This document shows positions 1-60,972 of a stretch of 60,972 nucleotides of DNA, piece after piece (position 1 is the stretch's first letter; the number at the start of each line of letters is the position of its first letter). Both the position numbers and the translations under genes were made by a program. Under the pieces are notes generated by a model. It made no database searches and was not told the origin of the DNA. It saw only the letters and a program-made list of their open reading frames with translations. Source of the DNA: a virus; the IMG/VR virus record IMGVR_UViG_3300027852_000043, positions 1 to 60,972 of that record; one strand, 5' to 3'.

Positions 1-28
1 TGTTAATTCTTCTCTGGAAAACGGGACC
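1..28. repeat. Left copy of terminal direct repeat
   Basis: These 28 bases recur at the right end of the window (60945-60972) with a single difference: base 10 is C here and T there. The repeat lies inside one open frame that is continuous when the ends are joined, so it is most simply an assembly overlap of a circular or circularly permuted molecule. The mismatch changes one codon on the minus strand (GAA here, AAA at the right end). Confidence 0.85.
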
Positions 29-93
29 CATGTCCCGGTAGGTGTTTTGCGGTAACACAACACATCATCAATTATCGTTTCTTCGTAATGCAT
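1..93 (-). CDS. 5' part of hypothetical gene that crosses the window ends
   Basis: Function not recognised. The frame begins at an ATG at 93, placed 9 nt after a GGGAGG ribosome site (an ATG at 102 abuts that site and is less likely). It runs 31 codons to base 1 and continues in frame at 60972-60738. Joining the ends gives a protein of about 99 residues whose C-terminal half is acidic and helical. It is the continuation of the leftward early region and the strongest evidence that the molecule is circular. Confidence 0.7.
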   Translation of the reverse strand, partial: MHYEETIIDDVLCYRKTPTGTWVPFSREELT

Positions 94-159
94 GGGGTTC
101 ATCCTCCCTTAATATTGCCACATATTTCTCATGGGCGTTATAACCGAGCCGTTTCCCCT

Positions 160-432
160 TCACCCTTCTTCTTTCACCGGATACCCCAAGCCCAACTGCT
201 CTTGCCCTATCACCCTCCCGGTGAATTTCTCTGTAATCGGTTTTGATGTCAATTTGATGGTAACTGCGGGGAACATCCCACCGTCCTTAAAGGGCGAAAA
301 CTCCACGCCCAGGCCGACGGTTAAGCCTTTCGCTGCCTGGCCGTACAATAATTCAATCTCCGTCTCATACGCCCGGAGTGCCACAGAGACAAGTTCGTTG
401 ATCTCTGTTATGGTGTCTTCATTTATTATCAT
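160..432 (-). CDS. Hypothetical protein, 90 aa
   Basis: Not recognised. The chosen ATG at 432 follows a GAGGGA ribosome site; a longer frame to 501 lacks one and would overlap the neighbour at 446-604. The N-terminal third is acidic and helical, followed by a strand-rich segment. It sits between small early genes with almost no spacing, as expected for a polycistronic leftward early operon. Confidence 0.6.
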   Translation of the reverse strand: MIINEDTITEINELVSVALRAYETEIELLYGQAAKGLTVGLGVEFSPFKDGGMFPAVTIKLTSKPITEKFTGRVIGQEQLGLGYPVKEEG

Positions 433-445
433 TGGTTTCCCTCCC

Positions 446-604
446 TCAGTCTTTTGTTTGTTGTATCTCAATATAATTATTACACAATATCCAACCTCCA
501 AGATATACGGTCATATCTATATTCGAGATATCGCACCCATTGTCGCCGAGATGTTGGCAAGTTTCACAGGCATCCCAATGTGGTGCAGCTATACATCCTT
601 CCAT
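446..604 (-). CDS. Small Cys-containing protein, 52 aa
   Basis: Short gene with a GGAGGT ribosome site upstream of the ATG at 604. The product has four cysteines in its first half (C4, and a CETC motif followed by a further Cys seven residues on) plus a fifth near the C-terminus, suggesting a small metal-binding fold. No known family recognised. It is tightly packed between 160-432 and 607-828. Confidence 0.6.
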   Translation of the reverse strand: MEGCIAAPHWDACETCQHLGDNGCDISNIDMTVYLGGWILCNNYIEIQQTKD

Positions 605-606
605 GA

Positions 607-828
607 TTAATATTTACCTCCATTATGATGATCGTTATTATACTCCCTCAACTTCCTATTTGTGTTGATTAAATATTCTTTTGATTTTGAAGCCCAAAAA
701 TGGATTGACTCTATAATTATCAACCCTTCAGGATCATTTTTTGGAGTAAGCCAAAATATTAAGCTGAAAAGTAATCCGCAAGCAAGCAGCCTGAGTTCTC
801 TGAAAATATTTATCCTTTTCTCCTTCAT
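607..828 (-). CDS. Small membrane protein, 73 aa
   Basis: A basic N-terminus is followed by one clear hydrophobic segment (about residues 12-28, ending in Pro) and then a polar, charged tail rich in Asn and Lys. A single-pass inner-membrane protein is likely; the function is unknown. The start at 828 overlaps the stop region of the upstream gene (TGAAACATG), indicating translational coupling. The stop region provides the ribosome site of the next gene (446-604). Confidence 0.55.
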   Translation of the reverse strand: MKEKRINIFRELRLLACGLLFSLIFWLTPKNDPEGLIIIESIHFWASKSKEYLINTNRKLREYNNDHHNGGKY

Positions 829-831
829 GTT

Positions 832-1071
832 TCAGGGTATTCCCTTGATTTGCGATTTAGATTTTCGCCATTTTTCGTCTTCTGGTCTGAAATCCTTGCA
901 ACATCTCCGACAAAATATATACCCAGCGTACGTATGCTTTGACGGCTCAGGGACAGTGTGCCCCACATACTTGCAGACCCGGCCAAGAATTGAGCGCCGC
1001 CATATCCACCACCAATTTACGCGTTTCCATTTTAACCGTAAATTAATAGTTATAACTGGATACCGTAACAT
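832..1071 (-). CDS. Hypothetical basic protein with Cys pairs, 79 aa
   Basis: A GGAGG ribosome site precedes the ATG at 1071. An open frame extends further upstream, but only by overlapping the C-terminus of the DUF5131 gene in another frame. The product is Arg/Trp-rich, with a CRRCC cluster about 50 residues in, resembling a degenerate zinc ribbon. No family recognised. Confidence 0.5.
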   Translation of the reverse strand: MLRYPVITINLRLKWKRVNWWWIWRRSILGRVCKYVGHTVPEPSKHTYAGYIFCRRCCKDFRPEDEKWRKSKSQIKGIP

Positions 1072-1079
1072 ATTGCCTC

Positions 1080-1817
1080 CTATGAGGGGTACTCCCTCAC
1101 CATCAAATCCTCTGGAACCGATTCTTTGTTTGACATCTTCTTCATAAAAAAAGGAATGCCTGCCTGTTTGCATTGATCTCGAATACCTCGCGCCCAATCC
1201 GAGTCCATGTACCTTGCGCCTGGGCCTGTTTCCGCTCCAACAATTACCCAATCAATTTTATATTTATCAATGTGTATGGTTTTCCAAAGATATCGATCTA
1301 AGTTTACATATTCCAAGCAAGGTTCGATACTTACAAACCTTACCGCGGCAGGAATTTGCAAAAGAAGCGGGATTCGTTCATCTGCGGCTTTCTGGTTTTC
1401 ACAAGTTACGCCAACCCAGATGTTGGTCCATAGCTTAAAATTTTCGATGTTTCCTTCCAGGATTCGTTCTGGTCGTTTGGTGAGAAGTAAATATATATGA
1501 TGCGTAGCACCAAATATATCGCTGGTCATTGTTGCAAAAACATTGTCAACCCAGGCATTTTCTACCTTCCCATGGAATAAATCTCCCATTGAACAGACAA
1601 AAATCCTACGAGGTTTCCTCCATTTTGTGGGTTGGTCGAGACGATCTGGATGAAAAGTCACCTTAAACGGATCATCTTGAGGATAGCCATTCCGGCCTCT
1701 TAACCGGGTGGCCATCCGTTTTGCATAGCAATTGGCACACCCTTCTGAAATAGGCGTGCAGCCGGTTATCGGTGACCAAGAAGCGTCACACCATTCTATG
1801 TTTGTGTTGTCTCCCAT
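1080..1817 (-). CDS. DUF5131 (phage Gp37/Gp68 family) protein
   Basis: 245 residues, a typical length for this phage-enriched family. The N-terminus shows the conserved pattern NIEWC..W.P..GC followed by GC.NCYA, the cysteine arrangement that gives the family its radical-SAM-like look. Downstream are a KPRRIFVCSMGDLFH segment and a VIVGAETGPGAR segment, both characteristic. The biochemical role is not established; a metal or Fe-S centre bound by the Cys cluster is inferred. It starts at the ATG at 1817 after AAAGGAGG and overlaps the upstream gene by 22 nt. Confidence 0.88.
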   Translation of the reverse strand: MGDNTNIEWCDASWSPITGCTPISEGCANCYAKRMATRLRGRNGYPQDDPFKVTFHPDRLDQPTKWRKPRRIFVCSMGDLFHGKVENAWVDNVFATMTSDIFGATHHIYLLLTKRPERILEGNIENFKLWTNIWVGVTCENQKAADERIPLLLQIPAAVRFVSIEPCLEYVNLDRYLWKTIHIDKYKIDWVIVGAETGPGARYMDSDWARGIRDQCKQAGIPFFMKKMSNKESVPEDLMVREYPS

Positions 1818-2029
1818 ACTCCTCCTTTACGTGCCTTTGGCCTTTCACCACGTTTGTATTTTTGGACTGTGAAAGTATGCCCACATTTGCAAGTAACTTC
1901 CACCGGGTTTCTCCCTTTAACGACATAGTGGTCAATTATGTTACACTGAGGGCATTTCCTTGCTAATCCGGTCAACCAAAAATTCGCAGGTAACGGATCT
2001 TCGTATAGCAATTCATGGGGTTCGTCCAT
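1796..2029 (-). CDS. Zinc-ribbon protein, 77 aa
   Basis: Two CxxC-type pairs (CPQC and CKCG about 20 residues apart) define a rubredoxin-like zinc ribbon; the tail is strongly basic (KYKRGERPKARKGG), so nucleic-acid binding is plausible. The gene starts at the ATG at 2029, which overlaps the stop of the upstream gene, and its 3' end overlaps the DUF5131 start. Function unknown. Confidence 0.65.
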   Translation of the reverse strand: MDEPHELLYEDPLPANFWLTGLARKCPQCNIIDHYVVKGRNPVEVTCKCGHTFTVQKYKRGERPKARKGGVWETTQT

Positions 2030-2232
2030 TATAAATCCTCATTAATTTCACACTCTTTCTTTGTAACAAACTCTTCCAACAGGTTGCAAAAATAACTTTG
2101 GGGAAGACCCCGTTTAGATAGAGTCAGTTTTTTCACCTCAAAATAAGGACACCAATCGCTCTTCCCTCCATTATTACACCAATTACCCTTTGGTATTTGT
2201 TTTTCGAGAGCTGCTATTATAGTTTCCATCAA
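2029..2232 (-). CDS. Hypothetical Cys-containing protein, 67 aa
   Basis: Contains five cysteines (WCNNGGKSDWCPYF, YFC, ECEI) that could bind a metal. Two in-frame ATG codons (2232 and 2229) are adjacent, and the upstream gene ends across this start, so translation is coupled. Not recognised. Confidence 0.6.
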   Translation of the reverse strand: MMETIIAALEKQIPKGNWCNNGGKSDWCPYFEVKKLTLSKRGLPQSYFCNLLEEFVTKKECEINEDL

Positions 2233-2474
2233 TATTCGGAAACCTTTTCTTCCGTCAGGCGGAAACCCTCACCACTCTTCCCGGCATCATACGCTTGTGC
2301 GAGAAGTTTTCCGATACCATAAACACCGTTAAAATTTCTCGAAAGGTTATTGTCTTCGGGTTCACCGTCATACACTGAAATTTTCGGCTTTCCGTCCACC
2401 TCAATGACTAACATTTGCCCATAATCTCTGGCTTCTGATGCTTTATCCGTTAATGTCAAAATTTTAATTTCCAT
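2229..2474 (-). CDS. Hypothetical phage protein, 81 aa
   Basis: Follows an AAGGAGG ribosome site. The product has a strand-rich N-terminal part (EIKILTL, MLVIEVDGKP) and an acidic helical C-terminal part. It looks like a small soluble alpha/beta protein; no family assigned. It is the first gene downstream of the tRNA-like gene at 2587-2668. Confidence 0.6.
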   Translation of the reverse strand: MEIKILTLTDKASEARDYGQMLVIEVDGKPKISVYDGEPEDNNLSRNFNGVYGIGKLLAQAYDAGKSGEGFRLTEEKVSEY

Positions 2475-2535
2475 AATACCCTCCTTATGAATAATAACAA
2501 GCAGTTAACCGAACAAACCTTTACCCACCCTAACC

Positions 2536-2558
2536 CGCCTCCCCAAAGAAAAGAGGCG
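2536..2558 (-). other. Stem-loop between tRNA-like gene and 2229-2474
   Basis: CGCCTC and GAGGCG pair around an 11-nt loop. There is no following U-tract, so this may be an RNA-processing signal rather than a terminator. Apart from it, the interval 2475-2586 holds nothing I can assign. Confidence 0.4.
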
Positions 2559-2586
2559 CACCTTTTTAACGATCAAACTTTTTCAT

Positions 2587-2668
2587 CGGGGACGGCGGGA
2601 GTTGAACCCGCAAAATAAAGAAGGGCCACAAACACCTTCCGCGGTAACCAATCCCCCGCTACATCCCC
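2587..2668 (-). tRNA. tRNA-like gene with a 10-nt anticodon loop
   Basis: On the minus strand there is a 7-bp acceptor stem (GGGGATG with CGTCCCC, one G-U pair), a 4-bp D stem (GCGG/CCGC) whose loop contains GG, a perfect 5-bp anticodon stem (GAAGG/CCTTC) in the correct position, and a canonical T arm (GCGGG, TTCAACT, CCCGC). The anticodon loop is 10 nt instead of 7 (TGTTTGTGGC), so the isotype cannot be read with certainty: a Thr (UGU) reading needs a mismatched stem, and His (GUG) fits worse. Either an odd functional tRNA or a decaying one. Confidence 0.6.
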
Positions 2669-2717
2669 CATTTTCCGACTCACAGCTTCCCTCCTGTATT
2701 CAGGTTAATAAGCACTG

Positions 2718-2930
2718 TCACCCTACCCTTCGGCCTACTCTTTTACCTGGTCTCTTTGACGAGTCAGGCGGGCGTTCAGGTTCAGATTTTTTATTGACAC
2801 GTAAAAGCAGTTCTAAAACATGTTCAAGGCCCGCAATAAACGCGATTTCATATGCAAGACTTGGCCCATCCTTAAAGTGTTTTTTGTGCCAAGCAACTTC
2901 GCTTTTCACTAATTCTATTGATGCATTCAT
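2718..2930 (-). CDS. Hypothetical helical protein, 70 aa
   Basis: The N-terminal two thirds form a likely amphipathic helical hairpin (NASIELVKSEVAWHKKHF, then LEHVLELLLRV), and the tail is basic (RPPDSSKRPGKRVGRRVG). Not recognised. Between this gene and the tRNA-like gene (2669-2717) nothing else is seen. Confidence 0.5.
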   Translation of the reverse strand: MNASIELVKSEVAWHKKHFKDGPSLAYEIAFIAGLEHVLELLLRVNKKSEPERPPDSSKRPGKRVGRRVG

Positions 2931-2943
2931 ATTTCACAACCCA

Positions 2944-3096
2944 TCATATTTCTTCGCATTCTTCAATCCTTTGCCAATATTCATCAGCTATTTCACAATC
3001 TTGGCTGCAATATTCACTATCTTTATAGTTCCATCGCAGCCATTCTGGGTTATCATTTTCGTAATCTAACCGGCAATATTTACAACGCTTCCACAT
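2944..3096 (-). CDS. Cys-rich small protein from a leaderless promoter, 50 aa
   Basis: The product MWKRCKYCRL... has two CxxC-type pairs (CKYC and CSQDC), typical of a small zinc-binding protein, and an acidic tail. The ATG at 3096 has no ribosome site but lies exactly 7 nt after a sigma-70-type -10 element, so the mRNA should start at or next to the ATG. The frame continues upstream but would then cover the divergent promoters. Confidence 0.6.
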   Translation of the reverse strand: MWKRCKYCRLDYENDNPEWLRWNYKDSEYCSQDCEIADEYWQRIEECEEI

Positions 3097-3103
3097 GGGA
3101 AAC

Positions 3104-3132
3104 AGCCTACCACGTCCCGATCCCCATGTCAA
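3104..3132 (-). promoter_or_regulatory. Leaderless promoter for 2944-3096
   Basis: Minus strand: TTGACA at 3132-3127, 17-nt spacer, TAGGCT at 3109-3104, then 7 nt to the ATG. It is back to back with the rightward promoter at 3161-3189; only 28 bp separate the two -35 boxes, which would allow coordinated repression. Confidence 0.65.
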
Positions 3133-3160
3133 GCCTTTTTTTGACGCATCAAGAAACCGT

Positions 3161-3189
3161 TTGACTTTCATCTTGCCCTGTGATACGAT
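3161..3189 (+). promoter_or_regulatory. Leaderless promoter for HTH gene 3197-3391
   Basis: TTGACT at 3161-3166, 17-nt spacer, TACGAT at 3184-3189, then exactly 7 nt to the ATG at 3197. No Shine-Dalgarno sequence fits in the 7 nt, so the transcript should be leaderless. Confidence 0.7.
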
Positions 3190-3196
3190 TTCTTCC

Positions 3197-3391
3197 ATGG
3201 ATAAATTACAGTTAGATACAGATAAGCTTCTCCAAATCCTCTCAGATATGGGCAAAAATCAATCATGGCTTGCTATCCAGGTCGGTATGTCCAAAAGTCT
3301 GGTCTCATACCACATCAGAAACAAGACGATTCGGGGCGCTGAGGTGTTCGCGCCGGTGTTTGGGGTCCGGGCTAAGGATCTGCTCAGGTAA
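3197..3391 (+). CDS. Small HTH regulator (Cro/CI-like), 64 aa
   Basis: Residues about 17-45 form a helix-turn-helix (SWLAIQVGMSKSLVSYHIRN) of the Cro/C1 type, and the protein is little more than that DNA-binding domain. It is the only rightward gene inside the leftward early region. The start is fixed by the leaderless promoter; an earlier in-frame start at 3095 would precede the promoter. Its 3' end overlaps the convergent gene 3305-3526 by 87 bp. A role in setting transcription of its divergent partner is inferred. Confidence 0.72.
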   Translation: MDKLQLDTDKLLQILSDMGKNQSWLAIQVGMSKSLVSYHIRNKTIRGAEVFAPVFGVRAKDLLR

Positions 3392-3526
3392 GCGATATTC
3401 CCCCATCACTTTCAGAACTGCCAAATCAAACTGAAACTTTATTGCCGCCTTGCTCCACTCCGGCTCGGCGTCAATCTGTTCCCGGAAGGCAATCCTTATT
3501 TTTTCAACCACTTCCTCTGTTGTCAT
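3305..3526 (-). CDS. Hypothetical helical protein, 73 aa
   Basis: Acidic, helical N-terminus (TTEEVVEKIRIAFREQIDA) with a well-formed hydrophobic pattern up to about residue 48. The last 25 or so residues are translated from sequence antisense to the HTH gene. Both overlapping frames look genuine. Not recognised. Confidence 0.55.
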   Translation of the reverse strand: MTTEEVVEKIRIAFREQIDAEPEWSKAAIKFQFDLAVLKVMGEYRLPEQILSPDPKHRREHLSAPNRLVSDVV

Positions 3527-3548
3527 AATATGCCCTTTCTTTCGGTGG

Positions 3549-3734
3549 TCATGCTTCGTATATCATATCGTCTTTTAAAAAGCCCAGGCGATCACCAGTG
3601 CCAGTTTGATAAGTAAAATATGGTGTAACTATCCATTCATTCCTTGCCTCATCAATGATAATCCTATCGCCTGTATTATGGCCACAAACCTCCCTCAAAA
3701 CTTTTATGTTTTTACAGTGCCCCGGAAGAACCAT
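3549..3734 (-). CDS. Hypothetical protein, 61 aa
   Basis: A strand-rich small protein (VCGHNTGDRIII, WIVTPYFTYQTG) that resembles a small beta-barrel. The start at 3734 follows an AGGAGAT ribosome site. Family unknown. Confidence 0.55.
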   Translation of the reverse strand: MVLPGHCKNIKVLREVCGHNTGDRIIIDEARNEWIVTPYFTYQTGTGDRLGFLKDDMIYEA

Positions 3735-3765
3735 TTTTTATCTCCTCTGTCTGTATAGCTCCACC

Positions 3766-4116
3766 TCAATCTGACACAAAATCAATCAGATATTTCCGCC
3801 GCATTCCCACTCGTAACCTCCTCAACGCGCCACCCTTTTTATACCCTTCGATTTGCCGGACCCTCTCACGGGTGATACCCAGGATCACACCTATTTCCTC
3901 AAGGGTAGAGCTTCCCCTGTCTTCAACGTCCGGGGTGCAGGTCTCAGGGAGGCTGAAAATCAGATTATAAATTTGGTCGTCTGTCAGCTTCGGACCTCTG
4001 CTCTCGTCATAGAGCGCCCAGACCATGTGACATCTAAATCTAATCCAGGGGCATGGCCTGGGGCCGTTTATACAATCCGCCCGCGTTTTCGGCGGGGTGA
4101 GCTCTATATTCTTCAT
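3766..4116 (-). CDS. Sigma-70 region 4-like DNA-binding protein
   Basis: 116 residues. The C-terminal part carries a region-4-type helix-turn-helix (STLEEIGVILGITRERVRQI), the signature that contacts -35 elements in sigma factors. The N-terminal part has two Cys pairs (ADCINGPRPCPW, RFRCH) and no sigma region 2, so it is not a complete sigma factor. It may act as a transcription modulator or sigma-like accessory. The start at 4116 lies 7 nt after GGAGGG; an ATG at 4131 is upstream. Confidence 0.75.
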   Translation of the reverse strand: MKNIELTPPKTRADCINGPRPCPWIRFRCHMVWALYDESRGPKLTDDQIYNLIFSLPETCTPDVEDRGSSTLEEIGVILGITRERVRQIEGYKKGGALRRLRVGMRRKYLIDFVSD

Positions 4117-4133
4117 ATCATAGCCCTCCATGG

Positions 4134-4472
4134 TTATCCCTTTTTTTCGAAATAAAACACGATAGGGCTTTCTGTTATTTTTATTTGGCCGAATCGTAAC
4201 GCCCTATCGAATTGTGCGGTTGTTCGCAATCGGGAAACCTGCTTGCCTAATTCGTCACGCCAGACCTCCGGCCGCATACCGTGTTTATGGTTATTACATT
4301 TTGCACATGCAGGCATAAGATTATCGAATCTGTTCTTATCCAATTTTGGTTCGTGGTGGCTTAAACATTTAGGCCAATAATGATCTACCTGCATTTCCCG
4401 GAAATCAATTTTGCGCCCACAATAAGCGCAGTGACCTTCAAATTTATCATATAAGGCTTTCCGGTTTATCAT
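4134..4472 (-). CDS. HNH endonuclease
   Basis: 112 residues. It shows the HNH core: CAYCGRKI, then QVDHYWPK (first His), NLMPACAKCNNHK (Asn, second zinc Cys pair, final His). The zinc knuckles and DH/N/H catalytic set are all present. Such enzymes in phages act as nicking or homing nucleases or packaging partners; here it lies far from the terminase, so a free-standing nuclease is more likely. The start at 4472 follows AAAGGAGC. Confidence 0.85.
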   Translation of the reverse strand: MINRKALYDKFEGHCAYCGRKIDFREMQVDHYWPKCLSHHEPKLDKNRFDNLMPACAKCNNHKHGMRPEVWRDELGKQVSRLRTTAQFDRALRFGQIKITESPIVFYFEKKG

Positions 4473-4530
4473 TTTATGCTCCTTTCTCATGACCGCCCAT
4501 ACCGGGCATATGTTCAGTGGGATTTTTTGT

Positions 4531-4687
4531 TATGCAGGGCAGGATTCGAACCTGCAAGCTGAGGCCCACCATGGATATATTACGGAGTTTTGCGCTCGAC
4601 TCAGCGGTATTCCCACCATGCATGTCTAACCCTTGGCCTCCGGGCAGTTATTGGGTTCCTTGCGTTTACCAGTTTCGCCACCTGCAT
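4531..4687 (-). tRNA. tRNA-Leu-like gene interrupted by about 73 extra bases
   Basis: The 5' half (from 4687) has acceptor strand ATGCAGG and a Leu-type D arm (GCG, loop with GG, CGC). The 3' half has a canonical T arm (GCAGG, TTCGAAT, CCTGC) and acceptor strand CCTGCAT, giving a perfect 7-bp acceptor stem. Between position 26 and the T arm lie 105 nt where a normal class II tRNA has about 32. The insert contains a 5-bp AACCC/GGGTT stem and a perfect 6-bp GCTGAG/CTCAGC stem. The anticodon cannot be assigned. An unusual intron-bearing tRNA or a pseudogene. Confidence 0.55.
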
Positions 4688-4832
4688 AGCAAGTAGTTAG
4701 TGGACTTCCGTGGATCTGTGAAGCCTCCCATATTTCTCTCGCAAGTATCTTTAGCATAAAAGGTCTATTGTGGACCCTTGTATGGTAAGTCTCATTACCA
4801 CCTATGCTACTCCACCATTCTTCGAACTTCAC
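4626..4832 (-). CDS. Hypothetical WW-motif phage protein, 68 aa
   Basis: A GTG start at 4832 is 7 nt after AGGAGGG. The N-terminus (KFEEWWSSIGG) and a later AREIWEAS segment match a common pattern in small phage proteins of unknown function. The last 20 or so residues are read through the 5' half of the tRNA-like gene, so the natural C-terminus may have been replaced. Confidence 0.5.
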   Translation of the reverse strand: MKFEEWWSSIGGNETYHTRVHNRPFMLKILAREIWEASQIHGSPLTTCYAGGETGKRKEPNNCPEAKG

Positions 4833-4844
4833 ACCTTAACCCTC

Positions 4845-5051
4845 CTATTGAGACGTCCAGATCGAAGCATTACTAACCTTAATCCTGGGCGTTTGGGCCT
4901 GGGCGACTCGCGTCTCCAGGGCTGTGACCTGCTCCTGGACAGCGGTTATTGTCAGTTGGGTGTCTTCCCCTTGGCTGATCAGCAGACCAGCACAGACGGC
5001 TAACAGGCCTGCGAGGACGATTGATAAAAATTGACGCGTGGTCATTGTCAT
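4845..5051 (-). CDS. Membrane-anchored coiled-coil protein, 68 aa
   Basis: After a short basic start there is one hydrophobic segment (FLSIVLAGLLAVCAGLLI, about residues 8-25) and a heptad-like polar tail (ITAVQEQVTALETRVAQ). A single-pass protein with a periplasmic or cytoplasmic coiled coil, comparable in layout to small lysis-accessory or superinfection-exclusion proteins, but no family is assigned. The start overlaps the upstream stop (ATGACAATG). Confidence 0.5.
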   Translation of the reverse strand: MTMTTRQFLSIVLAGLLAVCAGLLISQGEDTQLTITAVQEQVTALETRVAQAQTPRIKVSNASIWTSQ

Positions 5052-5233
5052 ACCTGTTCGTTTTGGCACGTCTCGTCAAGATAGAGCCCTACTGTAGTGC
5101 AATTGAGCTTAGTTACACCTTCCGCACCACCATAGACAAAGGAAAAAGCCTGCTCTTTATTATGGGCGATGATTTCAAATTCAGATTCCTGATTATACTC
5201 TGCTAACTTAGCTATGACCTCACTTACTTTCAT
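5048..5233 (-). CDS. Hypothetical small protein, 61 aa
   Basis: Begins with a helix (KVSEVIAKLAEYNQESEFEI) followed by strands; it resembles small phage proteins of the same layout, but the role is unknown. The start at 5233 follows AAAGGAGC. It overlaps the next gene by 4 nt. Confidence 0.6.
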   Translation of the reverse strand: MKVSEVIAKLAEYNQESEFEIIAHNKEQAFSFVYGGAEGVTKLNCTTVGLYLDETCQNEQV

Positions 5234-5248
5234 CTTTATGCTCCTTTC

Positions 5249-5545
5249 TCATGAATCTTTTTCCGGGTAACACTCCCAACAATAAGGGCCTTCTTCATCT
5301 TTTGTGTAATTACTGTCTTCGCCTCTGCCGGCATTCCCGGTTAGTTCGCCACACTCGCAACAATACTCAAGAGTGCAACCATGGTAACGGGCGTTTACTT
5401 GGTCATGTTCGCTTTGGAATAAAGGTCTTACCCGCCCTAATTCTCTTTCTTCTTTTATTTCGTCTATCCAATCCATAGCCCAGCCCTCATAATGTGCCTC
5501 TCCCAGACACGTTCTCAGTCGTTCAACATGACTTTTGCTCGACAC
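5249..5545 (-). CDS. Zinc-ribbon-like protein, 98 aa
   Basis: The C-terminal half has a CCECGEL pair and a CWECYP pair separated by about 24 residues, consistent with one zinc site. The N-terminal half is helical and acidic. A GTG start at 5545 lies inside the 3' end of 5523-5678, indicating translational coupling. Function unknown. Confidence 0.6.
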   Translation of the reverse strand: MSSKSHVERLRTCLGEAHYEGWAMDWIDEIKEERELGRVRPLFQSEHDQVNARYHGCTLEYCCECGELTGNAGRGEDSNYTKDEEGPYCWECYPEKDS

Positions 5546-5678
5546 TGTCCCTGCAAATCCAGGCCGCCATCAACGCCGCCTGTGACTTGGCATGCCGGGG
5601 ACAGATACCGGCAGATATTATCCCAATGCCCTCAGCTAAACACCAGGGGCAGGGTTTCGAGTTTTGCTCTTCGTTCAT
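5523..5678 (-). CDS. Small Cys-containing protein, 51 aa
   Basis: Starts at the ATG at 5678 behind AAGGAAGT. The product has CPWC near the N-terminus and further cysteines (GICPRH, WICRD, C-terminal SC), suggesting metal binding. It overlaps the next gene by 23 nt. Not recognised. Confidence 0.55.
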   Translation of the reverse strand: MNEEQNSKPCPWCLAEGIGIISAGICPRHAKSQAALMAAWICRDSVEQKSC

Positions 5679-5699
5679 GAATCATACTTCCTTTGAGAA

Positions 5700-5882
5700 T
5701 CAAGGGGAAACCACCCCGTATTTCAAGACAAATCCAATTGAAATCAAAGTGATTGCCCCGATAATTACTGCGGGCGCCTCTTTTGTTTTGTGGTTGTTTA
5801 AAACATCCACAGCTTTCATCATAATCCCAGCCCCTAAACAAAAAGATCCCATCATTAAAATCACCGTAGCATTTAAATCCAT
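5700..5882 (-). CDS. Two-segment membrane protein, 60 aa
   Basis: Two hydrophobic stretches (about residues 5-22 and 39-56) are separated by a short polar loop (DVLNNHKTKEAP), so a small two-pass membrane protein is expected. The start at 5882 follows GGAGGAG. The alternative frame on the same strand (5632-5889) is Cys/Arg-rich and lacks a protein-like pattern. Confidence 0.6.
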   Translation of the reverse strand: MDLNATVILMMGSFCLGAGIMMKAVDVLNNHKTKEAPAVIIGAITLISIGFVLKYGVVSP

Positions 5883-5885
5883 AGG

Positions 5886-6032
5886 TCACTCCTCCTTCAG
5901 CGCCCGGACTACCAGCGCCCGAACATAGGTTGCAGGTTTGTCCAAACCTTCCTTCTCCATCGCCCGCCTGAGTTTGATTTCAAGCCAGCCGGGGATCGTT
6001 ATCGTCATTTTTACGCTTGTCGTCCCTTTCAT
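5886..6032 (-). CDS. Ribbon-helix-helix (CopG-like) regulator, 48 aa
   Basis: The short protein has an N-terminal strand (VKMTITIPGWLEIKL) followed by two helices separated by a turn (RRAMEKEGLD, ATYVRALVVRAL), the RHH_1 pattern seen in CopG/Arc-type dimeric repressors. The start at 6032 follows GGAGGGA. Probably a local transcriptional regulator; its operator is not identified. Confidence 0.6.
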   Translation of the reverse strand: MKGTTSVKMTITIPGWLEIKLRRAMEKEGLDKPATYVRALVVRALKEE

Positions 6033-6034
6033 GC

Positions 6035-13022: not shown

Positions 13023-13259
13023 ATGAAAAATATAGTAGAAAATTTGGTTAAAAATTACCTCAAAAAATACGAAATGAAACAGACCGAATTTGCCATGCGG
13101 GTGGGTATATCCAAACAATTGCTCAATTGGCACCTCAAGCACCCGGAAGCCAAATGGAATCCCCAGGTGGCGCTCGGTATAGAGACGGCCACAAACTGCG
13201 AGATCCTGGCTTATGATTTGGTATTTAGGGACCGCAGACACGAAAAGCCGCGCCGGTGA
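13023..13259 (+). CDS. HTH regulator (Cro/YdaS-like), 78 aa
   Basis: Residues about 15-40 (MKQTEFAMRVGISKQLLNWH) are a helix-turn-helix; the whole protein has the size of a Cro-type regulator. An in-frame ATG at 13011 overlaps the -10 element, so 13023 is chosen. It is divergent from the leftward operon and adjacent to the operator-like inverted repeat, so it probably controls the early switch. Confidence 0.72.
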   Translation: MKNIVENLVKNYLKKYEMKQTEFAMRVGISKQLLNWHLKHPEAKWNPQVALGIETATNCEILAYDLVFRDRRHEKPRR

Positions 13260-13288
13260 TTAAGGACGTTATATTCCAGGAGGTAAAA

Positions 13289-13483
13289 ATGGGAAAATGC
13301 ACAAATTGCAAAGGAACAGGGAAACAGGTTTTTCATGGGCACTTTGAGTCTGTAATGGGAACCTGTAATTTCTGCAAAGGATCTGGGAAAAGAGAAGATC
13401 AGTTAAAGTGGCTTGACAAGCTGAAATATAATAAGCCAGCGCAGCGGACTCAAGAAGCCGAGCCGGTGATTAAAGTGTCATAA
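13289..13483 (+). CDS. DnaJ-type zinc-finger protein, 64 aa
   Basis: Two CxxCxGxG motifs (CTNCKGTG and CNFCKGSG) separated by about 17 residues form the DnaJ central zinc module. There is no J domain. AGGAGGT precedes the ATG at 13289. The last codons are encoded by a sequence that recurs in related form at the end of 13023-13259. Confidence 0.7.
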   Translation: MGKCTNCKGTGKQVFHGHFESVMGTCNFCKGSGKREDQLKWLDKLKYNKPAQRTQEAEPVIKVS

Positions 13484-13499
13484 GGAAAGGAGAATTACA

Positions 13500-13727
13500 A
13501 TGAAGCAACCGAGGGAGCCAGGCATATATCAATTTACGTGTACGAAAAAATTCAGCTTTCCGATATCTTTAGACGAATGGGTCGTCGGGGTCGTTTTTAA
13601 AGAGGACGGTAAGTGGCGCTATTACGGCGTTGCAGGTTGCGCAAAATATGCCCATGGGTTTTCGTGGCCGCTGGCACCATTCGTGGGGCATGGGGAATTT
13701 AAGAGGTTAACCAGCAAAACAACATGA
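13500..13727 (+). CDS. Hypothetical protein, 75 aa
   Basis: Strand-rich small protein with aromatic residues (YQFTCTKKFSFPISLDEW, WRYYGVAGC); no family recognised. It starts behind AAAGGAGA. Confidence 0.55.
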   Translation: MKQPREPGIYQFTCTKKFSFPISLDEWVVGVVFKEDGKWRYYGVAGCAKYAHGFSWPLAPFVGHGEFKRLTSKTT

Positions 13728-13776
13728 CCCAAAAAAGCCGGGCAGGTGAACTATATCGTTATACAGGGGAAATAAA

Positions 13777-14091
13777 TTGAGCATTATATCTGGAGTTAGG
13801 ACCCCAAATGAAATAATCAGGCTAGTCCTCGAAGATTATGAAATTGATCAAAGCATAGCGGATAAAATCGAGGATAGATTAAACAAGGGAATGGTTTCAG
13901 TATCTGACAATAAAGCAACTTTGGTGATCATCGCCAAAAAAAATAAACTTGAATGGGCGTATGTTGATCTTGAGAGTGTTATTAAGCAAACCTCCCCTGG
14001 CGGGGATAAGCTCTGCCTTTGCCCTGGTGGGGTTGGCATTTGCGGCTTTGGTGAGTCTGCTACGGGGATATGTAAACACCTCCTCCGGTGA
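13777..14091 (+). CDS. Hypothetical protein with odd C-terminus, 104 aa
   Basis: TTG start at 13777 after AGGGGA. Residues 1-70 have a helical and acidic pattern (NEIIRLVLEDYEIDQSIADK). The last 35 residues are Gly/Cys-rich, while another frame over the same bases (from a GTG at 13976) encodes a convincing transmembrane segment that continues openly to 14425. Either the two frames overlap as separate genes or a frameshift joins them. Confidence 0.4.
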   Translation: MSIISGVRTPNEIIRLVLEDYEIDQSIADKIEDRLNKGMVSVSDNKATLVIIAKKNKLEWAYVDLESVIKQTSPGGDKLCLCPGGVGICGFGESATGICKHLLR

Positions 14092-14170
14092 TGGCTGGAC
14101 GCAATCGCATGCAATGGAGCCTGTCGAGCAAACCATTGGTATGGAGGTTAATAAAATAATGGAGGGAAGC

Positions 14171-14425
14171 ATGGAGGTTATAACCGGAAGTCTTGATATT
14201 TCTGGAATAAAACGACTACAAATGCCAGAGACGGTCATATTAATAGAATGTCCTAAATGTGGAGATGTGTTGGATATTCCTCTGATAGATCAAATATATT
14301 ATCCTGCTAAAGGAGGGCATAACGTAGCGTTTTATTGTGAAAATTGTGATATTGAGGTCGCTCGAAAAATTGAGATTGTTTCGATAATCGTAACCCTGCA
14401 TATACATGACCCAACAATTGTATAA
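14171..14425 (+). CDS. Zinc-ribbon protein, 84 aa
   Basis: CPKCG and CENCD pairs 40 residues apart suggest a zinc ribbon. The ATG at 14171 follows GGAGGG with 5-nt spacing. The frame is open upstream to 13949 and contains a hydrophobic helix (SSAFALVGLAFAALVSLL), so a longer membrane-anchored version starting at the GTG at 13976 is possible. Confidence 0.5.
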   Translation: MEVITGSLDISGIKRLQMPETVILIECPKCGDVLDIPLIDQIYYPAKGGHNVAFYCENCDIEVARKIEIVSIIVTLHIHDPTIV

Positions 14426-14469
14426 TCAGTCATTATATTTTTTTCTTGGGGGGGGGGAGGTATGGACAG

Positions 14470-14679
14470 ATGATGGAAATGGAACAATTAAAAAAACGAA
14501 TCAATGACAGTGGGATAGAGGGAGTATTAACAGCGCACATCCTGGACGATTACTCACCGGCAGGACAAATGATGATGCATCAATTAGGCGAATCAGGCGA
14601 GTACGTCCAGCGTAAAACTCCGGCGCACAGTTTTGATGCAAAATGGAGGATATTCCAGAAAGGCGCTGAACCATATTAG
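14470..14679 (+). CDS. Hypothetical protein, 69 aa
   Basis: The ATG at 14470 is 8 nt from GGAGGT, which itself follows a run of about ten G (near 14447-14456). Polar, helical product; no family recognised. Confidence 0.5.
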   Translation: MMEMEQLKKRINDSGIEGVLTAHILDDYSPAGQMMMHQLGESGEYVQRKTPAHSFDAKWRIFQKGAEPY

Positions 14680-14696
14680 CGGTATAGATAGTCGTG

Positions 14697-15011
14697 ATGT
14701 TTGACGAAATCATAAAATCAAGAGTTGAGAAAATACAGAGGATATTAGGATTAAAAGCTTCTGAATACGCTTCCAAAACAGACCGCTTCCACAATTTTAA
14801 TGTTGCCGGTCGAATATCCGGGACAACACCCGAAAAAGCCCTATACGGGATGATGCTGAAACATGAGGTGTCAGTATTAGATTTGATTGAGATGGCAGAC
14901 ATTGAGCCTGAGAACCTATCTGCATCGTTGATTGATGAAAAGATAGGGGATTATATCAACTATTTAATATTGTTAGAGGGGATGCTTAAACAAAGATGTA
15001 ACCAAAAGTAG
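14697..15011 (+). CDS. DUF1599 / nucleotide-modification-associated domain 1 protein
   Basis: 104 residues. Conserved features: KASEYASKTDRFHNFN, TPEKALYGMMLKHEVSVLDL and EKIGDYINYLILLEGML, all matching the DUF1599 (Nmad1) family found in phages with modified nucleotides. The family resembles all-alpha NTP pyrophosphohydrolases; no activity is established. It is directly upstream of the cytosine methyltransferase, consistent with a DNA-modification role. Confidence 0.75.
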   Translation: MFDEIIKSRVEKIQRILGLKASEYASKTDRFHNFNVAGRISGTTPEKALYGMMLKHEVSVLDLIEMADIEPENLSASLIDEKIGDYINYLILLEGMLKQRCNQK

Positions 15012-15017
15012 GAATAA

Positions 15018-15041
15018 CCCTTGACTTGCAAGCCGGGTTGT
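15018..15041 (+). repeat. 24-bp direct repeat, copy 1 (upstream of C5 methyltransferase)
   Basis: Identical to 15784-15807. The two copies bracket the methyltransferase gene. The repeat contains a -35-like TTGACT but here no good -10 follows at 17 nt. Confidence 0.8.
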
Positions 15042-15053
15042 AGCTGAGGGTAT

Positions 15054-15809
15054 ATGAAACATTTAGATTTGTTTTCGGGGATCGGCGGTTTTGCTCTCGC
15101 GGCATCCTGGGTATGGGGCGTAGAACATGAAGTTGTGTCCTTCTGTGAGGTAGAACCGTTTGCCCAAAAAGTACTCAAAAAACATTGGCCGGAGGTTCCA
15201 GTCCATGATGATATTTCAACGTTTAATTGTGATAACCTGCAAAATATTGGCTTACTCACGGGTGGGTTTCCTTGCCAAGATATTTCCCTAAGCGGAAAAG
15301 GGGAAGGTTTGAATGGGAAAAGGTCAGGGTTATGGTTTGAAATGTTCAGGATTATCCGCACTATACGACCCCGTTTCGTTATCATTGAAAACAGTTCAGC
15401 GCTCCTTGTTCGAGGAGGGGGAAGAGTTATTGCAGATCTTGCCAGCATCAGGTTCGATGCACAATGGCAAGTTGTTACCGCAAAAGAAGTGGGCGCTCCG
15501 CATCTCCGTAAACGACTCTGTATTGTTGCCTACCCCAACAAAATCTATGGGGAAGCGGGGTTGGGGAATCTCTTTGAGCGGGCGGCGAAGGTATGCAGAA
15601 AAAGTGCAGAACGCCGCGCTCAGTTTTGGGTACAAACCCCCTGTCCGAATAATCGAATGGATGATGGGGTACCCGGAAAATTATACGAATTGGCAGTAGG
15701 GGCATATGGGAACGCAATAACCCCTCAAGCTTTTACACCCATCATGCAAGCGATTAAGGACTTGGAGGGACAACATCGCTTTTCCCTTGACTTGCAAGCC
15801 GGGTTGTGA
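15054..15809 (+). CDS. C5 cytosine-specific DNA methyltransferase
   Basis: 251 residues with the ordered C5 motifs: I DLFSGIGGF (5-13), IV GGFPCQDIS with catalytic Cys74, VI IIENSS (110-115), VIII GAPHLRKRLCIVAYP, and X AYGNAITPQ (about 217-225). The target-recognition region is short. It modifies the phage genome, probably to evade host restriction. An entire second conserved frame (15313-15699) lies within it, and 24-bp repeats flank the gene, suggesting mobility as a unit. Confidence 0.9.
   Translation: MKHLDLFSGIGGFALAASWVWGVEHEVVSFCEVEPFAQKVLKKHWPEVPVHDDISTFNCDNLQNIGLLTGGFPCQDISLSGKGEGLNGKRSGLWFEMFRIIRTIRPRFVIIENSSALLVRGGGRVIADLASIRFDAQWQVVTAKEVGAPHLRKRLCIVAYPNKIYGEAGLGNLFERAAKVCRKSAERRAQFWVQTPCPNNRMDDGVPGKLYELAVGAYGNAITPQAFTPIMQAIKDLEGQHRFSLDLQAGL
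15313..15699 (+). CDS. Overlapping-frame methyltransferase-associated protein
   Basis: In the next frame, 128 codons encode segments familiar from cytosine methyltransferase loci: SLKTVQRSLFEEGEELL, LPASGSMHNGKL, LPTPTKSMGKRGW and IIEWMMGYPENYTNW. These are conserved in other phage methyltransferase regions, so the frame is unlikely to be accidental. No ribosome site is obvious at the ATG at 15313. Translation might be by internal initiation or frameshifting. Confidence 0.5.
   Translation: MGKGQGYGLKCSGLSALYDPVSLSLKTVQRSLFEEGEELLQILPASGSMHNGKLLPQKKWALRISVNDSVLLPTPTKSMGKRGWGISLSGRRRYAEKVQNAALSFGYKPPVRIIEWMMGYPENYTNWQ
15784..15807 (+). repeat. 24-bp direct repeat, copy 2 (3' end of C5 methyltransferase)
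   Basis: Same 24 bases as 15018-15041; here the repeat covers the last codons of the methyltransferase and supplies the -35 box of a downstream promoter. Confidence 0.8.
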
Positions 15810-15815
15810 TTTGAT
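15787..15815 (+). promoter_or_regulatory. Candidate promoter upstream of replication genes
   Basis: TTGACT (15787-15792), 17-nt spacer, TTTGAT (15810-15815). An ATG follows after 6 nt but opens only a 39-codon frame through the stem-loop, so the promoter more likely serves the replication gene at 15951. Confidence 0.5.
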
Positions 15816-15854
15816 GTCATTATGGACTATGCAGAGTTCTTAATCAAAAACTTT

Positions 15855-15939
15855 AAAAACACAAATAGCTCCAGGATAGCCAACCTTCCCAGGTTTGGCC
15901 GGTGCTGCATCACCACATCCTGGGGCTATTTGTGTTTTT
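15855..15939 (+). ncRNA. Highly structured RNA element (three-way junction)
   Basis: 15855-15877 pairs with 15917-15939 to give a 23-bp stem with a single G-U wobble; the enclosed 39 nt contain two further hairpins (GCC..CCT/AGG..GGC and GGTG/CACC). The stem ends in a T-run, and the start codon of the replication gene is 11 nt further on. It could be a terminator/attenuator, a translational control element or a small RNA. Confidence 0.6.
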
Positions 15940-15950
15940 AAGTGTATATT

Positions 15951-16697
15951 ATGGGTGCTACAGGATACATTAAAGCCTGGAGAAAAGTCTTAGAATCTTC
16001 CACATACCATGCGCTTACTGCTTCTCAGCGAGACGTTTTTTGGGCGTGCCTGTTATTGGCAAACCGTAGTCCTACCGACTGGGAGTGGGAGGGCCAAGTT
16101 TTCAATTGCAATCCGGGTCAATTCATTACCTCATTGGATTCGCTTAAAAAAATATGTGCGAAAGATACGTCAACGCAAAATATCAGGACAGCACTAAAAA
16201 AATTAGAAAAGTGGCAATTTCTAACAAACGAATCAACAAAGACAGGAAGATTAATAACCATAGTCAATTGGGGTAGTTACCAGTACCTTGAAGAAGAGAC
16301 CAACAAAGCAAATGACAAAGAGCTAACAAAGAGCCAACAAAGAGCTAACAAAGAGCTAACACCTAACAAGAAGATTAAGAAGATTAAGAAGATTAAGAAG
16401 GCAGAAAAGAACCCCCGCGCGCGAGAGAACGTTTGGGTCAAGTTATCACCTCCAACCCTTGAAGAGGTCAAAGCCTATTTCAAAGAAAAGGGTTACTCTG
16501 AAGAAGTCGCCGAAAAAGCATTTGAATATTACGATGAAGGTGACTGGATAGATGGGCAAGGTAACAAGGTTTATCGTTGGAAGCAAAAGATGATCGCTGT
16601 CTGGTTTAAAGAAGAAAATAAAGCTACGGAAGAAACCCCAAAGTTCAAGTTTTTCCTCCAGGATGATGAGAAAGACGCAAACGGTAATTGGATTTAA
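15951..16697 (+). CDS. Phage replication initiator-like protein
   Basis: 248 residues. The N-terminal 110 residues look like the winged-helix replisome-organiser domain (GYIKAWRKVL, WACLLLANRSPTDWEW, GQFITSLDSLKKI, TSTQNIRTALKKLEKWQF). A Lys-rich linker (about 125-150) follows and then a helical C-terminal domain (EVKAYFKEKGYSEEVAEKAF). No ribosome site precedes the ATG; the structured RNA ends 11 nt upstream. Direct repeats inside the gene resemble the lambda O/ori arrangement. Confidence 0.7.
   Translation: MGATGYIKAWRKVLESSTYHALTASQRDVFWACLLLANRSPTDWEWEGQVFNCNPGQFITSLDSLKKICAKDTSTQNIRTALKKLEKWQFLTNESTKTGRLITIVNWGSYQYLEEETNKANDKELTKSQQRANKELTPNKKIKKIKKIKKAEKNPRARENVWVKLSPPTLEEVKAYFKEKGYSEEVAEKAFEYYDEGDWIDGQGNKVYRWKQKMIAVWFKEENKATEETPKFKFFLQDDEKDANGNWI
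16315..16401 (+). other. Candidate replication origin (iterons plus A-rich repeats)
   Basis: Four tandem 11-bp repeats of ACAAAGAGCTA (16315-16358; the second has one difference) are followed by three to four 9-bp ATTAAGAAG repeats (about 16369-16401) that are A-rich on one strand. Iterons beside an easily melted segment inside the initiator gene is the organisation of the lambda origin. The 11-bp period is not a multiple of 3, so it is not explained by protein repeats. Confidence 0.5.
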
Positions 16698-16714
16698 AAG
16701 TAGGAGGCCAACCC

Positions 16715-17140
16715 ATGGGAATAAGATTGGATGCGATCAGGGAAATGCTCAATTTGTTTTCGCAGGCAATTGCGAAAAAGAAAATCACACAGGAATTGGT
16801 CGGGGCATATGATCACGCTTTAGCCAGGTACACCCTGGAAGATATCAGGCAGGCCGGGTACAAGTGCCTGGATGATTGCCAGTATTTTCCAAAAGTCAAA
16901 GACGTGCTCAGTCAATTGCGGCTCGTGGATAGGGATAAGCAGATGGACGGACAGCGGGGTTTTGAGCTTGCCCACTCAACTAAATGCCAGCTATGTGGTG
17001 CAGGCCCAACCCAATGCGGGAGGGACAAACCTGGAGATCCATGGGAGTGTAGGCGATGTTACACGGGGATGACGAGTGAGCAGATCAATGCCAAGCTTGC
17101 GGAGATAACCGCAACATTGTCCGCAGGGATGGGCATGTGA
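16715..17140 (+). CDS. Helicase-loader-like protein with C-terminal zinc finger
   Basis: 141 residues. The N-terminal 70 residues (MLNLFSQAIAKKK, ELVGAYDHALARYTLEDIRQ, FPKVKDVLSQL) have the pattern of phage G39P-type helicase loaders. The C-terminal part carries CQLCGAG and CRRCYTG pairs, a zinc finger. It directly follows the initiator gene, with TAGGAGG ahead of the ATG, which supports a loader role for the host replicative helicase. Confidence 0.6.
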   Translation: MGIRLDAIREMLNLFSQAIAKKKITQELVGAYDHALARYTLEDIRQAGYKCLDDCQYFPKVKDVLSQLRLVDRDKQMDGQRGFELAHSTKCQLCGAGPTQCGRDKPGDPWECRRCYTGMTSEQINAKLAEITATLSAGMGM

Positions 17141-17253
17141 TAGGCCAAATAGGACGCAGGGTGAAGTTTTGTATATCAACGTATAGCATTTATAGCGTGC
17201 GGGTAAAAAATGCAGCCACGTGGCTGTTAGGTGGGTTTTAGGGGGAATGTGAA

Positions 17254-17337
17254 ATGAAAGCGCCATGGAAAAGCATGGGCACACGTCAAATAGGGGGTAA
17301 AATGAGGAAGGGTGCTTTATCTGCACCCTTCCCTTAA
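17254..17337 (+). pseudogene. Detached N-terminus of the adenine methyltransferase (in-frame stop)
   Basis: An ATG at 17254 opens 27 codons ending in SAPFP and a TAA at 17335; the next codon, GTG at 17338, begins the methyltransferase in the same frame. Related D12 methyltransferases have a comparable APFP..FGGK N-terminus, so the TAA appears to interrupt the original start of the protein. The interval 17141-17253 holds no gene that I can see. Confidence 0.5.
17306..17332 (+). other. Stem-loop just before the methyltransferase start
   Basis: GGAAGGGTGC pairs with GCACCCTTCC around a 7-nt loop, 5 nt before the GTG at 17338. It lies inside the detached N-terminal codons and has no U-tract, so it may control initiation at the GTG rather than end transcription. 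Confidence 0.5.
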
Positions 17338-18279
17338 GTGTTTTATTTTGGTGGCAAATCGTCAGTAGCCGATGTCGTCTGGTCTGCCCTGGGACAGCCG
17401 AAACATTACCTTGAGCCCTTTTTCGGATCGGGAGCCGTGCTGTTAAATCGGCCTAATTATGATCCGCAGGTCCATATTGAGACGGTAAACGATAAAGACG
17501 GATTTATATCTAATGTGTGGAGATCAATACAATTTTCGCCAGAGAAAACAGCGAAGTGGTGCGATTGGCCGGTAAACCATGCTGATTTGTGTGCCCGGAG
17601 GAAAACTCTGCTGGCAAACGAAAGCAAACTATTAGAAAACCTAATAGCCGATGACGCCTGGCACGATCCCAAACTGGCGGGCTATTGGATTTGGGCGGCG
17701 TCGTGTTGGATCGGGTCCGGGTTGACACGGTCAAACGCCATACCGTACATAGGTAACTCAGGTATGGGAGTTAACAAGCTAAGTCTGGGTCAAATACCGA
17801 GCTTAACTGCCGCAGGTATGGGAGTTAACAAGCAAAGCGTTTCGCATCCCGGAGACATTTATCGGTGGTTCGTAGAGCTATCAGGTCGCCTTCGCCGGGT
17901 GAGGGTTGTATGTGGCGATTGGTCAAGAGTTTGCGGTGGTAACTGGCAAGATAAAATGGGCCAGGTTGGTATTTTTTTTGACCCCCCGTATGGTGTTGAG
18001 GACAGGAGTGGCGTATATCACAAAGAATCCCAGACAGTTGCTCAGGACGTGGAAGCGTGGTGCCTTGAGCGAGGAGAAAAAGAGACCTATAGGATTGTGC
18101 TTGCCGGGTATGATACTGAGCACCAGGCGTTGGGCGATGCAGGATGGGAGGTTTACAACTGGACCGCAGACGGCGGGTACAGTAACGTAGGTAAAGGAGA
18201 CAACCAAAACCGCAAACGGGAAACGTTATGGCTATCCCCTTATTGCCTGCACACAGAAAAGCAGATGGAGCTATTTTAA
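17338..18279 (+). CDS. D12-class N6-adenine DNA methyltransferase (Dam-like)
   Basis: 313 residues. FGGKSS near the N-terminus with YLEPFFGSGAVL forms the AdoMet site; FFDPPYG (DPPY at 215-218) is the catalytic motif IV. The order matches D12-class enzymes. The middle contains an internal duplication (IGNSGMGVNK and TAAGMGVNK). The GTG start directly follows an in-frame TAA. Probably protects phage DNA from host nucleases together with the C5 enzyme. Confidence 0.88.
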   Translation: MFYFGGKSSVADVVWSALGQPKHYLEPFFGSGAVLLNRPNYDPQVHIETVNDKDGFISNVWRSIQFSPEKTAKWCDWPVNHADLCARRKTLLANESKLLENLIADDAWHDPKLAGYWIWAASCWIGSGLTRSNAIPYIGNSGMGVNKLSLGQIPSLTAAGMGVNKQSVSHPGDIYRWFVELSGRLRRVRVVCGDWSRVCGGNWQDKMGQVGIFFDPPYGVEDRSGVYHKESQTVAQDVEAWCLERGEKETYRIVLAGYDTEHQALGDAGWEVYNWTADGGYSNVGKGDNQNRKRETLWLSPYCLHTEKQMELF

Positions 18280-18696
18280 ATGCAAGCGCCAAGGATGACG
18301 GAAGCCGAACTCCAAGATCACTTAAAACGAGCAGGCCGGGGATGGGTTGTTGACGAAGAGCAGCCTGCGCCGGATCTTCCAGTACCCCTGGACGTGGGTC
18401 ATCGGTACAGGTCACAATGGGAGCTGCAATACGCTGATTTCTTGGAGCAACAAAGGCATTTAAGGGAGATTGAGGCATGGTTATTTGAACCGTTCAATAT
18501 CCGGCTGGCAGGCAATACCTATTACACGCCTGATTTCCTTGTGGTTGCAAAGCGGGAATTCCAGATCCACGAGGTGAAAGGTAGGCGGCGGCAAAAAGGG
18601 CTGGTAAAATTCAAGGTGGCCAGGGAATTATTGCCGTGGTTTAGATGGATTATGGTTACGAAAATCAAGGGGATTTGGGAGGAGGTGGCGATATGA
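18280..18696 (+). CDS. PD-(D/E)XK nuclease (DUF1064-like)
   Basis: 138 residues. HRYRSQWELQYADFL, TYYTPDFLVV and IHEVKGRRRQKG give the E...PDF...EVKG active-site pattern of DUF1064/Holliday-resolvase-like phage nucleases. The start follows the methyltransferase stop with no gap. A role in resolving recombination or replication intermediates is inferred. Confidence 0.75.
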   Translation: MQAPRMTEAELQDHLKRAGRGWVVDEEQPAPDLPVPLDVGHRYRSQWELQYADFLEQQRHLREIEAWLFEPFNIRLAGNTYYTPDFLVVAKREFQIHEVKGRRRQKGLVKFKVARELLPWFRWIMVTKIKGIWEEVAI

Positions 18697-18709
18697 AACG
18701 CCACCTCCT
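18680..18709. terminator. Hairpin between convergent transcription units
   Basis: AGGAGGTGGCG pairs with CGCCACCTCCT (11 bp) around 8 nt, spanning the stop of the nuclease gene. It sits exactly where the rightward replication operon meets the leftward genes at 18725 and beyond. No U-tract is present, so efficiency is uncertain. Confidence 0.5.
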
Positions 18710-18724
18710 GTGACACAGACAAAG

Positions 18725-18931
18725 TTAATCCTCATAGATTTCACCAGGCTGTAATTTTGCTTGGTGATGTATGTTCATGATTCGGCCACGGTTGAGGCCT
18801 GCGATTCCTCCTGTCGGGATCGCTAAAACATCCTCTCCATGTATGGGGTTGTTGTGGCAATCCCGACCGTAATTCACAAGGGAGCACGTTTCGCAATACC
18901 CCTCGTTTTGAGTGCAATAATTGTTTTCCAT
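18725..18931 (-). CDS. Cys-rich small protein, 68 aa
   Basis: N-terminal half has four Cys (NNYCTQNEGYCETCSLV, RDCHNN), a probable zinc site; the rest resembles a small beta structure (VLAIPTGGIAG). Start at 18931 after AAGGAGAG. It is the last gene of the second leftward cluster. Confidence 0.6.
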   Translation of the reverse strand: MENNYCTQNEGYCETCSLVNYGRDCHNNPIHGEDVLAIPTGGIAGLNRGRIMNIHHQAKLQPGEIYED

Positions 18932-18944
18932 TTTCCCTCTCCTT

Positions 18945-19214
18945 TTATTCGTTTAAGTTAACAATCTCCCTTTCCGTTCGCCCTTGTATTGTCTGCATTT
19001 CAATTACCCGCCCGGATACATCAGCAAGTGGCAAAACGGCCTGGTTTGTGCGGTCCCCGCGGTCCCAAAATCGCATCTCAACCCGCTCTCCGGCTATGGC
19101 TCGGCGCATGGCATCCTTGCAGGTCCGGCAGCAGCCGTGAAATATTTGTAGGGCGGATGGAGATCCTTTGAGATGATCCCCGCAGTAGGCGCAAATCTTT
19201 TTAGTTTTTTTCAT
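18945..19214 (-). CDS. Zinc-finger protein, 89 aa
   Basis: CAYCGDH and HGCCRTCKD provide a zinc site in the first 35 residues; the C-terminal part is mixed alpha/beta. It overlaps the upstream gene by 4 nt. Function unknown. Confidence 0.6.
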   Translation of the reverse strand: MKKTKKICAYCGDHLKGSPSALQIFHGCCRTCKDAMRRAIAGERVEMRFWDRGDRTNQAVLPLADVSGRVIEMQTIQGRTEREIVNLNE

Positions 19215-19558
19215 GGGTTATCTCCCTCGCCTTGCTCGCTGGCCCATTTTTCCACCAAAGGCACATTGAAGCTCGCCATGCTACAGCAAGACGGGCTACC
19301 TGCTGAGGTTTGACGGGCAATGTGAGGTTCCACAGCGTGAAACCAAAAAGTCTTATCAATTCTCTCAAATTGAAAATGGCCGTTCGTGTGTGTCAACCGG
19401 CCATATACGGTGTCAAGATAATCCCCGCTATACGAAGATTCGAGCGACTGCATTGATTCGTTCTCAATGCCTAAAATATGAGCCAAGGAAAAAAGTTCAT
19501 CTTTATCCGCATTTCCCACATATTCCGTTAATCTTTTCCTTAATTCTTCGTAATTCAT
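19211..19558 (-). CDS. Hypothetical acidic protein, 115 aa
   Basis: Helical N-terminus (YEELRKRLTEYVGNADKDEL) then a mixed region; no motif recognised. Start at 19558; a few bases separate it from 19586-19804. Confidence 0.5.
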   Translation of the reverse strand: MNYEELRKRLTEYVGNADKDELFSLAHILGIENESMQSLESSYSGDYLDTVYGRLTHTNGHFQFERIDKTFWFHAVEPHIARQTSAGSPSCCSMASFNVPLVEKWASEQGEGDNP

Positions 19559-19585
19559 CTGCTTACCTCCTTGGATAATTTAAGG

Positions 19586-19804
19586 TTAATTTGATACCGG
19601 CCTTGGCCACTTAATGCTGTAATTCCCGGCGATGTGGTCAACAGACAAACTGGAACCATCGGTGAATTTGAAATAAGGCCGATTCCGAGTTCCTTTAATT
19701 TCAACTCCTTGCTCTTTTTCTGCGGCGGCTGCGATTCGATGATGTTGCACTTCCCCATGGTTTGCATTTGCTGGGTCACTTATGATTTTTTGTGCTGTTT
19801 GCAT
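19586..19804 (-). CDS. Hypothetical protein, 72 aa
   Basis: The C-terminal 35 residues (YFKFTDGSSLSVDHIAGNYS) form a strand-rich pattern seen in small phage proteins. GGGAAAGG precedes the ATG at 19804. The other overlapping frame (19555-19779) is less protein-like. Confidence 0.5.
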   Translation of the reverse strand: MQTAQKIISDPANANHGEVQHHRIAAAAEKEQGVEIKGTRNRPYFKFTDGSSLSVDHIAGNYSIKWPRPVSN

Positions 19805-19848
19805 TTACAAATCCTTTCCCGCGCTAAGATGCACGGACCCTGTGGTGG

Positions 19849-20136
19849 TTAATCAGACATAGCAATATTGAGATATTGCCATACTTCGGCCGGGAGGCGT
19901 TTCCCAGGCCGCATGTCCGCGTCGTAATTTTGGACGGCCCAGGTAACCCCACTGATATCAATCCCTAAAGTATCGTCACCATAAATCACAACTTCCGCGT
20001 CAGGGTATTTAGCCGCCAGTGTCAACAGGTGTCGTGGACATTCCAGGTCGTGATCTGCTGAGTCGATACTGGTCATGGTCTGGTTGTAGTGGGTGTATTT
20101 CACCGTCCCTTGTTTTATAAGTTCTGTGATTTTCAT
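19849..20136 (-). CDS. Hypothetical protein, 95 aa
   Basis: The ATG at 20136 follows AAAGGGAGG; a longer frame to 20187 has no ribosome site. The product has an amino-terminal amphipathic segment and a YPDAEVVIYGDDTLGIDISG strand region. No family recognised. Confidence 0.55.
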   Translation of the reverse strand: MKITELIKQGTVKYTHYNQTMTSIDSADHDLECPRHLLTLAAKYPDAEVVIYGDDTLGIDISGVTWAVQNYDADMRPGKRLPAEVWQYLNIAMSD

Positions 20137-20164
20137 TGCTATTCCTCCCTTTAAATGGTTAGCG

Positions 20165-20218
20165 TTTAATCCCTCACTCCTGCCCACACCATCGCTGCAG
20201 GCAGGGTCAAGGATTAAA
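20165..20218. repeat. Imperfect palindrome between leftward genes
   Basis: TTTAATCC (20165-20172) pairs with GGATTAAA (20211-20218), and CCTGCCC pairs with GGCAGGG inside, with unpaired short spacers. The layout recalls attC sites, but the outer boxes lack the AAC/GTT core, so I do not call it one. It may be a terminator or processing hairpin. Confidence 0.45.
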
Positions 20219-20231
20219 TCAGGTCTGTCAG

Positions 20232-20519
20232 TTAATACCAGTTATGTCTACTCAATTCCCGGCCTGTGACCTCCGTAATGTGGCCGATTCTTTTCTTTTT
20301 GTTTGGGACTCCATACGCCTTAATCAAGTATATCATCCCGGTTGTTTTATCGACCATGAATACCCCGGAATTACGTTCATCCAGGTTTATGTATTTTCGT
20401 TTTTCGATCACTTTTTTGTTGTATTGGGTGTCATAATTTATGTCGTTATACTCCCTCTCAAAGCGTGCCCTACCTGCCTCATGCCATGCCTTTGCTAATT
20501 CTTCACATTTTTTAAGCAT
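20232..20519 (-). CDS. Hypothetical protein, 95 aa
   Basis: Charged helical N-terminus (EELAKAWHEAGRARFEREYN) and a strand-rich C-terminus (GVFMVDKTTGMIYLIKAYGV, then RIGHITEVTG), a pattern seen in several phage hypothetical proteins. The start overlaps the stop of 20512-20634. Confidence 0.6.
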   Translation of the reverse strand: MLKKCEELAKAWHEAGRARFEREYNDINYDTQYNKKVIEKRKYINLDERNSGVFMVDKTTGMIYLIKAYGVPNKKKRIGHITEVTGRELSRHNWY

Positions 20520-20634
20520 TTCCCCCCCCCATTTGAATTGTTAGTGTTTGTTCTTGCCTTCTAAACAATGCATTTGCCATGCCAAGGTAGGCAATACAGG
20601 CAAAAAACGTATAAGCTGTTGATATCACTAACAA
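20512..20634 (-). CDS. Small membrane protein, 40 aa, with a G9 tract
   Basis: One hydrophobic helix (AYTFFACIAYLG) followed by a basic tail. A TTG at 20634 about 8 nt after GCAGGA is the most likely start. Near its 3' end the coding strand has nine consecutive G (complement of 20522-20530); a change in tract length would fuse or separate this frame from 20232-20519. Confidence 0.4.
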   Translation of the reverse strand: MLVISTAYTFFACIAYLGMANALFRRQEQTLTIQMGGGNA

Positions 20635-20811
20635 TAAAAATGTCCTGCCAACATCATGATCTTAGTGGTTTTCGTCCAAATCCGTGATTTGCACGTGGTA
20701 AAATACTACACTATTGGGTAAACCGTTGATATCGCTTGCTATTTCAGCTTGTGTAAAAAACCCTAAAAGTGGTCATTTTCACGGGTTTTTGACTGTCACG
20801 GGAAATATGTC

Positions 20812-20840
20812 TTGACAACAGTGGGGGGATGTGGAAGAAT
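20812..20840 (+). promoter_or_regulatory. Leaderless-type promoter for the late region
   Basis: TTGACA (20812-20817), 17-nt spacer, AAGAAT (20835-20840), exactly 7 nt to the ATG at 20848. It is the only clear promoter found before the long rightward packaging/structural operon. Upstream (20640-20811) no gene is seen; CACGGG occurs twice within 21 bp just before the -35 and may be a binding site. Confidence 0.65.
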
Positions 20841-20847
20841 GTCAGCC

Positions 20848-20970
20848 ATGGATAAGATAATATCATATTTGTCCATGCGCTCCGCCTGGGATAGCATCCT
20901 GGGTCAGACCTGTAGCCCTATAATGGCTATGGGTTTCGTAGTTAATCCAACCCTGTCTATACGTTTGTAG
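20848..20970 (+). CDS. Leaderless small gene, 40 aa
   Basis: Starts MDKIISYLSM, similar in its first codons (ATGGATAA) to the HTH gene at 3197. The remainder is short and not clearly helix-turn-helix, so it may be a truncated regulator or a leader peptide. Support comes mainly from the promoter geometry. Confidence 0.4.
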   Translation: MDKIISYLSMRSAWDSILGQTCSPIMAMGFVVNPTLSIRL

Positions 20971-21007
20971 GCATGGGTTTTTTTGTGCCCAAATTGAGGA
21001 GATTAAA

Positions 21008-21841
21008 TTGCAATGTTTTTACCATAGTGCGGATTTAGATGGCCATTGTTCAGGGGCGCTAATAAAAATGGTTCACCTGGATTGCAAAATGATCGGGATA
21101 GATTATGGTGATGTTTTCCCATGGGACACAATAAAACAGGACGAACCTGTTTTCATGGTTGATTTTAGTTTACAGCCGTTCGAGGATATGGAAAAACTGA
21201 ATAAAACCTCATGTTTGACGTGGATAGATCATCACAAATCAGCGATAGAGTCGGCTCACACAAGAGGGTTTTTGGCAAACGCGCAGGCTTTGGAGGTCGG
21301 TAAAGGGGCGTGCCAGTTGGTGTATGAGTTTTTGCATCCAAATAAGCCTATCCCTACATTTGTTAAGCTACTGGCAGAATATGATGTGTGGGATCACTCC
21401 GATCCACGGACACTCGCGTTCCAGTACGGTATGAGACAGCAAAAAGATACCTCCCCGGAAAACATTGAATTTTGGATGGGCCTGTTTGATACCGAAAGGG
21501 TAATGCGGATCACTGAGGACGGCGGGATTATCCTGGATTACCAAAATACGGAAAATGGAAAATACGCGTTTGCATGTGCTTTCGAGACGGAATTGGATGG
21601 GTTGAAATGTATCGCAATGAATAAAATGCTCACTAACTCTAAGGTCTTCGACTCAGTGTGGGACAAAGAGCAGTATCAAGCAATGCTATTGTTTGGTTTC
21701 CGCAAGGGGTCTTGGACGGTAAGCTTATATTCCGACCGGGAAGATGTTGACGTGTCTGCAATTGCAAAAGCAAGGGGAGGCGGAGGGCATAAAGGGGCCG
21801 CTGGGTTTCAATGTGATGAATTACCGTTTTCTTTAAAATAA
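21008..21841 (+). CDS. DHH-DHHA1 family phosphoesterase
   Basis: 277 residues. SADLDGHCSGAL (7-18), WIDHHKS (72-78, DHH at 74-76) and the C-terminal GGGGHKGAAGF (257-267) are the metal-binding and DHHA1 substrate motifs. Relatives such as NrnA-type nano-RNases and cyclic-dinucleotide phosphodiesterases hydrolyse small nucleotides. TTG start at 21008 after GAGGAG. Because the same transcript ends with a nucleotidyl cyclase, a role in nucleotide-signal turnover is possible, but 5'-3' exonuclease or oligonucleotide clearance is equally possible. Confidence 0.85.
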   Translation: MQCFYHSADLDGHCSGALIKMVHLDCKMIGIDYGDVFPWDTIKQDEPVFMVDFSLQPFEDMEKLNKTSCLTWIDHHKSAIESAHTRGFLANAQALEVGKGACQLVYEFLHPNKPIPTFVKLLAEYDVWDHSDPRTLAFQYGMRQQKDTSPENIEFWMGLFDTERVMRITEDGGIILDYQNTENGKYAFACAFETELDGLKCIAMNKMLTNSKVFDSVWDKEQYQAMLLFGFRKGSWTVSLYSDREDVDVSAIAKARGGGGHKGAAGFQCDELPFSLK

Positions 21842-21870
21842 TCACCGAAAATCCTGATAGGAGCGAGTAA

Positions 21871-22077
21871 GTGGGGTCAAGATCTCAAGATAGACGTGCG
21901 CGGAAATTAAGACGTAACCGGGCGAGGCTTACCGTCCCCCAACCATCTGTCCGGGATATATTAATCGACCGTCAAGAGATCGCTCAATACCTGGCGCAGT
22001 CACGTTTTAATCGTCTAATCGCAGCAGTCAAGAGACAGATCTATCGTAAACCCCACGGAGTGATGAGACAAAGGTAG
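21871..22077 (+). CDS. Arg-rich small protein, 68 aa
   Basis: Very basic N-terminus (QDRRARKLRRNRARL) then a helical region (DRQEIAQYLAQSRFNRLIAA). GTG start with TAGGAGC upstream. Likely nucleic-acid binding; family unknown. Confidence 0.55.
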   Translation: MGSRSQDRRARKLRRNRARLTVPQPSVRDILIDRQEIAQYLAQSRFNRLIAAVKRQIYRKPHGVMRQR

Positions 22078-22084
22078 AAAATTT

Positions 22085-22225
22085 ATGAGGTTTTCAAAAA
22101 AATATGGCTATGCTATTTACCTGGGGGTTGCGTCTGCGGTCGTTGGTATCGACATAACATCCTGGGAGTATTATATTTTAAATATTCCCACGATTCTGCT
22201 GGTGCTCTGGCGTGGCCGCAAGTAG
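22085..22225 (+). CDS. Small membrane protein, 46 aa
   Basis: Two hydrophobic stretches (AIYLGVASAVVGI and YYILNIPTILLVLW) with a basic end. Short proteins of this form occur just before terminase genes in other phages. AAAGGTAG precedes the ATG. Confidence 0.5.
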   Translation: MRFSKKYGYAIYLGVASAVVGIDITSWEYYILNIPTILLVLWRGRK

Positions 22226-22234
22226 GTTTATCAA

Positions 22235-22405
22235 ATGAGGGCCGGCAATAACAGGGAGAGGCAAAGACAAGCCGTCGAGGATGTAATCATCAAGCGTATA
22301 GACAGGAGGCGGGGGGTTAAGCCAGCTCCAAGGCCACGGTCTCTGAAAGTGACAATTAGGGAGTTATGGCTATATAAGCAGGCGGTGTTGAGTAAGGCTT
22401 TATGA
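22235..22405 (+). CDS. Basic small protein, 56 aa
   Basis: Arg/Lys-rich product (RERQRQAVEDVIIKRIDRRR) with no recognised domain; the start at 22235 is 10 nt after the upstream stop. A nucleic-acid-binding role is inferred only from charge. Confidence 0.5.
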   Translation: MRAGNNRERQRQAVEDVIIKRIDRRRGVKPAPRPRSLKVTIRELWLYKQAVLSKAL

Positions 22406-22477
22406 CCACGGAGGGTTATATTCAAGGGGGCCCATAGGTTATAAATGCTGTGAAATGCGGGGATATAGGTAATAATC

Positions 22478-22687
22478 ATGTTGGTTTGTATGGTATGTGG
22501 GGTCGAGGTAGGAACCGACGTGCCTAAACACATTCACAGGTGCGAGGGGCATTATAGGTGTGATGTCTGCGGGGCCAAAGATAGTCTCGGATACCATGAG
22601 GGCAGGTTGGTGTGTAGTGAGTGCCGACAAGGGGTTCCGATATTAGCGCAGGTGAAAAAGGGAGGCAGAGTAGAAGTAAGTGGCTAA
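22478..22687 (+). CDS. Zinc-finger protein before the terminase, 69 aa
   Basis: Three Cys pairs (CMVCGV, CDVCGA, CSECRQ) plus HIHRC predict two zinc knuckles. It overlaps the small-terminase start by 8 nt. The interval 22406-22477 shows nothing else. Confidence 0.6.
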   Translation: MLVCMVCGVEVGTDVPKHIHRCEGHYRCDVCGAKDSLGYHEGRLVCSECRQGVPILAQVKKGGRVEVSG

Positions 22688-23147
22688 AAAAACTACACCA
22701 AAACCCCCGGTAGTGCGGCGGGCTAAAGCTGGACAACCGTCCAAAAAGGAATTAATAGACCTTGAATTACTAGAGGCGCTGTATTCATTTCGGCTAACAG
22801 ACGTAGAGGTTTGTAAAATTTTCAATATCTCGCCTGCGACCCTAACGAATTACAAAAAGGACGAAGAATTTTTCGCTATCATAAAAAAAGGGAAGCAAGT
22901 ATCTGATGACCGAGTCGAGAAATCATTATTTGAAAGGGCTGTAGGGTATGACCATCCGGAAGAGGACATCAGGGTCGTTAACGGTAAGATAGTCAAGACG
23001 GATATCATCAAACATTACCCGCCGGAAGTAGCTGCAATAATCTTCTGGCTAAAGAATCGAAAAAAGGATGAGTGGCGGGATAAGCAGGAGCATGGGCATA
23101 CGTTGGATCTTCCTCCAGGCCTAAAGGTAACATTTGAAAAGAAATGA
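22680..23147 (+). CDS. terS: Terminase small subunit
   Basis: 155 residues, next to and overlapping the large subunit. It has an N-terminal DNA-binding helix-turn-helix (DVEVCKIFNISPATLTNYKK) followed by a helical segment and VAAIIFWLKNRKKDEWRD, the pattern of phage small terminases that recognise the packaging site. GTG start at 22680. Confidence 0.8.
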   Translation: MAKKTTPKPPVVRRAKAGQPSKKELIDLELLEALYSFRLTDVEVCKIFNISPATLTNYKKDEEFFAIIKKGKQVSDDRVEKSLFERAVGYDHPEEDIRVVNGKIVKTDIIKHYPPEVAAIIFWLKNRKKDEWRDKQEHGHTLDLPPGLKVTFEKK

Positions 23148-24354
23148 GATCGAAGTCAAGCTCCCACCTAAGTTCCAGGGGTTATTTAAACCTGCAAGGT
23201 ACAAGATTTATTACGGAGGCAGGGGCGGGGCGAAGAGCCACAGCATAGCCACCGCGTTGGTTGCGAGGTCGCATTCTGAGCCGTTACGGATATTATGTAC
23301 CCGTGAGTTCCAAAGTTCCATCGCTGACTCAGTTCATAGACTACTCGCGGATAAAATTAACACCATGGGCCTGTCTGATTGGTTTACGGTCACACGGACG
23401 GAGATCACGTCCAGGGCCGGGAGTCAGTTCATCTTCAAAGGCCTGCGGCATTCGATTCAGGAGATAAAATCTACGGAGGGAATTGACATCGTTTGGGTAG
23501 AAGAAGCCCAGGTTATCTCTGAGAGTTCGTGGGAGGTTCTAATCCCTACGATCCGGAAAGCCCAATCGGAAATCTGGATATCTTTCAACCCGGACGAGGC
23601 ATTTGATCCGACATATCAGCGGTTCGTAGCCCACACGCCCCCAGGAAGTACCCTGGAGAAAGTGGGATGGGAGGACAACCCCTGGTTTCCCGATGTTCTG
23701 GATACTGAACGGCGGTACATGCTGGAGGTTGATCCGGAGGCATATGATCATGTTTGGGGTGGTAATTGCCGGACAATCAGCGATGCAGTGATATTTCGGG
23801 GCCGGGTGAGCGTTGAGACGTTTGATGAGCCGCCGGCGGATACTCGGTTGTATTACGGTTTGGATTATGGATTTGCAGTTTCCCCGACGGCATTTGTGCG
23901 GAGTTGGATACACGATGATACCCTGTATATTGACCACGAGGCTTGGGGTATAGGTGTTGAGTTAGACGATACACCTGATTTACTGGATACGGTTCCAGGG
24001 GCCAGGTCATGGCCTATCAAGGCGGATTCGGCCAGGCCAGAGACCACAAGTCATTTAAGGCGAAGAGGTTTTGACGTTTCATCCGCCGAAAAATGGCCGG
24101 GGAGCGTGGAAGACGGACTTGCTTTTTTAAAGAGTTTCCGGAAAATCATCGTGCATGAGCGATGCCCTCACGTGGCGGAAGAGTTCAGACTGTATTCGTA
24201 CAAAACGGATAAACAAACAAATGAGATCCTACCGATAATCATAAAACGGTGGGATAATTTCCCGGATGCGCTTAGATATAGTATGGTCGGATTAATCAGG
24301 CGGTCAAACGTCCTGGATGATGTAATTTACGAGGATTTTCCTGCAAAAACATGA
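23134..24354 (+). CDS. terL: Terminase large subunit (PBSX/Terminase_3 type)
   Basis: 406 residues. Walker A GGRGGAKS (28-35), Walker B IDIVWVEE (117-124) and coupling SFNP (150-153) define the ATPase. The nuclease domain has Asp244 (YYGLDYG), Asp298 (KADSARPE) and Asp374/378 (WDNFPDA). It translocates and cuts phage DNA at the portal. TTG start at 23134 within the small-subunit gene. Confidence 0.93.
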   Translation: MKRNEIEVKLPPKFQGLFKPARYKIYYGGRGGAKSHSIATALVARSHSEPLRILCTREFQSSIADSVHRLLADKINTMGLSDWFTVTRTEITSRAGSQFIFKGLRHSIQEIKSTEGIDIVWVEEAQVISESSWEVLIPTIRKAQSEIWISFNPDEAFDPTYQRFVAHTPPGSTLEKVGWEDNPWFPDVLDTERRYMLEVDPEAYDHVWGGNCRTISDAVIFRGRVSVETFDEPPADTRLYYGLDYGFAVSPTAFVRSWIHDDTLYIDHEAWGIGVELDDTPDLLDTVPGARSWPIKADSARPETTSHLRRRGFDVSSAEKWPGSVEDGLAFLKSFRKIIVHERCPHVAEEFRLYSYKTDKQTNEILPIIIKRWDNFPDALRYSMVGLIRRSNVLDDVIYEDFPAKT

Positions 24355-24419
24355 AAAATGAAAATGCAGTAAAAGCAATGACTTAGTTAACTTCGCTCAC
24401 AGGGTGGGTATCGCGCAAA

Positions 24420-24638
24420 ATGGCAATAGATACTAACGAAGAAATCGAAGCTGGCTTTTGGAAACGATGGATGTCTGTTGGGCAACTAAAAAAATGTATA
24501 GAAGGCCTAGATGACGCCGATGTCGTTTCCCCTAATAGAGTCGGCAATTTGACGGTTACGGATGATGTCGAGCAGCGAATGATTGGGTATGTTGATTTTT
24601 ACGGGGAGCAGTTCACGGCTGTAGAACTAACAAAATAG
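24420..24638 (+). CDS. Hypothetical acidic protein, 72 aa
   Basis: Contains a WMSVGQLKKCIEGLDDADVV segment, a pattern frequent in small phage proteins; no known function. The 65-bp gap before it holds no gene. Confidence 0.55.
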   Translation: MAIDTNEEIEAGFWKRWMSVGQLKKCIEGLDDADVVSPNRVGNLTVTDDVEQRMIGYVDFYGEQFTAVELTK

Positions 24639-24705
24639 AGCTGGTTGGTTTTTGGTAGTATTTTGGGGAAAACAGAAATGTTGAGGTGTATTTTGGCGTA
24701 CAAAC

Positions 24706-25437
24706 ATGCATAACAAAAACTCAATTATAGAGGTCATAGAACATCCGTACTCGGAATTGTTGTACCAAGCGCGGTATGACGAGGCCGTGGTAACAGGCCA
24801 ACCGATGGTAGAGCGGCCCTTCTGGTTCCGAAACACCGAAACCGGGCAGCTCTTCCACGATTTATACAGTTGTCTTGGGTGGCCGACCGAGGTCACCGAC
24901 AAAGACGAGGGGATGCCAGGCTATACAGCGGTAGTCGGAGTCGTCAGGCCGGACGAATCGATGGAGCAGTACAACCCGATTAACGCAGATTTCCAATTAT
25001 TAGCAGAGGCCGAAGCCCGGGACGTGCAAGTCTTGATCGCCCACGCGCTTCAAATGCGGGAAAGATATGGGTTTGGGCTGGATTCAGAACTATTGAAATG
25101 CTGTTATGGCGACCCGGAAAGGTTTATCATGACATTGGCGCTTAGAAATGAACAGCTCGGAGAAAAGCAGGCGTTGACTATCACGCCTCCGATTGACCTA
25201 TATAGCCCGTCCGTGTTCGACAATTATTTACGGAGCCTGAAATCGTGTCTACTGAAAAACCAGCTCAGGTTTTATTTTGGGGGATGCAATATCTTAAAAG
25301 ATCACCTTCGAGAATTCAGGAAAAACAATCCGGCTGTCATGGCAATAGGCGGGTTAGTCCATAGCCTGCTCGTACAGTGCTCCTGGATGACCGAATTAGG
25401 CCAGGGGATCTTCAACCTTGAGGAAAATTATGGATAA
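24706..25437 (+). CDS. Hypothetical protein between terminase and portal, 243 aa
   Basis: No domain recognised. The middle has a helical, charged region and the C-terminus a LVHSLLVQCSWMTELGQGIF helix. Its position suggests a packaging or head-assembly accessory, but nothing in the sequence proves that. Confidence 0.5.
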   Translation: MHNKNSIIEVIEHPYSELLYQARYDEAVVTGQPMVERPFWFRNTETGQLFHDLYSCLGWPTEVTDKDEGMPGYTAVVGVVRPDESMEQYNPINADFQLLAEAEARDVQVLIAHALQMRERYGFGLDSELLKCCYGDPERFIMTLALRNEQLGEKQALTITPPIDLYSPSVFDNYLRSLKSCLLKNQLRFYFGGCNILKDHLREFRKNNPAVMAIGGLVHSLLVQCSWMTELGQGIFNLEENYG

Positions 25438-25702
25438 TTTGACACTCGTATTGGTAATAGCAGGCAGTATGTTTTTGTTTGCAGCCCTGATCATCATTTC
25501 AACGATTGTGGGCGGGTGGCTTGTGTTTAAGGGTAGTAAGAGCGCCCAGTCGTCCGAGCCCTTCCTGGGGAGGGATAGTAGCCCCGGGGCGTATTCAATC
25601 AATGTAGACGGGCAAGACTTTCCGGGTCAGGAAACAGACGAAAATGAAGAGCATATCCTAAAGAAGACAGAGACGTTCTTGAAATCATTAGGGGGGAGAT
25701 AA
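25430..25702 (+). CDS. Membrane-anchored protein, 90 aa
   Basis: A single strong transmembrane helix (about residues 5-33) is followed by a polar, Ser/Gly-rich and acidic tail. GAGGAA precedes the ATG, which overlaps the upstream stop. Unusual between terminase and portal; role unknown. Confidence 0.55.
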   Translation: MDNLTLVLVIAGSMFLFAALIIISTIVGGWLVFKGSKSAQSSEPFLGRDSSPGAYSINVDGQDFPGQETDENEEHILKKTETFLKSLGGR

Positions 25703-25704
25703 AG

Positions 25705-26016
25705 GTGTCTGATGTTAAGCGCACAGAGATTTGGGGGTGTAGCCGAAGGAATGCCAAGGAAATGACTCTGAGCTTTGATACGATAACTATAACCGCAGCC
25801 GAGGTGGGATTCCTGCAGGGCGGTAACAAACTCTTTTCAATGGAGATTACGCCTTCTTTTGAGACGGGAGGTATATTGGTCATAAAAGTTGCTGAAGGCA
25901 AGACAATACTAACGCTTGGCGATGTAGTAACGATTGTAGGAGGCGAAAATGATAGGTCTGGACGTCCAGTGCCCACAATGCCGACGGGTGATGCACACCA
26001 CTACCCCGCTGTATAA
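25705..26016 (+). CDS. Hypothetical strand-rich protein, 103 aa
   Basis: GTG start after a GGGGGAG site. Alternating hydrophobic/polar strands (TLSFDTITITAAEVGFL, ILVIKVAEGKTILTLG) suggest a beta domain. The last 20 residues overlap the next gene and look unstructured. Confidence 0.5.
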   Translation: MSDVKRTEIWGCSRRNAKEMTLSFDTITITAAEVGFLQGGNKLFSMEITPSFETGGILVIKVAEGKTILTLGDVVTIVGGENDRSGRPVPTMPTGDAHHYPAV

Positions 26017-26398
26017 TCCGGAAAAGACAGCCAAAGGCAACATGGTTGAACTGCTGCCCAAATGGAAAAAACGAGGATGGCGGACGTTCTACGGTGGAGG
26101 AGGCGGCACAACACCTGCGGCAGCTATGCAGTGCCCTCATTGCTCAGGGAGGTTGGCGCCGTCCGGGAAATTAAGGATTAAGCCTGCGCCTGTGCCGGAG
26201 CTAACACAGGCACAGAAGAATCAAGCGATTATTGATGAGAGTTTTAAGTTGGAGCCCGAACCGCAAGCCCAGGATGTCCAGCAGAAAATCCGGGCTCAAG
26301 ATACTATCTTCACATGCGAGTCTTGCGGTAGGCAGATAAGGGGCATTGTTGGGTTTAAATCGCACGAGAAAGCATGTAAGGTGGCTAATAATGGATGA
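25949..26398 (+). CDS. Multi-zinc-ribbon protein, 149 aa
   Basis: CPQC at the N-terminus, CPHC in the middle and a C-terminal CESCGRQI..H..C (C2H2-like) finger. A Gly-rich tract (YGGGGGTTP) separates the first two pairs. It immediately precedes and overlaps the portal gene. A nucleic-acid-binding head-assembly role is possible. Confidence 0.6.
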   Translation: MIGLDVQCPQCRRVMHTTTPLYNPEKTAKGNMVELLPKWKKRGWRTFYGGGGGTTPAAAMQCPHCSGRLAPSGKLRIKPAPVPELTQAQKNQAIIDESFKLEPEPQAQDVQQKIRAQDTIFTCESCGRQIRGIVGFKSHEKACKVANNG

Positions 26399-28316
26399 AA
26401 AATGGTCCCTTGAAACCCTACCTCCGAAAGGTCACAAAGACGTGGCCCCATTTTGCCTTGGCCTGTTTGATATAGCAAAAGCAGAGAAGGAGCGGCTAAA
26501 GAAGAATGAGGACGGGATCGCAAATTACAGCCTGTACCGTGGAAAATCACCAGCAGGCCAGGTGTCGAGGATCAAAAACCCTGTGAACCTGTATTTTTCA
26601 AACGTAGAGAGAACCGTGGCAAACATCACAAGTCGGAATCCGACTGGCGAGGTTGTCGATTTGGATGGGGTAGATGACGATGCTGAAAAAGTTCTGTCGG
26701 CCTGGTTACTCAAGTGGTGGAAAGATACAGGGCAGAGGGAGAAGACAAAAAAGTCAGGCCGAACGATGGAAGTTTACGGCGTGACGGTCGAAAAGCCCGG
26801 CTGGGATAAAGAGAAGGCCCGGCCCCACATCCGAGTTGAAGATCCTTTTGCATGGTTCCCGGCACCAGGTAGGTGGGAAAACGCACCCTTGGAAATGCCG
26901 TTTATGTGTTTTGTGTATCTCGATTATATTGACAAGGTTGAGTCGGAATATAAAGTCAAGGACATTGCGGAAGAAGACGCTTACACTCTATTGGGGGCTA
27001 TCAGGGAAGAGTATCAATCTGATTTTTCTGCAGAAAGTTTTGGTAATTACGCTACGCCAATAACGGCGGGGTCTAAAGCGCAGGGCACAGAAAAGAAGAT
27101 CGAACGGTGTCTAAAAATTGAAGTCTGGATGAGGGACAAAAGGACTAAGATAGTTACAACCGAAGAGCCGATGCTTGACGAGGAAACCGGGGAGATAGTG
27201 GTTAATGAACAGGGCGCGCCCTTAGTATGCAAAACCACAGAAAAGGTCCCGGTTTACCCGGATGGAGTAAGGGTCGTAACCATTGTTGCAGCCAAAGAGG
27301 GCACGGGCCAACATGACGGATACATGGTCCTGGAAGATTGCGCCAACCCAAACATAAACCCACTGGTTTCCACAGAATTGACGTCCAAAACTCATCCATG
27401 GAAGCGGTTCCCAATGTATTATGCTAATTCTTATGACGATCTGGTAACGGTGTGGGGGTTTTCAGCAGGGGAACAGGTCGGGGATTTAATACAGTATATC
27501 AATAAAATCATAGTCAAATTAATAGCTTATGTTATTAATGTGGTAGTACCGCCTTTGATCGTCCAGAAACACTGCGGGATCAAGCAATCAGATATTGAGT
27601 CTTGCCTCGAGAAAGGGGGGAGGTTGTTGTTAATGCCGAACATCCCCAACGCCCGCATCGAATTCATGCAAATACCCAATCTGCCGGCCACTTTCTTCCA
27701 GGTATTAGATCTTCTTGTCAGGTTTTTTGACAGGGTTTATGCCATGGAGGAAGCAGATCGAGGACAGGCCCCGAAAGGTGTTATCGCGGCTGCGGCAATT
27801 ATGGCGCTCCAGGAGAGGAACCAGGCACTTATGCAGCCCAAAACTGCGTCAATAGAATTTTTGGCAGAAAGCAGGTCAAAGTGGGCGATTGGGCTAATTC
27901 AGAATTTTGGGAGTAAAATGGAGTCTGTCGAGGTAGGGGATGAGCCTCGGGAATTCATAGGCGCGAATTTCATTGGCAGGCAGTTTGGGTATATCGTTGA
28001 AACCGGAAGCACAATGCCGAGAACATCTCTACAATTACAAGAGATAGCCCCGACCCTGTTTGAGGGCGGTCTCGTTGATAGACGGGCAGCATTGGAAATG
28101 TTGGGGATTCCTGATTGGCAAAACATCGTAGAGAGGATGGGCGAGACGGAGCTTGATCAGGCGCTACAAGTTTTGATAGAATCCGGGTTGCCTGAAGAGG
28201 AAGCGACGAGGTTACACCAATACTTAATACAGCCAGGCCAGGGCGTCGGTGGCTCGAAGACGGAGGAAACTGAATCACAGAAAGCCTCGGGTCCGGGTGT
28301 GCCGAAGGCGGTTTAA
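26391..28316 (+). CDS. Portal protein
   Basis: 641 residues, in the usual position after terminase and before scaffold/capsid. Conserved-looking features include NLYFSNVERTVANITSRNP, DPFAWFPAPG, a central stem-like region (VVPPLIVQK...) and a long helical C-terminal part, matching large podovirus-type portals. The start at 26391 overlaps the upstream stop. It forms the dodecameric DNA gate at one capsid vertex. Confidence 0.75.
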   Translation: MDEKWSLETLPPKGHKDVAPFCLGLFDIAKAEKERLKKNEDGIANYSLYRGKSPAGQVSRIKNPVNLYFSNVERTVANITSRNPTGEVVDLDGVDDDAEKVLSAWLLKWWKDTGQREKTKKSGRTMEVYGVTVEKPGWDKEKARPHIRVEDPFAWFPAPGRWENAPLEMPFMCFVYLDYIDKVESEYKVKDIAEEDAYTLLGAIREEYQSDFSAESFGNYATPITAGSKAQGTEKKIERCLKIEVWMRDKRTKIVTTEEPMLDEETGEIVVNEQGAPLVCKTTEKVPVYPDGVRVVTIVAAKEGTGQHDGYMVLEDCANPNINPLVSTELTSKTHPWKRFPMYYANSYDDLVTVWGFSAGEQVGDLIQYINKIIVKLIAYVINVVVPPLIVQKHCGIKQSDIESCLEKGGRLLLMPNIPNARIEFMQIPNLPATFFQVLDLLVRFFDRVYAMEEADRGQAPKGVIAAAAIMALQERNQALMQPKTASIEFLAESRSKWAIGLIQNFGSKMESVEVGDEPREFIGANFIGRQFGYIVETGSTMPRTSLQLQEIAPTLFEGGLVDRRAALEMLGIPDWQNIVERMGETELDQALQVLIESGLPEEEATRLHQYLIQPGQGVGGSKTEETESQKASGPGVPKAV

Positions 28317-28325
28317 GGAGTTTAG

Positions 28326-28589
28326 ATGCCGGTATATGAGTTCCAATGTGAGTGTGGGAAGATATCTGAGGGAATATTCAAGGTAACTGATTCCCCTGAA
28401 AGCATTGAATGTCCTTGTGGTAACAGGGCGAAGAAAATCCTCTCTATCGGGGCAATAGAAACTGATACCAAAGTGAAATGGATGCCCTCGGCAAGCAATA
28501 TCCTTACAAGGGGTTATGAACGCCCGATAGAGACCAGAACGGAATACCGGGCGTATCTCAAGGAGAATAATTTAGAGCCGAAAGCATAA
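28326..28589 (+). CDS. FmdB-type zinc-ribbon protein, 87 aa
   Basis: PVYEFQCECGKISEG and ECPCGNRAKKI form the putative-regulatory FmdB zinc ribbon, common in phage head operons. Function there is unknown. Confidence 0.75.
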   Translation: MPVYEFQCECGKISEGIFKVTDSPESIECPCGNRAKKILSIGAIETDTKVKWMPSASNILTRGYERPIETRTEYRAYLKENNLEPKA

Positions 28590-28614
28590 TCAAATTGTAG
28601 GCAGAAAACCATAA

Positions 28615-28670
28615 GCCAGTGCAAAATGGATAAACGCACTAAGACTGCGCTGTTTTGCAATGGCTTTTTT
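28615..28670 (+). terminator. Rho-independent terminator before scaffold gene
   Basis: GCCAGTGCAAAA (28615-28626) pairs with TTTTGCAATGGC (28653-28664; one mismatch) with a small internal hairpin, followed by T6 (28665-28670). Placed inside the structural operon, it probably attenuates transcription between portal and scaffold. The following bases 28671-28792 contain a CGGGG/CCCCG hairpin (28681-28704) but no gene. Confidence 0.65.
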
Positions 28671-28792
28671 ATTGGAGTTGCGGGGCCTGAAAGGGATAAC
28701 CCCGTAACATGCTTTAAACACTTTAGATTTCCGGGATAACCAGGAGAGACCCTGCGGGGGCAATCTTGAATGGCCTTGAAAGGAGAAACGAG

Positions 28793-29545
28793 ATGGCAGA
28801 AGACAAGGGTGTGGAAGGGCAAGCGGCGGAAGGTACCGAGGATAAAAACTATCTTGGGAATTGGAAAACTGAAGAACAGGCGAAAGAAGGGCTGGGGCAT
28901 CTTGAAGCAAAGCTCGCTGAACAAGGTAACGAGGTGGGTTATTTGCGGAAGGAGGTCGAGGGGCTTAGAAATAGACCAGCCCCGCTTCCCCCTACTCCTG
29001 AGCCTGAAGTCCCTGATTATGCTGAGGAAATAAGCGCTATCCAAGGCAAGATAGTGGACCTCGACCCTGATGATGTGGGCTACCAGAAAACCCTGGCCGG
29101 CTTACTTAGCCAGTCGAATGCTCTTATCGCGGAGGCGTCCAAGGCAGCGACTTTGACCGAGGCTACAAGGGTGTTCAAAACAGAGCTTGATGAGAGGGAC
29201 ACCCAAGCTATCGAGTCAGCCTTCCACAAGAATAACCCTGATTTCAATACACCAGAAATACAGAGGCAAATTGAAGAGCGCATGAATCTCGACCCAACAG
29301 GTATGACCGACGCACTTGTGGCGTATCGGGAGTTGGAAAGAGATAATGCCACTAATAGGGCAACCCAGCTTGAAGAAGAGAACGCCGAGCTGAAAAGGTT
29401 GGCTACCGTCTCTGAAGGTGCAAACCAGACGGGCAAGGTGGAGGTGACAGGGGGAGCGAGCCCTCCTCTACCACCTGCACAGCCTAAGCTAACAGGCGAT
29501 GCCCTCCATGCTGCGATGTTGAAGGCAGCGCAGGAAGCGGCATGA
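28793..29545 (+). CDS. Capsid scaffolding protein
   Basis: 250 residues, acidic and helical, with coiled-coil stretches (KLAEQGNEVGYLRKEVEGL, LEEENAELKRL), a Pro-rich linker and a lysine-containing helical C-terminus (ALHAAMLKAAQEAA), all typical of scaffolds that bind capsid subunits through the C-terminal helix. It sits directly upstream of the major capsid gene. The ATG at 28793 follows AAAGGAG. Confidence 0.75.
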   Translation: MAEDKGVEGQAAEGTEDKNYLGNWKTEEQAKEGLGHLEAKLAEQGNEVGYLRKEVEGLRNRPAPLPPTPEPEVPDYAEEISAIQGKIVDLDPDDVGYQKTLAGLLSQSNALIAEASKAATLTEATRVFKTELDERDTQAIESAFHKNNPDFNTPEIQRQIEERMNLDPTGMTDALVAYRELERDNATNRATQLEEENAELKRLATVSEGANQTGKVEVTGGASPPLPPAQPKLTGDALHAAMLKAAQEAA

Positions 29546-29568
29546 GCTGACAATAAGGAGGCAATAAA

Positions 29569-30546
29569 ATGTCCTTACTAAACCAGTTAAACGCAACCAC
29601 GACAGTGAAATGGTTGAATACAACCCCCGAAGACATCCTTAACACAGCATCCGCCCTCGTTTGGAAATTGATGGGGAATGCTGTTAAGCGGGGTAATTGG
29701 GCGGTACAGCCCAGTGAGACAGTTGATGGCGGGAAAATGGTAGAGGTTCCGATTGAGTATGCAAACAGTAACTCTGGCCAGTACGGAGCCGATACGGTTA
29801 TCAGCATTGATAAAGTGGACCTCTTCGATGCTGCTCGGTTCGGGTGGGCAGGTGTTCATGGTGCCAACACCCTGAACCTGGACGATCTCACCCAAAATAC
29901 CGGCGGAAACGTTATCGTCAGGTTGACAGACAAGTATATCGATTCCATCAAGAAGGCTGCCAGAGTACAAATGGCTGCTGATGTGATTGCAGCGTCAACA
30001 GGCGTTGATTATCATATCAACGGTCTGGGTGATCTGTTTAATACCAATACTGCCATAGCATATGGAAGCATTACCGAAGCAGAAATGGCAAATTGGAAGG
30101 CAAACGTGATTACCACAAATGCGGAGATCTGCTTTGAGGTAATGCAAAAGATCTTCCGGGAGCCGGACATGGGAGGTTTCGCTGGGGCTCTCCCGAATTT
30201 CTGTGTCACGACCCAGGCCCTTCTGGACGGGTATGAGAGGACCTTGCAGCCTCAACAGTGGTATTCCGATAAGGATATGGTGTCTGCCGGGTGGGCGAAT
30301 GTTTGGCATAAAGGTGCGCCGATTGTTGCGGATAAGGGGGTTGGATCGACATCGCTTTATGCGTTGAACCTCAATTTCCTGAGTTTGAGAGCGCATGAAA
30401 AGTACAATTTCACCACACCTGTCTGGGCACCTGTATCAGTGCAGAAGCCAGATACCATCACCGCGAACACCAGGTTCAGGGGTAATCTGTACTGCACGAA
30501 TCGGCGTATGCATGCTTTACACAGCAACCTGTCAGAACCGACGTAA
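29569..30546 (+). CDS. Major capsid protein
   Basis: 325 residues, immediately after the scaffold. Sequence features fit the HK97-fold phage capsid group: N-terminal arm, VEVPIEYANSNSGQYGADT, ARFGWAGVHGANTLNLDDL, helical DKYIDSIKKAARVQMAADVI spine and C-terminal KPDTITANTRFRGNLYCTN. TAAGGAGG precedes the ATG. Confidence 0.82.
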   Translation: MSLLNQLNATTTVKWLNTTPEDILNTASALVWKLMGNAVKRGNWAVQPSETVDGGKMVEVPIEYANSNSGQYGADTVISIDKVDLFDAARFGWAGVHGANTLNLDDLTQNTGGNVIVRLTDKYIDSIKKAARVQMAADVIAASTGVDYHINGLGDLFNTNTAIAYGSITEAEMANWKANVITTNAEICFEVMQKIFREPDMGGFAGALPNFCVTTQALLDGYERTLQPQQWYSDKDMVSAGWANVWHKGAPIVADKGVGSTSLYALNLNFLSLRAHEKYNFTTPVWAPVSVQKPDTITANTRFRGNLYCTNRRMHALHSNLSEPT

Positions 30547-30565
30547 CAGGTGAAATAAACCTTCA

Positions 30566-30600
30566 ACAAAAGCAGGGGGGGGCATAACCCCCTTGTTTTA
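30566..30600 (+). terminator. Hairpin after the capsid gene
   Basis: A G-rich arm pairs with CCCCCTTGTTTT, giving a stem of about 10 bp with a short loop and T-rich end. A partial terminator after the major capsid gene would keep capsid mRNA more abundant than downstream tail mRNA. Confidence 0.55.
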
Positions 30601-30611
30601 GAGGTGATATT

Positions 30612-32123
30612 ATGGGGGAGAGAGTAAAAACGGTGGGCGGTAATAGGGCAAACCGCCCCGTATCAGAGTTTCAACAAAACATTGCCGGTACTGAGTATTA
30701 TGTTGGGCCAAATGCGTCACTGGTCGGTGATGATGACCGTACCGGGAAGTCGAAAAAAGCTTCGCTTGCGACATGGGCAGAAGCGATTGACCGTGCGGAT
30801 GCGGACAAGAACGATATTATTTACCTTTTACCGGGGCATGCGGAGACATTTGCCACAGCGGCCGCAGTCAATATAAACAAAGCTGGTATTCGGACTATCA
30901 ATCTGGGCGTTGGCGCGCTTGCGGCTACATTTACATTTAGCGCTGTGGATGCAACCGTCACCATGACGGCAGCTTCTTGCACCATTGAAGGTAAACCTAT
31001 ATTCAAGCCTTCTATTGATTCTGTCGTTTCACCTATCGTGGTGAGTGCCGCTGATTGCAAGCTTGACGTTGAGGTTCAGGATGCCAGCGCAACGGTCGAA
31101 TGTGTCAACGCAATCTTGACCACAGCAGCCGCAGACAGGCTCGATGTCAACCTAAAATACCGGGGGTTCATTGCCGGTAATGCCTGCGTCAATGCGATCA
31201 GGCTGGTTGGGGTAGACACTGCGAGAATCTACGTTGATTTTTACGGTGTGGCGTCAACTTCAATCGTTGAATTCCATACCACAGCTTGTCATGACATAGA
31301 CATCAAGGGCAAGTTCTACAACGATGGAACAAGCCTTACCAAGAATGTTGTGGATACGGCAACGGGGTCAACGTGGTCCGCCCAGGGTTGGGATGGGAAT
31401 TCAAACGCCAACTTTTCCGGCGGCGATAATTCCGCTCTGGCAAGTGATGATGGTTCAGCGATTGCGGCCCAAACGACAAAAATTGATGCAGCAACCTTAG
31501 CAGTTGCTCCTACCGCCAATTCGCTTGCGGCCTTTATTGCTTCGGGCGGAACCGCACTCGGGCAAGAGTTGCCTGACAGTCAGTCCTTAATCGATTTGAT
31601 TGGGGACTATACAGGGCCTCATGATGGCGCTGTCCAGGACGACAACATTAAGGCCTCGCTTGATCTTTTGCATACTCATGCGGACGCTACGCCACAATGT
31701 GTAGAGAAAAGCGATGGAGCCGTGCTTACTGGCCTTGATCCTCTTTTCACAATCACTGGTGGACCTGTCAGGTGCAAGATAGTTGGGCATGTCACAACTA
31801 TAATCGGTGGGGCAACGAACTTGAGGCTTCAGCATATCACGACAGACCCAGCGGCGACAGTCGATCTTAATGCTGGGGCAGTTGCGGCCGACAATGACGC
31901 GGTTGGTACGGTTTACCATAATCTTGGGGCAACCAGTGTTTTCACTCCGTCAGGCGGGCTTGGCTTTGTTTTGCTCGATCCTGTTACGGTCGAAGAGACT
32001 GAATTTGTTCTTGCTCCTGGGGTGGTGCAATGCCTTGGGTCTGCCGCGCAAACCGGAGTAATTAAGTGGTATATGACTTATGAGCCATGTTCTCCGAGTA
32101 GCGCAGTTGTGGCCGCAGCGTAA
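30612..32123 (+). CDS. Beta-rich capsid decoration / fibre-like protein, 503 aa
   Basis: Residues about 25-230 show repeated Val/Ala/Thr-rich strands (AGIRTINLGVGALAATFTFS, DATVTMTAASC, ADRLDVNLKYRG), consistent with a right-handed beta-helix. A polar linker follows, and the C-terminal 170 residues form another beta domain. Position right after the major capsid protein suggests a head decoration protein; a fibre is an alternative. Confidence 0.55.
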   Translation: MGERVKTVGGNRANRPVSEFQQNIAGTEYYVGPNASLVGDDDRTGKSKKASLATWAEAIDRADADKNDIIYLLPGHAETFATAAAVNINKAGIRTINLGVGALAATFTFSAVDATVTMTAASCTIEGKPIFKPSIDSVVSPIVVSAADCKLDVEVQDASATVECVNAILTTAAADRLDVNLKYRGFIAGNACVNAIRLVGVDTARIYVDFYGVASTSIVEFHTTACHDIDIKGKFYNDGTSLTKNVVDTATGSTWSAQGWDGNSNANFSGGDNSALASDDGSAIAAQTTKIDAATLAVAPTANSLAAFIASGGTALGQELPDSQSLIDLIGDYTGPHDGAVQDDNIKASLDLLHTHADATPQCVEKSDGAVLTGLDPLFTITGGPVRCKIVGHVTTIIGGATNLRLQHITTDPAATVDLNAGAVAADNDAVGTVYHNLGATSVFTPSGGLGFVLLDPVTVEETEFVLAPGVVQCLGSAAQTGVIKWYMTYEPCSPSSAVVAAA

Positions 32124-32153
32124 CCTTTTTAAACGAATAGGAGGTATTTTAAG

Positions 32154-32540
32154 ATGATTAGAATAGACTTAGTGATCCCGGTCGCTGCAACTACTGCCGA
32201 TGATTTTTTCTATCCGGTGTCAGCCGTAGGAAATGTCTCGGAGGTTATCGCTGTGTACGACCAGGAAACCGATTTGGATGAAACAATAACTGTCAGCAGG
32301 GGGACAACAGCCGTAAACCTATGCACTCCGCCTGCCGATGCAACGGCGGAAGGAACTTCGTTTACAGGTGTGCCTGATACCACCAATAAAGCGTTGCTCT
32401 TCGACCCTGCTTCTACCACTGTGGCCAACCGGGTGTTGAAAATATCAGTTCCCAACACCTTCGATACCGCAGGACATCTGGGTCTGAGTATCCTTTTTGA
32501 CGATACCGCTTATGTGGAACAGGCCGCACTTGAGGCGTGA
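32154..32540 (+). CDS. Structural protein, 128 aa
   Basis: Compact, strand-rich protein (ITVSRGTTAVNLCTPPADA, VANRVLKISVPN) after AGGAGGT. Probably a head or neck component from position; family not recognised. Confidence 0.5.
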   Translation: MIRIDLVIPVAATTADDFFYPVSAVGNVSEVIAVYDQETDLDETITVSRGTTAVNLCTPPADATAEGTSFTGVPDTTNKALLFDPASTTVANRVLKISVPNTFDTAGHLGLSILFDDTAYVEQAALEA

Positions 32541-32544
32541 TCCT

Positions 32545-32599
32545 CCCCTGTCGCATAGAAACTAACCAGCCTTAAGCGTCTGACAGGGGCGCTTAAGGC
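32545..32599 (+). promoter_or_regulatory. Two mutually exclusive stem-loops
   Basis: CCCCTGTC (32545-32552) pairs with GACAGGGG (32582-32589), and GCCTTAAGCG (32569-32578) pairs with CGCTTAAGGC (32590-32599). The 3' arm of the first stem is the loop of the second, so the two compete. The second, followed by CCTTCTT, resembles a weak terminator; the pair resembles an attenuator. Confidence 0.55.
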
Positions 32600-32617
32600 C
32601 TTCTTGAGGGGTTACGA

Positions 32618-33556
32618 ATGCCCGATTTAGCCGAACTTATCGTAAGCGTAAAGGGTGTGATCCAGGACACCTCCTACTCTATTTCAGATATCATCACCAG
32701 GTTAAACGATGCTGTCGAAGCGGTAACCGCAGGCGTTTTTATGCCTAACAGGAGGGATGTTTCCCCTCCCCTTCCAGAGCTTTACCAATCTGATATAATA
32801 GCAACGACCGTCAATGCTTACGCTGATCTTCCCGCTACTTACCAGCGGGGTCTTTTTTATGTTTTGGACAGTAGCGGCGAAAAAGTAGGGATGCCAAGAG
32901 GTGGTAATTATTACGATTTTATGTTGTTCCTGAATAATTCAGATAAGAGAGATTTGACCGAAACGGGAGCTGTGCATACGGCCTGTGTGAAGGGCACGAT
33001 GCTTTATTATCAGGGGATACCATCGAGTAGCGCAGATTTAACGGTCATGTTTTATCGGAAACCTGTTGATATGGCAATTGACCAGGCAGTCTATAATTCG
33101 ACCACGATATCTTTTGCGGCTGCTACTGGTAATATTTCTGATTCAGGCAGTGGGTTAGCATCTTTCACTACCGATGGCGGTTTACTGGTATCTGGGTCAA
33201 CCTTGAACGACGGATATTATACAGTGTCGGCGGTTGACGTCGCTGGAGCATATATAACGGTCAATGAAGGGCTGACAAATGAAAGTGCAGGCAGTACGGT
33301 TTCGATCGTCCAATCTAACGACGAACCGGATGGCTTGCCTGTGCATCTGGCGAAAAAACTTGTTGCACATTATGTTTGCAAGGAAATTTTTGGGGAGGGA
33401 TTAGAAGACACTGAGACTGCCAGTGGAACCGCAGTCAAATATCATACTGGCAAATTCTATGAAGCCATGGAAAATATGGTTTTATTCATAGGTGAAGACG
33501 GGGAGCCACTTTATTATGGCGATTCAGGCTTTATAGATGGTGGAATTTGCGATTAA
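32618..33556 (+). CDS. Head-tail adaptor-like protein, 312 aa
   Basis: Begins with a helical segment (DLAELIVSVKGVIQDTSYSI, DIITRLNDAVEAVTAG) like phage adaptor/connector proteins and contains an inserted strand-rich domain (about 165-235). The C-terminal helices (LVAHYVCKEIFGEG) complete the pattern. It lies after the capsid genes where connectors are expected. Confidence 0.6.
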   Translation: MPDLAELIVSVKGVIQDTSYSISDIITRLNDAVEAVTAGVFMPNRRDVSPPLPELYQSDIIATTVNAYADLPATYQRGLFYVLDSSGEKVGMPRGGNYYDFMLFLNNSDKRDLTETGAVHTACVKGTMLYYQGIPSSSADLTVMFYRKPVDMAIDQAVYNSTTISFAAATGNISDSGSGLASFTTDGGLLVSGSTLNDGYYTVSAVDVAGAYITVNEGLTNESAGSTVSIVQSNDEPDGLPVHLAKKLVAHYVCKEIFGEGLEDTETASGTAVKYHTGKFYEAMENMVLFIGEDGEPLYYGDSGFIDGGICD

Positions 33557-33583
33557 TGGATTCGGTGACCAAGGAGAGAAATT

Positions 33584-33853
33584 ATGGCTAAGAAAAAGGA
33601 TTTTCAAGGAACGGAAACCTACACGAGAACACCCACGAGGTCTTATATTCGGAACTCAGCTTCATGGCAGGAACGGCCTATGTCTGGTTCTGGGCCTATC
33701 ACCGAGAGAGTTGCAGTTGATCGGGGAGCGGCATCCCTCAGTAAGCCTGGGGCAAAAGCACGTAAAACCTTGACGCCAAGGAAAAAGAAAAAGAAACCGG
33801 GTGCCATGGTGGGTTACATTAAAAGGCGTAACGAAGCAGCTTCGTATGAATAA
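33584..33853 (+). CDS. Basic virion-associated protein, 89 aa
   Basis: Very basic, low-complexity product, with a C-terminal KKKKKPGAMVGYIKRRNEA. Disordered, possibly DNA-binding in the head. It overlaps the next start (ATGAATAA). Confidence 0.5.
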   Translation: MAKKKDFQGTETYTRTPTRSYIRNSASWQERPMSGSGPITERVAVDRGAASLSKPGAKARKTLTPRKKKKKPGAMVGYIKRRNEAASYE

Positions 33854-34283
33854 GGACCCCAACCCGAATTTCATAGGGAAAGAAGAAGGTAAGGGGAGAA
33901 ATTGTATCTTTCCCGTTTACCGATTTAAAGAGCCTCCGACTCTCTCTGAGGTGGTAAAGGTGGCGGGATTGGGACATAACAAGCGCATCCGAGACGGCGG
34001 CTTTGTGGTAGGTCTTTCGTGTCATGAAGATCCTATCCCCAAGAAATATATTCCCGTGGTGAAGGACCCCTGGTTTATTGTTAAAAGTGGCTTGTTTGTG
34101 ATGACGAAAAAGGCACAGGAGCAAGTTATCGTGGTATCTGGGGGGATGTCAACTTTTGCTCCATGGCATAGGGGCTATGTGAAATATGACCCCTTAAGAA
34201 TCGTGGCCGATGACACTGCCTCCGCGATTGATATTGCGGAAGAATGTTTATTTTTCTCTCAATGCCTGCACCCTGGTAATTAA
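33846..34283 (+). CDS. Hypothetical virion-region protein, 145 aa
   Basis: The ATG at 33846 overlaps the upstream stop, indicating coupling; an earlier frame start at 33801 lies within the upstream gene. Mixed alpha/beta product (RDGGFVVGLSCHEDPIPKKY, WFIVKSGLFVMTKKA). No family recognised. Confidence 0.5.
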   Translation: MNKDPNPNFIGKEEGKGRNCIFPVYRFKEPPTLSEVVKVAGLGHNKRIRDGGFVVGLSCHEDPIPKKYIPVVKDPWFIVKSGLFVMTKKAQEQVIVVSGGMSTFAPWHRGYVKYDPLRIVADDTASAIDIAEECLFFSQCLHPGN

Positions 34284-34289
34284 AACGAC

Positions 34290-35198
34290 ATGCCAAACCC
34301 AATCACCATATTCACGGGATCAACAGGGATCAATACGAAGGTTGATCCTACCAGATTACGGTTCGACTCGAAAACTGGTATCTCGGATTTTGCCGCTGCT
34401 ATTAATGTCGATATTGATGATACCGGTAGGCCGAGCAGGCGCAAAGGGTCAACCCGCGTGCTTACCGGTAACTGGCACAGCTTGTTTGATTGTAGGGAAT
34501 ATGCCCTGGGCGTTACAGGTGATGCTCTTTCCGTTATAGAATATGATTTTAGCTCAACCCCGATACGGAACGTAACGCCTGCCCATAGAATGCGGTACTT
34601 GCAGGTTGAAGATAAGGTTTATTACGCCAATGGTACTGAAAAAGGCTACGTGCAAGACAGGGTAAGTCATCCCTGGGTAGCCGGAGCTTATGTTGGCCCA
34701 CCTACCACGAAAACCTTCAGCGATCCACCTGTCGGTACGATCTTAGAAATCTACAACAGCAGGGTATATATCGTTATACAATCAAGAGTTAAGTATTCAG
34801 CCAGAAATGCGCATTCCTGGTACAACCTGGCCTCTGATGGGTTTAGGTTTGCAAACGATGTGACGATGCTCAGGGCTATAAATGACGGCATCTATGTTGG
34901 CACCACAAAAGAAACTTTGTTCTTGTCAGGTGCCGGCGGGGCAGATTTAAGGCGGATCAGCGTTGCCGATTATGGGGTTATTGAGGGAACTGATGTCATT
35001 GTGCCGGGGTCTCGGGTAGCAGGAGGGAAAATCGCTTCGTCCCCCGTCGCCATGTGGACTTCAAGCGAGGGGATCTGTATGGGCGGTCCCGAAGGCCTTT
35101 TTATCAACCTGACAGAGAAAAAACTGTCGTTACCATCTGCAAGGTATGGGTCTGCTATTTACAAAGATGGTAAATATATTGTTTGCCTGGAGCCTTAA
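34290..35198 (+). CDS. Stopper / tail-hub-like protein, 302 aa
   Basis: TGINTKVDPTRLRFDSKTGI near the start, NVDIDDTGRPSRRKGSTRV and repeated beta-propeller-like segments (LQVEDKVYYANG, IYNSRVYIVI, DGIYVGTTKETLFLSG) match phage proteins that close the neck, such as P22 gp10-type DNA stabilisation proteins. It probably caps the portal channel after packaging. Confidence 0.6.
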   Translation: MPNPITIFTGSTGINTKVDPTRLRFDSKTGISDFAAAINVDIDDTGRPSRRKGSTRVLTGNWHSLFDCREYALGVTGDALSVIEYDFSSTPIRNVTPAHRMRYLQVEDKVYYANGTEKGYVQDRVSHPWVAGAYVGPPTTKTFSDPPVGTILEIYNSRVYIVIQSRVKYSARNAHSWYNLASDGFRFANDVTMLRAINDGIYVGTTKETLFLSGAGGADLRRISVADYGVIEGTDVIVPGSRVAGGKIASSPVAMWTSSEGICMGGPEGLFINLTEKKLSLPSARYGSAIYKDGKYIVCLEP

Positions 35199-36124
35199 TG
35201 AATATCGAGGCATGTGCAAAGATATTGAGCAAGTACAATCAGACGCAATTAAATGTTAAAAAAGCAGGGTTAGTTTTTCAATCATATTTAGGAGGTTTGA
35301 ATTTGGCTATAGAAGGGTTTAAGGAATTAGCTTCTGCTTCTTTGCAAGTTGCAGCAAGCAAAAATTTTGGGCTGACACCTGATAGAGATTTTTATACTCG
35401 CGTCATGGAAGAAGATACGCTTGGTAGGTTAAGACCAGCCTTCCAATCCGGAGATTATTATTTATGCCCTGATACACACAAGATAAAGACTGTTTTACCG
35501 GAGTCTGCCATGGTGGAATCTCCATGGGTTCATGTAAAACGAAACCCTGAGATCAACTGTCGAGTTTGGCATAAAATATGGTTTAATCTTCTGGGGATCT
35601 TGCCTTCACCATGTTTAAATTGTTGGAAAGTGGTCGTGGTGCCGGAATCCTTGCCTCAGTTGTTTGCATTGTTGGAAGTGCAAAAACTATTACAACGATA
35701 TTCAAAATGTGGTGTTGAGATTAGGGATTATGTTAACAGAAATTATGGTGGATATTTCTACAATAATTCTCTTGAGGAGGGGAGGGAAAGATGGGCAGAG
35801 GTCCGTCAGATGGTAGATGAATCTATCTCTCCAGATATCACTGTTATTTTGAAACGAGGATGCACGGAGTATGAACGGAAATTTGGCCGAAGCGATAATT
35901 GGGAGAATATCGTGACCCCAGAACAAAAGCGCTTTGAAAAAGACATGGCGCCTTATTTCAGCGAGTTTGGGAAAAGAAAGGGTCCACAATTCGAGGATAT
36001 CCAGTTGCATGTAAAGCGTACATGGGTTGACTTTGCGTACAGCAGGGGAGATCCGACTTATATCCATTATACAGGCGGGTGCGATCTTTACCCAAAACCT
36101 GTTGAATACCACGTTAACCCTTAA
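35198..36124 (+). CDS. Conserved Cys-containing phage protein of unknown role, 308 aa
   Basis: The start TAATG overlaps the upstream stop. Distinctive segments are YLCPDTHKIKTV, a CLNCWKVVV pair, SKCGVEIRDYVNRNYGGYFY, VILKRGCTEYERKFG and GGCDLYPKP. The same kind of sequence occurs in other phage structural regions, but I know no function. The Cys and Tyr-rich pattern suggests a metal-binding or enzymatic protein rather than a simple structural one. Confidence 0.55.
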   Translation: MNIEACAKILSKYNQTQLNVKKAGLVFQSYLGGLNLAIEGFKELASASLQVAASKNFGLTPDRDFYTRVMEEDTLGRLRPAFQSGDYYLCPDTHKIKTVLPESAMVESPWVHVKRNPEINCRVWHKIWFNLLGILPSPCLNCWKVVVVPESLPQLFALLEVQKLLQRYSKCGVEIRDYVNRNYGGYFYNNSLEEGRERWAEVRQMVDESISPDITVILKRGCTEYERKFGRSDNWENIVTPEQKRFEKDMAPYFSEFGKRKGPQFEDIQLHVKRTWVDFAYSRGDPTYIHYTGGCDLYPKPVEYHVNP

Positions 36125-36139
36125 ACAAGGAGATTAGTT

Positions 36140-36859
36140 ATGGCCTTAAGACTCTCAACCGGACTTATAAATTCGATTTTAGGAAATGCTTCCTTAATGG
36201 GAACTGACCTCGCTTATGTCGACGGTGGGGCAAGTCCTGATACTATTACAGATGCAAGCTCTCGGTTTATTACTGCGGGGTTCAAGGTGGGTGATGCTTA
36301 CACGGTTGCCGGGTTTGCCAGCCCATCCAGTGATCTTACGTCTGCCATTACTCTTACTGGGGTTTTGGCTGGGACGCTTACATTCATTACCGGGACTGTG
36401 CCGTCCAGTAAAGCCTTTGAGGCGGCTTCTATTATTACGGGGGATAATGGGGGTAGTTGGAAGGAACTGTTTGATTATGGGGTGTGTGAGATTTACGATG
36501 GCACACAACCAGCAACCGCTGACCTTGCTCAAACAGGATCACTATTGTGTATCATAAGCAAAGACGGCGCCACGTTTACTCCTGGATCGACCACTAATGG
36601 TTTACGGTGGAGGCAGGTGATAAGCGGTGTGTTGAGCAAAAACGCTGACACCTGGAAGGGTACTGCCACTGCGGATGGGACTGCTGGTTGGGCAAGGTAT
36701 TACGATACTCAGATGACCAAAGGCGCAAGCACTAATGCTGTGCGGTTTGATATGGATATCAGTACAGCGAATACTCAGTTTATGCTGAGTAACGTTAATG
36801 TTGTGACCGGAGCGCCGATCACAGTAGATACCTGCATCTTTACGCAACCATCAGCTTAA
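36140..36859 (+). CDS. Structural protein, 239 aa
   Basis: Strand-rich product with repeated Gly/Ser/Thr segments (TDASSRFITAGFKVGDAYTV, TLTGVLAGTLTFITGTV), like tail or decoration proteins. AAGGAGA precedes the ATG. Assigned as virion protein from composition and position. Confidence 0.5.
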   Translation: MALRLSTGLINSILGNASLMGTDLAYVDGGASPDTITDASSRFITAGFKVGDAYTVAGFASPSSDLTSAITLTGVLAGTLTFITGTVPSSKAFEAASIITGDNGGSWKELFDYGVCEIYDGTQPATADLAQTGSLLCIISKDGATFTPGSTTNGLRWRQVISGVLSKNADTWKGTATADGTAGWARYYDTQMTKGASTNAVRFDMDISTANTQFMLSNVNVVTGAPITVDTCIFTQPSA

Positions 36860-36874
36860 AAGGTAGGGCTAATT

Positions 36875-37249
36875 ATGGCTAAGTATAGTAATCCTAACGC
36901 CCTGGACGCTTGCCTGAATTGGTACAAGACAAATGCTATTGAAATGGTTGTTTGTTCTTCGTATCCGACTACTTACGAGGAAGCCAGTGCGACTTACGCA
37001 TTAGCTGATATAGCTATCGACGCAGGGGATTTTGTCGGGCCGATTGACGGGGATATTGCAGGTGAAAGGGTTCTTGCCGTGAACAATCAGGATAATGTTC
37101 TGGTAGATGTCAGTGGGAGTTCTGCGTATATCGCATTGCTCACGACCAATTCTATCGCTTACGTGACTTCTTGTGGAGCGAAAACTCTCGTGGCAGGGAA
37201 ATATACTACAATTCCCTCATGGGACATAACTTCGGAGCAACCGACTTAA
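36875..37249 (+). CDS. Structural protein, 124 aa
   Basis: Small alpha/beta product (ALDACLNWYKTNAIEMVVCS) followed by acidic strands. It is in a run of tail genes with 1-15 nt spacing. Not recognised. Confidence 0.5.
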   Translation: MAKYSNPNALDACLNWYKTNAIEMVVCSSYPTTYEEASATYALADIAIDAGDFVGPIDGDIAGERVLAVNNQDNVLVDVSGSSAYIALLTTNSIAYVTSCGAKTLVAGKYTTIPSWDITSEQPT

Positions 37250-37250
37250 G

Positions 37251-38573
37251 ATGACAGTTACTTGGAATCCTGCTGATAAAGGGACAGATATATCCCTGTC
37301 TAACGGGGACAAGACCGCTACCAAGACTGCAACAGGTTGGGTTAATTGTAGTGTTAGGGCTACTGATTCACAGGGCGCTGGTAAATGTTATTTTGAAATT
37401 CAAGTTGACGTTGCTGCGAATGAGCAGGTAATTGGCATCGCGACATCTGCTGCTCCGGTAAGTAGTTATTTGGGGAGTGACGCCAATGGGTGGGGTTGGA
37501 ATAGCGCTGGTTATCTATTCCATAGTGGCAATCAAGGTGCATATGGGGGGGCATGGCTAACAGGTAATATTGGGGTAGCTTATGATGGGGTCTTAAAGAA
37601 ACTTTGGTTTAGAAAGGAAGGGGTATGGATAGGTGATCCTGTTGCAGGTACAGGGGAAGCCTTCAGTGGTATATCGGGGAATGTTTTCCCTATGGCATCC
37701 ATATTCGTATTAAACGATGTTCAAAGTTGCCTATTCAGTAGCGATCTCCTTGTTTATGATATTCCGTCTGGTTATGAGGCATGGGATTGGGAACCCCCAG
37801 ATTTAACAGCAGTAGTTACTCTAATTGCTCCATCACCTGTCGCAGCTTTCTATTGTGGTGCGACCATGTCCTTGACCGCACCAGCGCCTACTACTACCTT
37901 TCATTGTGGCGGGAATGTAGCCTTAACTGCTCCTCTCCCTATAATCGAGATTACCGACCCAGCTATTCCCTATGTAGATGATGCGGTTCAGGGGCAAAGA
38001 GCAGATCATGTAATTCTACAAGATTCAACTGTCCCCGAAGGTGATATCGAGCTGATAGCTCCTATGCCGTCAGCCACAACACATTGTGGAGCTACGGTAG
38101 GGCTAACAGCGCCAGCGCCAACGACTGCAATAGCGGCAACGTACTCTGATATAGGGCGCATTATCTTGACTCCGCCGATGCCGTCAGTAGTCGCTTATGG
38201 CGGGGGCCGGGTAATTCTTTCGCCCCCCATGCCAGCTACCGAGGCAGAGGCAACCGTTTCTAAATTCGCTGTGCTATCCATGATAGCGCCAATGGCTTCC
38301 GTGTCGATAGAAGCAACGGTTGGGATTTTGGCGGATATTCTTCTTGCGGCTCCTATGGCTGTTGTCGGGGCCACAGGATATGCCGGCGCTTTTGCTCAAA
38401 TTGGTCTCACTGCCCCCATAGCCACAATAGAAATTATAGGGTATGATGATTTGAGCGGGGATATATCTCTCGTTGCTCCCATGGGTTTACTTGAAATCGA
38501 AGGGTCTATGGGTAACCGATTCACTGATTACGTATTACGATATGATCCTGACCGGACAGGGTGTGAGGGCTAA
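37251..38573 (+). CDS. SPRY-domain tail protein with LxAPMP repeats, 440 aa
   Basis: Residues about 1-180 resemble a SPRY/B30.2 beta-sandwich (GKCYFEIQVDVAANEQVIGI, GNIGVAYDGVLKKLWFRKEG). From about 185 to the end come some ten irregular repeats ending in a LxAPxP-type motif (LIAPSPVAA, LTAPAPTTT, LTPPMPSVV, LAAPMAVVG). A receptor-binding or adhesin-like tail component is inferred. Confidence 0.6.
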   Translation: MTVTWNPADKGTDISLSNGDKTATKTATGWVNCSVRATDSQGAGKCYFEIQVDVAANEQVIGIATSAAPVSSYLGSDANGWGWNSAGYLFHSGNQGAYGGAWLTGNIGVAYDGVLKKLWFRKEGVWIGDPVAGTGEAFSGISGNVFPMASIFVLNDVQSCLFSSDLLVYDIPSGYEAWDWEPPDLTAVVTLIAPSPVAAFYCGATMSLTAPAPTTTFHCGGNVALTAPLPIIEITDPAIPYVDDAVQGQRADHVILQDSTVPEGDIELIAPMPSATTHCGATVGLTAPAPTTAIAATYSDIGRIILTPPMPSVVAYGGGRVILSPPMPATEAEATVSKFAVLSMIAPMASVSIEATVGILADILLAAPMAVVGATGYAGAFAQIGLTAPIATIEIIGYDDLSGDISLVAPMGLLEIEGSMGNRFTDYVLRYDPDRTGCEG

Positions 38574-38575
38574 CC

Positions 38576-39085
38576 ATGGCTAATGACCGTTTAGGTGCCG
38601 TTGTTAATCTGAATAATGTAGCTGTAACCCAAAGGGAAGGGTTTAATTTTGCAAGCCTTTGTCATTTTGGTGGCACCTGTTTAGGCGCGAATGAGGACGG
38701 GGTTTTCACTCTGAACACTGCGGACACGGACCAATATATCAACGCAGGCAGCCCCGGCACGAACATTGATGCTTTCTTCGAGCTACCAACCAGTGATCTT
38801 GGGATTCCCAACCAAAAGAGAATCCGGCGCTGGTATGTCGGATACGAGACGAACGGGAACCTGTTATTTGAGGTTGCTTTTGATGATGGGAGAACTGAAA
38901 GCTATACGCTAACACCCATTAAGGCAAGCGATAAGCAACATGGAAGCAGATTGCCAGGAACAAGGACGCAAAGGGGCCGTTACATAAAGCATAAAGTATC
39001 GAATATCAACGGGTGTGACTTCGCTGTCGATTCGATTGATATGGCGCTGGTTGTTTTGGGAAAGAGGCCCCCAGGGGCACGATAA
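38576..39085 (+). CDS. Tail-region protein, 169 aa
   Basis: Strand-rich protein with YVGYETNGNLLFEVAFDDG and a basic segment (GTRTQRGRYIKHKV). Its stop overlaps the next start by 1 nt. Family unknown. Confidence 0.5.
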   Translation: MANDRLGAVVNLNNVAVTQREGFNFASLCHFGGTCLGANEDGVFTLNTADTDQYINAGSPGTNIDAFFELPTSDLGIPNQKRIRRWYVGYETNGNLLFEVAFDDGRTESYTLTPIKASDKQHGSRLPGTRTQRGRYIKHKVSNINGCDFAVDSIDMALVVLGKRPPGAR

Positions 39086-40719
39086 TGATATTCCCTCCAA
39101 GTTTTAAATATAACGGGCCGGTGGATGAACAAGCACATTGGTTAAGATTTGGGTCCGTACAGCTTGATGTCCTTCATAGGGATATGAATTTTAACCAATT
39201 AGGCCAATTAAGCCGCCGGTTGGTTGACCAGGCTACGGGAAGAGAGGTCAGGCTTTGGAGTTTCAGGACGCCAATAGGGGCGTTCCAGGATGTTTGTGAG
39301 ATATTTATCCCACAACCTGTGACATCTGTTCTGATTGAGTCTGTTGAAGTTGAAAAAGAAGAAAGAAAAGTCCTGTATACAATAATCGCTGTAGGAGAAT
39401 ATGCAGGGCGTTGGGACCGCGCAAGAGTCAGGAAATATTTCTATCCTTATCATGGCCGACATTTTGGACCTAATCTATATCTATTATGGGATGCACATAA
39501 CGAAAAGCTTTTATGGGGACCTGGAGATGCAGAAGAGATAAAAGAATGTGGGATCGAAATTATAGGCGCGGGAGCAAAATCTTTTTCTGTTAAACCTCTT
39601 GGGGCTGTTGATGAAGAAGGATACGAAGATCTTTTTGATTGGCAACCTGGTGTCCCTATGAGGGCTGGACGTTTATTTAAGGCAGCAATTTGTTTCGGTG
39701 AAGGTGTTGGAGGTGGAAGGGTATGGGGCTTTAATGTTAATGAGGGTACTGAGCCCATAAGGACAATCTCTGACGATACTTTTACCGATTCTGTTACAAC
39801 ATATATATATGGATCTCCTCAGTTTCCTGATTATTGGACTTCTTACCAAATAGCGATTCATACTGAGGAAAGTACCGTCGTTGCGTTAAGTTTGAGAGGT
39901 GTTGAAGGAGAGGAGTTGACGGCACACCAATGGTCTATTGATGATCAGATTCTAACCGGGAACAGATATGGACTGGTAGGTATGATCAGCCAGGATTTTG
40001 AATCTGGGTTGGAAACTGAAGCTGGCAATATGTTTACAGGGAGATCACTTGAAATCAAATCTCCTGTTGGATGGAGAAGTGCTTTTAGGGGTAACGAAAC
40101 TGAAGAATCATCAGGTAGTTATTACAGTGGCAGTGGGCCATATGCCAGTTCAAAATCATGGTCGTACGGCAGGCTCAATTCTGGAGTAATAACACCTATA
40201 GCTTCGCTTCCCGGCGGAGTGGAATTAGGGTGGACTGAGGGTTGGGGGTGGGAAGGTCAGTATAAGGCCTACTATTCTACTGCCAGAACTGATGTGTTTC
40301 AAGGATCGTCAACAATAGGCGGTGTTTGGGCTACAGATGAAGAGGAAGTCGAGGGGCAAGAGGGTAAAAACGATATTATTTTACAGTATTATTTCTACAA
40401 TTATTCAACTATCGCCTACCCCCCAGTTGAAGGTGTAGGGGAATCCGAATATCTTCAGCAGCTTCTTTGGGACGGGGTTCCAAGCAACAAAACAAGACAT
40501 ACGCATCTTATAGCAGGAACTCATAGAGCTGTTGACGCAGAAGAGGAGGGGCCTTTTAATGCCGCTGTAGTGCATGAAGGATTAACTGATGCGCTTACAG
40601 GTCTTGTTGATGAGTATTATGAACGTATTGATCCTATGAATGAACAAGGAATTAATAATCAAATAGATATCGAGATAAGGTTTTTCTATTCTGATAATGA
40701 ATTAGAGATCCCGGATTGA
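39085..40719 (+). CDS. Large tail-region protein, 544 aa
   Basis: Aromatic and Gly-rich beta protein with many Tyr/Trp residues (SYYSGSGPYASSKSWSYGRL, LGWTEGWGWEGQYKAYY). No domain recognised; composition and position fit a tail or baseplate protein. Confidence 0.5.
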   Translation: MIFPPSFKYNGPVDEQAHWLRFGSVQLDVLHRDMNFNQLGQLSRRLVDQATGREVRLWSFRTPIGAFQDVCEIFIPQPVTSVLIESVEVEKEERKVLYTIIAVGEYAGRWDRARVRKYFYPYHGRHFGPNLYLLWDAHNEKLLWGPGDAEEIKECGIEIIGAGAKSFSVKPLGAVDEEGYEDLFDWQPGVPMRAGRLFKAAICFGEGVGGGRVWGFNVNEGTEPIRTISDDTFTDSVTTYIYGSPQFPDYWTSYQIAIHTEESTVVALSLRGVEGEELTAHQWSIDDQILTGNRYGLVGMISQDFESGLETEAGNMFTGRSLEIKSPVGWRSAFRGNETEESSGSYYSGSGPYASSKSWSYGRLNSGVITPIASLPGGVELGWTEGWGWEGQYKAYYSTARTDVFQGSSTIGGVWATDEEEVEGQEGKNDIILQYYFYNYSTIAYPPVEGVGESEYLQQLLWDGVPSNKTRHTHLIAGTHRAVDAEEEGPFNAAVVHEGLTDALTGLVDEYYERIDPMNEQGINNQIDIEIRFFYSDNELEIPD

Positions 40720-40732
40720 TGGAGGATATGTC

Positions 40733-42127
40733 ATGAATATTGTCAACGTGCCCAATGTAACTCAGACCCTTTTTCCAAGAGAAGGGGATATTTCATCTTC
40801 CGCAGTACAGCTTGCGAATGATCAGTTTATCGCCTCAAATGAAAGAGCAGCCGAAGCCCTGGAGAATGCTAACACATATTTGAGTGAGTTGTGGGCTGTC
40901 CTTACTGGCGTACAAGCCAACATGCCGGAAACAAACATTACTTATGATTACCAAAAGATAAACTTAACCACACCACTGGAAACGTTACGTCCTGAGCCAC
41001 CTACAGATGAGCAACTCACACCTGCAGATATAACTTCCCCTAAATTACTCCAAGCATTAACACAGATATCGGTTCCTGATATCATAGACATGCCAGCTGA
41101 TAATGTTGGTGAGCTTGAATCCCAGGTGCTGGATTATGTTGAAGTGCCATACGCGTCTGATATCGCTGATGCTCTTAAGACATTGTTACTTGATTATATT
41201 GCTAATGGTGGCACAGGACTTGGTGCTGATGTAGAGGCTGCTCTTTTTGCCAGGGCCAGAGCCAGGACTGAACTATCTAACGAAAGGATCTATGAGGAAG
41301 CCGAAGAGTATTTCTCTTCAAGGGGTTGGGATATTCCACCTGATACACTTGGTGGTCGATTAACTGAAGCTTTACAAGAAATAACACGGGCCGACGAGCA
41401 AGTAAATTATGAGATTACAATTGAGCAAGCAAGGTTGGCTCAAAACAACACGCAATTTGCTCTAACAACAAGCCTTGGTCTTGAAGGCCAGGATAAAGAG
41501 CAAGCGAATCAGATAGCGGACAGGGCTCTTGAGAAAGCGAAAGCAGCCGTTGACGTGATTCTTAACACGTACAACGCCAAGATGGTTGGTTTTCTCAATA
41601 GGATTGAGGCGGTGAAAGCCAGTGCTATGGCTGCTGAAGCAACTGTCAACGCTCAGGCGGCTATGAATACTTCGATTGTGGAAGTATACAAAGCTGATAT
41701 TGAAAAATACAGCCAGGACGTGATTAAGGAACTTGGAATCGTTGAGCTAATCGGCAAGGTCTATGGGTTTAAAGTTCAGGGGTATGAGGCTGATTCTAAG
41801 GCAGCGGCGGTTTTGTTGGATGCTGAGATAAAAGAATATCAGGGCAGGATTGAGCAGGCAAATAACCAGACCCAGTTATCTATCAAGGAGGCTGAGTTAA
41901 TTCTTCAGACATACTTGAGTAGCCTGAGCATAGACACAGAAGGTCTTAAAACTCTAGCTCTTATCACTTCGCAAATCGCAGCAAGCGCGTTAAGTGGTGT
42001 CAGCGCAAGTGCAAGTCTTGGGTCAAGTGTGAGTAATAGTAAATCGGAGAGTATTGGGGCTACTACCGCTATTTCCGCTGGACAAACTGGAACTGAAAGA
42101 CACAATTATGAGTACACAGGAACGTAA
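40733..42127 (+). CDS. Helical virion/ejection-type protein, 464 aa
   Basis: Long alpha-helical protein with Ala/Glu/Gln-rich coiled coils (about residues 160-420; e.g. DKEQANQIADRALEKAKAAV) and a Ser-rich C-terminus (SASASLGSSVSNSKSES). It resembles ejected internal or tail-fibre-base proteins. Function inferred from composition. Confidence 0.5.
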   Translation: MNIVNVPNVTQTLFPREGDISSSAVQLANDQFIASNERAAEALENANTYLSELWAVLTGVQANMPETNITYDYQKINLTTPLETLRPEPPTDEQLTPADITSPKLLQALTQISVPDIIDMPADNVGELESQVLDYVEVPYASDIADALKTLLLDYIANGGTGLGADVEAALFARARARTELSNERIYEEAEEYFSSRGWDIPPDTLGGRLTEALQEITRADEQVNYEITIEQARLAQNNTQFALTTSLGLEGQDKEQANQIADRALEKAKAAVDVILNTYNAKMVGFLNRIEAVKASAMAAEATVNAQAAMNTSIVEVYKADIEKYSQDVIKELGIVELIGKVYGFKVQGYEADSKAAAVLLDAEIKEYQGRIEQANNQTQLSIKEAELILQTYLSSLSIDTEGLKTLALITSQIAASALSGVSASASLGSSVSNSKSESIGATTAISAGQTGTERHNYEYTGT

Positions 42128-42139
42128 GGAGTAATTATC

Positions 42140-42955
42140 ATGGTAAGTTTTGGAGTGAGAAATATTACAGGACAAACCAGGAGGGGTGGCCGATCCATAT
42201 ACAACAGGCGTACAGGCGGAGAACCGGCCTCGAAGATTAGAGCTGAACGTATGGCTCACGAGAAAGATCTGGCCGCGATGGATATCAAGGGGAAGGAAAG
42301 AGTCGTTGGCATGGAAATCGGTGGCAGAGGGCGAGTCGCGGATACGGAGACTGCCGGTGCGATGGCACGGAAGCGGCTGGGGGTTGCCGTGCAAAAGCAA
42401 ATTGCGGATACGGAAGTCGCAGGAAAGAGGCATGTAGCCGGTATAAAGGGTGCGGTTGACATGGCACGGCAAAACCTCATGGCAGGCGTTATGAATCGTG
42501 AGACGGAGCTAAGGTTTGGCCCAAAGGGTATAGAGCGGACCAGAATCGAGAAGGGCCTTACCCCCGGTGCTGCGACAGCCAAAACCCTCGCTTTTAAGGA
42601 AGGGGAATTTGCTAGGGAAAGAGAAGGTACGAGGATAGCAAAACAGCTTGATGCATGGGAAAACCCGTTCAAAAAGAAACGGCAATTGGACAGTGGGGAG
42701 GAAGTGTGGGAAACCCCGGCAGAAATTAAGCAGATACGGATGGACGCGGAGGCATTGCCACAGGGAGAGCAGGAAGCTTATTACAAGAAGGCCACAAAAA
42801 AGTATAAGAAAGATAAAGAAGGTTTAACAGGGAAAAGCATGGAAGAATTGCTCGCACTAAGGACAGGCTTCACAGCATCAGGTGTAAAAAAAGGTCTTTC
42901 GTGGGGCCATTACGCGAATCCGGTAAGCGGCATGCTAACAGATTATACAAGGTAA
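42140..42955 (+). CDS. Internal-virion-type protein, 271 aa
   Basis: Basic, Gly/Arg-rich N-terminus followed by repeated A-D-T-E-type segments (GRVADTETAGAMARKRLGVA, QIADTEVAGKRHVAGI), then a charged helical region. It immediately precedes the first large virion polyprotein. Likely packaged in the particle; role unknown. Confidence 0.5.
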   Translation: MVSFGVRNITGQTRRGGRSIYNRRTGGEPASKIRAERMAHEKDLAAMDIKGKERVVGMEIGGRGRVADTETAGAMARKRLGVAVQKQIADTEVAGKRHVAGIKGAVDMARQNLMAGVMNRETELRFGPKGIERTRIEKGLTPGAATAKTLAFKEGEFAREREGTRIAKQLDAWENPFKKKRQLDSGEEVWETPAEIKQIRMDAEALPQGEQEAYYKKATKKYKKDKEGLTGKSMEELLALRTGFTASGVKKGLSWGHYANPVSGMLTDYTR

Positions 42956-42960
42956 CTTGA

Positions 42961-45900
42961 ATGCCATACACCTTAGCTGACATAGACGCAGAAATTAAAA
43001 GGCGGGAAAACGAATCGCTTCTTGGTAGGAGCGAACCCCTTGTGGCCCGTGGCCTGGAGATGGAAGAAGCAGACGCCCAAGAACCCACTGAGGCTTATTC
43101 CATCAAAGATATAGGTGCCGGGGCCGCCAGGAGGGAAGAGGGCGTAGCGCCTGCGGAAACGCCTCCCCAGGACGAACTCGGGGCGGATAAACCAGCTTCT
43201 GGAGGGTATTTGCTCGAAGATATTGAAAGGGAAATAGCCAGAAGAGAAGGCAGGACATATCAACCTGCACCATCATCAGGGGGCGGTTTCGCTGCTGATA
43301 TTCATGGTGGCCTTGTTGATCTTGGCGAGATGTATGGCCGATGGATCAGGGCAATGCCTGGTGGTGAAGCTGCGGGCGGTTACGGGGACGGCGAAATTGG
43401 CGCTGGCGGGGAGATTATACGAAAAGCTGAAGAATACAAGGAACGCAAAGGGCTTGATAAGGAAAGAACTGGTCTTTCAAGGTGGACACATGAGGGCGTG
43501 AGGGCTGTTACCACTTCGTTAGCAGCAGGGTTACCTACGGCTGCTGCTGGATTTTTCTTGGGTGGCCCTGTGGGGGCCGTGGTCGGGTTCGGCCTTGGCG
43601 CGGGTACAACCTTCGGTATTGCGGAGTTCGATTCCAGCCTTGAAGAAGCCAAGCAAGCTGGCATTCCCCTTGATAAAGCAATAGAGCCAGCTATTCGGAA
43701 CGGGGTCTATGAAGGTGGTTTTGAGCTGGCAGGGGATCTCTTGAGCCTATATACCCTTGGCGCCACGAAGTTAGTAAGCCCCATTGCGAAAGAAGCTTTG
43801 CAGGGGGGAATTAAAGCCTTATTTAAGACAGGGTGGAAGCAGGCGTTAAAGCGAGGGGCTGGGGCTACTGCTATTGAGACAGGTACGGAATTACTAACTG
43901 CCGGCTTCCAAACAGAAGAGAGAAGGGCGCTTGGTTTAACGCAGCAAACTTTCATGGACGGCGTATCAGAGGCTTTTGGCCCTGCTTTCGTAGCTTCCTT
44001 GATTTTTGTTGGGATAAGCGGTGGTGCGATTAAGCTTAACCGTAAGAAGGCTATCAACACGCTCGAAGATGGGAACGCTGACCCTAAGCAAAGACGGGCG
44101 GTTGCGAAGGCCGTCTACGATACGCTTAAGGAAGTTGACCCTGTTATGGCTGCGTCCTGGCAGAAGAACTCACTTAAAGCGATAGCGAATAAAGAAAGCA
44201 TCCCGACCTCTGATATCACCCCCACCGATGAAAAACTGGAAAATTCCATAGAGCAACGAAATGCGGATGTCGAGGGTGAAGTTAAGGCCCGGTTCAAGGA
44301 GATTCTTGATAGCGGACTGAAAACAGGTGTTGACCCAGAAGGGAAGCCCTTCACAAAAGAATCAGCGGTGTCCATGATCCGGCTCGGGCATAAACAAGGG
44401 GTAATAGATACCGCCGAACTGGAAACCCTCAAAACACAATGGCCGGATCTTACAAACGAGATAACCGTAATCCTCTTAGGTAACAAGATTAGCGATACGG
44501 TTACTCCGAGAGTCGAAAAAACACCGGAGCAGATACAATCGGAGGTTATCCGTAGCATAGAAGACAAACTTCTTGATGACGAAAGCTTGCAGGCAGAAAG
44601 TATAGACAGTAGGCTTGAAGACGAGACATCGCAAGCTGGTTATGCTGAGACTGAAGTAAAACCGCAGGAATCTACGCCCGTCACCATCCCTGAATTTGAG
44701 AACACAGATCAAGCCCTTGAATTTGGCAAAACTGCAACCCCCGAACAAATCACGGAGCTTAAACGCTTTCGGGAGGAAAGCTTGAAAAAAAGCAGGGAGT
44801 TGGGGTCTAAAGGCAAAACACAGGAAGCATTAGACGAAGCTGTACGAGGGCAGCTTTTCAGGGAAGCGGTAGAAGCGAGCGAGACGGGCGAGGCGCAAGG
44901 GACTGAGGATATACTGAAAGGCATAGAAGCCCCACAGCCAGAACAACCACCTGCCTTGCAAGCAGCAGAAAAACGAGGCGTTAAAGATGATGCTTTATCC
45001 GACAAGGCAACGCAGGCTGGAGGGCCAGCACCTGAAACGGGAAAGCAGGAAGAGCCAAAAATCTTCAAGGGTAAAAATGTTGATGTCGTTGTATCCCCGT
45101 CGCCAAAGAAACCCGGTAAATGGCAAGTCTCCATGATAGACAAAAAGGGCGTCCCGAATGGTGACACGCAACACGACACCTACGAGGAAGCCGTTGAGGC
45201 CGGAAAATATGAGGCTGGAATTGTTACGCCAGAAGAAGAAAGGGCATACCAGGAATTAATTGGAACAAAAGTCGAGCCACAAGCCCCACCAGAGGTTACA
45301 CCGGAACTTAGGGCAACGGAAGCCCCTGCGCCAACAGAAGAGGAGTCCATCAAGGAAATAATCGAGTCTCCCAAAGCAACGCAGGCGGAGGTGAAAGCAG
45401 AGAAAAGGAAGTTGAAAGGCCAGATAATCGATGGAATCCAAACAGGAGTGTATACGGGAGCGGTAAGGTTCGGGACAGTCGATGAAATTAAGACCTCATT
45501 GAAGACAGGCAAATTGCCCGTGAGCGAAGAATACGGGGAAGCCCATGCACAGCCTATCACGGGGAAGGATGATGATGCCTTCGCTGCTTATGGGGCGTAT
45601 AACAAACACAACATGGCTATGGTCATCCCTGAAAAGTATATTGTGGAAAAAGTCGATGCCCATACAAAAGAAGTTACCATTGACCCGGAAGTCCCTCTAA
45701 ACGAAATAACCTACTTGATTGATGGGCACGAAAAAGCTTATACTTTTGATGAGCTGCAAGACGCTGTTGGTGAGGAAAAAGCTCCTACTGAAAAAATTGA
45801 GAAAGAACCTGTTGCGAAGGCCAAACCAGAGATTACGGCCAAGGTCGAGGTTGCGCCCAAGAAGCCCGTCCAAATAGAGCAGGAAAAGCCTGTAGTGGCC

Positions 45901-46104
45901 CCCAAGCCTCAGCCGATACCCCAAGCTACCCGTGCAAGCATAGACGTCACCAGCTTACCCACAGAGACGGTTACGGTGAAAAGCAAGGCCATAAGGGAAT
46001 CGACAGGTGAAGTCGTTATAATTGAAGACACGGCCAAAGATGTACTCGAAGATAATAGCAAGTCCATGGAAAGTTACCTTAGCATATTGGAGTGTCTAAA
46101 ATGA
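42961..46104 (+). CDS. Large virion protein with membrane-like segment, 1047 aa
   Basis: The N-terminus carries a short motif three times (YTLADIDAEIKRRE, YSIKDIGAGAARRE, YLLEDIEREIARRE) in the first 100 residues. Residues about 175-240 hold Gly/Ala-rich hydrophobic stretches (AGLPTAAAGFFLGGPVGAVV), as in ejected proteins that cross membranes. Then follow long acidic, Pro/Glu-rich regions and a C-terminal PTETVTVKSKAIRESTGEVV segment found in large polyvalent phage proteins. Probably injected with the DNA. Confidence 0.6.
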   Translation: MPYTLADIDAEIKRRENESLLGRSEPLVARGLEMEEADAQEPTEAYSIKDIGAGAARREEGVAPAETPPQDELGADKPASGGYLLEDIEREIARREGRTYQPAPSSGGGFAADIHGGLVDLGEMYGRWIRAMPGGEAAGGYGDGEIGAGGEIIRKAEEYKERKGLDKERTGLSRWTHEGVRAVTTSLAAGLPTAAAGFFLGGPVGAVVGFGLGAGTTFGIAEFDSSLEEAKQAGIPLDKAIEPAIRNGVYEGGFELAGDLLSLYTLGATKLVSPIAKEALQGGIKALFKTGWKQALKRGAGATAIETGTELLTAGFQTEERRALGLTQQTFMDGVSEAFGPAFVASLIFVGISGGAIKLNRKKAINTLEDGNADPKQRRAVAKAVYDTLKEVDPVMAASWQKNSLKAIANKESIPTSDITPTDEKLENSIEQRNADVEGEVKARFKEILDSGLKTGVDPEGKPFTKESAVSMIRLGHKQGVIDTAELETLKTQWPDLTNEITVILLGNKISDTVTPRVEKTPEQIQSEVIRSIEDKLLDDESLQAESIDSRLEDETSQAGYAETEVKPQESTPVTIPEFENTDQALEFGKTATPEQITELKRFREESLKKSRELGSKGKTQEALDEAVRGQLFREAVEASETGEAQGTEDILKGIEAPQPEQPPALQAAEKRGVKDDALSDKATQAGGPAPETGKQEEPKIFKGKNVDVVVSPSPKKPGKWQVSMIDKKGVPNGDTQHDTYEEAVEAGKYEAGIVTPEEERAYQELIGTKVEPQAPPEVTPELRATEAPAPTEEESIKEIIESPKATQAEVKAEKRKLKGQIIDGIQTGVYTGAVRFGTVDEIKTSLKTGKLPVSEEYGEAHAQPITGKDDDAFAAYGAYNKHNMAMVIPEKYIVEKVDAHTKEVTIDPEVPLNEITYLIDGHEKAYTFDELQDAVGEEKAPTEKIEKEPVAKAKPEITAKVEVAPKKPVQIEQEKPVVAPKPQPIPQATRASIDVTSLPTETVTVKSKAIRESTGEVVIIEDTAKDVLEDNSKSMESYLSILECLK

Positions 46105-46457
46105 GCACCAGGGTACTATCCGAGAAGAAAGTGGCTAAGTTACGGCGTGTAGGAAAAATAAAAGATGCATCCGGCAAAAATCTACTTCCAACCAAACCGA
46201 AATCAGGGAAATCGGCACTATCTCCCGATGAAAAATTAGCCAAAGCTAACGAGAATCTTGCAAGAACTGTTTTACATGCTACCGAGACTTACGCTGCGGG
46301 CGTGAAAGTCTTAATGCAGGCCATCGGGTCGATTAATGCAAGGCCACCTGATGTTGTGGTACCAGAAGTAGTAATCCCTGAACCAGCCAAGGAATGGGAG
46401 TTTGTGATTAAAGAGGGGTATGGTGAAAAAATTATCACAGCTAAAAGGGTCAGGTAA
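46101..46457 (+). CDS. Hypothetical basic protein, 118 aa
   Basis: ATGA overlap with the upstream gene. Lys-rich N-terminal part and a helical middle (NLARTVLHATETYAAGVKVL). Similar small helical proteins occur beside tail fibre genes; no function assigned. Confidence 0.5.
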   Translation: MSTRVLSEKKVAKLRRVGKIKDASGKNLLPTKPKSGKSALSPDEKLAKANENLARTVLHATETYAAGVKVLMQAIGSINARPPDVVVPEVVIPEPAKEWEFVIKEGYGEKIITAKRVR

Positions 46458-46489
46458 TTGCACTATACAACCAAAGATAAGGATATTAA

Positions 46490-47782
46490 ATGCAGTCATT
46501 AGCCACACAAATATTGCGAGGAATACAAGGCCCGGCTTCATCGGTTGACAATACTATCCCTCGCTATGATGGAGTTACCGGCAAGAAAATCCAGGGCAGC
46601 GGGATAGTTATCAGCGATGCAAATGTCATAACTATCGGTGCAGGCCAGGGCTTGAATGTTTCTGCTGGCACGCTTACTTTGGCGAACAATCAAATCAGTG
46701 GAGATAAAGTCGAAGGCGGGATAATTAATGCAATTACTATTAATACTCTTAATGACAATGTAAATGTCCTTGGTGATATAAATATAAATGGATTAAGAGG
46801 CGTTAGCCTTGGTGTCACTGACGTTGGAAGAGAGAACACATGGGTAGGCACAAAGACTGGTTTAAATGCAACTGCTACGTCTTTTAGAAATACAGGAGTT
46901 GGAGCACTGGCTTTAGGAAACCTCACCGATGGACAGTTTAATACAGGGATAGGGTACACGGCTCTTTATAGCGTTACAACTGGAGACTTTAATGTTGGGG
47001 TCGGCTATTGGGCAGGAATAAACATAGAAACAGGTAGTAATAATTTAGCTATTGGTTCCCAGGCTCTTTTTACTAATATCACAGGAAGTAACAACCTTGC
47101 GATTGGGAATAATTCATTGTTTATTACAACAGGAGCCAGCAATGTTGCATTAGGAAATTATGGAGGCCGTGGGATTACATCAGGCACTTATAATCTTGCA
47201 ATCGGATATTATTCAATTGGTGGTGCAACGACGGGAAGTGGGAATATCGGAATTGGGTATAGTGCCTTAAGGTATGGATCAGGCTCAGGAGCGGCTAATG
47301 TTGCGATTGGAAGAGAGGCGGGGAAATCTTCAGGTGCACCAATATTAAACCGAAACACACTGATAGGCGGTTATTCTGGTAGGGTTATTGTAACAGGCTC
47401 AGATGATAATGTCGCGATTGGGTATATGTCAGGTTACAATATTGCTGGAGATAGAAATGTATTTTTAGGGCATAAGGCGGGCTACTATGAAACCGGTTCG
47501 GATAAGCTATTTATTGATAATGCTCAAAGAGCAAGCGAGGCGGATGCCAGAACGAAGGCGTTAATATATGGTGTTTTTGCTGCGGCGGTTGCTGATCAAG
47601 ATTTAATAATCAACGCTGATATTGGACTAAATAAAGTTCCCTCAGATCCGTTAGATATCAGTCTGGCAACGGAGGACCTTGGTATTGTAGACTCGGGTTC
47701 GACAGGCGCAACAGAACAAGATTGGATAGAGGTTAATATAGGTGGAAACCAAGGATATATCAGAGTCTTTGCTGCAAAATAA
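46490..47782 (+). CDS. Tail fibre with YadA/head-like repeats, 430 aa
   Basis: From about residue 125 to 350 there are 10-12 repeats of the NxAIGxxAL / GSxNxAIG type (GSNNLAIGSQALF, ASNVALGNYGG, DDNVAIGYMSGYN), the left-handed beta-roll seen in trimeric adhesins and phage fibres. The C-terminus ends in a small compact domain (WIEVNIGGNQGYIRVFAAK). Predicted receptor-binding fibre. Confidence 0.75.
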   Translation: MQSLATQILRGIQGPASSVDNTIPRYDGVTGKKIQGSGIVISDANVITIGAGQGLNVSAGTLTLANNQISGDKVEGGIINAITINTLNDNVNVLGDININGLRGVSLGVTDVGRENTWVGTKTGLNATATSFRNTGVGALALGNLTDGQFNTGIGYTALYSVTTGDFNVGVGYWAGINIETGSNNLAIGSQALFTNITGSNNLAIGNNSLFITTGASNVALGNYGGRGITSGTYNLAIGYYSIGGATTGSGNIGIGYSALRYGSGSGAANVAIGREAGKSSGAPILNRNTLIGGYSGRVIVTGSDDNVAIGYMSGYNIAGDRNVFLGHKAGYYETGSDKLFIDNAQRASEADARTKALIYGVFAAAVADQDLIINADIGLNKVPSDPLDISLATEDLGIVDSGSTGATEQDWIEVNIGGNQGYIRVFAAK

Positions 47783-47795
47783 AGGACAGATTAAA

Positions 47796-57368: not shown

Positions 57369-58331
57369 ATGTATAGCTATATGACCGGAAAATCCATAGA
57401 TGAACTCTTGATGGAACGGCGAACGATTGAGGACCTCATCAAGCAGAATTTCGAGCGCAAGCTGGCTATGCTATTTATTGACGTCTGGGGATACACCCAG
57501 TATGTCGAGACCAGAACAGCCGTCAATGGCCGGGCGATGCTCAAAGAGTTTTTCGATATCGTCAGCCCGATTATTGAAAAATACGCGGGTGTGCTGGTCA
57601 AGAAGATCGGCGATGAAGCTATGGTCGCGTTCACTTCGCCCGTATCAGCGGCACGGGCCTCCATCGCAATGCAGCAGGGGCTCGCTGAATATAACAGGCA
57701 GGTTACAAAGCAGAACCGGATACACGCAAAGATCGGGGTTGATTATGGCGAGGTCTTGGTTGAGGACAAAGACATACATGGAGACACAGTAAATGTGGCT
57801 TCTCGTGTGACGAGTCTGGCAGGCAAGGACCAGATATTGTTCACCGGGTTTGCATGGGTACCTACCCGAGACGTCGAAGGGGTTGTTTTCCGGGATTACG
57901 GGGTCGTTACACTGAAGGGCAAAGCGGAGCCTGTCAACCTCTACGAGCTGGTCTGGCGCGATGATAGAAGTCTACCCAGGGTAGGGCCACAAAAAGAAAC
58001 AGCGCCGCCAATACCTGCGGCTATTATCGAAAATGGCCAATTCGATTCCTTGACCAGGTACCTGGATTTGATCTATGATACACAGCGTCAACATGCTGCG
58101 ACTATCGGGAAGTTGTTTGACAAACTGGATGCGCAAGGGAAGGCTATCGCAAAATGTGAACCACGGCTCGATGCCTTGGAAAAGCTCACTTCCGAAGAGC
58201 TTAAACCTGCGGTAGAGGCCCACACAAAAAGTCTTTCCCGGATAACGGGGGCGCCTCTTTTTGTTAGTTTCCTTTTGGGTCTTGGCGCGTTATTGGCTAT
58301 GTTTTTAGCATGGTTTGGATTTAAGAATTAA
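57369..58331 (+). CDS. Class III nucleotidyl cyclase with C-terminal membrane anchor
   Basis: 320 residues. The catalytic homology domain spans about 30-200: metal Asp38 (FIDVWGYT), Lys78 and metal Asp82 (VKKIGDEAM), Asp135 (DIHGDTVNVASR), Asn142 and Arg146. Lys78/Asp135 is the adenine-selecting pair, so cAMP is the predicted product. A linker (205-285) with a helical segment leads to one transmembrane helix (about 296-316). An ATG at 57381 is an alternative start. At the distal end of the late operon, it probably alters host signalling or lysis timing. Confidence 0.88.
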   Translation: MYSYMTGKSIDELLMERRTIEDLIKQNFERKLAMLFIDVWGYTQYVETRTAVNGRAMLKEFFDIVSPIIEKYAGVLVKKIGDEAMVAFTSPVSAARASIAMQQGLAEYNRQVTKQNRIHAKIGVDYGEVLVEDKDIHGDTVNVASRVTSLAGKDQILFTGFAWVPTRDVEGVVFRDYGVVTLKGKAEPVNLYELVWRDDRSLPRVGPQKETAPPIPAAIIENGQFDSLTRYLDLIYDTQRQHAATIGKLFDKLDAQGKAIAKCEPRLDALEKLTSEELKPAVEAHTKSLSRITGAPLFVSFLLGLGALLAMFLAWFGFKN

Positions 58332-58343
58332 GGAGGTGGTATC

Positions 58344-58562
58344 ATGGGGTTTTTAAAGTATTTGTCGTACATCGGAAAAGGAGCCAAGGTGATTAGTATT
58401 TTGGCCTTGGAGATTTCCAAAATTCTTGCCGATGGGAAAGTCACAGTTGGTGAGGCTATGGATTCATTTGAAAAAGCAGCAGGCGGGGCAGGCATGCCAC
58501 TTAAAATTGAAGTCCCTTATGAGATCAGGGAAATGTCAATGAGAGTGAAAGAGGTGAAATGA
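58344..58562 (+). CDS. Small protein after the cyclase, 72 aa
   Basis: AAGGAGGTGG precedes the ATG: a perfect ribosome site. N-terminal amphipathic/hydrophobic part (VISILALEISKIL) then DGKVTVGEAMDSFEKA, a pattern common in small lysis-region proteins of phages. A holin-like or lysis-accessory role is possible but not shown. Confidence 0.5.
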   Translation: MGFLKYLSYIGKGAKVISILALEISKILADGKVTVGEAMDSFEKAAGGAGMPLKIEVPYEIREMSMRVKEVK

Positions 58563-58565
58563 GAT

Positions 58566-58754
58566 ATGGGAAAACATTTAATAATTATGCTTGAGTATGA
58601 TATGGGTGATTATTCTGACATGGAAGGCGATGGGCAAGAAATACCAACCGACCCAAACGATGTTGGGCTAAATGAATCATTTTATCAAGGTGAAGCCTCA
58701 AGACATGATATGCGTATTGTTGGGGTGAGAACTGAAGACAGGGAAGCCGTATGA
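58566..58754 (+). CDS. Acidic small protein, 62 aa
   Basis: Acidic product (EYDMGDYSDMEGDGQEIPTD); no family. Last rightward gene. Between 58755 and 58848 the convergent units meet; I see no gene and no convincing terminator there. Confidence 0.45.
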   Translation: MGKHLIIMLEYDMGDYSDMEGDGQEIPTDPNDVGLNESFYQGEASRHDMRIVGVRTEDREAV

Positions 58755-58848
58755 CCTTAAACCCAATATCCGCGACCATAGACCCAGGGGCATTAACTGT
58801 CCTTCATGCGAAGGCCAACCTTGTTTCCCATTACAAGTTCTTCGGTTA

Positions 58849-59100
58849 TTACCAGTTGGGGTTTTTCTCATGTGCGTATTTATGAGCTGCATCTTTAGTA
58901 TCGAATACTTTATCGATAAAGTCAGACACGGGGGAAATTGAAGATAGAAACTTTTGTTTGTCAAAGTTTTCACCATCCCAATATGCAGCATCTGGAAAAT
59001 GGCCCTCCTCTGGTTCCCAACATATCAACACCGCATACCACCCTCTTTGTTTTGGCCTTGGGTCGTTGATATCATACACGCTAATGAATTCTGTATCCAT
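58849..59100 (-). CDS. Hypothetical protein, 83 aa
   Basis: Contains RPKQRGWYAVLICWEPEEGH and AYWDGENFDKQKF, a layout seen in small phage proteins of unknown function. A 57-bp repeat identical to the leader and first codons of 59784-60017 lies immediately upstream, so its own leader has been replaced. Confidence 0.6.
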   Translation of the reverse strand: MDTEFISVYDINDPRPKQRGWYAVLICWEPEEGHFPDAAYWDGENFDKQKFLSSISPVSDFIDKVFDTKDAAHKYAHEKNPNW

Positions 59101-59157
59101 TACTCCCTATTTTACTGAATTCCATATATTTGCTTCCAACCATACCGGTCTCCTTTT
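59101..59157. repeat. 57-bp direct repeat, copy 1
   Basis: Identical over 57 bp to 59975-60031. On the minus strand it contains a GGAG ribosome site, ATG and first 14 codons of gene 59784-60017; here the frame closes after 20 codons. Copies bracket the attC cassette block. Confidence 0.85.
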
Positions 59158-59207
59158 CTGTTACTGTTTGCTCAACATTCGATCGGCGATAACCCTGGGG
59201 AGCACCA

Positions 59208-59259
59208 CCATAACACTCATTGCCACTGTTCATTAGGCAATGAAATCAACTGGTTAGCG
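59208..59259 (-). other. Degenerate attC-like site
   Basis: R''-like CGCTAAC (59259-59253) directly abuts the R' box of the next site; a 7-bp CATTGCC/GGCAATG stem and R'-like GTTATGG (59214-59208) follow. Spacer lengths on the two arms differ (10 and 3 nt), so the site is incomplete. Confidence 0.4.
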
Positions 59260-59319
59260 GTATAACGTTAAGCTGACTTACCACGGCTTCTTGTGGGTAA
59301 GTCCAGCGGCTGGTTAGGA
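59260..59319 (-). other. attC-type recombination site
   Basis: Minus strand: R'' TCCTAAC, spacer CAGCC, L'' GCT(G)GACTTAC with extrahelical G, 10-bp stem with one bulge, 8-nt loop, L' GTAAGTC-AGC, spacer TTAAC, R' GTTATAC. It follows all rules for integron attC sites and overlaps the 3' end of the upstream cassette gene. Confidence 0.8.
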
Positions 59320-59459
59320 GTAATACCGTGTGTTACGTGTGCCGCGGGCCAATGTCCGCAGTCTTCACATACTCGTTTACCCTTCAACGCTGGTTTACGT
59401 TTTCCATCTTGAATTATTGGTTTAAAAATAATTTTTCCCCCGCACTTTTCACATTTCAT
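59268..59459 (-). CDS. Cassette gene: zinc-ribbon protein, 63 aa
   Basis: CEKCGGKI and CEDCGHW pairs form a zinc ribbon. The ATG at 59459 lies 10 nt after the R' box of the preceding attC; the last 17 codons are inside the attC at 59260-59319. Function unknown. Layout is that of an integron cassette. Confidence 0.65.
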   Translation of the reverse strand: MKCEKCGGKIIFKPIIQDGKRKPALKGKRVCEDCGHWPAAHVTHGITPNQPLDLPTRSRGKSA

Positions 59460-59469
59460 TACTTTAATC

Positions 59470-59525
59470 TCTTAACGCTAAGATCAGCCGCCGGGTCTTC
59501 GGTCGGCTGCATTTGTTGGTTATAA
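59470..59525 (-). other. attC-type recombination site
   Basis: R'' TTATAAC, spacer CAACA, L'' AAT(G)CAGCCG with extrahelical G, inner CCG/CGG pair, 6-nt loop, L' CGGCTGATC, spacer TTAGC, R' GTTAAGA. The 3-nt, extra base, stem order equals that of the other sites. Confidence 0.8.
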
Positions 59526-59726
59526 GATTTCTAATATCACCGCATCACCAACATACGAATGACCGGTATCCCGGTAAAACCACCATTTGTCAAAACCCTC
59601 AACCGCAACAGATACATCGTCCGCGTCTATGATTTCATATTCGTAGAATCCAGATGGCAACATCACATTGCCAGATTTGTTGTGGACCTTGACCCTGTCA
59701 CCTTTTTTTAAAGTTCCGAGTTCCAT
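59520..59726 (-). CDS. Cassette gene, hypothetical 68 aa
   Basis: Small beta-barrel-like protein (LKKGDRVKVHNKSGNVMLPS, EYEIIDADDVSVAVEGF). AAGGAGC, contained in the R' region of the preceding attC, provides the ribosome site; its TAA lies in the R'' box of the following attC. Unknown function. Confidence 0.65.
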   Translation of the reverse strand: MELGTLKKGDRVKVHNKSGNVMLPSGFYEYEIIDADDVSVAVEGFDKWWFYRDTGHSYVGDAVILEIL

Positions 59727-59739
59727 TTAGAATTGCTCC

Positions 59740-59797
59740 TTATAACAGGTTGATCACCAGTGCGGCCCTTGGCATCTGGTGGATTAACTGGTTGTGC
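59740..59797 (-). other. attC-type recombination site
   Basis: R'' GCACAAC, spacer CAGTT, L'' AATC(C)ACCAG with one extra C, 15-nt loop, L' CTGGTGATC, spacer AACCT, R' GTTATAA. It overlaps the 3' end of gene 59784-60017. Confidence 0.75.
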
Positions 59798-60017
59798 GCC
59801 TCTGAGCCATTAGTTCGAAAATCATTTTTTTGATATCATCCATGCAATCGGTGTTAAATACGCAATTGGCGGAAGGGAAAAAACAGTATTGTCGCCATGC
59901 CCCATACCATTTAATTGTACCTAAAATAAATCCCGATGACTTAGAAAGAATGTCCCAAATATCTGTTTTCCCCGTACTCCCTATTTTACTGAATTCCATA
60001 TATTTGCTTCCAACCAT
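59784..60017 (-). CDS. Cassette gene, conserved phage protein, 77 aa
   Basis: LGTIKWYGAWRQYCFFPSAN and NTDCMDDIKKMIFEL are characteristic of a small protein family found in many phages and plasmids, without known function. AAAAGGAG precedes the ATG. Its leader and first codons occur a second time at 59101-59157. Confidence 0.65.
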   Translation of the reverse strand: MVGSKYMEFSKIGSTGKTDIWDILSKSSGFILGTIKWYGAWRQYCFFPSANCVFNTDCMDDIKKMIFELMAQRRTTS

Positions 60018-60031
60018 ACCGGTCTCCTTTT
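59975..60031. repeat. 57-bp direct repeat, copy 2
   Basis: Identical to 59101-59157. It includes the ribosome site and N-terminal codons of gene 59784-60017, of which it is an integral part; the other copy is therefore derived. Confidence 0.85.
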
Positions 60032-60230
60032 ATGGCCGTGGTTGCTTAAAAACCCACCAATCTTGAATAAATGGCTCTTGGCCTACCCAATGTTTTTGGG
60101 TATACCCAACGAATTCCCACCCCTGCTTATCCATTAAATTGAGCCAGGATTCCATGTCTCTATTATCCATCACAGGTGACTTTGCGTTTTGTGGTAAGTC
60201 CGGTTGCGTACATTTGTATTTATATCTCAT
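60030..60230 (-). CDS. DUF4177-like small protein, 66 aa
   Basis: ESWLNLMDKQGWEFVGYTQ and FIQDWWVFKQP have the pattern of DUF4177-type proteins (W/LN..G.EGWE.V). Start at 60230 chosen; longer frames to 60524 overlap gene 60295-60708. Function unknown. Confidence 0.6.
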   Translation of the reverse strand: MRYKYKCTQPDLPQNAKSPVMDNRDMESWLNLMDKQGWEFVGYTQKHWVGQEPFIQDWWVFKQPRP

Positions 60231-60238
60231 AACTGCTC

Positions 60239-60292
60239 TCACCCCTCGCATATCCCAACAAAGATACTCCTGTACTTTAGCTCCAAAGCCAT
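60239..60292 (-). pseudogene. Remnant of the 3' end of gene 60738-60972
   Basis: A 17-codon frame reading MALELKYRSIFVGICEG matches the C-terminus of the product of 60738-60972 (EALEVKHRSIFIGICEGE); bases 60241-60275 are close to 60743-60777. A fragment left by duplication or homologous recombination. Confidence 0.6.
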
Positions 60293-60294
60293 TA

Positions 60295-60708
60295 TTATAC
60301 AATTCTTCGTAATATCTGCCCAATCGGATTTTCTGAAACCTCAAACAAAGGCTCTCCGGTAAGCCATATTTGGCACTGGATATGGTTAAGTTGTTCGTCC
60401 CATGCCATGTGCATGATCTCAGTGCCAAACTCTTCAGATAGCCTCTTGACAAACACAGATGCGGTTTCAAAATTCCAATAATTAAAAACCCCTGCAAATA
60501 CAACATATGACCCTTTGTGTGCAATTAATTCTTGAGACATACATCGAGACGGATCACCGTCCTCTCCGCCTAAATCAGGGTCGTCGTCAGTTCCCCGCAT
60601 TTCCAGCGTAATCTTTTTAATGCGTTCTTTCATGTCTTTTGTGTCAGTGGAACCGGAGAAAACTCCTCCCGTCCTTATGCCGATCATGTGAGAAATATAA
60701 TACCCCAT
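60295..60708 (-). CDS. Hypothetical protein, 137 aa
   Basis: The ATG at 60708 follows GGAGGTA. Contains GYYISHMIGIRTGGVFSG and a helical acidic middle (TKDMKERIKKITLEMRG). Similar to no family that I can name. Codons are tightly packed between neighbours. Confidence 0.6.
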   Translation of the reverse strand: MGYYISHMIGIRTGGVFSGSTDTKDMKERIKKITLEMRGTDDDPDLGGEDGDPSRCMSQELIAHKGSYVVFAGVFNYWNFETASVFVKRLSEEFGTEIMHMAWDEQLNHIQCQIWLTGEPLFEVSENPIGQILRRIV

Positions 60709-60737
60709 AATTACCTCCCGTTGCGTAACAAGTAATC

Positions 60738-60972
60738 CTATTCCCCCTCGCATATCCCAATAAAAATACTTCTGTGCTTCACCTCCAACGCCTCCAGCGT
60801 CTTTGCCAGCTCATCCAGTTCTTTCAGGTCGGCCTTTGCGTCGTCCGTTTTCGGGTCACACTCTGCGATCCCCTCCAGTAGCAGTATGGGGATATCGGAC
60901 AGATGCGACCAGGCAAGGGAGAACTGGTCTTTGATGTACATATCTGTTAATTTTTCTCTGGAAAACGGGACC
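60738..60972 (-). CDS. 3' part of hypothetical gene that crosses the window ends
   Basis: Continues the frame that begins at 93 on the left. The visible part encodes an acidic helical region (DDAKADLKELDELAKTLEAL) and ends in KHRSIFIGICEGE. A shorter frame starts at an ATG at 60941, but the codons upstream of it are in frame with the left-end sequence, so that ATG is internal. Function unknown. Confidence 0.7.
   Translation of the reverse strand, partial: VPFSREKLTDMYIKDQFSLAWSHLSDIPILLLEGIAECDPKTDDAKADLKELDELAKTLEALEVKHRSIFIGICEGE
60945..60972. repeat. Right copy of terminal direct repeat
   Basis: Same 28 bases as 1-28 except T for C at the tenth position. See the left copy for interpretation. 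Confidence 0.85.

Follow-up and report, generated by a model that had tools for sequence, protein, structure and literature searches.

The genome of an uncultivated tailed phage very probably carries a cluster of integron gene cassettes that lacks an integrase of its own (a CALIN) and that would be acted on in trans by an integrase of the host. The genome is IMGVR_UViG_3300027852_000043, an entire IMG/VR record of 60,972 bases that is classed as linear; it was analysed over its whole length and is referred to here as the window. An initial annotation had proposed an integron-like cassette array without an integrase at 59208–60033, and this reading is supported by the top ranks of the sites in a covariance model search, by covariation in the attC fold, by the phage genes on the record, and by the absence of a tyrosine recombinase or integron integrase. 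The extent then given to the array was incomplete, however, as the strongest attC site of the window (8277–8336) and a second cluster around it were missed.

Matches to PHROG families identify hallmark genes of tailed phages, namely those for the terminase large subunit (23134–24354), the portal (26346–28316) and the major head protein (29569–30546). The phage also encodes a RecE-like exonuclease (∼10.0–10.7 kb) and a NinB/Orf-like protein (∼9.4–9.8 kb); a scan of viral contigs with the NinB protein gave two weak matches and no close relatives. Most of the large genes, from ∼15 kb to 58.5 kb, are oriented rightward, and small leftward genes are found at the left end of the record and again at 58.8–61 kb. 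These two small-gene regions may be one continuous region; a terminal repeat was looked for in the record and none was found. The left region contains a tRNA-Thr gene (anticodon TGT; 2587–2668, minus strand) as well as a gene (1080–1817) whose product matches PHROG 2045, a family of unknown function (E-value 7e-91), and a similar protein was seen by eye in an attC-bearing phage record, L211. Adjoining the array, the gene at 57369–58331 codes for what we identified by eye as a class III nucleotide cyclase-like protein with a C-terminal membrane segment, and a pattern scan of viral contigs recovered no relatives of it. We also note a 49-bp repeat (86%; 60242–60290 and 60744–60792) among the neighbouring small leftward genes.

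In the established mechanism, the bottom strand of attC folds and is bound by an integron integrase, which cuts between the G and the TT in the R' box. Three sites with attC anatomy are present on the minus strand near the right end of the window: A (59740–59797), B (59470–59525) and C (59260–59319). In each of them the R'' box has a terminal AAC and the R' box an initial GTT, cores that are also present in a fourth site, E, described below, and the core-box consensus (R'' RYYYAAC, R' GTTRRRY) is matched at 11–12 of 14 positions in A–C. The structural finder places spacers of 5–6 nt on both arms of all three, and the 5' arm carries one extra unpaired base, which follows paired base two or three; the initial annotation had this shape correctly, although it gave the spacers uniformly as 5 nt and set the extra base after the third nucleotide. 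Sites A, B and C span 540 bp on one strand with genes 2 and 3 between them, and so agree with the definition of a CALIN as at least two sites in one orientation. The two attC-bounded cassettes, those of genes 2 and 3, are near the minimum for an array, and the cluster lies no more than 1.8 kb from the contig end.

One attC-shaped site had been assigned to each of the three genes. The first two assignments stand and correspond to A and B, whereas the third, a minus-strand hairpin at 59208–59259, scores at background, and the true third site is C. This hairpin has no spacer beside R', is not matched by covariance model R2 and reaches 10.9 bits (E-value 2.8) with model R3 (both described below); it is either a degenerate attC-like sequence or a chance hairpin. 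Site C resembles a sequence in another phage (L002:8526–8586). Folding of single sites as DNA, which the initial annotation had put forward as a check, bore out B (z-score −4.3) as the only significant case, with z-scores of −0.7 for A and −1.5 for the hairpin at 59208–59259.

The sites were scored with a structural rule and with covariance models. The rule was written from established attC anatomy and calls, in order, for R'', a spacer of 5–7 nt, an outer stem of 2–3 pairs, a single extra base in the 5' arm, an inner stem of 5 or more pairs, a spacer and R'. Of its matches scoring 24 or higher, 52 lie on the expected strand upstream of integron integrases and 7 lie elsewhere. Its three best matches in the window are C (30.6), B (25.5) and A (24.9), all on the minus strand. 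Dinucleotide shuffles of the window (150 in total) contained a mean of 0.73 matches at the score of site A or better, and three matches on one strand within 600 bp were found in none of the 150 shuffled windows. A first covariance model, R1, based on 26 bacterial sites, was dropped as too strict, with the window sites either borderline or without a score, and was retrained as R2. This is a model of our own construction that uses 97 bacterial attC sites, all from arrays beside integron integrases. Applied to both strands of the whole window with filters off, R2 ranks as its top four matches E (37.3 bits, E-value 7.6e-7), C (26.1 bits, 4e-4), B (22.8 bits, 0.0027) and A (15.9 bits, 0.13), all on the minus strand, the E-values being rough because calibration was shortened. 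Background scores at every site, the outcome that the initial annotation had named as contrary to its claim, were thus not seen.

Outside its training data R2 found 175 sites in integrase-bearing viral records, nearly all on the expected strand, and as to specificity, 28 of 29 other loci and 24 of 30 terminase relatives of the window gave no match. The score of just 15.9 bits that this independent model assigns to site A counts against the CALIN reading. With a further model, R3, site A scores 31.3 bits; A is outside the R3 training set, and B, C and E were included in it, so R3 provides no evidence for those three. When 29 phage sites were aligned, covariation in the attC fold was 0.428, compared to 0.142 in shuffled and at most 0.10 in slid controls, and 79 double-change cells were counted versus 30 in shuffles, both values coming from an alignment that had been fitted to the model. 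A search of Rfam at gathering thresholds matched no family.

The three small leftward open reading frames are present as originally claimed, all on the minus strand. Gene 1 (59784–60017; 77 aa) is followed by site A, gene 2 (59520–59726; 68 aa) forms the cassette between A and B, and gene 3 (59268–59459; 63 aa), which encodes two CxxC motifs, forms that between B and C. The gene stops were said to fall in the R'' boxes, and this is so for gene 2, with its stop inside R'' of B, but not for the others: gene 1 stops in the R''-side spacer, and the 3' end of gene 3 overlaps site C, running through R'' to a stop (59268–59270) in the R'-side spacer. Gene 1 encodes a member of a family of phage proteins with an invariant WYGAWRQY motif that we found on 26 viral contigs, the majority of them without attC nearby. 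Its predicted fold consists of four strands and a C-terminal helix (pLDDT 93), and a fold search against the PDB gave no significant match (best E-value 0.45). Gene 3 has two viral relatives, with 60% identity over residues 3–47. No confident family was assigned to the cassette genes from Pfam, PHROG or NCBIfam, and nothing points to resistance genes among the cassettes. In the comparison with integron cassettes proposed at the outset, the bacterial integron loci we fetched contained nothing that matches genes 1–3. The cassettes are probably transcribed with the leftward phage operon.

A 75-bp direct repeat flanks the array, with minus-strand copies at 59101–59175 and 59975–60049 that are 91% identical. 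The latter copy is at the start of gene 1; through the former, the sequence preceding gene 1 and the gene's first codons also stand immediately ahead of the open reading frame at 58849–59100. This repeat shows ordinary recombination at work here too. The arrangement gives the impression that there was once a second gene 1 copy that has been overwritten.

No match to PF00589 or TIGR02249 was found in the record, in accord with the initial statement that the window contains no tyrosine recombinase, and the intI gene that marks a complete integron is absent from it. Likewise, none of 15 related or attC-bearing phage records encodes an integron integrase above the family cut-off. The tyrosine recombinase of phage G001, a candidate for such an enzyme, was rejected on its score of 41.9 bits, the cut-off being 265. 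As the window phage has no integrase, any recombination at its sites needs one supplied by the host.

The second attC cluster, at ∼7.3–9.0 kb, is partly decayed. It contains site E (8277–8336, minus strand), the best-scoring site of the window, which fits R2 with a single-base insertion in its 5' arm. A small open reading frame of 43 aa (8331–8462, minus strand) has its stop inside the R'' box of E, and another of 62 aa (8072–8260, minus strand) starts just past the R' box and is a presumptive cassette gene. A truncated attC on the minus strand at 7564–7593 is a 30-nt exact copy of the 5' half of E, the 3' half having been lost; the exact repeat is at minus-strand positions 8332 and 7593. A weak minus-strand site at 8935–8993 comes next after the top four in the R2 search (12.5 bits, E-value 0.86), scores 16.1 bits with R3 (E-value 0.09) and is probably decayed. 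The presence of several decayed sites suggests that this cluster is a passive remnant. Site E adjoins the phage HNH, NinB and exonuclease genes in the interior of the record.

The nearest terminase relatives of the window phage also carry attC arrays. Sites of any kind are present in six of 30 terminase-relative records, two of the six having a single weak match. G401, whose terminase is the closest match in IMG/VR (73%), has a head module syntenic with that of the window and 8–9 attC sites by R2 at 0.1–3.6 kb of its contig. Their position is comparable to that of the 59-kb cluster of the window: both converge with the late genes, although the genes at that junction are dissimilar. An attC-flanked gene of G401 (262–531) has a homologue with 60–63% identity at 5249–5545 of the window, where it is without attC. 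G403 (terminase 68%) has four attC sites, and two of these (7306–7362 and 8256–8316) bound an insert between homologues of the window genes 25949–26398 and 26346–28316. In the window these head genes overlap at 26346–26398, which makes it the unoccupied arrangement of the G403 insert. No site was found by R2 in G404 (67%) and 23 other terminase relatives.

A different phage, G001, has a gene 70% identical to gene 1 and an array of 6 sites by R2, or ∼19 by R3, at 24–35 kb on one strand, with phage genes flanking the array on both sides. An 86-nt element of G001 (L002 7897–7982 and 8268–8353; 95% identical) is present on either side of the gene 1 homologue, and a third copy (L002 4646–4731) is 60% alike; the element ends in an R'-like GACGTTA and is not a standard attC. 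More broadly, relatives of the integron integrase are encoded on at least 272 IMG/VR records, and attC arrays are present on many of the 80 top-ranked ones (L121–L200). In L206, a phage record with portal and tail genes, attC sites at 10433–12773 flank larger genes, judged by eye to be cytosine methyltransferase-like and PAPS-reductase-like. An exact pattern for the attC subtype of the window was found in just one of 395 genomes of one phylum, and no host is therefore named from it.

As a model for the behaviour of these cassettes, we propose that the bottom strand of the hairpins would be recognised by an integron integrase from the host or from a co-resident element, and that this enzyme would insert, remove or shuffle cassettes. 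Phage recombination, through the RecE-like exonuclease and the NinB-like protein, could also move them, and cassettes that are retained would turn into ordinary phage genes with the decay of their attC sites. The proposal in the initial annotation that the phage acquires cargo by integron recombination fits what is seen in G401 and G403. Five of six attC sites tested from virulent phages were recombined by IntI1, as was a bacterial control (PMC9892861), and the cassettes of integrase-less clusters can be captured by integrases in trans (PMC9668308). We therefore favour acquisition via host integrons, followed by decay of the sites at genes that are retained.

An alternative that we regard as possible, if somewhat improbable, is that the sites are inert fossils of a single entry of cassettes through recombination with host DNA, either homologous or illegitimate, and that no integron recombination takes place in the phage. 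The truncated half copy at 7564–7593 and the weak sites are consistent with such an origin, as are the lack of an integrase and the rarity of sites among the terminase relatives, and the 75-bp repeat can be viewed as an ordinary duplication. However, B, C and E retain all the features of attC, and different cassettes are present at different places in relatives. It is rather unlikely that the lineage keeps attC as a working gene-acquisition system, with virulent phages trading cassettes via a host integrase at several places, between head genes among them. That the array is the bacterial host's own, at a chimeric contig end or at a prophage boundary in a chromosomal integron, we consider very unlikely: the first cluster is at the end of a linear record and the cassettes show few phage-specific features, but the best attC site is beside phage genes in the record interior, G401 and G403 share the head module and likewise carry arrays, the G001 array sits between phage genes, and the window is without an integrase. 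Finally, there is scarcely any likelihood that ordinary terminators or chance palindromes account for the hairpins. Hairpins between small phage genes are common and the folding of A and of 59208–59259 is unremarkable, but the sites match attC in their boxes, in their spacers and in the extra unpaired base, and the R2 ranks, the covariation, the uniform strand and the lack of a fitting Rfam family also speak against this reading.

Qi et al. (2023, PMC9892861) described integron components in 21 phages out of a set of 10,705 deposited genomes, and integrase-less attC clusters in phages have been known since that report, so the array is not a new category. It is like those phage CALINs, which include ones in virulent phages, in having attC clusters without an integrase and small cassette genes in one orientation; it differs in belonging to an uncultivated virus with two clusters, one of them decaying, whose nearest relatives have different arrays. 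Chromosomal arrays and bacterial CALINs (IntegronFinder, PMC9024848) are similar in attC anatomy, model score, uniform orientation and the presence of one site per small gene, whereas the window array has no integrase and few sites and is in a phage. Viral records of phages and proviruses that have a complete integron (Shewanella phage M16-3; L121–L200) likewise bear attC arrays but, unlike the window phage, encode an integron integrase. A literature search, excluding preprints and most subscription journals, found no papers on integrase-less phage attC clusters later than PMC9892861.

The notable part of these findings is that different arrays recur in close relatives within one lineage, including as an insert between head genes. 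They support a role of phages as carriers of integron cassettes, and the window together with G401, G403 and G404 provides a comparative set for tracing the gain, loss and decay of cassettes in a single lineage. Should the sites prove active, phages that lack an integrase could carry cassettes between the integrons of different hosts.
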